Source: an uncultured Clostridia bacterium (GTDB lineage Bacteria; Bacillota; Clostridia; Christensenellales; Borkfalkiaceae). From it: a stretch of DNA of 39,970 nt. The stretch spans positions 1 through 39,970 of the forward strand of contig CALVUC010000012.1 of the NCBI GenBank assembly GCA_944363395.1, given 5' to 3'. Under the pieces are notes generated by a model. The model worked only from the letters and a program-made list of their open reading frames with translations, had not been told where the DNA came from and ran no database searches. A program made the position numbers and the translations under genes. The first letter of the stretch is position 1, and each line of letters starts with the position of its first letter. Positions 1 through 39,970 of this stretch are shown one piece after another.

Positions 1-290
1 CCGAGGCGGTACACGACGTTGTCGAGACGGCGCTCGAGAAGGGAGAGCATATTTTCACCCGTGATGCCCTTCATGCGGTCTGCCATGTCGTAGTATCTTC
101 TGAACTGCTTTTCGCTGACGCAGTAGATGAACTTCGCTCTCTGCTTCTCGCGGAGCTGAATGCCGTACTCGGAGACCTTTCTCGTCTTTCTGCCCGAGGT
201 GCGGATGGACTTCTTGTAGCATCCGACGGCGGCGGGATCGAGTTCAAGGAACCTGCATCTCTTCATTTTATGATACTTATTGATTGCCAT
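1..290 (-). CDS. rpsD: 30S ribosomal protein S4, N-terminal part (runs off the window)
   Basis: Primary 16S-binding protein of the small subunit and, in many bacteria, translational repressor of the alpha operon. The first 96 residues are present; the gene continues past base 1. The start follows AAGGAGA. The stretch [21 protein letters not shown] and the S4 RNA-binding segment [13 protein letters not shown] identify it. The N-terminus has only single cysteines (Cys12 and Cys24) in place of the CxxC zinc site found in many S4 proteins, so this is the zinc-free form. It is last of the alpha-operon genes visible here; rpoA and rplQ would be expected next, outside the window. Confidence 0.95.
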
Positions 291-305
291 TGCTTTCTCC
301 TTACC

Positions 306-704
306 TTACACCCTTCTGCGCTTGGGAGGGCGGCACCCGTTGTGAGGGATGGGCGAAACGTCGGAGATGAGGGTGACCTCAAGCTCGCAGTTCGCCAGCG
401 CGCGGATCGCGGACTCTCTGCCCGCGCCGGGACCCTTGACGTACACTTCGACGGAACGGAGCCCGTGTTCCTTTGCAGCCTTTGCGGCGGTCTCCGCCGC
501 CATCTGCGCCGCAAAGGGCGTACCCTTTCTCGAACCGCGGAACCCGAGCGAGCCTGCGCTCGACCAGGAGATCGCGTTGCCGTTCGTATCGGTGATGGTG
601 ACGAGGGTGTTATTGAACGTGGACTGGATATGGACCTGTCCCTTGTCGATCTTTTTGAGTTCTCTGCGCTTGCGCGAAACGACCTTTCTCTTATCTGCTG
701 CCAT
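306..704 (-). CDS. rpsK: 30S ribosomal protein S11
   Basis: Small-subunit platform protein contacting 16S rRNA near the mRNA exit. 132 residues, full length for the family. The family signatures GVEVTVTD-like [38 protein letters not shown] and the C-terminal [15 protein letters not shown] are all clear. It lies 12 nt downstream of rpsM and 15 nt before rpsD, within the alpha operon. Confidence 0.97.
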
Positions 705-716
705 ATCGCACTCTCC

Positions 717-1085
717 TTACTTCTTCTTGTTCGCGACCGTGCGGCGCGGACCCTTTCTCGTTCTCGCGTTGCGCTTGGTGCTCTGTCCGCGGACGGGCAG
801 ACCCTTTCTGTGGCGCACGCCGCGATAGCACCCGATCTCCATCAGGCGCTTGATGTTGAGGCTCACCGCCCCGCGAAGTTCACCTTCCACGCTCAGGTTG
901 TGGTCGATGTATTCTCTCAGTTTGGAAACGTCGTTTTCGTCGAGATCTCTCACGCGCGTGTCGGGATCGATGCCCGTCGCCGCAAGGATCTTCTTGGAAG
1001 TGGCGAGACCGATGCCGTAGATATACGTCAGCCCGATCTCTACCCGTTTTTCTCTGGGTAAATCCACACCGGCAATACGTGCCAT
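717..1085 (-). CDS. rpsM: 30S ribosomal protein S13
   Basis: Small-subunit head protein that contacts the P-site tRNA and bridges to the 50S subunit. 122 residues beginning [26 protein letters not shown]. The frame stays open upstream to 1244, but the start at 1085 matches the family N-terminus and has GGAGG 8 nt upstream. The C-terminus [18 protein letters not shown] is the usual basic tail. First gene after an internal consensus promoter (1284-1312). Confidence 0.97.
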
Positions 1086-1190
1086 TGAAATTCCTCCGTA
1101 AATTTTTCGGTATTTTTTCTCTATCCGGAACGGCGGACGCGGGCAACAGTGGAAAATATTGCCATACGGACGCCGTGTGTTTTCTTTTTT

Positions 1191-1237
1191 AACGCGCAAA
1201 CAAGCAGATTTTCGCGCGTTGCCGCGCCAAAATCCGC
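1191..1237 (-). promoter_or_regulatory. Competing hairpins in the alpha-operon leader (candidate regulatory RNA)
   Basis: In the 192-nt leader of rpsM the minus-strand RNA can form a long stem, arms GCGGATTTT and AAAATCTGC around an inner GCGCG/CGCGC stem closed by a GCAA tetraloop (1204-1237). The 3' half, AACGCGC (about 1214-1220), can instead pair with GCGCGTT at 1191-1197. The two folds exclude each other. S4 autoregulates the alpha operon in other bacteria; a role for S4 here is inference. Confidence 0.5.
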
Positions 1238-1283
1238 TTATCATGCTGCGTTGTAACGATTTTTACCATAAACCGCGAAAAAT

Positions 1284-1312
1284 ATAATAGCATATCTTCC
1301 GCGGTTTGTCAA
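1284..1312 (-). promoter_or_regulatory. Internal promoter for rpsM-rpsK-rpsD
   Basis: TTGACA at 1307-1312, a 17-nt spacer and TATTAT at 1284-1289 on the minus strand, a near-perfect vegetative promoter directly after rpmJ. Transcription should start near 1277, giving a leader of about 190 nt before rpsM. It makes the alpha genes a separate transcription unit besides read-through from spc. Confidence 0.85.
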
Positions 1313-1330
1313 CTGTTTTTTACAGGCGAT

Positions 1331-1447
1331 TTAGCCCTGTCTCTGCTTGTGGCTCTTATCCTTCGAGCAGATGACCATAACTTTTCCGTTTCTCTTGATG
1401 ACCTTGCACTTGTCGCACATGGGCTTGACGGAAGGACGCACTTTCAT
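1331..1447 (-). CDS. rpmJ: 50S ribosomal protein L36
   Basis: 38-residue large-subunit protein, zinc-binding form: Cys11-x2-Cys14-x12-Cys27-x5-His33 are all present, in the sequence beginning [19 protein letters not shown] and ending SHKQRQG. It sits 27 nt after infA in the usual infA-rpmJ-rpsM order. The internal alpha promoter starts within 20 nt of its stop codon on the downstream side. Confidence 0.97.
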
Positions 1448-1474
1448 TTGATCTACACTCCTTACAAGTAGTTT

Positions 1475-1696
1475 TTACGATTTGCTGCGCCAGGTGATCC
1501 TGCCCTTCGTCAGGTCGTACGGGCTCATCTCCAGCTTGACGGTATCGCCTTCGATGATGCGGATGTAGTTCATCCGCAGCTTTCCCGCGATATATGCCGT
1601 GATGACGTGGCCGTTGGAAAGGCGCACCTTGAACGTTGCATTGGGGAGGGCTTCTACGACTTTTCCCTCCGTCTCGATGACGTCGTCTTTGGACAT
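1475..1696 (-). CDS. infA: Translation initiation factor IF-1
   Basis: 73-residue OB-fold protein that binds the ribosomal A site during initiation. [19 protein letters not shown] and the C-terminal [17 protein letters not shown] are typical. Start preceded by GGAGGAGA. It follows map by 16 nt. The small KOW-domain gene seen between map and infA in many Clostridia is absent here. Confidence 0.97.
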
Positions 1697-1712
1697 TCTC
1701 TCCTCCGAATTT

Positions 1713-2456
1713 TTACAGGGTCAGGATCTCGACGCCGTCCTCCCGGACGACAACGGTGTTTTCGTAATGTGCCGCGGGCCTTGCGTCGAGCGTGACGGCG
1801 GTCCAGCCGTCGTCCAGCACCTTGACGCGCCAGCCTCCCGCGGCGATCATCGGTTCGATACACAGGACGCATCCTGCGGGGAGACGGGGTCCCGTTCCCC
1901 TCCTGCCGTAGTTGGGGACGGCGGGGTCTTCGTGCATCTCCCGCCCGATGGCGTGTCCCGTATAGGAACGGATGACGGAGAACCCGTTGCTCTCGGCATA
2001 CTTCTGGACGTTGTATCCGATGTCGTAGAGCGGCGTTCCCGCCTTCAGCCCCTCGATCGCCTTGAAGAAACACGCCTCGGTGACCTTGACGAGCTTCTTC
2101 TTTTCGGGCGATACTTCGCCGATGCAGAAGGTGCGCGCGCCGTCGCCGTGAAAGCCGTTCTTATAGGCGCACAGATCGACGCTGACGATGTCCCCGTTTT
2201 GCAGCACTCTGCCGTCGGGGATGCCGTGCACGACCGTCTCGTTCACCGAGACGCAGGCGGACGCGGGATAGCCGCAGTAGCCGAGGCAGCTGGGCTCCGC
2301 GCCGCTCGCGGTGATGAACTGATAGACGAGGTCGTCCACTTCCTTGGTCGTCATGCCCGCCGCGATGCGGCTGCCGACAAATTCGAGGCACTCCTTGACG
2401 ATGCGGCAAGATTCGCGCAGGAGCGCGATCTCTTCCTCCGTCTTGACGCCGATCAT
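1713..2456 (-). CDS. map: Methionine aminopeptidase, type I
   Basis: Removes the initiator methionine from nascent proteins. 247 residues with the complete pita-bread metal site: Asp94, Asp105, His168, Glu201 and Glu232, plus the substrate histidine His77 in VVHGIPD. It overlaps the end of adk by 4 nt (ATGA), indicating translational coupling. It has no N-terminal zinc-finger extension. Confidence 0.97.
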
Positions 2457-3100
2457 GCCCTTTTCGCGAGGTCGTCGAGCAAAGCCTTGACCTGCTCGAA
2501 CAGAACTTCCGCGGGAGCCTCGGTGCCGGTCACGTTGAGGATGATGCCCTTCTTCGTATAGTAATCGATGAGAGGAGCGGTCTGTTCCTCGTAGACCTTG
2601 AGGCGGCTTCCCACCGTCTCGGGGTTATCGTCCTTCCTCTGGTAGAGCTCGCCGCCGCAGCGCGCGCACGTCGTCGCCCCGTTGAGCGTGGAGACGTGAT
2701 AGCTCTCGCCGCACTCCTTGCAGACGCGTCTGCCGCACAGACGGTCCATGAGAAGGTTGAAGTCGATGTTGATGTTGACGACGCCGTCGATCGCGGCGAA
2801 CTTATCCAGCTCTTCCGCCTGGAAGGTGTTGCGGGGGAACCCGTCGAGCAGGTAGCCGTTCGCGTTCTTGACGTCGTCCCAGGTGAGACGGTCCTTGACG
2901 ATCGCGCAGGTCACCTCGTCGGGGACGAGTTCGCCCTTGTCGATATACGACTTGGCGAGCAGCCCGATCTCGGTGCCGTTCTTGATGTTCGCGCGGAAGA
3001 TGTCGCCCGTGGAGATATGCACGAGCCCGTAGCGTTCCGCGATCTTGGTCGCCTGCGTACCCTTTCCTGCGCCGGGGGCGCCGAGTAAAATGAGATTCAT
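2453..3100 (-). CDS. adk: Adenylate kinase with zinc-binding LID
   Basis: Catalyses ATP + AMP to 2 ADP. 215 residues, long form. The P-loop GAPGAGKGT is at residues 7-15, and the LID domain carries four cysteines (Cys127, Cys130, Cys145, Cys148), the zinc-stabilised version common in Gram-positives. DGFPRN and the DDNPETVGSRL segment complete the family pattern. Starts 21 nt after secY, the standard secY-adk-map order. Confidence 0.97.
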   Translation of the reverse strand: MNLILLGAPGAGKGTQATKIAERYGLVHISTGDIFRANIKNGTEIGLLAKSYIDKGELVPDEVTCAIVKDRLTWDDVKNANGYLLDGFPRNTFQAEELDKFAAIDGVVNINIDFNLLMDRLCGRRVCKECGESYHVSTLNGATTCARCGGELYQRKDDNPETVGSRLKVYEEQTAPLIDYYTKKGIILNVTGTEAPAEVLFEQVKALLDDLAKRA

Positions 3101-3121
3101 ACCCTTGCTCCTCTTTTTTGA

Positions 3122-4441
3122 TTACTTCAGGAAACCCTTGTAGTTCTTCATCAGGATCTGCGACTGGAGCTGTTTATCGAACTCCAGGGCGACCGAGACG
3201 ACGATGAGGATACCCGTGGTGGAGAACACGCTCACGAGATCTTGCCCCGCCCAGCTGAACGCGATGGACGGAATGAACGCGACCAGCGTCAGGAAGATGG
3301 CGCCGAACAGCGTGATGCGCTTGTTGATGCGCGAGAGATATTCCGCCGTGGGCTTGCCGGGGCGGATGCCCTGGATGAAGCCGCCGTTCTGCTGGATATT
3401 GCGCGAGACGTCCTCGGGATTGAACTGGATCTGCGCATAGAAGAATGCGAACACGAAGATGAGCACACACAGGACGAGGATATAGTAGATGCCCGTGCCT
3501 GCGGGTCCGTTCTGGAACTCCTGCGTCCACCAGTCGAGCGCGCCTGCACACGAGGGGATGAGGCTCATGATCATGGAGGGAAGCGAGATGATCGCATACG
3601 CGAAGATGAGAGGCATGACGCCGCTCCCCGTGATCTTCATGGGAATGACGGAGGACTGACCGCCGTACATCTTGGTGCCGCGCACCTGCTTTGCGTACTG
3701 CACGGGGATCCTGCGCTCGGCAAGATCGACGTACACGATGGCAAAGAAGATGACGACCGCGATGACGACGAATACGACGATGCTCCAGATCGCGCCGACG
3801 TCGCCCGAGAAGGCTTCGCCGAACTTGCCGACCAGCGTCGTGCCTGCCGTGGAGAGGATGCCGACGAAGATGATCATCGAGATCCCGTTGCCGACGCCGT
3901 ATTCCGTGATACGCTCGCCGATCCACATGACGATGCAGGCGCCCGCCGTATAGACGACAGCCATGAAGATGCCCGTCGCCCACATCTGGTTGCCGAAGTA
4001 TACCGTCTGGATGGCGCTCTCGCCGTCCTGTCCCGCCGTCTGCCCGAACAGCACGATGATGCCGACGGACTGGATGACTGCAAGGACGATGGTGACGATC
4101 CTCGTGATGTTGGAGATCTTCTTCCTGCCCTCTTCCCCCTGCTTGGACAGCCGCTCGAGGGCGGGGATGCCGACCGTGAGAAGCTGCATGATGATGGAGG
4201 CGTTGATGTACGGCCCGATACCGAGGGCGAACAGCGTGCCGTTGGCAAGCGCGTTACCCGTGATACCGCTCATCAGGGCAAGGAAATCGTTGCCCGTGAT
4301 CGCCGTCTCGAACGTCGCGCGCTCCAGACCGGGGATGGGGATATAACAGCCGATGCGGAACAGGAGCAGCAGAAGAAGGGTCATGATGATCTTCTTTCTG
4401 ATGTCCTTGTTCCGGAAGGCGTTTTTCAAAGTTTCAATCAT
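3122..4441 (-). CDS. secY: Protein translocase channel subunit SecY
   Basis: Ten-helix membrane channel of the Sec translocon. 439 residues from MIETLKNAFRNKDIRKKI. An upstream in-frame ATG at 4459 is less likely because the ribosome binding site AAGGAG lies inside that extension, 8 nt from the chosen start. Family landmarks are IPIPGLE, the plug-region segment NALANGTLFALGIGPYINASIIMQLL and the cytoplasmic loop PVQYAKQVRG. Lies between rplO and adk. Confidence 0.97.
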   Translation of the reverse strand: MIETLKNAFRNKDIRKKIIMTLLLLLLFRIGCYIPIPGLERATFETAITGNDFLALMSGITGNALANGTLFALGIGPYINASIIMQLLTVGIPALERLSKQGEEGRKKISNITRIVTIVLAVIQSVGIIVLFGQTAGQDGESAIQTVYFGNQMWATGIFMAVVYTAGACIVMWIGERITEYGVGNGISMIIFVGILSTAGTTLVGKFGEAFSGDVGAIWSIVVFVVIAVVIFFAIVYVDLAERRIPVQYAKQVRGTKMYGGQSSVIPMKITGSGVMPLIFAYAIISLPSMIMSLIPSCAGALDWWTQEFQNGPAGTGIYYILVLCVLIFVFAFFYAQIQFNPEDVSRNIQQNGGFIQGIRPGKPTAEYLSRINKRITLFGAIFLTLVAFIPSIAFSWAGQDLVSVFSTTGILIVVSVALEFDKQLQSQILMKNYKGFLK

Positions 4442-4486
4442 GTTTCCGCTCCTTTCCAAACGACCCTAAAAGGGCGATACGGGCGG

Positions 4487-4933
4487 TCAAACGGTCTCGG
4501 CGGTGCCGCCCGCCTTCTCGATGCCCTCTTTTGCGGATGCGGAGAACTTCGCCGCGCGCACGGTGATGGCGTTCTTGAGTTCGCCCTCGCCGAGGACCTT
4601 GAGCCCCGCGTTGTTCTTGACGTCCTTGGCAAGCCCGTTCTCCATCACGAAACCGTAATCGACGACGGTGCCTGCGGGAAGCTCCGCGAGCGCGGAGAGA
4701 TTGACGATGACGTATTCCTTGCGGAAGCGGTTGTTGAACCCGCGCTTGGGGATGCGGCGGGCAAGGGGCATCTGACCGCCCTCAAACCCGGGGCGGACAC
4801 CGCCGCCCGAACGCGCCCACTGACCCTTGTGGCCCTTGCCCGACGTCTTGCCGAGCCCGGAGCCGATACCGCGGCCGAGGCGCTTTTCCGACGTTCTTGC
4901 TCCCTCTGCGGGAGCGATCGTATCGATTCTCAT
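4487..4933 (-). CDS. rplO: 50S ribosomal protein L15
   Basis: Late-assembling large-subunit protein of 148 residues. The glycine-rich N-terminus ([19 protein letters not shown]) and the [18 protein letters not shown] motif identify it. Located 12 nt after rpmD and about 45 nt before secY, the usual spc order. Confidence 0.97.
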
Positions 4934-4945
4934 TGCTTTGACTCC

Positions 4946-5119
4946 TTAAACGGTCTCCACCTTGACGAGGTGTGCGACCTTCTTGAGCTGACCCTGCAGG
5001 GCTGCGCTGTCCTCAAACGTGTTGGACGAGCGGATCTTTTTGAGACCGAGCGCCGCAACGGTCGCCTTGACGGACTTGACTTCGCCGATCGGGCTCTTGA
5101 CAAGCGTAACTTTGATCAT
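4946..5119 (-). CDS. rpmD: 50S ribosomal protein L30
   Basis: 57-residue large-subunit protein, MIKVTLVKSPIGEVKSVKATVAALGL and so on; the VKSPIG and TVAALGLKKI motifs are typical. The frame extends upstream, but the start at 5119 is preceded by GGAGG and matches family length. Thirteen nt separate it from rpsE. Confidence 0.95.
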   Translation of the reverse strand: MIKVTLVKSPIGEVKSVKATVAALGLKKIRSSNTFEDSAALQGQLKKVAHLVKVETV

Positions 5120-5132
5120 TTCCCTGCCTCCT

Positions 5133-5651
5133 TCAGCCCACGATCTCTTCGACTGCCTTGCCGCGCAGCGATGCGATCTCTTCCGCCGTCTTGAGAGCGG
5201 AGAGACCCGCGATCGTCGCCTTGATGCAGTTGCCCGCATTCTGGCTGCCGTGAGATTTCGTGCGGATGTTCTTGATGCCGGCTGCTTCCATGACCGCGCG
5301 GACGGGACCGCCCGCGATCACGCCGGTACCTGCTTCAGCGGGGAGCATGAGCACCGCGCCCTTGCCGAACTTGCCGAGTACCTCGTGAGGGATGGTCGTG
5401 TCCACGATGGGAACGTTGATCATGTTCTTCTTTGCAGCCTGGGTCGCCTTCTCGATCGCCTCGGGCACTTCCTTGGACTTGCCCTGGCCGTAGCCGACCT
5501 TGCCGTTGCCATCGCCGACGACGACGAGCGCCGCGAAACGCATATTCTTGCCGCCCTTGACGGTCTTGCTGACGCGGTTGATCTCGATGGTCTTTTTGAT
5601 GAGGCCGTCGTTCTCTTCCTGTCTCCTCTGCGGTCTGTTTTCTCTTGCCAT
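5133..5651 (-). CDS. rpsE: 30S ribosomal protein S5
   Basis: Small-subunit protein at the mRNA entrance, involved in decoding accuracy. 172 residues with the N-terminal double-stranded RNA-binding fold ([27 protein letters not shown]) and the C-terminal [16 protein letters not shown] and SHGSQNAGN segments. Start preceded by GAGGAAGAGG; follows rplR by 14 nt. Confidence 0.97.
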
Positions 5652-5665
5652 TTTCCTCTTCCTCC

Positions 5666-6034
<369 letters not shown>

Positions 6035-6047
6035 GGTTCACGCTCCT

Positions 6048-6596
6048 TTACTTCTTGCCCTTACCGGAAGTCTTGCCTTCCTTGTGCTCGACGTGCTCGC
6101 CCTTGTAGCGGATGCCGTATCCGTGATAGGGTTCGGGAACGCGGATGGCGCGAAGGTCTGCCGCGACCTGACCCACGAGCACCTTGTCGATGCCGGAGAC
6201 GGTCACTTCCGTCTGCGAGGGGCACTCGATCTTGATGCCCTCGGGCGCGACGAACTCGACGGGGTGGGAGAAACCGACGTTCAGGACGAGCTTGTTGCCC
6301 TGCACCGCCGCCTTCCAGCCGACGCCCTTGACTTCCAGCCCCTTGGAATAGCCCTCGGACACGCCCTTCACCATGTTGGCGATGAGCGCGCGGTAGAGCC
6401 CGTGGAGCGCGTTGGTCTGCTGCAATTCGTCCTTGGCGACGACGTGTACCTGACCCGCCTCGCTCTTGACGTCGATCGCGCCGGTGATCTTCTGGGTGAG
6501 CGTCCCCTTCGCACCCTTGACGGTGACGACGGAGTCCTTGTACTCGACGCTCACGCCCGCGGGAATTGCGATACTCAGTTTACCGATCCTCGACAT
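6048..6596 (-). CDS. rplF: 50S ribosomal protein L6
   Basis: Large-subunit protein near the GTPase centre. 182 residues, two repeated domains; the C-terminal signature PEPYHGYGIRYKGEHVEHKEGK(T)SGK is intact. Start MSRIGKLSIAIPAGV is the usual N-terminus. Follows rpsH by 10 nt. Confidence 0.97.
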   Translation of the reverse strand: MSRIGKLSIAIPAGVSVEYKDSVVTVKGAKGTLTQKITGAIDVKSEAGQVHVVAKDELQQTNALHGLYRALIANMVKGVSEGYSKGLEVKGVGWKAAVQGNKLVLNVGFSHPVEFVAPEGIKIECPSQTEVTVSGIDKVLVGQVAADLRAIRVPEPYHGYGIRYKGEHVEHKEGKTSGKGKK

Positions 6597-6606
6597 AATT
6601 CCCTCC

Positions 6607-6999
6607 TTAATAGACGGAGCAGAGCACTTCGCCGCCGACGTTTGCGGCTTTTGCCTGCTTATCCGTCATGATGCCCTTGTTGGTGGAGACGATGGCGATG
6701 CCATAGCCGCCCAGCACCTTGGGCATATCCTGCGCGCCCGAATAGGTGCGCAGACCGGGCTTGGAAACGCGGGTGAGACCGCTGATGACCGACTTGCCGT
6801 CCGCGGTGTATTTGAGGGTGATGACGATGTTCGCCTTGTAGCCCTCGCCCGTCTCCTTGACGTCCTTGACATAGCCCTCTTCGAGCAGGATGCGCGCGAT
6901 CTCGCGCTTCATGTTGGAAGCGGGGATCTCGACGGTCTCCTTGCGAACGGTGAGAGCGTTTCTGATTCTGGTGAGCATATCTGCAATGGGATCTGTCAT
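6607..6999 (-). CDS. rpsH: 30S ribosomal protein S8
   Basis: Binds the 16S central domain and, in Escherichia coli, represses spc translation. 130 residues starting [15 protein letters not shown]; the C-terminus has [26 protein letters not shown] in place of the commoner GKR-type loop but is within family variation. Thirteen nt after rpsN. Confidence 0.97.
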
Positions 7000-7012
7000 T
7001 TTCTCAGCCTCC

Positions 7013-7198
7013 TTACCAGCTCGACTTCTTCACGCCGGGGATCTGACCCTTGTACGCGAGTTCTCTGAAGCAGATACGGCAGATCCCGTACTTGCGCAGC
7101 ACCGCGTGCGGTCTGCCGCAAATCGAGCAGCGGGTGTACGCTCTCGTGGAGAACTTGGGCGTCTTTTGCTGTTTATTGATCATTGACTTCTTTGCCAT
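7013..7198 (-). CDS. rpsN: 30S ribosomal protein S14, zinc-binding type
   Basis: 61-residue short S14 (type Z) with a CSIC-x12-CRIC zinc ribbon ([23 protein letters not shown]). This short zinc form is the one found in the spc operon of Gram-positives and many anaerobes. Start [17 protein letters not shown] follows a clear AAGGAG. Located between rplE and rpsH. Confidence 0.97.
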
Positions 7199-7209
7199 AT
7201 CCGTACTCC

Positions 7210-7806
7210 TTACTTCTTGAAGGGCATCCCGAGGAGCTTCAAAAGCTCTCTTGCCTCTTCATCGGTCTGCGCCGTCGTGACGATGCACACATCCATGCCC
7301 CTGATCTTTTCGACCTGATCGTAGGTGATCTCGGGGAAGATGAGCTGCTCCTTGAGCCCGAGCGAATAGTTGCCCCTGCCGTCGAACGCCTTATCCGGCA
7401 CGCCGCGGAAGTCGCGGACGCGGGGAAGCGCGATGGAGACGAGCTTGTCGAAGAAGTCGTACATCCTGTTGCCGCGCAGCGTGACCTTGAGACCGATGTT
7501 CATGCCCTCTCTCACCTTGAAGTTCGCGACGGACTTGGTCGCCTTGCGGTAGATGGGCTTCTGACCGGTGATGAGCTTTAATTCGTTCTCGGTGATCTGC
7601 ATGGACTTCTGATTGTCCTTGATGTCGCCCAGACCGGTGTTGATGACGATCTTATCGATCTTGGGGACCTGCATGACCGACTTGTAACCGAACTTCTTGA
7701 CGAGTGCGGGAACGACTTCGGTATCGTAGTAGACCTTGACGCGGCTTACGGACCTGTTCGTCTCGGCCTTGGGTGCGGCTGCCGCCGCCTTTTTCTTATC
7801 TGCCAT
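7210..7806 (-). CDS. rplE: 50S ribosomal protein L5 with N-terminal Ala/Lys extension
   Basis: 5S rRNA-associated protein of the central protuberance. 198 residues, about 18-20 longer than usual because of an N-terminal lysine/alanine-rich leader ([19 protein letters not shown]) before the normal [19 protein letters not shown]. Family motifs [14 protein letters not shown] and [30 protein letters not shown] are intact. The start at 7806 has GGAGGAAATA upstream, supporting the extension. Confidence 0.96.
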
Positions 7807-7823
7807 GACTTATTTCCTCCGCC

Positions 7824-8249
7824 TCAGTTCTCTTCACCCGCGGGTGCGGTCTCTTCTGCCTTCTTGCTGCGCTTTCTGGTGCGCTTCTTGGGCGCTTCCT
7901 CTTCCGCGGCAGCCTGTGCCTTCGCCTTCTTCACATACGCCTTGTCGAGGACGGCGCCGCACTTCTTGCAGACGCGGACCTTCTTGCCGTCGATTACGGC
8001 GTGCGCGACGCGGGTCGCCTTGCCGCACTTGTCGCAGACGACTTCGACGTTGGAGACGTCGATGGGCGCCTCCTCGGTGACGATGCGGCTGGTCTCGGTC
8101 GCCTTGCGCGCCTTCTCGTGCTTGCTGACGATGTTGACGCCCTCGACGATGACCCTGTTGTCGTCGGGATAGGTCTTTAAGACCTTGCCCTGCTTGCCCT
8201 TGTATTTGCCCGTAAGAACGAGCACGGTATCGTTGACTTTTACGTTCAT
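7824..8249 (-). CDS. rplX: 50S ribosomal protein L24 with low-complexity C-terminal tail
   Basis: Assembly-initiating protein of the large subunit. 141 residues against the usual 100-105. The KOW motif is near the N-terminus (DTVLVLTGKYKGKQGKVLK), then a CDKC...CKKC zinc-ribbon-like segment. After about residue 105 comes a tail of Lys, Ala, Glu and Arg repeats (KAQAAAEEEAPKKRTRKRSK) without a known fold. The tail is in frame and followed by a normal 17-nt gap to rplE. Confidence 0.96.
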   Translation of the reverse strand: MNVKVNDTVLVLTGKYKGKQGKVLKTYPDDNRVIVEGVNIVSKHEKARKATETSRIVTEEAPIDVSNVEVVCDKCGKATRVAHAVIDGKKVRVCKKCGAVLDKAYVKKAKAQAAAEEEAPKKRTRKRSKKAEETAPAGEEN

Positions 8250-8261
8250 GTCGGCTCCTCC

Positions 8262-8630
8262 TTACAGTACCTCGGGAGCAAGGGAGATGATCCTCATGTA
8301 ATCTTTCTCTCTCAGCTCTCTCGCGATGGGCCCGAAGATACGGGTGCCCTTGGGCTGCTTCTGGCTGTCGATGATGACCGCGGCGTTGTCGTCGAAGCGG
8401 ATGTAGGTGCCGTCCGCACGGCGGATGCCCTTGGCGCTTCTCACGATGACTGCCTTGACGACGTCGCCCTTCTTGACGGCGCCGCCGGGAGTCGCGGTCT
8501 TGACGGATGCGACGATGACGTCGCCGATGTTGCCGCTCCTTCTGAAGGAGCCGCCGAGCACGCGGATGCACATGAGCTCTTTTGCGCCCGAGTTGTCCGC
8601 TGCTTTAAGTCTCGTTTGAGGTTGGATCAT
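8262..8630 (-). CDS. rplN: 50S ribosomal protein L14
   Basis: 122-residue protein bridging the subunits. [27 protein letters not shown] and the C-terminal [28 protein letters not shown] are the universally conserved ends. Twelve nt to rplX. Confidence 0.98.
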
Positions 8631-8648
8631 ATCTTCTCTCCTCCGTCC

Positions 8649-8903
8649 TTACTTCGCCCTTTCGACGATCTCGGCAACGCGCCAGTTCTTATCCTTGCTG
8701 AGCTTGCGCGTCTCCACGATGCGAACGGTATCGCCGACGCCGCACTCGTTCGCCTCGTCGTGCGCCTTGAAGCGGCGGGTATAGGTGATCGTCTTCTTAT
8801 AGACGGGATGCTTTCTCTTCTCGGAGATCGCGACGACGACCGTCTTGTCCATCTTGTCGGAAACGACGACGCCCACTCTTTCCTTTCTAAGGTTTCTTTC
8901 CAT
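8649..8903 (-). CDS. rpsQ: 30S ribosomal protein S17
   Basis: 84-residue OB-fold 16S-binding protein: [26 protein letters not shown], then [19 protein letters not shown] and [20 protein letters not shown]. The frame is open further upstream, but the start at 8903 has GAGGAGGAC upstream and fits family length. Eleven nt after rpmC. Confidence 0.96.
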
Positions 8904-8914
8904 AACTGTCCTCC

Positions 8915-9106
8915 TCACTTCGCCTTGCGCGCACGGAGTTCCGTGTTGACGCGCGCGATGTCGCGCTTGCACGTCCTGATCGAGACGGGGTTTTCCAGCT
9001 GTCCCGATACATGGCGGAAGCGGAGGTTGAAGAGCTCGCTCTTCAGATCCTGCAGCTTCTGCGTGAGTTCAGCGTCGGTCATATTGTGAAATTCGTTCCC
9101 TTTCAT
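8915..9106 (-). CDS. rpmC: 50S ribosomal protein L29
   Basis: 63-residue helical protein at the peptide exit tunnel, with [27 protein letters not shown] and an I-x3[15 protein letters not shown] tail. Its ATG overlaps the rplP stop by one base (TGATG). A GTG one codon earlier (9109) is possible; the ATG is preferred because coupling at TGATG is common. Confidence 0.93.
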
Positions 9107-9552
9107 CACACTTCACCGCCTTCCGCGTTATTCTCGGCGGTCTCGTCCGCCTTCTTGATAAACTTGCACTTGACGGGCAGCTTGTGCGCCGCAAGACGCA
9201 TCGCCTCGCGCGCCGTCTCTTCCGGCACGCCCGCCATCTCGAACATCACCCTCCCGGGCTTGACGGGAGCGATCCAGTATTCGACGCCGCCCTTACCGGA
9301 ACCCATACGGGCTTCCGCAGGGTGACGGGTGATGGGCTTGTGGGGGAAGATATCGATCCAGACCTGACCGCCGCGCTTGATGAAACGGGTCATCGCGATA
9401 CGCGCCGCCTCGATCTGGTTGGACTTGATCCAGCCCTGCTCTTCCGCCACGAGGCCGTACTCGCCGTAGGCGATGAAATTGCCCTTCTGCGCGCTGCCCT
9501 TCATGTTGGGGCGGTGCTGCTTTCTTCTCTTGACTCTCTTGGGGATTAACAT
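9106..9552 (-). CDS. rplP: 50S ribosomal protein L16
   Basis: 148-residue protein near the A site. [21 protein letters not shown], the [23 protein letters not shown] core and [11 protein letters not shown] are standard. Starts inside the rpsC stop (TAATG), so the two genes are translationally coupled. Confidence 0.97.
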
Positions 9553-10211
9553 TATCTGCCTCCTTCCGCCTTCTTCGCGGCTTTCAGGACTTCACCCTTG
9601 TAGATCCAGCACTTGACGCCGATCATGCCGAACGTCGTGTGCGCTTCCGCAAAGCCGTAGTCGATGTCCGCGCGGAGCGTCTGAAGGGGGATGCTGCCCT
9701 CGTGATAGTGCTCGCAGCCCGCGATCTCACGCCCGTCGAGACGGCCGCTGACCTGCATCTTGACGCCCTTGACGCCTGCGCGCATCGTCCTGCCGATCGC
9801 CTGCTTGAGCGCGCGGCGGAACGCCATACGCTTTTCGAGCTGTGCCGCGACGCCTTCCGCTACGAGCTGTGCGTCCGCGTCGGGCTTACGGACTTCGGTG
9901 ATGTTGATACCGATCTGCTTGCCCTTGGTGAGCTTTGCAAGATCCTTCTTGATGACTTCGATCTCGGAACCCGCCTTGCCGATGAGCACGCCGGGGCGGC
10001 CCGTGTAGACGGTGACGGAGATCCTGCCTGCCGCACGCTCGATGAGGATGCGGGAGATCGCAGCCGCGTAGTACTTCTTCTTCAGGAAGGTGCGGATGGT
10101 GTGGTCCTCTTTGAGATAGGCGGAGAACTCCTTTTTATCGGCGTACCACTGCGTATCCCAGTTCTTGATGACTCCTACCCTCAGACCGTGAGGATTGACT
10201 TTCTGACCCAT
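9552..10211 (-). CDS. rpsC: 30S ribosomal protein S3
   Basis: 219-residue mRNA-entrance protein: [22 protein letters not shown], a KH domain with the [15 protein letters not shown] loop, and a C-terminal domain with [15 protein letters not shown]-like [20 protein letters not shown] and [30 protein letters not shown]. One nt separates it from rplV. Confidence 0.98.
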
Positions 10212-10212
10212 G

Positions 10213-10614
10213 TTAGATTTCTCCCTCCGCTTTCTTGACGTCCAGAATGACCGTGATGTGGCTCGTTCTCTTGAGGATGGCGTGGCCCCTGCCCTTGGAG
10301 ACGGGCTGCATTCTCTTGAGCATCATGCCGCCGTTTGCATAGCACTCCGCGACATACAGGTCTCCCCTGTCCATGCCCTGGTTGTGCTCTGCGTTCGCGA
10401 CCGCGCTCATGAGCACCTTCTTGGTGGGCGCCGCGCCGCCGTTGACGCTGTTCTCGAGGATTGCCTGCGCCTCTCTCACGCTCTTGCCGCGGATGAGGTC
10501 GAGCACCGTGCGTACCTTGTAGGGAGAGACACGGACGTACTTCGCGACGGCGTAAGGACGCTTTTCTCTCTTTTCTTCGACGCGCGCCGTCTTCTTCTTC
10601 ATATTCGTCGCCAT
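10213..10614 (-). CDS. rplV: 50S ribosomal protein L22
   Basis: 133-residue protein lining the exit tunnel. The family pattern [32 protein letters not shown] and the tunnel hairpin [30 protein letters not shown] are present. The N-terminus carries an extra basic stretch ([19 protein letters not shown]). Eleven nt after rpsS. Confidence 0.96.
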
Positions 10615-10625
10615 ATCCTATCTCC

Positions 10626-10907
10626 TTACTTCTTGCCGGGCGCGCTCGTCTTTGCCGCGTGCCCCTTGAATGTTCTCGTGGGAGCGAACTCACCGAGCTT
10701 GCAGCCCACCATGTCCTCCGTCACATAGACGGGAACGTGCTTGCGCCCGTCGTAGACGGCGATCGTGTGACCGACCATCTGGGGGAAGATCGTCGACGCT
10801 CTCGACCAGGTCTTTAACACCTTCTTCTCGTTTGCCTCGTTCATCGCCTCGATGCGCGCAAGCAGCTTCGCTTCGACGTAAGGCCCTTTCTTAACGCTTC
10901 TCGACAT
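10626..10907 (-). CDS. rpsS: 30S ribosomal protein S19
   Basis: 93-residue head protein: [52 protein letters not shown] and [15 protein letters not shown]. The open frame runs upstream to 11003 but the start at 10907 has GGAGG and is the family N-terminus. Fourteen nt after rplB. Confidence 0.97.
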
Positions 10908-10921
10908 GATTGCTTCCTCCC

Positions 10922-11749
10922 TTAATTGATCCTCTTGAGGATGAACTTGCTCGTCGGGTTCTTCTTCTTTCTCGTCTTGTAGCCGAGCGCGGGCTTGCCC
11001 CAAGGCGTCTGGGGACCTGCGTGACCGACGGGCGACTTGCCTTCACCGCCGCCGTGAGGGTGATCGTTGGGGTTCATGACCGAACCGCGGACGGTGGGAC
11101 GGGTGCCGAGGTGACGGGTCTTGCCCGCCTTGCCGAGGCTGACGATCTCGTGCTCGAGGTTGCCGACCTGACCGATGGTCGCGCGGCAGCCGACGGGGAT
11201 GAGACGCATCTCGCCCGAAGGCATCTTGATGGTGGCATATGCGCCCTCGCGCGCCATGATCTGGGCGGAGATGCCCGCGCTTCTCGCGATCTGACCGCCG
11301 CGGCCGGGCTTCATCTCGATGTTGTGGACGATGGTACCGACGGGGATGTCGGAAAGGGGCAGGGCGTTGCCGACCTTGATGTCCGCGCCCGTGCCGCTCA
11401 TGACCTTATCGCCGACGTTCAGACCGACGGGAGCGAGGATGTAACGCTTTTCGCCGTCTGCATAGGCAAGGAGCGCGATGTATGCGCTGCGGTTGGGATC
11501 GTACTGGATGCTCTTGACCGTTGCGGGGACGCCGTCCTTGTTGCGCTTGAAATCGATGATGCGGTACTTTCTCTTGTTGCCGCCGCCGATGTGACGGACG
11601 GTGATCTTGCCCGCATTGTTCCTGCCGCCCGACTTGCGCTGATCTTCGAGCAGTCCCCTTTCGGGCTTCTGCTTGGAGATATCGCCGTACACGGCGACCG
11701 TCATCTGACGGCGCGCGGGAGAGGTGGGTTTATATCTCTTGACTGCCAT
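10922..11749 (-). CDS. rplB: 50S ribosomal protein L2
   Basis: 275-residue primary 23S-binding protein essential for peptidyl transferase activity. [18 protein letters not shown] and the C-terminal [15 protein letters not shown] with the conserved histidine needed for activity are intact. Fifteen nt after rplW. Confidence 0.98.
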
Positions 11750-11764
11750 GTTGCTATCCTCCGC

Positions 11765-12091
11765 TTACGATAACGAGTTGAAGAACTCGATGGGCTTGCT
11801 GTCCTCGGCAAGCTGGACGATCGCCTTCTTCTCGGTAGGGGTATAACCGCTGTTGCGCCCCATCCTCTTGAGCTTGCCGCGGCGGGTGACGGTGTTCACG
11901 AAGTCCACCTTCACGCCGAACATCTGCTCGACGGCGATCTTGATCTGCGTCTTGTTGGCGTTCTTTGCAACGATGAAGGTGTACTTTCTGCCGTAATGCC
12001 TTCTGTCCGTCTTTGCATCCGCCGTTTCCTGGATGCCGTCGTAACCCTTCTCGGTCAGGACGGGCTTTAAGATGATGTCTTCGGGTAACAT
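11765..12091 (-). CDS. rplW: 50S ribosomal protein L23
   Basis: Exit-tunnel protein that docks trigger factor and SRP. 108 residues, slightly longer than the usual 95-100 because of an insertion (QETADAKTDRRHYGRK) after the DIILKPVLTEKG start. KYTFIVAKNANKTQIKIAVEQMFGVKVDFVNT is diagnostic. Its start overlaps the rplD stop by one base (TAATG). Confidence 0.96.
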   Translation of the reverse strand: MLPEDIILKPVLTEKGYDGIQETADAKTDRRHYGRKYTFIVAKNANKTQIKIAVEQMFGVKVDFVNTVTRRGKLKRMGRNSGYTPTEKKAIVQLAEDSKPIEFFNSLS

Positions 12092-12714
12092 TATGCGTAC
12101 ACCTCCTCGAGTTTCTTCACCGAGCCCTTGGTGAGCACGACGACCGCGTTCGCCACGACTTCGTAGGTGTTGATCTCGCCGACCGGGATGGTCGTGAGTG
12201 TGGGCAGGTTGCGCGCCGCGAGGATGACGTTCTCATCGTTGACGTCCATGACGACGACGGTGCGCTTGTCAAGCCCGAGCGCCTTGCGGAACGCTTCCAT
12301 CTCCTTGGTCTTGGGCGCGCTGACCTTGATCTCGTCCACGACGAGCAGTTCGCCGTCCGCGACCTTCTTGGAGAGCGCCGAGACAAGCGCGCCGCGCTTC
12401 GCGGAGACGTTCATCTTCTTGGAGAAGTCGCGGCTCTTGGGTGCGAACACGACGCCGCCCTTCGTCCACTGAGGCGCGCGGATGGAACCCTGACGCGCAC
12501 GGCCCGTCCCCTTCTGTCTCCAGGGCTTCGCGCCGCCGCCGCGCACTTCGGTGCGGGTGAGCGTGGACTTCGTGCCCTGTCTCTGATTGCAAAGATAGGT
12601 GACGACCGCCTGGTGGATGAGGGGCTCGTTGTAGTCGGCGCCGAACACGTTGTCGTTGAGCTCGAGCGTTTCGACTTCCTCTCCCTTCATGTTGTATACT
12701 TTCACGTTTGCCAT
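12091..12714 (-). CDS. rplD: 50S ribosomal protein L4
   Basis: 207-residue tunnel protein; in Escherichia coli it also represses the S10 operon through the leader. The tunnel loop (TRTEVRGGGAKPWRQKGTGRARQGSIRAPQWTKGG) and a C-terminal Rossmann-like half are clear. Twelve nt after rplC. Confidence 0.97.
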   Translation of the reverse strand: MANVKVYNMKGEEVETLELNDNVFGADYNEPLIHQAVVTYLCNQRQGTKSTLTRTEVRGGGAKPWRQKGTGRARQGSIRAPQWTKGGVVFAPKSRDFSKKMNVSAKRGALVSALSKKVADGELLVVDEIKVSAPKTKEMEAFRKALGLDKRTVVVMDVNDENVILAARNLPTLTTIPVGEINTYEVVANAVVVLTKGSVKKLEEVYA

Positions 12715-12725
12715 GACCGTTCTCC

Positions 12726-13358
12726 TTATGCCTTGACGCTCGTCTTCAACGTGACGACGCTGCCCTTGACCCCGGGGATGGCGCCCTTGACGAGGATGGC
12801 GTTTCTTGCGACATCCACGCGGACGACTTCGAGATTCTGGATGGTGACGTTCTCGACACCGTACTGACCTGCGAGGTGCTTCTGCTTGAACACGCGGGAA
12901 GGCGTGCTGTTCGCGCCCATGGAACCGGGCTCCCTGTGCACAGGGCCGACGCCGTGCGTCTCTTTCAGGCGGTGCTGGTTCCAGCGCTTGATGACGCCCG
13001 TGTAGCCGTGACCTTTGGTGACGCCCGAAGCGTCCACCTTGTCGCCTGCGGCAAAGACGTCCGCCTTGACCTCGTCGCCCACGTTATAGCCCTCCACGCT
13101 GTCCACACGGACTTCCTTGAGGACCTTGCAGGGCGCGACGCCCGCCTTCTTGAACTGGCCGAGGTCGGGCTTGTTGAGCGCCTTCTCCTTGGCGGGAAGG
13201 AAGCCGAGCTTCAAAGCCGTGTAGCCGTCCGTCTCGACCGTCTTGACCTGCACGACGGGGCAGGGACCTGCCTCGATGACCGTGACGGGAATGACCTTCC
13301 CGTCCTCCGCAAAGATCTGGGTCATACCCACCTTGCGGCCGATGATTGCTTTACCCAT
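12726..13358 (-). CDS. rplC: 50S ribosomal protein L3
   Basis: 210-residue early-assembly protein starting MGKAIIGRKVGMTQIF. A GTG four codons upstream (13370) overlaps the AAGGAG ribosome binding site itself, so the ATG at 13358 is chosen. GHGYTGVIKRWNQHRLKETHGVGPVHREPGSMGANSTPSRVFK is the conserved core near the peptidyl transferase centre. A bulged hairpin, arms CCGGATAC and GTATCGG, lies in the gap to rpsJ (13392-13416). Confidence 0.97.
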   Translation of the reverse strand: MGKAIIGRKVGMTQIFAEDGKVIPVTVIEAGPCPVVQVKTVETDGYTALKLGFLPAKEKALNKPDLGQFKKAGVAPCKVLKEVRVDSVEGYNVGDEVKADVFAAGDKVDASGVTKGHGYTGVIKRWNQHRLKETHGVGPVHREPGSMGANSTPSRVFKQKHLAGQYGVENVTIQNLEVVRVDVARNAILVKGAIPGVKGSVVTLKTSVKA

Positions 13359-13415
13359 TGTAAAGTTCACTCCTTTTTTCTTTATTTTCCGATACCTTTT
13401 GGAAAGTATCCGGTA

Positions 13416-13715
13416 TTACAGCTTGACCTTGATATCGACGCCTGCGGGCAGATGGATGGAATCCAAGAGCTTGGCGTTGGGCGAGTAGATGTCGATGATG
13501 CGCTTGTAGGTGCGCAGCTCGAACTGCTCGCGGGAGTCCTTGTCTTTGTGAGGGCTCCTCAAGATGGTGACGATCTCGCGCTCCGTGGGAAGCGGGATGG
13601 GACCGGAGATCTTTGCGCCGCCCTTTTGCATCGTCTCGACGATGCGGCTTGCAGCCTGGTCCACGAGTTCGTGATCGTACGCCGAAAGTTTGATCCTGAT
13701 CTTCTGACTTGCCAT
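13416..13715 (-). CDS. rpsJ: 30S ribosomal protein S10
   Basis: 99-residue small-subunit protein (also NusE, the antitermination factor). [51 protein letters not shown] and the C-terminal [14 protein letters not shown]-type ending are intact. First gene of the S10 cluster; start preceded by GGAAGGAG. Confidence 0.98.
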
Positions 13716-13730
13716 GTTTTACTCCTTCCT

Positions 13731-13758
13731 TTTATACTAACTGTGATTTGCTTGTCAA
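13731..13758 (-). promoter_or_regulatory. Possible second, start-proximal promoter of rpsJ
   Basis: TTGACA at 13753-13758, 16-nt spacer, TATAAA at 13731-13736 on the minus strand. A start near 13724 would leave a leader of only about 9 nt and cut into the GGAAGGAG ribosome binding site (13722-13729). It would bypass the long leader and its terminator-like hairpin. Activity is uncertain. Confidence 0.45.
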
Positions 13759-13787
13759 CGCCTCCGTGCGTATCGAGGACTCCCATG

Positions 13788-13827
13788 AAAAAAACACGCG
13801 TCGTTTTGCGGTGTTTTCCTCGCAAAA
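13788..13827 (-). promoter_or_regulatory. Attenuator-like hairpin pair in the S10 leader
   Basis: Minus-strand RNA can form a 9-bp stem (5' arm AAAACACCGC, 13808-13817, one bulged C; 3' arm GCGTGTTTT, 13791-13799) that ends in a run of U, an intrinsic terminator pattern. An alternative stem, TTTTGCG (13821-13827) with CGCAAAA (13804-13810), uses bases of the terminator's 5' arm and so excludes it. This is the layout of an attenuator about 75-110 nt before rpsJ. The sensed factor (L4 in Escherichia coli) is not shown by the sequence. Confidence 0.5.
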
Positions 13828-13979
13828 GCCTTCGGTTAGTCGCAGAAGTCTCGCTTCCACATTTGTCCGCGGAAATTATCTGCCGAGGGGCTTTCCTGCC
13901 TCGATTTTTCAGTAACTTCCCGCTTCAACCCTATACGCGTCGGCGCGGCAAAAGACTGCCGCTTTGACACAGCCTGTAT

Positions 13980-14008
13980 ACTATACCATCTTTTTTACGG
14001 GAAGTCAA
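13980..14008 (-). promoter_or_regulatory. Main promoter of the S10 cluster
   Basis: TTGACT at 14003-14008, 17-nt spacer, TATAGT at 13980-13985 on the minus strand. Predicted start near 13973, giving a leader of about 258 nt before rpsJ (13716-13973). The leader contains the attenuator-like hairpins and no credible open reading frame. The 13,716-14,224 gap otherwise holds only the divergent promoter at 14189-14217. Confidence 0.8.
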
Positions 14009-14188
14009 CGATTTGAACGGTCTTTTTTGCCTGTTTTTTGCATTTTTTCGGGGTTTTTCGGAAGCATTTTCCTTCCGCCGCGAGATATGGGATATTTTTC
14101 CCCGCCGCACACAAAATATACCCCCTCCCGCGCGCGGCGCCCTCGCCTTACCATATATATAGAGCCCCTTTGCGCGGCGAAAAAACGT

Positions 14189-14217
14189 TTGACAACCGCT
14201 TTCGCACGGGGTACAAT
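14189..14217 (+). promoter_or_regulatory. Promoter placed for a leaderless mRNA (DUF1275-GNAT gene)
   Basis: TTGACA at 14189-14194, 17-nt spacer, TACAAT at 14212-14217. Only 7 nt separate the -10 box from the ATG at 14225, so transcription should begin at or within a base or two of the start codon. The intervening AGAAGAC is not a usable Shine-Dalgarno sequence at that distance. Confidence 0.75.
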
Positions 14218-14224
14218 AGAAGAC

Positions 14225-15394
14225 ATGAAGTATTACCGCAGAAAATATGCGGCGTATCCCGTCTACGAGTGGCTGGAAACGGGCATCCTCTTGTGCCTTG
14301 CGGGCGGGTTTCTGGACGCCTATACCTATGTGACGCGGGGCGGCGTGTTCGCCAACGCGCAGACGGCAAACCTCATCCTGATGACTTTGGGGCTTGCGAC
14401 GGGCAAGGGCGCGCAGGCGCTCAAATACCTCGTCCCCATCCTCTTCTTTTTCTGCGGCGTGACGCTGAGCGAACTCGCCCTCCACGCGGGAAAAAAGCGG
14501 CGCAGCGATTTCCGCGCCCATGCGCCCGTCCTCGCGGGAGAAGCGGCGGTGCTCGTCCTGATCGGCGCGCTCCCCGCGGCGGCGGACGACACCCTCGTCA
14601 ACGCCCTCGCCTCCTTTGCCGCAGCGCTGCAATTCGACAACTTCCGCAGGTTGGAGGGAAACCCCTTCGCCACGGCGTTCTGCACGGGCAACCTGCGTTC
14701 GGCGACCGAGCACCTCTTTCACGCCGCCGCCGAAAAGAGCCGCGCGGCGCTCAAGGTCTCGGGCAAATACTTTGCCTGCATCCTCGCCTTTCTTGCGGGC
14801 GTCGTCGCGGGGTACTTCGCCTCCCGCGCGCTCGGCGGCAGCGCCGCCTTCCTCGACGCGGGCATGCTCGCCCTTGCCGCGGCGGGCGTCGCCTGCGGCG
14901 CGTTCTTCCGCAAACGCCGCGTCCGCGTGCGCAGGATCGCGGCGGGAGAACTCGCCCAAGCGCGCGCCCTCGTATGGGAGAGTTTCGAGCGCTACGTCGC
15001 GCCCTCCTATACGCCCGAGGGCGCGGAACACTTCCGCTACTTCCTGGACGACCCCGCCCTCCCCGCGGAGAAGGATCTCTACGGCGTATTCGCGGGCGGG
15101 ATGCTCAAAGGCGTGCTCATCGCCGAACAGGACGGCTCGCACATCTGCGCCTTTTTTGTCAAGAACGGCGAGCTCCGCCAGGGCTACGGCAGCAAACTCA
15201 TGCACCGCTTTTTGGAGTACGTTCCCCAAAAAAGCGTGACCGTGAACGCCGCGCCCGCCGCCGTGAACGCTTACAAAAAATTGGGTTTCGTCCCCGAGGG
15301 CGGCATCTGCCACGCGGACGGCATGACCTATCTTCCGATGCGCCGCGACCCTTCGCCGCGCACCGAACACAAACCGACAGGAGGTACCCCATGA
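14225..15394 (+). CDS. DUF1275 (YoaK-like) membrane protein fused to a GNAT acetyltransferase
   Basis: 389 residues in two parts. Residues 1-225 match the DUF1275/YoaK family of six-helix membrane proteins of unknown function: the ETGILLCLAGGFLDAYTYVTRGGVF start, the QTANLIL segment and the FCTGNLR motif at 152-157. After a basic KRRVRVRR junction, residues 233-372 form a GNAT domain with the acetyl-CoA loop RQGYGSK (318-324) and the AVNAYKKLGF motif. The start at 14225 is fixed by the promoter and by the first family residues; the frame is open further upstream. The fusion would place the acetyltransferase on the cytoplasmic membrane face; its substrate is unknown. It overlaps the next gene by 4 nt. 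Confidence 0.9.
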   Translation: MKYYRRKYAAYPVYEWLETGILLCLAGGFLDAYTYVTRGGVFANAQTANLILMTLGLATGKGAQALKYLVPILFFFCGVTLSELALHAGKKRRSDFRAHAPVLAGEAAVLVLIGALPAAADDTLVNALASFAAALQFDNFRRLEGNPFATAFCTGNLRSATEHLFHAAAEKSRAALKVSGKYFACILAFLAGVVAGYFASRALGGSAAFLDAGMLALAAAGVACGAFFRKRRVRVRRIAAGELAQARALVWESFERYVAPSYTPEGAEHFRYFLDDPALPAEKDLYGVFAGGMLKGVLIAEQDGSHICAFFVKNGELRQGYGSKLMHRFLEYVPQKSVTVNAAPAAVNAYKKLGFVPEGGICHADGMTYLPMRRDPSPRTEHKPTGGTP

Positions 15395-15996
15395 CACGAA
15401 CGATCACCGTAACGGGACGGAGTGAACAGAGCGTCTGCCCCGACCTTGCCCGCCTCACGCTGGAAGTGCGCGAGGAGCGCGCCCTGAGCCGCGAGGCAGC
15501 CGATGCGTGCGGCGCCCGCACGGAATCGCTGCTTGCCGCGCTCCGCCCCCTTCTTCCGCAGGGCGCCGTAAAGACGGTCTCCCTGCGCACCGACGTGCGC
15601 CGCGACGAACACGGGCGCGTGACGGCGTATATCGCCTCGCGGCGGCTGCTCGCCGAATGCCGCGCCGACGCCGGGACGGTCGCTTCCCTCATCGACGCGG
15701 CGCTCCAAAGCGGCGCGGAGCCCCTGCTCTCCCTCTCCTATGTCCTGCGCGACCCTGCAAAAAAGCGCGAGGCGCTGCTCAAAGAGGCGGTGCGCGACGC
15801 CCGCAAAAAGGCGCGCGCCATTGCGGAAGCGGCGGGCGTCACGCTCGGCGCGCTGGTCGGCGTGACCTACGCCCAGCCCTCCGCCGTCCCCTTCCGCACG
15901 CTGCGGATGGCATCCCACGGCGACTTCGGCGCAGACCTCACGCCCGACGACGTGACGCTCTCCGACGAGGTCACAGCCGTCTACGAGATCGAATGA
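15391..15996 (+). CDS. SIMPL (DUF541) domain protein, cytoplasmic form
   Basis: 201 residues matching the SIMPL/DUF541 family: the ITVTGRSEQSVCPDLARLTLEV start, the central ALQSGAEPLLSLSYVLRD and the AVRDARKKARAIAEAAGVTLGALVGV helix. Most family members carry a signal peptide and sit in the envelope; this one starts directly with the domain, so it should be cytoplasmic. The start overlaps the preceding stop (ATGA) and has AGGAGGT. Function unknown; coupled to the DUF1275-GNAT protein. Confidence 0.88.
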   Translation: MTRTITVTGRSEQSVCPDLARLTLEVREERALSREAADACGARTESLLAALRPLLPQGAVKTVSLRTDVRRDEHGRVTAYIASRRLLAECRADAGTVASLIDAALQSGAEPLLSLSYVLRDPAKKREALLKEAVRDARKKARAIAEAAGVTLGALVGVTYAQPSAVPFRTLRMASHGDFGADLTPDDVTLSDEVTAVYEIE

Positions 15997-16023
15997 AGCA
16001 AACGAACAGAACGATCAAAAAGC

Positions 16024-16057
16024 AGCGCGCCTGCCGCAATTCTGCGGCAGGCGCGCT
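16024..16057. terminator. Bidirectional intrinsic terminator
   Basis: A 14-bp perfect stem (arms AGCGCGCCTGCCGC and its complement) around a 6-nt loop, with TTTT after it on the plus strand and a T-run on the minus side. It separates the convergent SIMPL gene and MFS permease gene. Confidence 0.9.
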
Positions 16058-16100
16058 CTTTTATGCCTTATTTGCGCATTGCAGGACGCCCGTCCCCGCG

Positions 16101-17288
16101 TCACGCCGCGGGCGGGAGATGCACTTTTCCCGCATGGAACCGATCGACGGCGCGGTTGCATCCCTCCGCCATCACGGCGAGCAGGACAAGGAATACGCCC
16201 ACCCACAGGGGCAGCCACGCAATGGAAACGTACTGCGCGAATATGCCGAACAGGGGCGGCATGAAGGTCGTCCCGACGTACGCCGCCGCCATCTCCACCC
16301 CGATGACGGACTGGGAATTTTTCGTCCCGAAATTAAAGGGCGTGGAATGGATGATCGCGGGATAGACGGGCGCGCACCCGATGCCGACGACGACAAACCC
16401 CGCGATGGACACGGCGTATGTCTTCAGCGGCAGCGCGAGCAGGACGAGTCCCGCCGCAATGACCGCGCAGCCGATGCGGATGAGCCGCCTGTCCCCCAGC
16501 CGCTCCGAGACAAAGCCGCTGACAAACCGACCGACGGTGATCCCGATATAAAAGAGCGAGCCGAGCATGGCGGCGATCTCCGCGCCCGCGCCGCGGTATT
16601 CCGCGAAATAGCTGCTCGCCCAATACATACTCGTCGCCTCCACCGTACTGTACGCGAAGAACGCGACGAGCAGGAAGGGAACGCCCTTCAGGCGCATGGT
16701 CTGCGGAACGGTGAGCGGCGTGCGCTGCGCGTCCTGCGCGGCAGGTCTGACCCAAAGGGGAAGGCTTAAGACGATGAGCGCCGTCAGCCCGAACTGGATA
16801 TAGGAAGTGACGCGGTAGCCCCCTTCCCAGCCGGCAGGCCCCGCAAGGCAGGCGCCCATGATAAAGGGGCTGACGAGCGCGCCCACGCCCCAGAAACAGT
16901 GCAGCCAACTCATGTGCCGCGCCTTGTAGTGAAGGGCGACATAGTTATTGAGCGCCGCGTCCACGGCGCCCGCTCCCAATCCGTAGGGAACGGCGATGAG
17001 ACAGAGCACCCAGAAGGCGCGGGCAAAGGAAAAGCCGAGCATCGCGCCCGCCGTCATGAGGACGCTGACCGCCGTCACGAGCCCCGTCCCCAATTTGCGG
17101 GTGAGAAAGTCGGACGCGAGGCTGGAGACGATGGTCCCCGCCGAAATGATCATAGTGACGAGCCCCATCGCCGAGACGGGAGCGCCGAGCTCCACGCGCA
17201 TGACGGGCCACGCCGAACCCAGAAGGGAGTCGGGCAGCCCGAGGCTGACGAAGGCAAGATAGATGACTGCAAGAAGAAGAGATGCCAT
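16101..17288 (-). CDS. MFS permease, probably for sugars or galactosides
   Basis: 395 residues with about 12 hydrophobic helices, major facilitator superfamily. The loop between helices 2 and 3 (SDFLTRKLGTG) and its repeat in the second half (FVSERLGDRRLIRIG) follow the MFS signature. The overall style (GLPDSLLGSAWPVM near the N-terminus, NFGTKNSQSVIGVEMAAAYVG near the end) resembles the fucose-permease-like branch. It begins 12 nt after the alpha-galactosidase stop and is probably co-transcribed with it, so uptake of an alpha-galactoside or its products is likely; substrate is inferred from context only. Confidence 0.88.
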   Translation of the reverse strand: MASLLLAVIYLAFVSLGLPDSLLGSAWPVMRVELGAPVSAMGLVTMIISAGTIVSSLASDFLTRKLGTGLVTAVSVLMTAGAMLGFSFARAFWVLCLIAVPYGLGAGAVDAALNNYVALHYKARHMSWLHCFWGVGALVSPFIMGACLAGPAGWEGGYRVTSYIQFGLTALIVLSLPLWVRPAAQDAQRTPLTVPQTMRLKGVPFLLVAFFAYSTVEATSMYWASSYFAEYRGAGAEIAAMLGSLFYIGITVGRFVSGFVSERLGDRRLIRIGCAVIAAGLVLLALPLKTYAVSIAGFVVVGIGCAPVYPAIIHSTPFNFGTKNSQSVIGVEMAAAYVGTTFMPPLFGIFAQYVSIAWLPLWVGVFLVLLAVMAEGCNRAVDRFHAGKVHLPPAA

Positions 17289-17300
17289 AGCCTGTCTGCG

Positions 17301-19484
17301 TTATGCCTGCGGCTTTTCCTCCGTCAGAAGGATGAGCCTGTGCGAAAACTCGGGGAAGCACTCGCGCGAAAGGTTGAGCCCCACGCGCATATAATATTCG
17401 CCCGTATGGACGCAGCCGTCCAGCGTGTTGAAGTAGGACGCGTCCTCCCGCAGCCCGCGCAGCCTGACAAAGCGGAACTCGTCCTGCTCCTTCAACTTGT
17501 TCATGAAGAGCACGAGGGAAGCGGACATGTCCTGCGAAACGCACTGCATACACATCTCGTTCCCCGCGTGCGGCGCGAGAAGATGGTAGAGCGTCCCGCG
17601 CTCGATGACGTCGCCGTGATATTTTTTGTAGATCTCCGCGTGGCGCACGAGCATGGAGACCTCCTCCTCGGTGAGCGTGCCGGGATCCATCTCATAGCCG
17701 TAGGTACCGAACAGCGCGAGCGCCGCCTTGGTATCGTAAGGGGCGACGCGGCTGTCGTTGACGTGCGAGCCGATGCAGGAGAGCGGATAGCCGAGCGAAG
17801 TATTGAACTGGATATCGATGCGCTGCGCGGGATCAGACTCGTCCGAGCACCAGATCTGCGGGCAGTAGAAGAGCGTGCCGAGATCGAAGCGTCCCCCGCC
17901 CGAAGCGCAGCCCTCGATCATGATCTCAGGATGTTCGCGGGCGATCCTTCCGATCAGCGAATAATAACCGAGCACGAGGCGGTGATACACCTCCCCCTGC
18001 CTGTCGGGCAGCGCGCGGGAGACGTGCTCGGAGACCGTGCGGTTATAGTCCCACTTGATGTAGTCGACGGGATACTCCTCCAAGAACTCGTTCATCTGCG
18101 CATAGATGCAGGCGGGAACGGCGGGATTTGCAAAATCGAGATGGCACTGATGGCGCATGAGCGAGAGCTCGTCCTCGCCCCAGCCGAGGACATACTCGGG
18201 ATGCGCGCGGAAGAGGTCGCTGTCGGGGTTGATCATTTCGGGCTCGAACCAGATGCCGAACTTGACGCCGCGCTCGTGGCAGGCGTCGATGACGCGCCTT
18301 AGATCGATCTTCTTCGCGTTGACCTTCCAGTCGCCCAGCCCCGCGAGGTCGGAGTCGCGCGCGCCGAACCAGCCGTCGTCCAGCACAAAGAGCTCCGCGC
18401 CGATCTTGCAGGCGGCGTCGAGATAGGAGAGGATGAGGTCGGTATCGAAGTGGAAAGTGCACCCCTCCCACGAATTGAACAGCACGGGCTTGTAGACGTC
18501 GTTCGCGCGATAGGTCATGACGTTCTCGCGCACAAAGCGGTGGAAGGTCTGCGACATCCCGTCGACGCCCTCCGCCGAGTAGACGACGACCGCCTGTGGC
18601 GTCTGGAAATCGTCCCCCGGCTCCAGCGTCCATTCAAAGTCCTCGTCGTTGATGCCGTAGGTGACGTGCAGCCCGCGGAAGGGTCCGACAAAGGTGCGGA
18701 ACTTGAAGTTTCCGCTGTAGATGAGGTTGAAGCCGATGACTTCGCCGCTCGCCGCCGTCGCCGTATGCTCCTTCAAAAAGACGAAGGGATTTTCCTCCGC
18801 AGATGAACGCCCGAGGTTGGAGGAGACTTCCTGCACGCCGTCCAAGACGGCGTTCTCGCAGTAGTCACGCTCCTTCGCCCACCTGCCCTTGAAGTGGACA
18901 AGATCGTAGTCGGCGCGCGGCAGATCGAGCTGCAGGGACATCGCCCGCGTAAGGCGCAGCGTGCCGTCCGTCCCGTTCTCCACGGAGAAACTTTTGACGA
19001 TCGCGTCCTTGTCCGAAAAGATGGTAAGCACGAGATGCGCCCAGATCTCGCGCGTCCTGTCCTTTAACAAAATATCAAGCGTCTCCGCGTTGTCGCCGTG
19101 CGCGTGCGGAAGCCCTTCGAGCGCAGGCGCGCCCTCCTCGACGGTATAACTGTGATAGCGGAAATCGGTCACATACGAACCCGTGCCGTCGCGCACGACG
19201 AGCGGCGCGCCGCGTTTGTCGGAGAGCCCGTGCGGCGAAAGTTCAAGCGGCGCGCACTCCGCCTTGAACCCGTCGCCGTACGCGACGTCCTCTCCGCTCG
19301 GGACGAGATAGCGCCGCGACGCGAATACGCCCGTATCACGCATACAGGTAAAGTCGTCGTACCGCTCCATCCGCTTGCCGAAATACAAGGTCTCCAGATA
19401 ACCGGCATCGTTCACATAGACGGCATAGCCGATGCTGCCGTTGTCGAGTACAAAGAGGCGGGAATCGCTGTCAAATGAGATCAT
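17301..19484 (-). CDS. Alpha-galactosidase, glycoside hydrolase family 36
   Basis: 727 residues, normal for bacterial GH36 enzymes, which release alpha-1,6-galactose from melibiose and raffinose-type sugars. Catalytic residues are visible: nucleophile Asp479 in YIKWDYNR and acid/base Asp548 in CSDESDP. Substrate-pocket motifs FVLDDGWFG (about 366-374), GIWFEPEMI and CASGGGRFDLG are intact. There is no signal peptide, so it is cytoplasmic and needs an uptake system, presumably the MFS permease downstream. Start has GGAGG 5 nt upstream. Confidence 0.95.
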   Translation of the reverse strand: MISFDSDSRLFVLDNGSIGYAVYVNDAGYLETLYFGKRMERYDDFTCMRDTGVFASRRYLVPSGEDVAYGDGFKAECAPLELSPHGLSDKRGAPLVVRDGTGSYVTDFRYHSYTVEEGAPALEGLPHAHGDNAETLDILLKDRTREIWAHLVLTIFSDKDAIVKSFSVENGTDGTLRLTRAMSLQLDLPRADYDLVHFKGRWAKERDYCENAVLDGVQEVSSNLGRSSAEENPFVFLKEHTATAASGEVIGFNLIYSGNFKFRTFVGPFRGLHVTYGINDEDFEWTLEPGDDFQTPQAVVVYSAEGVDGMSQTFHRFVRENVMTYRANDVYKPVLFNSWEGCTFHFDTDLILSYLDAACKIGAELFVLDDGWFGARDSDLAGLGDWKVNAKKIDLRRVIDACHERGVKFGIWFEPEMINPDSDLFRAHPEYVLGWGEDELSLMRHQCHLDFANPAVPACIYAQMNEFLEEYPVDYIKWDYNRTVSEHVSRALPDRQGEVYHRLVLGYYSLIGRIAREHPEIMIEGCASGGGRFDLGTLFYCPQIWCSDESDPAQRIDIQFNTSLGYPLSCIGSHVNDSRVAPYDTKAALALFGTYGYEMDPGTLTEEEVSMLVRHAEIYKKYHGDVIERGTLYHLLAPHAGNEMCMQCVSQDMSASLVLFMNKLKEQDEFRFVRLRGLREDASYFNTLDGCVHTGEYYMRVGLNLSRECFPEFSHRLILLTEEKPQA

Positions 19485-19531
19485 ATTTTCCTCCGGAAAT
19501 GTGCCGCGCGGGAAGGGCGCAGATTGCTACG

Positions 19532-19560
19532 ATTATAGCCTATTTCCGCGACGGATGCAA
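19532..19560 (-). promoter_or_regulatory. Promoter of the alpha-galactosidase operon
   Basis: TTGCAT at 19555-19560, 17-nt spacer, TATAAT at 19532-19537 on the minus strand; start near 19525 gives a leader of about 40 nt with GGAGG before the ATG. Confidence 0.75.
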
Positions 19561-19706
19561 GCATCTTTCTCCATTTTCATAAGAGAATCGGATGCAGGCA
19601 TAAAAGAGTGTTCGTCGCTCAGAAAAATGAAATCGGCAAGATGTACGCACACAACGTCGCCTCGGTCATGAGAAAGGGGACAATATTGCGCAAAAAATGG
19701 ATGAGA

Positions 19707-19770
19707 ACATAGTACTATGTCAGACATATTATATCATTAACATAGTACTATGTGAGACATAATACTATGA
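19707..19770. promoter_or_regulatory. Array of four phased palindromic operator-like sites
   Basis: Two perfect 14-bp palindromes ACATAGTACTATGT at 19707-19720 and 19740-19753, each followed by a degenerate relative (ACATATTATATCAT at 19724-19737; ACATAATACTATGA at 19757-19770). Centres are 17, 16 and 17 bp apart, and the whole is a 33-bp unit repeated twice. On the minus strand CTCACA (19751-19756) and TATAAT (19728-19733), 17 nt apart, form a possible promoter covered by the sites. ATGT-x3-ACAT spacing between sites recalls operators of small winged-helix repressors such as PadR; no regulator gene is in the window. Confidence 0.7.
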
Positions 19771-20522
19771 AAATGCCGATATTTGACCCATTTTTACAAG
19801 AAAGCCCGCTTTTTGCCGCAGCTACGCCCGATCCTTTCAACAGGATAGTCTTTTCGGCGGTCTATGCGGTAAAAGCGCCCGTTTTTGTCCTGAAAACGGC
19901 ATAAAACCCCTCATATCGCGCCGTTTCGCGCTATTTTCCCCTCCCCTCCCACACATACGGGCATCCCTCCTTCTTTCAGGCTTCTTTTTCAATATTTTCT
20001 ATTGATATCATGGCATTTTTCTACGCGATTTCTAAGAAAAACACCCCGCATTTTCCGATCTTTTGCAAAACGGTTTTCGCTCTCAGATCGCGTAGGACGT
20101 TCTTTTTTTGCAGCCTGTTTTTTGTAATATATTATTATGTATTTCGGTCGTCTCGGAGCGGATCGCCCCTCGCACGCGCTCCCCGCCGCAGGCCCCTCTT
20201 ATGCGCCCCCTCTCATCCGAAAGCCGCTCTTCCGGCTGCCCGCAGCATTGCGCCCTCTTTTCTTTTCGGAAATGATACGCTCCTTCGCGCATCGGTGTTT
20301 CGGCACACGGAAAAGAACCTCTTCCCTGCGGCGAGAAAAAAAGCGACCGCCCGAAGGCGCCCGCCCATGCCCTGTATTCCCAATTGTTCCGGCGCTCCCG
20401 CCCGATGGTCGGCGCGCACCGCATCGGCGCCCGAATAAAAAGGCGTCCTGCCATATGGCACGCGCGCAATCGCGGCGCCGCGCCGCAGCCGCACGCCATC
20501 GATCGCACGATATGTCAAATGC
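19771..20522. other. Gene-free stretch
   Basis: About 750 nt with no convincing coding sequence on either strand. A 45-codon frame starts inside the last palindrome (19767-19904, plus) but has no ribosome binding site and no recognisable product. The left third is AT-richer, the right part strongly GC-rich. No known structured RNA was recognised; a U-tailed hairpin lies at 20336-20364. Confidence 0.6.
20336..20364 (-). terminator. Orphan terminator-like hairpin
   Basis: Minus-strand RNA forms GCG-GG-CGCC, a UUCG tetraloop, GGCG-GU-CGC, then seven U (bases 20336-20342). One mismatch in the stem. No gene lies directly upstream on this strand other than the GGGtGRT gene, which has its own terminator. 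Confidence 0.45.
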
Positions 20523-20561
20523 AAAAGCGCCGCCTCTCCACAGGGAGAAGCGGCGCTTTTT
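20523..20561. terminator. Bidirectional terminator after the GGGtGRT gene
   Basis: Stem AAAAGCGCCGC plus CTCTCC paired with GGGAGA and GCGGCGCTTTTT, a long GC stem flanked by A- and T-runs, so it works as an intrinsic terminator in both directions. It lies 16 nt beyond the stop of the GGGtGRT gene. Confidence 0.88.
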
Positions 20562-20577
20562 GTTCTTTAGCCGATAT

Positions 20578-21579
20578 TTACTTGTTCATGCCTTCCTGCA
20601 CTGCGACCGCAACGGCGACCGTAGCGCCGACCATCGGGTTGTTGCCCATGCCGATGAGTCCCATCATCTCGACGTGCGCAGGGACGGAGGAGGAACCCGC
20701 GAACTGCGCGTCCGAGTGCATTCTGCCCATCGTATCCGTCATGCCGTAGGACGAAGGACCTGCCGCCATATTGTCGGGGTGCAGCGTTCTGCCCGTACCG
20801 CCGCCGGACGCGACCGAGAAGTACTTGAAGCCGTTCTCGACGCACCACTTCTTATAGGTACCCGCAACGGGATGCTGGAAGCGCGTGGGGTTGGTGGAGT
20901 TGCCCGTAATGGAGACACCGACCTTCTCGAGCTTCATGACGGCAACGCCTTCGGGAACGTTGTCCACGCCGTAGCACTTGACCTTGGAGCGGGGGCCGTC
21001 CGAATAAGGCACTTCCTTGGTGACGGTGACCGTCTCGGTATAGGGATCGAACACCGTTTCGACATAGGTGAATCCGTTGATACGCGAGATGATGAACGCC
21101 GCGTCCTTGCCGAGCCCGTTCAGGATGACGCGCAGGGGATTTTTACGGACTTTATTCGCGTTCATGGCGATGGAGATCGCACCTTCCGCAGCCGCAAAGG
21201 ACTCATGTCCCGCGAGGAAACAGAAGCAGTCCGTCTCCTCGGAAAGGAGCATCTTGCCGAGGTTGCCGTGTCCGAGACCGACCTTTCTGTTCTCGGCGAC
21301 CGAACCGGGGATGCAGAACGCCTGCAGACCGATGCCGATCGCAGCCGCCGCATCGGCAGCCTTGGTGCAGCCCGACTTGATGGCGATCGCCGCGCCTACG
21401 GTGTACGCCCAGACCGCGTTTTCAAAGCAGATGGGCTGCGTGCCGCGCACGATCTTGTCGCAATCGACGCCCTTGGAAAGGCAGATCTCTTTGCACTCTT
21501 CGACGGAGGAAATGCCGTACTCTTTGAGGACGCCGTTGATCTTATCGATCCTCCTCTCATATCCTTCAAACAAAGCCAT
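20578..21579 (-). CDS. GGGtGRT-family protein, function unknown
   Basis: 333 residues; the motif GGGTGRT at 259-265 and overall sequence match the uncharacterised family I know by the name GGGtGRT protein. It has nine cysteines (33, 40, 51, 71, 89, 118, 120, 202, 246) and many glycine/alanine-rich stretches (VGAAIAIKSGCTKAADAAAAIGIGL; NPMVGATVAVAVAVQEG near the end) but no convincing membrane segment or signal peptide. It lies 13 nt after the NifU-like gene with its own GGAGG, so the two are one operon. Linkage to a scaffold-like protein suggests metal or iron-sulfur chemistry, which is inference. Confidence 0.88.
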   Translation of the reverse strand: MALFEGYERRIDKINGVLKEYGISSVEECKEICLSKGVDCDKIVRGTQPICFENAVWAYTVGAAIAIKSGCTKAADAAAAIGIGLQAFCIPGSVAENRKVGLGHGNLGKMLLSEETDCFCFLAGHESFAAAEGAISIAMNANKVRKNPLRVILNGLGKDAAFIISRINGFTYVETVFDPYTETVTVTKEVPYSDGPRSKVKCYGVDNVPEGVAVMKLEKVGVSITGNSTNPTRFQHPVAGTYKKWCVENGFKYFSVASGGGTGRTLHPDNMAAGPSSYGMTDTMGRMHSDAQFAGSSSVPAHVEMMGLIGMGNNPMVGATVAVAVAVQEGMNK

Positions 21580-21592
21580 ACCCTTTCCCTCC

Positions 21593-22294
21593 TTACTCTT
21601 TGCGAGGGTCGATGTACTTCACCGCACCCTGCTCTTCCGAAAATCTGCCGTAGTGACCCATCGCCTTGGTCCATGCCTCGTTGGGCTCCAGACCCTTCTT
21701 GATGAAGTCGGTCATCTTGCCGAGGGAGACGAACTCATAGCCGATGACCTGGTTGTCCTTATCCAGCGCGAGGCGGGTGACATAGCCTTCCGCCATCTCG
21801 AGGTATCTCACGCCCTTGAGCGCCGTGCCGTACATCGTGCCGACCTGCGAACGGAGCCCCTTGCCGAGGTCCTCAAGTCCCGCGCCAATGGTAAGCCCGT
21901 CGTCCGAGAACGCCGACTGCGTTCTGCCGTAGACGATCTGCAGGAACAGCTCGCGCATCGCGGTGTTGATCGCGTCGCAAACGAGGTCGGTATTGAGCGC
22001 TTCGAGAATGGTCTTGTGGGGCAGGATCTCCGCCGCCATTGCCGCCGAGTGCGTCATGCCGGAGCAGCCGATCGTCTCGACGAGCGCTTCCTGAATGACG
22101 CCTTCCTTGACGTTGAGGCTGAGCTTGCAGGCGCCCTGCTGAGGCGCGCACCAGCCAATGCCGTGCGTAAAGCCGCTGATGTCCGTGATCTGCTTGGCGC
22201 AAACCCATTTTCCCTCTTCGGGAATGGGCGCGGGATCGTGTTTCGGTCCCTTTGCGACGCAGATCATCTCTTCCACTTCGCGTGAATATTGCAT
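21593..22294 (-). CDS. NifU/IscU-like iron-sulfur scaffold homologue
   Basis: 233 residues. The segment GWCAPQQGACKLSLNV (47-62) followed by ETIGCSGMTHSAAMAAEIL (73-91) resembles the NifU/IscU N-domain, in which cysteines hold a nascent Fe-S cluster; Cys49, Cys56, Cys77 and Cys106 are the candidates. It is longer than IscU or SufU (about 125-150) by an N-terminal segment and a C-terminal region of about 90 residues. The start at 22294 is set by GGAGG 7 nt upstream; the frame is open a little further. Paired with the GGGtGRT protein. Probably not a general housekeeping scaffold. Confidence 0.85.
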   Translation of the reverse strand: MQYSREVEEMICVAKGPKHDPAPIPEEGKWVCAKQITDISGFTHGIGWCAPQQGACKLSLNVKEGVIQEALVETIGCSGMTHSAAMAAEILPHKTILEALNTDLVCDAINTAMRELFLQIVYGRTQSAFSDDGLTIGAGLEDLGKGLRSQVGTMYGTALKGVRYLEMAEGYVTRLALDKDNQVIGYEFVSLGKMTDFIKKGLEPNEAWTKAMGHYGRFSEEQGAVKYIDPRKE

Positions 22295-22346
22295 CTTGTA
22301 TCCTCCATAAAATACTTTTGCCCTGTAACGGGAACCTTTCTGCAAT

Positions 22347-22375
22347 ATTCTACCATATTTTCAGCGAAAATACAA
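22347..22375 (-). promoter_or_regulatory. Promoter of the NifU-like/GGGtGRT operon
   Basis: TTGTAT at 22370-22375, 17-nt spacer, TAGAAT at 22347-22352 on the minus strand. Start near 22340, leader about 45 nt. A 15-bp palindrome TTCCCGCCGCGGGAA (22392-22406) lies between this and the divergent lipoprotein promoter. Confidence 0.65.
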
Positions 22376-22446
22376 GAGGTTGTCTGCAAATTTCCCGCCG
22401 CGGGAACGCTTTTTTTGCCGCCCGCCGAGCAATTTTTATCAAAGTA

Positions 22447-22475
22447 TTGACAATACATTTGTTTCGATCTATAAT
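22447..22475 (+). promoter_or_regulatory. Consensus promoter of the lipoprotein gene
   Basis: TTGACA at 22447-22452, 17-nt spacer, TATAAT at 22470-22475: a perfect sigma-70/sigma-A type consensus. Start near 22482; AAAGGAGAGG precedes the ATG. Confidence 0.9.
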
Positions 22476-22501
22476 AAAATAAACTTGAAAGGAGAGGATT
22501 T

Positions 22502-23419
22502 ATGAAAAAATATTCGGCAAAGAAATGCCTTGCGCTCTGCGCCGCTCTGGCGCTCGGCGTCACGCTGACGGGCTGCGCGCCGTCCGCCGTCATCAAGGGA
22601 AATTACCGCACGCCCACCGAGGAGGAACTTACCGCGGCGCTGAACGCCGTCGACCCGGAACAACTGTTTGCGGAGGATCCCACCCTCTCGCTGCGGCAGG
22701 AGTTTTCCGTCGATATGAGCGCTCCGGACGGCACCTTCTTTTTTGAGAGCAAGGGAACATACGACATTCAGATGCAGGGCGAAACGAGCATCGGCGCGGG
22801 AGATCTCGAACTGCGCGCCTCGAGCACGGGCGAAGAGATCGCGGTGGGGGCGCTCACGGGGGACTTCTATCACGACGGGGACTGTTTGTATATGGACGTC
22901 CTGGACGGAAACGAGTCCTATCGGGGAAAGATCCCCCTTACCGAACTGTCCGCGCTGCTGGAAGAATATTTAGAGTATCTGCAGACGGGGACCGCCGTTC
23001 CCCTCATCGCGGGCTCCGGTCATGGCGGCTCCGAAATCTCCCCCGACCTGCAGACGATGTTCTCCGTCGGGCTGGACGACGGCGACGGCATCAAACTCAA
23101 ACTTGCCGCAAACGACAGCTTTTTTACCACGATCGAGGAGAGCGTCACGGGTGGATCGGACGCGATCGAATTCTCCTTCCGCAGCAAGATCCTGGAACTG
23201 TATCTCTCCATCGACGGCGACGGGAGATTTGAACAGCTCTCCGCGCGCATCGACCTCGCATACGAGGCGTCGTATGAGGGACAATCGCTCGAAATGCGTG
23301 CCAAAGGCGAATTTATCCTCCGTACCGGGAATGCCGCAGTCAGGCTCCCGGACGAACTCTCCGACGAGGAAGAATATCCCTTCTTCACGGATAACGGCTT
23401 CCTCCCGTCGCCCATGTAG
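22502..23419 (+). CDS. Predicted lipoprotein, function unknown
   Basis: 305 residues. The first 25 form a lipoprotein signal: basic MKKYSAKK, a hydrophobic core and lipobox Leu-Thr-Gly-Cys with Cys25 as the lipidation site. The mature part is acidic and beta-rich (repeated short strands such as GTYDIQMQGETSIGAGDLELRAS and IKLKLAANDSFF), consistent with an outer-face cell-surface domain. I do not recognise the family. Monocistronic, from a perfect consensus promoter, so probably well expressed. Confidence 0.88.
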   Translation: MKKYSAKKCLALCAALALGVTLTGCAPSAVIKGNYRTPTEEELTAALNAVDPEQLFAEDPTLSLRQEFSVDMSAPDGTFFFESKGTYDIQMQGETSIGAGDLELRASSTGEEIAVGALTGDFYHDGDCLYMDVLDGNESYRGKIPLTELSALLEEYLEYLQTGTAVPLIAGSGHGGSEISPDLQTMFSVGLDDGDGIKLKLAANDSFFTTIEESVTGGSDAIEFSFRSKILELYLSIDGDGRFEQLSARIDLAYEASYEGQSLEMRAKGEFILRTGNAAVRLPDELSDEEEYPFFTDNGFLPSPM

Positions 23420-23448
23420 TGCGCAGGCGGGACGCAATTCCTTCATAA

Positions 23449-23490
23449 GGGCGCAGCGGCGGCGGGCATATGCCCGCCGCCGCTGCGCCC
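23449..23490. terminator. Perfect 42-nt palindrome between convergent genes
   Basis: A 21-bp perfect inverted repeat with no spacer (centre CATATG), arms GGGCGCAGCGGCGGCGGGCAT. It lies between the lipoprotein gene and yhbY, which converge. It lacks a strong T-run but its position suggests bidirectional termination or transcript-end protection. Confidence 0.7.
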
Positions 23491-23496
23491 CATCCT

Positions 23497-23802
23497 TTAC
23501 AGTTGGATGTGTTCGAAATTTTCGCGCGAGGAACGGCGATAGAAGATCGCCTTCCTGCCGATGACCGCGACGACTTCCGCCCCCAGCAGGTCTGCGGCGT
23601 TCTGCGCCATCGTGTCGGCGTCCGCCTCGGCGTTCGGGAGCACGTTCACCTTGATGATCTCGCGCGCCTCCAGTGCCTCGGAGAGCGTCTTTAAGAGGTT
23701 GTCCGTAATGCCGCCCTTTCCGATCTGCGTGACGGGATCGAGGTTGGCTGCGATCGACTTTAACTTGCTTCTCTGTTTGCTTGTCATATCCTTTCCGGGC
23801 AA
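23497..23802 (-). CDS. yhbY: YhbY/CRS1-domain RNA-binding protein
   Basis: 101 residues; the CRM-domain pattern LDPVTQIGKGGITDNLLKTLSEALEAREIIKVNVL with the GKGG loop is clear. Homologues bind 50S precursors in ribosome assembly. Start choice: a TTG at 23802 has AAGGAG 6 nt upstream, whereas the ATG at 23787, where homologues usually begin (MTSKQRSKLK), has its purine-rich stretch only 1-2 nt away. TTG is therefore preferred, adding five residues. Follows the unknown gene by 10 nt and obg further upstream, a common obg-yhbY neighbourhood. Confidence 0.92.
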   Translation of the reverse strand: MPGKDMTSKQRSKLKSIAANLDPVTQIGKGGITDNLLKTLSEALEAREIIKVNVLPNAEADADTMAQNAADLLGAEVVAVIGRKAIFYRRSSRENFEHIQL

Positions 23803-23812
23803 TGCCCGCTCC

Positions 23813-25285
23813 TTATGTATTATCCTGTGCGGGAAGAAGATCGTACCCGCATTGATACACCATCACGCCCTGCGCGCTCACAAAGACTACTTTGGCGTCA
23901 TAGGCACGCAGCACGGGCGCAAGGATGCGCAGCGTGCGGTGGAACGCCTTCTCGTCCGCGAGCAGCATATCGAGAAAGAAGCACCCCTCCCCGAAGGCAA
24001 AACCCAGATTGATCGCCGAAGCGACGTCCTCGCCCTCTCTGCGGACAGGGGCGTCCTTGCTGTTCTGCAGATGCCACATGAGCACGCGCAGCGCCTCCTC
24101 ATCCCCCTGCGCCTCGCGCGGGACATAGAGATAGGCAAACGCCCCGAACGCCGTCCACCACGGCACCTCGCCTTCGAGCGCCGTACGGTCGATGAGCGAG
24201 ACGTCGGGCGACTGCGTGAAGCCCTCCTGCAGCCTTTCGCGGTAGGGAAGCTGCTGCGCGGCGTCCTCGCCGTTGTAGCCGTAGGCAACGGCGTAGGGAG
24301 ACGCCTCCGTCCCGTCGCCGCCGAAATTCTCGATAAACGCCTGCGCCGACGCGGCGAGTTTTTTTGCGATCGCCTTGCGCGGCATGAGCCCCGCCTGCGC
24401 ATCGAACTCCACGCTCCCGATGGCGCACAGTGCCTCGTATTCGCCGATATCCTCCGCCATGCAGGCATAGAAGTCGTCCAGACGCGCCTCGTTCTCCTCC
24501 TCTTTGCAGGGGGGAAGATGGACGACGACGCGCCCCGCCTCCGCTTCCTCGACATAGCCCATCTTCTTTTCATCGAAGAACGCGCTCTTGTGCGGGAGCA
24601 GCCCCGCGGGGAGCTGATAGCGCACCGTCCAGCCCGCCGCCGGCAGGGGCGAGGAGACCATGGCGCACTCTGCAAGATAGCGCTCCGCCGCATAGGAGAC
24701 GGGAGAGGTGCGCCAGTCGCCGTGCACATACAGGCAGTACCTGCCGTCCCGCACCGTGCCGAAGAAGTTGAGCGGCACATAGAACCGCTCCAGATCTTCG
24801 TTGAGGATGGCGTTGAGCCGCTGCATATCGCCCCCGTCGATGCAGGCGGCGAGTTCGTTGAGGCGCTCCGCCATGCGGTGCCAGAAGAACCATACGCAGA
24901 AGCCGAAGCTCCACGGCTCGTCCTTGTCTTCGCGCAAAAAGCAGACGCCGTCCAGCGACATTTCCGAATGAAAGCCCTCGAAGCCGTCGTCATCGGTATA
25001 GCGGACGCAGCCGGGGCAGATGCGGTCGACGTGCTTTCCGAGAATGGCGTCGTACTCGGCGCCCGTGTAGAGATTGACGCGCACTTCAAAGAGAAGGGCG
25101 GGGTCCTCGATGGTGACGACGGCGTCCTCCATGCTCTCGTAGATGAAGTCGGGCGCCATGCAGCGCTCCTCTTTCAGGCGTTTGACCTCCACCCTTCCCG
25201 CAGCGGCGAGGTCGGAAAGCTCCATCCCCTCGGGAAAAAGATAGTATTGAAACCGATAAAAAAATGCGCGGATCCCCTGTTCCAT
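23813..25285 (-). CDS. Uncharacterised 490-residue protein between obg and yhbY
   Basis: I do not recognise a family. It is acidic, has no signal peptide or membrane helix, and is rich in aromatic residues (WSFGFCVWFFWHRM near 125-140). It begins MEQGIRAFFYRFQYYLFPEG and carries scattered cysteines (RICPGCVRY near 90) without a clear metal motif. Start preceded by GGAGG. It lies 21 nt after obg and 10 nt before yhbY, so it is almost certainly co-transcribed with both and may act in translation or stress responses; this is context only. Confidence 0.85.
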   Translation of the reverse strand: MEQGIRAFFYRFQYYLFPEGMELSDLAAAGRVEVKRLKEERCMAPDFIYESMEDAVVTIEDPALLFEVRVNLYTGAEYDAILGKHVDRICPGCVRYTDDDGFEGFHSEMSLDGVCFLREDKDEPWSFGFCVWFFWHRMAERLNELAACIDGGDMQRLNAILNEDLERFYVPLNFFGTVRDGRYCLYVHGDWRTSPVSYAAERYLAECAMVSSPLPAAGWTVRYQLPAGLLPHKSAFFDEKKMGYVEEAEAGRVVVHLPPCKEEENEARLDDFYACMAEDIGEYEALCAIGSVEFDAQAGLMPRKAIAKKLAASAQAFIENFGGDGTEASPYAVAYGYNGEDAAQQLPYRERLQEGFTQSPDVSLIDRTALEGEVPWWTAFGAFAYLYVPREAQGDEEALRVLMWHLQNSKDAPVRREGEDVASAINLGFAFGEGCFFLDMLLADEKAFHRTLRILAPVLRAYDAKVVFVSAQGVMVYQCGYDLLPAQDNT

Positions 25286-25306
25286 CGTCCTCTCCTCCGC
25301 AAACGT

Positions 25307-26581
25307 TCACGGGATAAATTCAAACTCGACGTCGCCGACGACGACCGTATCCCCTTCCTTGGCGCCCATCTTAGCGAGCGACTGAAAGACGCCGCGCGTC
25401 TTGAGCATCCTCTGGAAGTACTGCATGGAGTCGGGATTGTTGAGCACGACGTTGCGGCAAAGCAGGTCGACCAGCCCGCCGACGACAACAAACGCGCCCT
25501 CCTCGTCGCGGAAGATCTCGAACTGCCATGTGTCCTCCTCCTCGAACGCGAACTCGTCCGAGGCGATCTTTTCCGCGGGCGGCAGCGTGACGAGCAGCGC
25601 CCAGACGGCGTCCAACAGCGCCTTCGTCCCCTCTCCCGTGAGCGCCGCGGCTTTGCAGACGGGGACGTCGGGATGCGCCGCCGTAAAGCGGGCGATGTTC
25701 TCCTCCGCGCCCGCGCAGTCGCACTTATTGAGCACGACGATCTGGGGAAGGGCGGCGAGCTTTTGGGAATACGCCGCAAGTTCCGCGTTGATCTTGTCGT
25801 AGTCGTCGAGGGGATCGCGCCCTTCGACGCCTGCGATGTCCAGAACGTGGCAGATCATGCGGGTGCGCTCGATGTGGCGCAAAAATCCGTGCCCCAGCCC
25901 CGCGCCCTGCGCCGCGCCCTCGATGAGCCCGGGGATATCGGCGACGACGAAGGAGTGTTCGTAGTACTGCACCACGCCCAGATTGGGCGAGAGCGTCGTG
26001 AAGTGATAGTCGGCGATCTTGGGACGCGCCGCCGAGATCTTGGAGAGCAGCGTGCTCTTCCCCACGTTAGGAAAGCCCACGAGCCCGACGTCGGCGATGA
26101 CTTTCATCTCCAGGATGACGGCATGGGGCTTGACGCGCACCCCCTTCTGCGCAAAGTTGGGCGCGTGACGGCGGGCGGTCGTGAAGCGCACGTTGCCCTT
26201 GCCGCCCTTTCCGCCCTGCAACAGCAAGATCTTTTCGCCGTTTTCATAGACGTCGCAGATGATCTTTCCGCTCTCGGCGTCGCGCACGAGCGTGCCGCAC
26301 GGCACTTTCAGGACGACGTCCGCGCCGCGCTTGCCGAAGCACTGATTGGAGCCGCCGCGCTCGCCGTTGCCCGCTTCGTACTTTGCCGTAAAACGGTAGG
26401 CGAGCAGGTCGTGGACGTTCTCGTCCGCGAGAAGATAGACGCTGCCGCCGTCGCCGCCGTCGCCGCCGTCCGGGCCGCAGGCGGGCTTGCCCTTGAACGC
26501 CTTGAAGGAATTCATGCCGTCGCCGCCGTCGCCCGCCTTGACGGTGATGCGGACTTTATCGGTAAAACCATGTGTAGCCAT
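25307..26581 (-). CDS. obg: GTPase Obg
   Basis: 424-residue ribosome-assembly and stress GTPase. Domains in order: glycine-rich Obg fold (FTDKVRITVKAGDGGDGMNSF...CGPDGGDGGDGGSVYL), G domain with GFPNVGKST, DIPG and NKCD motifs, and a C-terminal OCT domain (DEFAFEEEDTWQFEIFRDEEGAFVV...). The start codon follows a -10 box by only 6 nt and has no Shine-Dalgarno sequence, so the mRNA is probably leaderless. Confidence 0.97.
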   Translation of the reverse strand: MATHGFTDKVRITVKAGDGGDGMNSFKAFKGKPACGPDGGDGGDGGSVYLLADENVHDLLAYRFTAKYEAGNGERGGSNQCFGKRGADVVLKVPCGTLVRDAESGKIICDVYENGEKILLLQGGKGGKGNVRFTTARRHAPNFAQKGVRVKPHAVILEMKVIADVGLVGFPNVGKSTLLSKISAARPKIADYHFTTLSPNLGVVQYYEHSFVVADIPGLIEGAAQGAGLGHGFLRHIERTRMICHVLDIAGVEGRDPLDDYDKINAELAAYSQKLAALPQIVVLNKCDCAGAEENIARFTAAHPDVPVCKAAALTGEGTKALLDAVWALLVTLPPAEKIASDEFAFEEEDTWQFEIFRDEEGAFVVVGGLVDLLCRNVVLNNPDSMQYFQRMLKTRGVFQSLAKMGAKEGDTVVVGDVEFEFIP

Positions 26582-26587
26582 GGTCTC

Positions 26588-26616
26588 AGTATAACAAATC
26601 TGCCCAAAAAAGGCAA
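26588..26616 (-). promoter_or_regulatory. Promoter placed for a leaderless obg mRNA
   Basis: TTGCCT at 26611-26616, 17-nt spacer, TATACT at 26588-26593 on the minus strand. The six bases GAGACC then lead directly to the ATG (26579-26581), so the predicted transcription start is the start codon itself. Confidence 0.65.
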
Positions 26617-26705
26617 GGCTTTGCCGCCCCTTTCGCGAATCCCGCCCCCTCGCGCCCCAAAATACGCCGCCTGTAACTTTTTCTGTGAAAAAATGCGGTT
26701 TTTTG

Positions 26706-26733
26706 TTAGAAACATTGTTTTATGCGGTATACT
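26706..26733 (+). promoter_or_regulatory. Probable promoter of the metallopeptidase gene
   Basis: TATACT at 26728-26733 with a weak TTAGAA at 26706-26711 (16-nt spacer). Leader about 25 nt including GGAGAGG. Confidence 0.4.
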
Positions 26734-26764
26734 ATAAATATAAGAGGAAAAGGAGAGGACGACG

Positions 26765-27484
26765 GTGTTCGAATATCTTTTATTTTTGCTGCTGCTCATC
26801 CCCTGCCTCATCTTTTCGGGGTGGGCGAGCGCGCGCGTCAACAAGACGTTCTCGCGGTACGACCGCGTGCAGACGCGCTCGTGCATGACGGGATATGACA
26901 CCGCCGTGCGTCTGATGTCCCGCCGCGGCGTCACGGATATCGCCGTCAACCGCGTGGAGGGAAAACTCACCGACCACTATCACCCCACCAAAAAACAGGT
27001 CAATCTTTCCATGAGCTCGTACGGGAGCGCGTCCGTTGCGGCGGTCGCCGTGGCGGCGCACGAAGTCGGACACGTCATGCAGAAGAAATCGGGGTACGTC
27101 CCCTATCAGATCCGCACCGTTCTCGTCCCCGTCACGAACATCGGCGCGCGGCTGGCGCTGCCCCTCGTGATCGTGGGCGTGCTGCTCGATCTCTTTTTGG
27201 TGAGCGCGTCCGCGCCCGTCGGGCAATGGCTCGTCTATATCGGGATCGCGCTGTACGGACTTTCGACGCTCTTTATGCTGGTGACGCTGCCCGTGGAGTA
27301 CAATGCCTCCCGCCGCGCCAAAAAGATGCTCGTGGAGGACGGCATCCTCACGCCCGAGGAAGTCCCGGCGGCGAGCAAGGTGCTCTCGGCTGCGGCGCTG
27401 ACGTACGTTGCGTCGCTGCTCGTCTCCCTGCTCTACTTCCTGCGCTTTGCCGTCGTATTCCTCTCCATGCTGCGCAGAAGATAA
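26765..27484 (+). CDS. Membrane zinc metallopeptidase, YugP family
   Basis: 239 residues. HEVGH at 99-103 is the HExxH zinc site; Glu178 in LPVEYNASRRA is the likely third ligand. Hydrophobic segments at about 1-20, 127-150, 155-176 and 210-235 make it a membrane protease, matching the YugP-type neutral zinc metallopeptidases of Gram-positives, whose substrates are unknown. It starts with GTG, supported by GGAGAGG 6-10 nt upstream. Divergent from obg. Confidence 0.93.
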   Translation: MFEYLLFLLLLIPCLIFSGWASARVNKTFSRYDRVQTRSCMTGYDTAVRLMSRRGVTDIAVNRVEGKLTDHYHPTKKQVNLSMSSYGSASVAAVAVAAHEVGHVMQKKSGYVPYQIRTVLVPVTNIGARLALPLVIVGVLLDLFLVSASAPVGQWLVYIGIALYGLSTLFMLVTLPVEYNASRRAKKMLVEDGILTPEEVPAASKVLSAAALTYVASLLVSLLYFLRFAVVFLSMLRRR

Positions 27485-27508
27485 ATCGTCTCGTCTTTCA
27501 AATTCCCA

Positions 27509-27552
27509 ATAAGGGGAGCGCCCGTGCCGCACGGCACGGGCGCTCCCCTTAT
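27509..27552. terminator. Near-loopless 44-nt hairpin terminator
   Basis: 21-bp perfect stem (arm ATAAGGGGAGCGCCCGTGCCG) closed by two bases, after the metallopeptidase gene and before the convergent icd terminus. Confidence 0.8.
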
Positions 27553-27579
27553 CCTGTAAAAAAGGTACAGGCCTCCGAA

Positions 27580-27611
27580 CGCGCGCCGCCTGCGGATGCA
27601 GGCGGCGCGCG
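27580..27611. terminator. GC-rich hairpin at the icd 3' end
   Basis: 14-bp stem CGCGCGCCGCCTGC with a GGAT loop, 6 nt beyond the icd stop. No T-run, so termination is uncertain; it may protect the mRNA end. Confidence 0.6.
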
Positions 27612-27617
27612 CACAAA

Positions 27618-28823
27618 TCACAGTCTCTTGGCAATGGCGTACAAAAATTCCTCGGAATTGAGTTTTTTGGGGACGATGCCCTCGCGGCAGAAGAGCGGGA
27701 TGAGATCGCCCGTCATTTCGCCCTCCTCGATGGTCGCGACGGTCGCCGCCTCCAGCTTTCCGGCAAACGCCGCGAGCGCCTCGTTGCCGTCCAGCTCGCC
27801 GCGCTTGCGCAGCGCGCCCGTCCACGCGAAGATGGTCGCCACCGAGTTGGTGGACGTCTCCTCGCCCTTCAAATACTTGTAGTAATGGCGCGTGACGGTG
27901 CCGTGCGCCGCCTCGTATTCATACTTGCCGTCGGGCGAGACGAGCACGGAGGTCATCATCCCGAGAGAGCCGTAGGCGGTCGCGACCATGTCGCTCATGA
28001 CGTCGCCGTCATAGTTCTTGCACGCCCACAGAATGCCGCCCTCCGAGCGCACGATGCGCGCGACGGCGTCGTCGATCAGGGTATAGAGATACCACAGCCC
28101 CTTCTCCTCAAACCGCGCGCGGTATTCCTCGTACACCTCGTTGAAGATCGCCTTGAACCTGCCGTCGTACACCTTGGAGATGGTGTCCTTGGTCGCGAAC
28201 ATCACGGGAAGCCCCTGTTCCAAAGCGTAGCGGAAACAGGAGTGCGCAAAGGAGCGGACAGATCCGTCGCAGTTGTGCATCCCCTGCACGACGCCGCTCG
28301 TCCCGTTGAAGTCATGGACGAGCTGACGGGAGATCTCACGCCCCTCCTTGTCCTCGGTGACGAGGAACACCTTCTCCCCCTCCCCGGCGGCATGATCGAC
28401 CGCCGCGTACACGTCGCCGTAGGCGTGACGGGCGAGCACGATGGGCTTGGTCCAGGTGGGGACATAGGAACGGATGCCCTTGCAGACGATGGGCGCGCGG
28501 AACACCGTGCCGTCCAAGATGCGGCGGATGGTGCCGTTGGGGCTCTTCCACATCTCGTGCAGGTTGTACTCGCTCATGCGCTGCACGTTGGGCGTGATGG
28601 TCGCGCACTTGACGGCAACGCCGTACTTCTTGGTCGCGAGGGCGCTTTCGACCGTGACCGTGTCTGCCGTCTCGTCGCGGTGGACAAGTCCCAGATCGTA
28701 ATATTCCGTCTTTAAGTCGACATAGGGAAGAATGAGGATCTCCTTGATCTTCTTCCAGAGGATACGGGTCATTTCGTCGCCGTCCATCTCGACGATGGGC
28801 GTCGTCATTTGGATCTTCGCCAT
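27618..28823 (-). CDS. icd: NADP-dependent isocitrate dehydrogenase, type II
   Basis: Converts isocitrate to 2-oxoglutarate with NADPH production, the biosynthetic route to glutamate. 401 residues of the eukaryote-like subclass, not the Escherichia coli type: [51 protein letters not shown] and [31 protein letters not shown] are diagnostic. Own promoter, whose -35 box lies inside the end of ddl. Confidence 0.96.
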
Positions 28824-28847
28824 AGGTACCTCGAAATTTTTTCTTCT

Positions 28848-28876
28848 ATTATACGGATTTTCACCGACGTTTGCAA
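28848..28876 (-). promoter_or_regulatory. Promoter of icd
   Basis: TTGCAA at 28871-28876, 17-nt spacer, TATAAT at 28848-28853 on the minus strand. Overlaps the last codons of ddl. Leader about 18 nt with GAGGT. Confidence 0.75.
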
Positions 28877-29934
28877 CTTTTTCCGCCCGAAAAAACGCCG
28901 CGCGTCAAAATTCCCGTCGTGACGATCCGCTTCTCGCGGACGGGACGGAGCGCCTCCGCGACGAGCGCTTCCAAAAAGCCGCGCACCTCAATCAGGGAGC
29001 CGCCGAACAGGTACCCCGCGAGCGAGCCGGGAACCATGTTGAGCTCGTTGAAGTACACCTCATCCCCGACGACGAGGAAGTCCGCCCGCACGACGCCGCG
29101 CATCCCGAACGCCGTGTACAGCGTGCGCGTCATTGCGCGGATGCGCTCCGCAATCTCCGCGGGCAGGTCGGCGGGACACTTGCCGCCCCTCCCCTCCTCA
29201 TATTTTTCGCGGTAGGAAAGGACGTCCCCCGCCGAAAATACTTCCTCGGGCGGGGAGAGCCGCACTTCGCCGTCCAGATATGCCGCGGCGCAGTTGACGT
29301 CCCGCTTTTGCGGGAAATACCGTTCGAGCAACGCCGCCCGATCGAGCGAGAACGCGAGCGCGAGCGCCGCGGAGAGTTCCTCCTTTGCGCGCACGACGGA
29401 GACGCCGATGCTCGAGCCAAGCCGCACGGGCTTGACGACGAGCGGATAGCCGACTTCCTCCGCCGCCGCCCCGCCGTCCCCGCCCTCCCTGACGAGCGCG
29501 GCGGGCGCGACGGGCAGGGAAAGCCCCAGCGCCGCGATCTTCGTCAGCCATTTGTCCATGAACACGGCGCTCTCCGCAAGGGCGGGCGAGGCGGACGGCA
29601 GCCCGTTCCAGGCAAAGAGCGCCGCGAGCGTGCCGTCCTCCCCCATGCCGCCGTGACAGCAGTTGAGCGCGGCGTCCAGCCGCGCGGCGGCGCGCCCGCT
29701 CCCCTCCCGTACGAGCGTCTTTCCCGCAAGGCGCACCCTGACGAGTTTTTTGCGGGCGAGGACGTCCTCCACGGCGCGCAGCCTGCCCGTGACCATGCCG
29801 CCCTCGGGCGGAAGATAGACGGGCACGACGCGGTCCCTGCCGCTGCGCAGCAGGTTGCAGGCGAGCAGCCCCGTGATGACGGAGACCTCGCTCTCGGACG
29901 ATCTCCCGCCGAAAAACACCCCGACTGTGGGCAT
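28861..29934 (-). CDS. ddl: D-alanine--D-alanine ligase (divergent branch)
   Basis: 357 residues, ATP-grasp fold. Matching motifs: [10 protein letters not shown] (9-18), [23 protein letters not shown] and the metal site VRADFLV...NELNMVPGS. The omega-loop keeps the Tyr-x-x-Lys-Tyr pattern (SYREKY) found in D-Ala:D-Ala ligases rather than VanA-type D-lactate ligases, so D-Ala-D-Ala is the expected product. [15 protein letters not shown] replaces the usual NEINTLPGFT, placing it in a divergent branch. It lies downstream of the MurF-like ligase that would use its product. Its ribosome binding site GGAGG lies in a hairpin (29938-29976). Confidence 0.86.
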
Positions 29935-29937
29935 GAA

Positions 29938-29976
29938 AAAACACCTCCGAAGTTATTTTTCTTCCGAAGGTGTTTC
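29938..29976 (-). promoter_or_regulatory. Terminator-like hairpin that hides the ddl ribosome binding site
   Basis: Minus-strand arms AAACACCT (29968-29975) and AGGTGTTT (29939-29946), extended inward by a bulged CGGAAG/CTTCGG stem, loop AAAAATAA. A run of six T follows and reaches the ddl start codon. The GGAGG of ddl is inside the 3' arm. The element could stop transcription after the MurF-like gene or limit ddl translation. Confidence 0.65.
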
Positions 29977-29991
29977 TTTTGCGGAACGATG

Positions 29992-31572
29992 TCAGTAGAT
30001 GTCGGGCAGATCGTTGAGGAACAATACGCAGTCGCCCGTGGACAGCTCCTTGGCGAGGATATTTTCCGCATCCTTGAGTTTGGGAACGATGCGCACCCTT
30101 GCCGCGTCGCCGCCCGCCGCGAGATACCCCTCGCGCACGTCGTGCACGAGCGTTTCGCCGACGAGCAGGATGACGTCCAGCCCGACGAGAGACGCGCCCA
30201 GTTCCATGTTGATCGCCTCTTCGAGCTGACCGAGTTCGACGATGCCCGGCGTGACGACGACCTTTTTGCCGCCCGCGAGTTTCAAGACCTCGACGGCGTT
30301 CTGCGCGCCCGCGGGGTTGGCGTTGTAGGCGTCGTCCAGAATGATGACGCCGCCGTGGTTGTGCCGCTCCAGACGGTGCGCAACGGGAACGATCTCCGCG
30401 ATGCCCGCCCTGATCTCCTCCGCGCTCATGCCGAGCAGACAACACAGCGCCGCCGCCAGCGCGACGTCCTCCGCCGCGTGCCTGCCCAGGACCGGCACCT
30501 GCACGGGGAAGGTCCCGCACGGAAGGCGCAGGGTGAAGCGGGTGCCGTCCAGAGAGAGGCGGACGTCCTCGGCGTCGAAATCTCTGCCCATGAGCAGATC
30601 GTCCTCACGCGCGAGATCGGCGGCAGTTCTGCCGACCACGCAGCGCTGCGTGCGCTGTACCAGCACGCCCTTCTCCTTTTTGATCGCTTCGAGCGAGCCG
30701 AACGTTTGGGTATGCTGGGCGCAGACGCCCGTGAGCACGCCGTAGGCGGGCGTGACGATATCGGCGAGCTGTGAGATCTCCCCCGTCCTGCGCGCGCCCA
30801 TTTCGGCGAGAAAGACGTTGCAGTCCAGCCCGATCTCGTTGACCGTGCGCGCGATGCCGCTCGGCGTGTTGTACGAGTAGGGCGTCTCGATGACTTTATA
30901 GCGCATGGAGAGGATGGTCGCGGCAAAGTGTTTGACGCTCGTCTTGCCGAAGCTGCCCGTGATGCCCACTTTGACGGCGTCGCTCTTGTCGAGCTCCGCC
31001 TTGGCGGCGCGGATGAAGCGCGCCGTATGCGGGACCTCGTACGCCTTCATCGCAAAGCACACGGCGGCGAGGACGACGGGCGAGAGCAGCGGCACGATGG
31101 CAAAGGGAACGTACCGCAGAAAATCGTACCATTCCGCGTTGACGGTACGCGCGACGGCGTCCATCGCAAACGCCAGCCCGACGCATACGCCGAGCATGAC
31201 GAGGGTGTACGCCGCCGTCAGACGGATGAGGCGGGGCGTGGCGACCTCCTTCACCTTGAGCGCGCCGCGCTCCGAAAGGCAGTAGAGGACGGCAATGCCG
31301 ATAAACGGCACCGCGGAGACGAGACAGGCATAGTCGCTCCCCAGAAAGGAGAAGCAGACCGCCGTGACCGCCGTGGCGAGCGCCATTGCGATGGCGAGCA
31401 GCGACGCCTTCTTGCGCTCGATGTTGCGGCTGCGGAAATACCACCTGAAAAAGGCGCGGGAGGAATACCCCTCCTGCTGGAAGATGCCGAGAAGGCGGGT
31501 GGAACACATCACAAAGACGTATCCCGCAAGCAAGCCGCCCGCGATGTTGGCGATGACCGACCAGACTCCCAT
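29992..31572 (-). CDS. Membrane-anchored MurF-like Mur ligase
   Basis: 526 residues. Residues 1-180 hold about five hydrophobic segments (near 5-27, 57-77, 83-100, 118-137, 153-175), absent from ordinary MurF. Residues 200-526 are a Mur ligase: P-loop GITGSFGKTS (203-212), FLAEMGARRTGEISQLADIV (254-273), the AQHTQTFGSLEAIKKEK segment and DDAYNANPAG (413-422), closest to MurF, which adds D-Ala-D-Ala to UDP-MurNAc-tripeptide. The YNTPSGIART stretch (234-243) replaces the MurF NNEIGxPLTLL-type motif, so the exact substrate could differ. Start supported by GGAGG 10 nt upstream. It overlaps the hydrolase gene by 64 nt and precedes ddl. Confidence 0.85.
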   Translation of the reverse strand: MGVWSVIANIAGGLLAGYVFVMCSTRLLGIFQQEGYSSRAFFRWYFRSRNIERKKASLLAIAMALATAVTAVCFSFLGSDYACLVSAVPFIGIAVLYCLSERGALKVKEVATPRLIRLTAAYTLVMLGVCVGLAFAMDAVARTVNAEWYDFLRYVPFAIVPLLSPVVLAAVCFAMKAYEVPHTARFIRAAKAELDKSDAVKVGITGSFGKTSVKHFAATILSMRYKVIETPYSYNTPSGIARTVNEIGLDCNVFLAEMGARRTGEISQLADIVTPAYGVLTGVCAQHTQTFGSLEAIKKEKGVLVQRTQRCVVGRTAADLAREDDLLMGRDFDAEDVRLSLDGTRFTLRLPCGTFPVQVPVLGRHAAEDVALAAALCCLLGMSAEEIRAGIAEIVPVAHRLERHNHGGVIILDDAYNANPAGAQNAVEVLKLAGGKKVVVTPGIVELGQLEEAINMELGASLVGLDVILLVGETLVHDVREGYLAAGGDAARVRIVPKLKDAENILAKELSTGDCVLFLNDLPDIY

Positions 31573-32267
31573 CGTAAAAATTCCTCCGTTTTGACGTTGA
31601 ACGCGAGCGCGTCCTCCAGGTGCGCGAAATGCCCGCAGCCCTCCATTACATACAGGCTGCTCCCCCTGACCGCGCGGACATACACCCTCTGCGACGAAAG
31701 CGGCGTCTCTTTGTCCTCGCTCCCGCAGACGAACAGCACGGGGCGGGTGATGCGCGCCGCATCGCCGCGCAGGTCTTCGTTGACGATCTTTTTATAACTC
31801 TCCCGCATGAGGGGCGGGAGCGTACGGTACTCCCTGCTCCCGAAGTGCCGCTCGGCAAACCCGGGCGCGAGCCTTCGGACGGCGCGGTAGCACACGACGC
31901 GCACCCGATAGCCCGCCGTCCGCCGCGGCACGATGCCCGCGCAGCCCGTGAGCACGGCGCGGTCGAAGAGTTCCCCGCGCGAAAGACACTTGACGGCGAC
32001 CCTTCCGCCGAAGGAATGCGCCACGACGTGCGGAAAGGCGATCCCGAGCGCGGCGAGCGCATCCCTCGTCCAGTCGGCATAATCGGAGACCGACCACGCC
32101 GCAGGCAGCGGCTCCGCGCCGCCGAAGCCCGGGAAGTCGAGCGCCGTGACACGGTAGTAACGGGAAAAATACCCGATCTGCGGGGCAAAACTCTCTTTGG
32201 AGGCGAGATACCCGTGCAGGAACACGAGATCTTTCCCCTCGCCCCGCCGCACATAGGAGAGCTTCAA
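31509..32267 (-). CDS. Alpha/beta hydrolase
   Basis: 252-residue alpha/beta-fold hydrolase with the full triad: nucleophile Ser85 in AHSFGG, Asp185 in CGSEDKETP and His213 in GCGHFAHLE; oxyanion segment FLHGYLASKESF. The start is a TTG at 32267 with AAGGAG 5 nt upstream, overlapping the rimI stop (TTGA). The frame is open far upstream, but that region is rimI and tsaB in another frame. The 3' end overlaps the MurF-like gene by 64 nt. Substrate unknown; the operon suggests cell-wall or lipid chemistry only weakly. Confidence 0.88.
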   Translation of the reverse strand: MKLSYVRRGEGKDLVFLHGYLASKESFAPQIGYFSRYYRVTALDFPGFGGAEPLPAAWSVSDYADWTRDALAALGIAFPHVVAHSFGGRVAVKCLSRGELFDRAVLTGCAGIVPRRTAGYRVRVVCYRAVRRLAPGFAERHFGSREYRTLPPLMRESYKKIVNEDLRGDAARITRPVLFVCGSEDKETPLSSQRVYVRAVRGSSLYVMEGCGHFAHLEDALAFNVKTEEFLRWESGRSSPTSRAACLRDTSL

Positions 32268-32698
32268 TCCAGCTCCTTGCGCATGACGAGGGCGTCCTCG
32301 CCGTCCGGATAGTACCTGAGGCGCGCATACGCCCCGCAGAACCCGTATTTCAGATACATTGACATTGCGGGCGCATTGGACACGCGCACTTCGAGAAAGA
32401 CGCGCTCCGCCCCCTTCTCCCTCGCAATGGAGAGAAGGTCCTCGAGGATCTTCGCCCCCCTGCCGCAGCGGCGGTACATCTCCGCCGTGCAGATGAGCGG
32501 GATCTCCGCCTCGTCCGCCGCGACGCTCACCGCGCCGTATGCCGTGATGACGCCCTCCTCTTCCAGAAGAGAGCCGTAAAAGCTGCCCGCAAGAAAGGAA
32601 TCGGCGAGCATCCTGTGATTCCACGGATCGCTGAAATTGTCCGCCTCCAGCGCCGCAATGGCGTTGAGGTCGGCGTACCGCCACGGTCTGCCGTTCAC
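32264..32698 (-). CDS. rimI: Ribosomal-protein-alanine N-acetyltransferase RimI
   Basis: 144-residue GNAT enzyme acetylating protein N-termini (S18 in Escherichia coli). The acetyl-CoA loop RRCGRGAKIL, the ERVFLEVRVSNAPAMSMYLKYGF motif and the terminal RYYPDGEDALVM are typical of RimI. Placed after tsaB as in many Firmicutes (tsaE-tsaB-rimI), though tsaD, the usual next gene, is not here. Start has GGGGGGAAG-type purines upstream. Confidence 0.92.
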   Translation of the reverse strand: MNGRPWRYADLNAIAALEADNFSDPWNHRMLADSFLAGSFYGSLLEEEGVITAYGAVSVAADEAEIPLICTAEMYRRCGRGAKILEDLLSIAREKGAERVFLEVRVSNAPAMSMYLKYGFCGAYARLRYYPDGEDALVMRKELD

Positions 32699-32716
32699 TT
32701 GCTTCCCCCCGTCCCT

Positions 32717-33319
32717 TCAGGACTTTTCCTCTGCGGACGATCTGCGCAGATACAATGCTTCGAGCGAATGCGCGGGGATGCATTCCCCCGCCTTTGCCTT
32801 GGCTGCCGCGAGCAGCCCCTTTGCCGCGTCCGCCGTGCGCACGCCCGCAAACAGTTCCGTATGCGCGACGGGCGCGAATCCCTCGCCGATCGCCTCTTCC
32901 ACCGCCCCGCGGGACAAAAAGGCGGGCGTATCCGCCTGCGTACCCGTGTAGCGGCAGGCGTAAAAATTACCGTGGCCCGCGTCCACCAGAAGGAGCTTTT
33001 TCCCGCTCGTCTCAGTATATGCGAGGCAGTCGAAGGAGGTGAGCGCCAGCGCCTTCTTTGCGCAGGCGAGCGCCAGCCCCTTGACCGTCGCGATGCCAAT
33101 GCGGATGCCCGTAAACGACCCGGGACCCGTGACGCAGGCGAAAAAATCGCACCCGTCGGGCGTCAGATCCGCCTCTTTGAGCGCCGCGTCGATCTCGTCC
33201 ATCAGCAGCACGGAGTGCTGCATCGCACAGTCGGTGCGGGCGCGGACGACTTCTCTCTCCCCGTTGACGGCGACGACGTTGAGCTGTTTCCCGCTCGTAT
33301 CGATGGCAAGAAATTTCAT
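32717..33319 (-). CDS. tsaB: tRNA t6A synthesis protein TsaB
   Basis: 200-residue ASKHA-fold partner of TsaD in making threonylcarbamoyladenosine-37 of ANN-decoding tRNAs. MKFLAIDTSGKQLNVVAV and VTGPGSFTGIRIGIATVKGLA are the family signatures. Start at 33319 overlaps the tsaE stop by 4 nt (ATGA); the longer upstream frame is tsaE in another frame. Confidence 0.95.
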   Translation of the reverse strand: MKFLAIDTSGKQLNVVAVNGEREVVRARTDCAMQHSVLLMDEIDAALKEADLTPDGCDFFACVTGPGSFTGIRIGIATVKGLALACAKKALALTSFDCLAYTETSGKKLLLVDAGHGNFYACRYTGTQADTPAFLSRGAVEEAIGEGFAPVAHTELFAGVRTADAAKGLLAAAKAKAGECIPAHSLEALYLRRSSAEEKS

Positions 33320-33714
33320 GTAACGATCTCCCGTTCGGTCGCGCTCACCTTTCTGATCGTGACCGTCTTGCAGCCCTCGGGCAGCAGTCCCGCGATGTTC
33401 TCGCTCCACTCGACGAGGCAGATCTTGCCCGCGTCGAAGTAATCGGAAAAGCCAAGTTCCTCCGCCTGCCGCTCGCTTTGGATGCGGTAACAGTCAAAGT
33501 GGAACATGGGACCGTAGCTGTTGACATAGGCATACGTCGGGCTCAGGACGTCCTCCCGAACGCCCAGCCCCGCCGCGACGCCCTGCGCGAACGCCGTCTT
33601 GCCCGCGCCCATCTCGCCCTCCAGAAGGACGACGTCGCCCGGGCGCAATGTCTTTGCATACGCCGCCGCGAAGCGCTTTGTCTCTTCGGGCGAGCGGGAA
33701 AGAAAAATCGCCAT
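33316..33714 (-). CDS. tsaE: tRNA t6A synthesis ATPase TsaE
   Basis: 132-residue P-loop ATPase of the t6A complex. LRPGDVVLLEGEMGAGKT (P-loop 33-40), SPTYAYVNSY, HFDCYRI and LVEWSEN are all present. The start at 33714 matches homologues; an in-frame ATG at 33735 lies upstream of the -10 box and would not be transcribed. The start codon has no Shine-Dalgarno sequence and sits 9 nt after the -10 box, suggesting a leaderless or nearly leaderless mRNA. First gene of the tsaE-tsaB-rimI-hydrolase-MurF-like-ddl operon. Confidence 0.94.
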   Translation of the reverse strand: MAIFLSRSPEETKRFAAAYAKTLRPGDVVLLEGEMGAGKTAFAQGVAAGLGVREDVLSPTYAYVNSYGPMFHFDCYRIQSERQAEELGFSDYFDAGKICLVEWSENIAGLLPEGCKTVTIRKVSATEREIVT

Positions 33715-33723
33715 ATCACGGGT

Positions 33724-33752
33724 ATTATACCGCATACGGCGACGATTTGCAA
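33724..33752 (-). promoter_or_regulatory. Promoter of the tsaE operon, start-codon-proximal
   Basis: TTGCAA at 33747-33752, 17-nt spacer, perfect TATAAT at 33724-33729 on the minus strand. Nine nt (ACCCGTGAT) separate it from the tsaE ATG, so the leader is 0-3 nt. Confidence 0.8.
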
Positions 33753-33762
33753 GAACTTTTTC

Positions 33763-34515
33763 TTATTGCGTCAGGAAGAAATGCAAAATCGCAAACCCGA
33801 CGAGCACGAGGGCGACGGCGGCGAGCACGGCGATCGTAACGACGGCGCGCTTTTTCTCCTCTTCCTCCGAGCGCTCCTTTTTGGGACGCAGCCGCTCGTT
33901 GAGTTTGTTGACGGCGCGCGAGATGTGTTTGTACACGAGCAGCGTCACGAGCGCGGCGACGATGCAGCGCAGGAGATTGAAGGGCAGCACCGCAGCCCAG
34001 AGATAGATGGAATAGAAATTTTCCTGCGTGCAGTCTGGGAAGAGGGGCGTCATCATGCCGAGGAGAGGCTCCCATCTCCCATCGAACATCAGGGCAACGT
34101 AGGCAGGCACGAGCAGGAAGCGGTTGAGAAAGACGGCGAGCGCCGTGGAGATGAGCGTGCCAAGCCCCATGCCGAGCAGCGCGCCCTTCAGCGTGCGCAT
34201 CCTGTCATAGACGAGCCCGACGGGCAGCACGAGCGCGGCACCCACGAGGATATCGGCAAGATCGCCTACAAAAAATGTGCTCGTGGAGACGATGACGAGT
34301 TTGAGCAGCACCATCATGACGACGATGATGCAGCCCGAGACGGGACCGAGGACAAAGGTGCCGATGAGCACGGGGATGTCCGAAAAGCGGAATTCGAGGA
34401 AACCCGGGAAGAAGGGCAGCGAAAAATTGAGGATGTACAGCAGCGCCGCCAGCGCCGAGAAGAGCGCGAGCATGGCGATGCGCGTGGAGGAAAAGTAGTG
34501 TTTTGCAGATGCCAT
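33763..34515 (-). CDS. ribU: Riboflavin ECF transporter S component RibU
   Basis: 250 residues, six hydrophobic helices in the ECF S-component style: RIAMLALFSALAALLYIL near the N-terminus, then FPGFLEFRFSDIPVLIGTFVLGPVSGCII, the segment typical of RibU. The C-terminal part has a charged stretch (KKERSEEEEKKR, about 215-226) and one more hydrophobic helix. The FMN riboswitch in its leader confirms the riboflavin link. It would work with shared EcfA and EcfT subunits encoded elsewhere. Confidence 0.93.
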   Translation of the reverse strand: MASAKHYFSSTRIAMLALFSALAALLYILNFSLPFFPGFLEFRFSDIPVLIGTFVLGPVSGCIIVVMMVLLKLVIVSTSTFFVGDLADILVGAALVLPVGLVYDRMRTLKGALLGMGLGTLISTALAVFLNRFLLVPAYVALMFDGRWEPLLGMMTPLFPDCTQENFYSIYLWAAVLPFNLLRCIVAALVTLLVYKHISRAVNKLNERLRPKKERSEEEEKKRAVVTIAVLAAVALVLVGFAILHFFLTQ

Positions 34516-34562
34516 AAGAATACCTCTTACTGTTATTTCGGATATTCTTTGACCCTCCGCAC

Positions 34563-34591
34563 AAAAAAACGCGCCCCGAAAAAGGGGCGCG
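34563..34591 (-). terminator. Riboswitch-controlled terminator of ribU
   Basis: Stem CGCGCCCC with loop TTTTTC and GGGGCGCG (34570-34591) followed by seven T (34563-34569) on the minus strand. It lies between the FMN aptamer and ribU, the expression platform of a transcriptional OFF switch. Confidence 0.9.
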
Positions 34592-34607
34592 CAAACGTGC
34601 GCTTTGC

Positions 34608-34716
34608 TCTTTTCTCATCCGGACTATGACCGTCGGTACGGGGATCTCACCCGTTCGGGGGCTTGCGCCCTTCGCAGACTTTACTGCCGGTGGAGACTTT
34701 CACTCCGCCCCAAAGA
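34608..34716 (-). promoter_or_regulatory. FMN riboswitch (RFN element)
   Basis: The conserved aptamer blocks read on the minus strand: GGGGCGGAGTGAAAGTCTCC, ACCGGCAGTAAAGTCTGCGA, GGTGAGATCCCCGTACCGAC and GGTCATAGTCCGGATGAGA, closed by a TCTTT/AAAGA outer helix. Binding of FMN would favour the downstream terminator and turn off ribU. Confidence 0.96.
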
Positions 34717-34732
34717 ATATTCGATCGTGGAT

Positions 34733-34762
34733 AGTATACCCCCTCCGCGCCCGCGCTGTCAA
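34733..34762 (-). promoter_or_regulatory. Promoter of the FMN riboswitch-ribU unit
   Basis: TTGACA at 34757-34762, 18-nt spacer, TATACT at 34733-34738 on the minus strand; start near 34726, about 10 nt before the aptamer. Confidence 0.8.
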
Positions 34763-34801
34763 GCGTTTTGGCGCCCTTTTCCGCGCCGCCCATAAGACGA
34801 T

Positions 34802-34829
34802 GCGCGCCCCGCTCGTCTGCGGGGCGCGC
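34802..34829. terminator. Hairpin at the glyA 3' end
   Basis: 11-bp perfect stem GCGCGCCCCGC with loop TCGTCT, 6 nt beyond the glyA stop. No T-run, so it is a weak intrinsic terminator at best. Confidence 0.6.
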
Positions 34830-34835
34830 CTGCGG

Positions 34836-36086
34836 TCAGAGGATGTCGTTGGGATAGAGCGGGAATGCGTCGCACAGGGCGCGCACCTTGCGGGAGACGT
34901 CCGCAACGGCTTCCTCCCTCTTCCAGATGACTTCGGTAACGAGGTCGGCGATCGCGATCGCCTCCTGCTCCTTCATCCCGCGCGAGGTAATGGCGGGCGT
35001 GCCGATGCGCACGCCGCTCGTGATGAAGGGCGACGTCGTCTCGAAGGGGATGGTGTTCTTGTTCGCCGTGATGTGCGCCCTGTCCAAAAGCGCCTCGAGC
35101 TCCTTGCCCGTCATGTTCTCCTTTCTCAGGTCAACGAGCATGAGGTGGTTGTCCGTGCCGCCCGAAACGAGGCGCACGCCGTTGTTCGTGAAGCGCTCCG
35201 CCATTGCCGCGGCGTTCTTGACGATCTGCTGCTGATACGCCTTGAAGGCGGGAGTGAGCGCCTCCTTGAAGGCGACCGCCTTTGCCGCGATGACGTGCAT
35301 CAGAGGTCCGCCCTGCGTGCCGGGGAATACCGCCTTGTCGATCGCCTTGGCGTACTGCTCCTTGCACATGATGACGCCGCCGCGCGGACCGCGCAGCGTC
35401 TTATGGGTGGTCGTCGTGACAAAGTCCGCCACGGGAACGGGGTTGGGATGCAGCCCCGCCGCGACCAGCCCCGCGATGTGGGCGATGTCCACCATCATCA
35501 GCGCGCCGACCTTGTCGCAGATCTCGCGGATGCGCTTGAAGTCGAGGATGCGGGGATAGGCGCTCGCGCCCGAGACGATCATCTTGGGTCTGCATTCCAG
35601 GGCGATGCGCTCCATCTCGTCGTAGTCGATGGTCTCCGTCTCCTGCGATACGCCGTAGGGGACGATATGAAAATAGCTGCCGGAGACGTTGACGGGCGAG
35701 CCGTGCGTCAGATGCCCGCCGTGCGAAAGATTCATGCCCATGATGGTGTCGCCCGGCTTGAGCATGGCGAAATAGACAGCAAAGTTCGCCTGTGCGCCGC
35801 TGTGCGGCTGGACGTTGGCGTGCTCGCAGCCGAAGATCTCCTTCAGGCGGTCGCGGGCAAGGTCCTCGACGACGTCCACAAATTCACAGCCGCCGTAATA
35901 GCGCTTGCCGGGATAGCCCTCGGCATACTTATTGGTGAGGTGGCTCCCCATCGCCGCCATGACGGCGGGCGAAACGATATTTTCGCTGGCGATGAGTTCG
36001 AGATTGCCGCGCTGACGCGCAAGTTCTTCCTCCATTGCCGCATATACTTCGGGATCGGTATTTCTGACGGTGGTAAGATCGATCAT
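34836..36086 (-). CDS. glyA: Serine hydroxymethyltransferase
   Basis: 416-residue PLP enzyme interconverting serine and glycine and feeding one-carbon units to tetrahydrofolate. [37 protein letters not shown], the PLP lysine in [14 protein letters not shown] and the C-terminal [15 protein letters not shown] are intact. Start has AGGAGC. Own promoter; separate from the riboswitch-ribU unit downstream. Confidence 0.97.
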
Positions 36087-36114
36087 AGCTCGCTCCTAAA
36101 TCTTCTTTTCCGTT

Positions 36115-36143
36115 ATTATAGCAAACCTCGCGCAAAATAGCAA
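36115..36143 (-). promoter_or_regulatory. Promoter of glyA
   Basis: TTGCTA at 36138-36143, 17-nt spacer, TATAAT at 36115-36120 on the minus strand; leader about 25 nt. Confidence 0.75.
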
Positions 36144-36179
36144 GAATTTGCGCGATTTTTCTCTGCGGTTTTCGCGCGC

Positions 36180-36208
36180 TTGACACGCGCGCCCGCGCGT
36201 GATATACT
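36180..36208 (+). promoter_or_regulatory. Promoter of the M48-like membrane protein gene
   Basis: TTGACA at 36180-36185, 17-nt spacer, TATACT at 36203-36208; leader about 45 nt with GGGAG 5 nt before the ATG. Divergent from glyA. Confidence 0.8.
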
Positions 36209-36259
36209 CAATAGTATCTTCCCGCGCCGACAAGATATCAGCGGGAACCGGGAGCCGCC

Positions 36260-38236
36260 ATGTCCGTATTGCGCTATGCCGCCGCCGCTTTTTCTCTGAT
36301 CGTGACCCTGTTCGCCTCCGCCGTCTGGGCGCTGCTTCTGCCTGCCTCCGTCCCCGCCGCGCTCGCGTTCTTCCTGACGGGGCTCGCGGGCTTTGCCGCC
36401 GCCCTGCTTGCGAACGGGCTGCTTTCCCGCCGCGGCGATCGGAAAGGAGCGCACGGCGTGAGCGCCGCGCGCAAAACCGTGCGCGCGACGCTCTTCGTCT
36501 GCCGCCTCTATTCCCTTCTCCTGCTCCTCTTCGGGTTTTTGCTCGATCTCGGCGTGACGGGGCTGTTCGTCGCCCTCCTCGCGCCCGCCGTGAGCGACCG
36601 CGTCCCGCTGCTCATCCTGTCCCTTCTGCTGGCGCTCGCCGTCTACCTGCTTGCAATGTTCCTGCCGGTGATGACGCTCGTCAAAGCGCCGCCCGCGGAG
36701 GAAGCGGACGGCACAGCGCGCATTCCCCGCGCCGAAACGCCTCTTTTGTACAGCCTCGCGGACAGGGCGGCCGTCGCGGCGGGCTATCACGGCGCCTTTC
36801 ATCTTGCGCGCGTGTTCGGACCCGAAACCGCATTCCGCGCCGCGGAGGAGCGGGACGGGCTCTCGGTCGGCGTTCCCGTCGCCGTGCTCCCGCTGTTTAC
36901 GGCGGAGGAGGTCTACGCGCTGCTTGTACACGTCTTTGCACGCGCCGTCCACCGCGACGGCGTGCTCGCCCGCCGCTTCCGCCGCGCGCTCGCCCGCTAC
37001 GACTGCCGGACGGACAAACTCGCGACCTTCAAAAAGCCCCTCTTCTCCTATGCAGACAGCCTCCTGCAGGAGGCTTGGGCGCGTTACACCGCCGAGACAT
37101 CCGCCCGTACCGTCCGCGATGCGGACGCCGCTGCCGCACGGAACGCCGACCCGCAGGCATGGATCGACGCCTGCGCCAAACAGCTTGTGGCGGCAGACGT
37201 GCTGCGTTCGCCCTGCCGCGCCGTCGATTATGAGATGTTCGCGGACGAAACGCCCGTCCCCGACTACTACACCCGCATCGCCGCCTGTCTCGACGAGGCG
37301 ATCCGCAGGGAAGAGGCGCATCTGCGCCCCATCCTCCTGCGCACGCTCGGCGCGTCCGACGCGGAGCCCTCCCTCAGAGAGCGCATGGAGCAGGCGGACG
37401 TTCCGGACTTTGCCCTCGTCCGCCGCGAACGGGACGGAGGATTCTCGAAGGAAATGAGCGAAGAGACGACGCGCTGCGACGCCATCGCCCTCGAGAGCTT
37501 TGAGGGCGGCGTCTGGCAGACGCTGCGCGAGACGCACAAGCTGTTTTACGACCGCGTGATTGAACGGTACGAACGCGCGCAGAAGGCGGGTACGGCGGAC
37601 GAATATCTGTACACGCAGGCGCTGCGCGCCTACTTCATCGTGGATGCAAAGAAGGTGTTCGGCGTCGCCGAACGCGCGCTCGCCGATCAGACGATGCGCA
37701 CGGAAGCCGAATGCGTCAGCGCCATGCTGCTCTGCCGCCGCGACCACGACGCCGCCGCGGACGCCCTCATGCACGTTTTACAGGAAAACCCTCTGTACGC
37801 GGAGCGCCTGCTGCCCCTGCTGCACGAAGCCGCCCTCCGCACGGGGGACGAGGACGCCGTCATGCGGGAGCGCGCCGTACGAGAGCGCGCCCTGGAGGAG
37901 ACCGCGGCGTACCAAAAAGACCTTCGCGCCGTGAACGTCACCGAGCAGACCGTCCTTGCGTGCGATCTGACGCAGGCGCGCCTCGCGCACATCGGCGCGG
38001 TCCTGCTGCGCCTCGGCAGCGGGAGAGCCTTCCTCGTGCGGACGGACACCCTCTGCGAACGCGCCGTCTATGCCGTGATCGCCGACGAAAACGCCGTCGA
38101 CGGTACGACGCGCGCGCTGCTCGCGGACTACCTCGCCTCCATCTCCCTGCCCGCGGAGAGCTATCTCCTCAAGACCTGTCCCGCGGGCTCGCCCGTGATG
38201 CAGGCGGCGCAAAAAACAGGCATACGTCTTGCATGA
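36260..38236 (+). CDS. Large membrane protein resembling an inactive M48 peptidase
   Basis: 658 residues. Four hydrophobic helices in the first 140 residues (about 8-30, 33-53, 78-110, 115-140), then a soluble remainder. Residues 160-235 follow the M48 layout: LADRAAVAAGYHGAFHLARVFGPETAFRAAEERDGLSVGVPVAVLPLFTAEEVYALLVHVFARAVHRD, where active family members have HExxH; here it is His224-Val-Phe-Ala-Arg228, so two zinc-site residues are lost. The remaining 400 residues are alpha-helical, charged and unrecognised. Either a pseudo-protease or an unrelated membrane protein; the M48 link is an alignment by eye. Confidence 0.75.
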   Translation: MSVLRYAAAAFSLIVTLFASAVWALLLPASVPAALAFFLTGLAGFAAALLANGLLSRRGDRKGAHGVSAARKTVRATLFVCRLYSLLLLLFGFLLDLGVTGLFVALLAPAVSDRVPLLILSLLLALAVYLLAMFLPVMTLVKAPPAEEADGTARIPRAETPLLYSLADRAAVAAGYHGAFHLARVFGPETAFRAAEERDGLSVGVPVAVLPLFTAEEVYALLVHVFARAVHRDGVLARRFRRALARYDCRTDKLATFKKPLFSYADSLLQEAWARYTAETSARTVRDADAAAARNADPQAWIDACAKQLVAADVLRSPCRAVDYEMFADETPVPDYYTRIAACLDEAIRREEAHLRPILLRTLGASDAEPSLRERMEQADVPDFALVRRERDGGFSKEMSEETTRCDAIALESFEGGVWQTLRETHKLFYDRVIERYERAQKAGTADEYLYTQALRAYFIVDAKKVFGVAERALADQTMRTEAECVSAMLLCRRDHDAAADALMHVLQENPLYAERLLPLLHEAALRTGDEDAVMRERAVRERALEETAAYQKDLRAVNVTEQTVLACDLTQARLAHIGAVLLRLGSGRAFLVRTDTLCERAVYAVIADENAVDGTTRALLADYLASISLPAESYLLKTCPAGSPVMQAAQKTGIRLA

Positions 38237-38246
38237 TCTGCGGCAT

Positions 38247-38294
38247 ACAAAGAGGGGGCGCCCCGCGCAGCTGCGCGGGGCGCCCCCTCTTTGT
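38247..38294. terminator. Perfect 48-nt palindrome between convergent genes
   Basis: A 24-bp inverted repeat without a spacer; left arm begins ACAAAGAGGGGGCGCC and the centre is GCAG/CTGC. Lies between the M48-like gene and the trxA terminus. A weak T-run flanks each side (TTTGT). Confidence 0.8.
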
Positions 38295-38307
38295 CCCCTT
38301 GCGGGGC

Positions 38308-38625
38308 TTATACGTTGTTTTCCAGGAACGCCTTCAGCGTCGCCTTGGGCACATAGCCCAGATTTTGTGCGGCAGGCTTACCGTCCTTGAAAACGATGAC
38401 GCAGGGGATGGACATGATCGCGTACTTGCGCGCCGCCGCCTCGTTCTCGTCCACATTGACCTTGACGAACTCCGCCCTGCCCGCAAGTTCGCCCGCGACC
38501 TCGTCCATGACGGGAGCAAGCATCCTGCAGGGTCCGCACCAACTTGCCCAGAAATCGCACACGACCGTCCCTTTTGCGATCTTTTCCTCCAGCTGTGCGC
38601 CGGAAACTTCTGCTACGTTGTTCAT
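38308..38625 (-). CDS. trxA: Thioredoxin
   Basis: 105-residue thioredoxin with the WCGPC active site (FWASWCGPCRM) and the cis-proline loop SIPCVIVFKDGK. The residue after the cis-proline is Cys instead of the usual Thr (IPT). It overlaps the end of hisS by 4 nt, so its translation is coupled to it. Confidence 0.95.
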   Translation of the reverse strand: MNNVAEVSGAQLEEKIAKGTVVCDFWASWCGPCRMLAPVMDEVAGELAGRAEFVKVNVDENEAAARKYAIMSIPCVIVFKDGKPAAQNLGYVPKATLKAFLENNV

Positions 38626-39881
38626 GATCTCCTCCTTAGGATATAATTTGCAAGTTCTTCGAGTTTTACGCGTTCGGACGAGGACGTCTTCATATCCTTG
38701 ACCTCCGCCGCGCCATCGAGAAGTTCCCTCTCGCCGAGCACCGCCACAAAGCGCGCGCCCGTCTTGTCGGCATACTTGAACTGCGCCTTGACGGAGCGCT
38801 CCATGAGATCGGTCTCGCAGGAGACGCCCTGCCGCCTCAACTCGTTCGCCAGGAGAAACGCCCGCTCGCGCGAGGAAGCGTCCATGCCCGCAAGGTAGCA
38901 GTCAACCCCTTCTTCGGGCGCGGGGAGCTTGCCCTCCGACTCCATCACGAGCAGCAGCCGCTCCATGCCCGCCGCAAACCCGACGGCGGGAACGGCTTTG
39001 CCGTCCATCTGTTCGAGCAGCGTGTCGTATCTGCCGCCGCCCAGCACCGTCCCCTGCGCCCCCGCCGCGGCGGAAACAAATTCAAACACGGTACGGCTGT
39101 AATAGTCCAGCCCGCGGACGATGGAGGGATCGACGGTATGCGCAACGCCCGCCTGCGTCAGGAGCGAACGGACCCGATCGAAGTGCGCGCGGCAGTCGTC
39201 GCAGAGATAGTCGAGCATCCGCGGCGCGCCCGCGGCGACCGCCTTACAGCCTTCCACCTTGCAGTCGAGGATGCGCATCGGATTTTTTTCATAGCGATTG
39301 CGGCAGTCCTCGCACATCCCTCCAAGATGGGGCGCAAAGTAGGCTTTGAGCGCCTCGTGATAGCGGGCGCGGCAGTGCTTGCAGCCGATGGAATTGATGC
39401 GCAGGGCGACTTTCTCCAGCCCGAGCGCCCTTAAAAAGCTGTCCGCAAAGGAGATCGCCTCGGCGTCCGCTTCCGGGCCCGCCGCCCCGTACAGCTCTGC
39501 GCCGAACTGGTGAAACTCCCTGAGCCTGCCTGCCTGCGGACGCTCGTAGCGGAAGGCGGAGATCATGTAATACGCCTTAAAGGGCATGACGCCCCCCGCC
39601 AGTCCGTGCTCCAGAAAGGCGCGCGCAACGCCCGCAGTCCCCTCGGGACGCAGTGTCACCGACCTGCCGCCCTTGTCGAGGAAGGTATACATCTCCTTGT
39701 TGACGATATCCGTCGTATCGCCCACGCCGCGCGCAAACAGCTCGGTATGTTCAAAGACGGGGGTGCGGATCTCCTTGAAAGCGTATGCCGCCGCCGTCTT
39801 TCTTGCCGTCTCTTCGATACGGTGCCAGAGATAGACCTGCGACGGCAGGACATCCTTACAGCCTTTGGGAATTTGGATCAT
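38622..39881 (-). CDS. hisS: Histidine--tRNA ligase
   Basis: 419-residue class II synthetase. Class II motif RPEGTAGVARAF, histidine-pocket GLDYYSRTVFEF and the LGGGRYDTLLEQMDG...VGFAAGMERLLLVM region are intact, and the C-terminal anticodon-binding domain ends at the stop. The central insertion with CKHC...CEDC...CDDC cysteines is the usual Firmicute type. Start has AGGAG. The 89 nt upstream (39882-39970) show no T-box consensus, but the leader may continue beyond the window. Confidence 0.96.
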   Translation of the reverse strand: MIQIPKGCKDVLPSQVYLWHRIEETARKTAAAYAFKEIRTPVFEHTELFARGVGDTTDIVNKEMYTFLDKGGRSVTLRPEGTAGVARAFLEHGLAGGVMPFKAYYMISAFRYERPQAGRLREFHQFGAELYGAAGPEADAEAISFADSFLRALGLEKVALRINSIGCKHCRARYHEALKAYFAPHLGGMCEDCRNRYEKNPMRILDCKVEGCKAVAAGAPRMLDYLCDDCRAHFDRVRSLLTQAGVAHTVDPSIVRGLDYYSRTVFEFVSAAAGAQGTVLGGGRYDTLLEQMDGKAVPAVGFAAGMERLLLVMESEGKLPAPEEGVDCYLAGMDASSRERAFLLANELRRQGVSCETDLMERSVKAQFKYADKTGARFVAVLGERELLDGAAEVKDMKTSSSERVKLEELANYILRRRS

Positions 39882-39970
39882 AATGACGATCTCCTGTCTG
39901 TGATATGAAATAATGAACTATGTTTTTTCAAAATGCCTGAAGGTACGCAATCAAGGCTTGCCGCAGCCCG

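What the first reader, a model, noticed from the sequence alone, without database searches (positions are those of the whole stretch)
20578..22294. Uncharacterised NifU-like/GGGtGRT two-gene system
A cysteine-bearing scaffold homologue with long extra regions is coupled to a cysteine-rich 333-residue protein of unknown function. The pair has its own promoter and terminator and stands apart from isc, suf or nif genes. It is a good candidate for an undescribed metal-cluster system in gut anaerobes.
Basis: partly seen in the sequence, partly recalled or inferred. Interest (0 to 1): 0.75.

Follow-up and report, generated by a model that had tools for sequence, protein, structure and literature searches.

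The report
Iron-linked gene pair with modified scaffold
Two adjacent bacterial genes, one for a modified relative of a protein that builds iron-sulphur clusters and one for a highly conserved protein of unknown role, keep turning up together and are made when iron is plentiful, so they probably form one iron-dependent unit whose job is still unknown.

Summary
The pair is real. On the minus strand, a 233-aa NifU-like gene (22294-21593) is followed after 13 bp by a 333-aa GGGtGRT gene (PF14057, 645 bits), with its own promoter and terminator-like hairpin. Of 398 genomes of the phylum, 29 carry GGGtGRT, and the same 29 carry this scaffold, adjacent at all 30 places (one scaffold broken). The same order recurs in eight phyla with no third conserved neighbour. 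The scaffold is predicted to have the IscU fold and keeps three invariant cysteines (C49, C77, C106; 143 of 143); the IscU aspartate has no counterpart, and the first-cysteine column is glutamine. GGGtGRT has no invariant cysteine, but invariant His/Asp/Lys/Arg residues and a Rossmann-like fingerprint; its fold has no clear relative. In print, both genes fall 11-13-fold in iron-depleted B. thetaiotaomicron and rise with iron in C. pasteurianum. 27 of 29 carriers also have a much stronger NifU_N match elsewhere, so the pair adds to standard assembly in most. Best reading: a two-subunit iron(-sulphur) unit with a repurposed scaffold. Cluster binding, complex formation and catalysis are untested. 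The families are already named; I found no functional study.

The parts
21593..22294 (-). NifU-like / IscU-fold protein, 233 aa; invariant C49, C77, C106 and H44; U domain about residues 25-128; C-terminal extension about 130-233 without a Pfam match
20578..21579 (-). GGGtGRT protein (PF14057), 333 aa; predicted Rossmann-like alpha/beta protein, G-L-G-K-D-A at 155-160, GGGTGRT at 259-265
22370..22375 (-). -35 hexamer TTGTAT
   Evidence: similar site 74-80 nt before the start codon in L042, L043, L045, L046
22347..22352 (-). -10 hexamer TAGAAT with TG before it (extended -10)
22301..22306 (-). ribosome-binding site GGAGGA of the NifU-like gene
   Evidence: sequence read directly
21580..21592 (-). 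13-bp gap between the genes, in the reach of the GGGtGRT ribosome-binding site
20523..20560 (-). terminator-like hairpin after the GGGtGRT gene
   Evidence: -31.8 kcal/mol, 0 of 200 shuffles as low

Best explanation
The operon encodes one two-subunit unit. The first subunit is an IscU-fold protein turned from a transient scaffold into a resident carrier of an iron-sulphur (or iron) site, most likely held by C49, C77 and C106, possibly with H44. The second, GGGtGRT, is a Rossmann-like alpha/beta protein with many invariant polar residues (among them H104, H125, E126, K158, D159, H236, R264, D269, D282, H302) and is the catalytic or ligand-binding partner, possibly nucleotide-dependent. The pair works as an iron-dependent redox or metabolic unit, made when iron is available and cut back when it is scarce, as PFOR, hydrogenase and rubrerythrin are. 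It does not in general replace the ISC/SUF machinery. Shown here: pairing and order, correlated divergence, purifying selection, predicted IscU fold, altered active-site residues, spread across phyla with signs of gene transfer. Shown in print: iron response and detection in gut and rumen proteomes. Inferred: physical complex, cluster binding, nucleotide binding, catalysis.
Confidence: 0.4

Rival explanations
1. A dedicated Fe-S assembly or delivery system: the scaffold builds a cluster and GGGtGRT is its partner, chaperone or sole client.
For: IscU fold with three invariant cysteines; in Collinsella the pair lies near sufB-sufD-sufS-sufU, with a transposase gene between; the window's genome has no NifU_N match and a single SUFBD match, so here it could be the only U-type scaffold.
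Against: No SufB, SufD, SufS, SufU or IscU match beside the pair in 87 of 88 loci; 27 of 29 carriers already have a much stronger NifU_N match; the IscU aspartate has no counterpart; expression falls in low iron.
Confidence: 0.3
2. An iron or iron-sulphur store or buffer: the complex binds surplus iron and sulphide when iron is plentiful.
For: High with iron and low without; detected in gut and rumen proteomes; ferritin also falls in iron-depleted B. thetaiotaomicron (PMC10434189).
Against: The many invariant polar residues in GGGtGRT are more than a store should need (inference); no Pfam match to a known iron store.
Confidence: 0.15
3. A sulphur (persulphide) or zinc-dependent carrier like SufU, with GGGtGRT as the sulphur acceptor; no cluster is involved.
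Against: No SufS-type desulfurase gene nearby in 87 of 88 loci; does not by itself explain the iron response.
Confidence: 0.1

Closest known systems
IscU / NifU N-terminal domain / SufU (PF01592)
   Same: Predicted U fold over residues 25-128; the second cysteine aligns (C77); three invariant cysteines; IscU queries pick out the scaffold's DNA directly at E down to about 2e-6.
   Different: First-cysteine column is Gln53, with C49 four residues earlier; the metal-site Asp faces a gap; V105, not His, precedes C106; about 100 extra C-terminal residues; below Pfam and NCBIfam cut-offs; no desulfurase gene beside it in 87 of 88 loci.
GGGtGRT protein family PF14057
   Same: Full-length member, 644.6 bits.
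   Different: No difference found; the family's Pfam entry line gives no function.
Minimal Fe-S systems MIS and SMS (PMC12192291; only the start of the abstract seen, in the listing)
   Same: Small gene sets; MIS, from recall, also has a U-type scaffold.
   Different: From recall these need a desulfurase or SufBC-type proteins; here the partner is GGGtGRT.
Rossmann-fold NAD(P)-binding proteins
   Same: Strand-GLGKDA-helix-strand with D178 at its end (143 of 147) fits the dinucleotide fingerprint as I recall it.
   Different: No significant sequence or structural match to any one family.

Membership tests
GGGtGRT (PF14057) | whole-protein score over Pfam's gathering score | tested here: met
   644.6 bits against 27
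IscU/NifU_N scaffold | U-type alpha/beta fold | tested here: met
IscU/NifU_N scaffold | Pfam NifU_N score over cut-off | tested here: not met
   16.9 bits against 22, although 48 of 48 and 32 of 32 homologues match weakly
IscU/NifU_N scaffold | NCBIfam NifU, IscU or SufU equivalog cut-offs | tested here: not met
   19.8, 16.9 and 13.8 bits against 187.9, 192.4 and 92.5
IscU/NifU_N scaffold | three conserved cysteines at the metal site | tested here: inconclusive
   C77 aligns with the second; C49 is four residues from the first column; C106 lies beyond the local alignment; all three invariant in 143 of 143
IscU/NifU_N scaffold | conserved Asp two residues after the first cysteine | tested here: not met
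   a gap faces it in the profile alignment with 30 canonical proteins
IscU/NifU_N scaffold | His directly before the third cysteine | tested here: inconclusive
   V105 precedes C106 in 143 of 143, but the local profile alignment ends at residue 102
IscU/NifU_N scaffold | assembles and transfers an Fe-S cluster | not testable with these tools
   needs purified protein
ISC / SUF / NIF / MIS systems | cysteine desulfurase or other assembly genes beside the scaffold | tested here: not met
   SufB, SufD, SufS, SufU found by 1 of 88 loci, Collinsella L134; IscU queries hit only the pair's own scaffold in the others; some loci are cut short by contig ends; none in the 25 other window ORFs scanned
Rossmann NAD(P)-binding proteins | G-x-G-x-x-G/A fingerprint with acidic residue after strand 2 | tested here: met
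   G155, G157, A160 in 147 of 147, D178 in 143 of 147; the fingerprint itself is from recall
Rossmann NAD(P)-binding proteins | fold | tested here: inconclusive
Fold type II PLP enzymes (threonine synthase) | sequence match shared by the family | tested here: inconclusive
   one threonine synthase gives 18.1 bits (background maximum 5.4); of 8 others 7 give at most 1.0 bit and 1 is not reported; no support for kinship

The most novel reading that the evidence does not exclude
A new class of two-subunit iron-sulphur enzyme in which a U-type assembly scaffold has been recruited as a permanent cluster-bearing subunit of a Rossmann-like catalytic protein, spread between phyla as a two-gene cassette and among the iron-dependent proteins of gut bacteria.
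Probability: 0.3. Interest if true: 0.85.

Novelty: new variant of a known kind. Interest (0 to 1): 0.6.

Why it matters
The pair is found in at least eight phyla, is strongly conserved, is reported from gut and rumen proteomes, and is among the genes that fall sharply when B. thetaiotaomicron lacks iron, yet I found no functional study. If the scaffold is a resident cluster subunit, it would show an assembly factor turned into an enzyme part and would name a new iron-using function in gut bacteria. Databases call the scaffold 'nitrogen-fixing protein NifU'; nothing I saw shows a part in nitrogen fixation.

Tried and rejected
1. GGGtGRT as a cysteine-based Fe-S protein: rejected, since none of its 10 cysteines is invariant in 147 sequences.

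2. Kinship of GGGtGRT with threonine synthase (PLP fold type II): a 19.9-bit match in locus L170, below the family cut-off, first looked promising. I misread its position as homoserine dehydrogenase and tested that first: score 15.0, lower than at least 8 of 220 background proteins. The match is in threonine synthase, which does stand above the background (profile score 33.9 against a best of 25.3; 18.1 bits against 5.4). But of 8 other threonine synthases or relatives, 7 score 1.0 bit or less and 1 is not reported, so the match rests largely on that one protein's odd insert. Not supported.

3. A third conserved gene: none. ORF clustering in 88 loci found the two genes; the third-ranked cluster (31 loci) is an antisense ORF of GGGtGRT and the rest are in at most 9 loci. 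That ORF picking was crude (it dropped Collinsella's sufU), so I repeated the suf/isc question by tblastn on the DNA, with the same result.

4. Replacement of the standard scaffold: rejected in general (27 of 29 carriers), open for the window's own genome (none found; 92.75% complete) and for G270, whose only match (E 7e-5) is as weak as the pair's own.

5. SIS-type and short-chain dehydrogenase folds top the structural list but are tied and at the level of common arrangements. An RNA element at 19400-23600: no Rfam family at the gathering threshold. Short palindrome in the promoter: seen, not tested. Complex prediction was not possible with the tools; co-variation between the proteins was not attempted because the alignments are shallow (Neff under 2).

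Full report
WHAT IS THERE. Two genes lie on the minus strand: a 233-aa NifU-like gene at 22294-21593 and, 13 bp on, a 333-aa GGGtGRT gene at 21579-20578. The mechanical ORF list starts the first gene at a TTG at 22345, but homologues align from the ATG at 22294. GGGtGRT matches PF14057 at 644.6 bits over 326 of 327 positions. The pair has a promoter (TTGTAT, 17 nt, TAGAAT with TG before it; -35 starting 81 nt before the ATG). Sites starting 74-80 nt before the start codon occur in the close relatives L042, L043, L045 and L046, and promoter-like sites of at least the window's score occur upstream of 63 of 104 distinct loci, window included (30 sets of dinucleotide shuffles: mean 10.2, maximum 16). 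The generic scan did not list it, because its first hexamer matches 3 of 6. A strong hairpin follows the second gene (20523-20560, -31.8 kcal/mol, z -5.3); its T tract is short. Selection is purifying (dN/dS 0.05-0.14 in the six comparisons per gene that could be computed).

NEIGHBOURHOOD. In the window the pair sits between a GH36 alpha-galactosidase (17301-19484) and a divergent lipoprotein-like gene (22502-23419, by its start sequence; no Pfam match), followed by YhbY and Obg; the left part of the window holds ribosomal protein genes, secY and adk. No Fe-S assembly family appeared in the 25 other ORFs scanned. Clustering of ORFs in 88 loci found no recurring neighbour beyond the two genes. 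SufB, SufD, SufS, SufU and IscU queries found suf genes in one locus only, Collinsella aerofaciens, where sufB-D-S-U and a transposase gene precede the pair; a repeat by tblastn on the DNA of the same 88 loci gave the same, the IscU and SufU queries otherwise hitting only the pair's own scaffold. The 88 loci hold 786 kb; some are cut short by contig ends.

PAIRING. Among 398 genomes drawn from the window's phylum, 29 (the own genome included) have GGGtGRT, at 30 places. The same sample searched with the scaffold profile gives 30 places in the same 29 genomes at 300 bits or more; the next-best match is 32.5 bits. The genes are adjacent and in the same order in 30 of 30 of these loci (one, L016, with a broken scaffold), in 77 of the 80 best named-genome loci, the other three beginning within 0-120 bp of a contig end, and in 37 of 38 further loci from other phyla, the other cut by a contig end. 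Of those 38, three are genomes already counted through named loci, and L204 has a 423-bp gap. Over 104 loci the pairwise distances of the two proteins correlate at 0.80; the largest of 1000 permutations gave 0.19. Linked genes share ancestry, so this shows joint inheritance more than contact.

DISTRIBUTION. Records of the plasmid collection add Collinsella (Actinomycetota) and marine Vibrio and Persicobacter, where the scaffold also precedes GGGtGRT, so 'gut anaerobes' is too narrow. Frequencies over the family cut-off in genomes drawn from the phyla of fetched relatives, the starting genome included: 4 of 180 (Succinivibrio relative, L083), 10 of 140 (Spirochaetaceae, L092), 61 of 135 (Akkermansia, L112), 3 of 129 (Planctomycetia, L120), and 1 of 198, the starting genome alone (Alistipes, L093). 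Identity to the window does not fall steadily with taxonomic distance: 75-79% in the seven other carriers of its own class, 78-81% in other phyla among the best 80 (a biased choice), but 64-73% in Vibrio, Persicobacter, Collinsella and three genomes of the Succinivibrio relative's phylum. A quick tree of 39 rows places Kiritimatiellota inside gut Clostridia with starred support. This points to transfer between phyla; 16 of 35 inner forks of that tree are unresolved.

OTHER SCAFFOLDS IN CARRIERS. NifU_N matches occur in 355 of 398 genomes of the phylum. Of the 29 carriers, 13 have one at E 2.5e-40 or better, 14 at 1e-19 to 1.4e-16, G270 only one at 7e-5, and the own genome none. The list of places was capped, so for most of the 14 I did not see coordinates; but the pair's own scaffolds, those of the 14 genomes among them, reach at best E 3.3e-5 in a scan by protein, so the 27 must be other genes.

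IRON AND EXPRESSION IN PRINT. In B. thetaiotaomicron BT0173-74 changes by -12.8 to -11-fold under iron depletion (PMC10434189, passages seen), where 444 genes fall at least 2.5-fold. In C. pasteurianum GGGtGRT is higher with iron by 7.1 (early) and 2.2 (late), and the NifU-related protein by 2.4 and 3.7 (early, two spots) and 1.6 and 2.9 (late) (PMC5395762, section 11 read). GGGtGRT is called highly expressed in vivo in chicken gut anaerobes (PMC11204068, passages), and is listed with a NifU in rumen and human faecal proteomes (PMC7035244, PMC12014591, PMC13041051, passages), alone in PMC12643325 and PMC12101220 (passages). One paper lists it among putative virulence hits in C. innocuum (PMC9942572, abstract and a passage); nothing here supports a virulence role. 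The word GGGtGRT is in 9 held papers as a word start, and I saw passages of all 9. Further searches (one search showed 20 of 25, 15 of 60, 15 of 28) listed no functional study of the pair; the library lacks most subscription journals.

READING. The pair responds to iron as iron-consuming enzymes do, is detected in whole-community proteomes, coexists with a much stronger NifU_N match in 27 of 29 carriers, and lacks a nearby desulfurase gene in 87 of 88 loci. I therefore favour a resident iron(-sulphur) unit with a catalytic partner (0.4) over a dedicated assembly system (0.3), a store (0.15) or a sulphur carrier (0.1). The window's own genome complicates this: it shows no NifU_N match and one SUFBD match at 92.75% completeness, so there the protein might also serve as the only U-type scaffold.

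NOVELTY. Family names exist (PF14057; database names such as 'GGGtGRT protein', 'nitrogen-fixing protein NifU' and 'iron-sulfur cluster assembly scaffold protein'), and the iron response is in published tables. New here, as far as I could find: the one-to-one pairing counted across genomes, the altered active site with three invariant cysteines, the absence of invariant cysteines in GGGtGRT, and the coexistence with standard scaffolds. Hence 'new variant of a known kind'.

Noticed in passing
L016 (G341), about 1088-2481: The only broken scaffold among the 30 phylum loci: its C-terminal part and the first residues of GGGtGRT are missing at one junction, while the rest of GGGtGRT stays open.
   Followed up: partly
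window 22357-22371: Perfect palindrome ATTTTC-agc-GAAAAT in the promoter, between the hexamers and touching the -35, a candidate operator; by eye only partly similar in close relatives.
   Followed up: no
L134:1-3361: In Collinsella aerofaciens sufB (cut), sufD, sufS and sufU precede the pair, separated by a transposase gene; the only such neighbourhood among 88 loci.
   Followed up: partly
L133:5800-5991: Parabacteroides distasonis has an extra 63-aa ORF between the two genes and a nitroreductase gene just downstream.
   Followed up: no
L024 and L030 (G207): One genome holds two pairs; the second GGGtGRT is only 60% identical to the window's.
   Followed up: no
G000 (whole genome): No NifU_N match and one SUFBD-core match in the window's own genome, which is 92.75% complete.
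   Followed up: partly
L031, L032, L035, L125: The pair occurs in IMG/VR contigs, in L031, L032 and L125 close to a contig end; perhaps host flank rather than viral gene.
   Followed up: no
window 20137-21702 and 21068-22285, + strand: Long antisense ORFs (521 and 405 aa) over the pair; an antisense ORF of GGGtGRT also recurs in 31 of 88 loci. Most likely by-products of the coding strand, not genes.
   Followed up: partly
window 22502-23419, + strand: Divergent lipoprotein-like gene with no Pfam match and a 12-of-12 consensus promoter (22447-22475).
   Followed up: no
window 23813-25285, - strand: 490-aa protein between yhbY and obg with no Pfam match.
   Followed up: no
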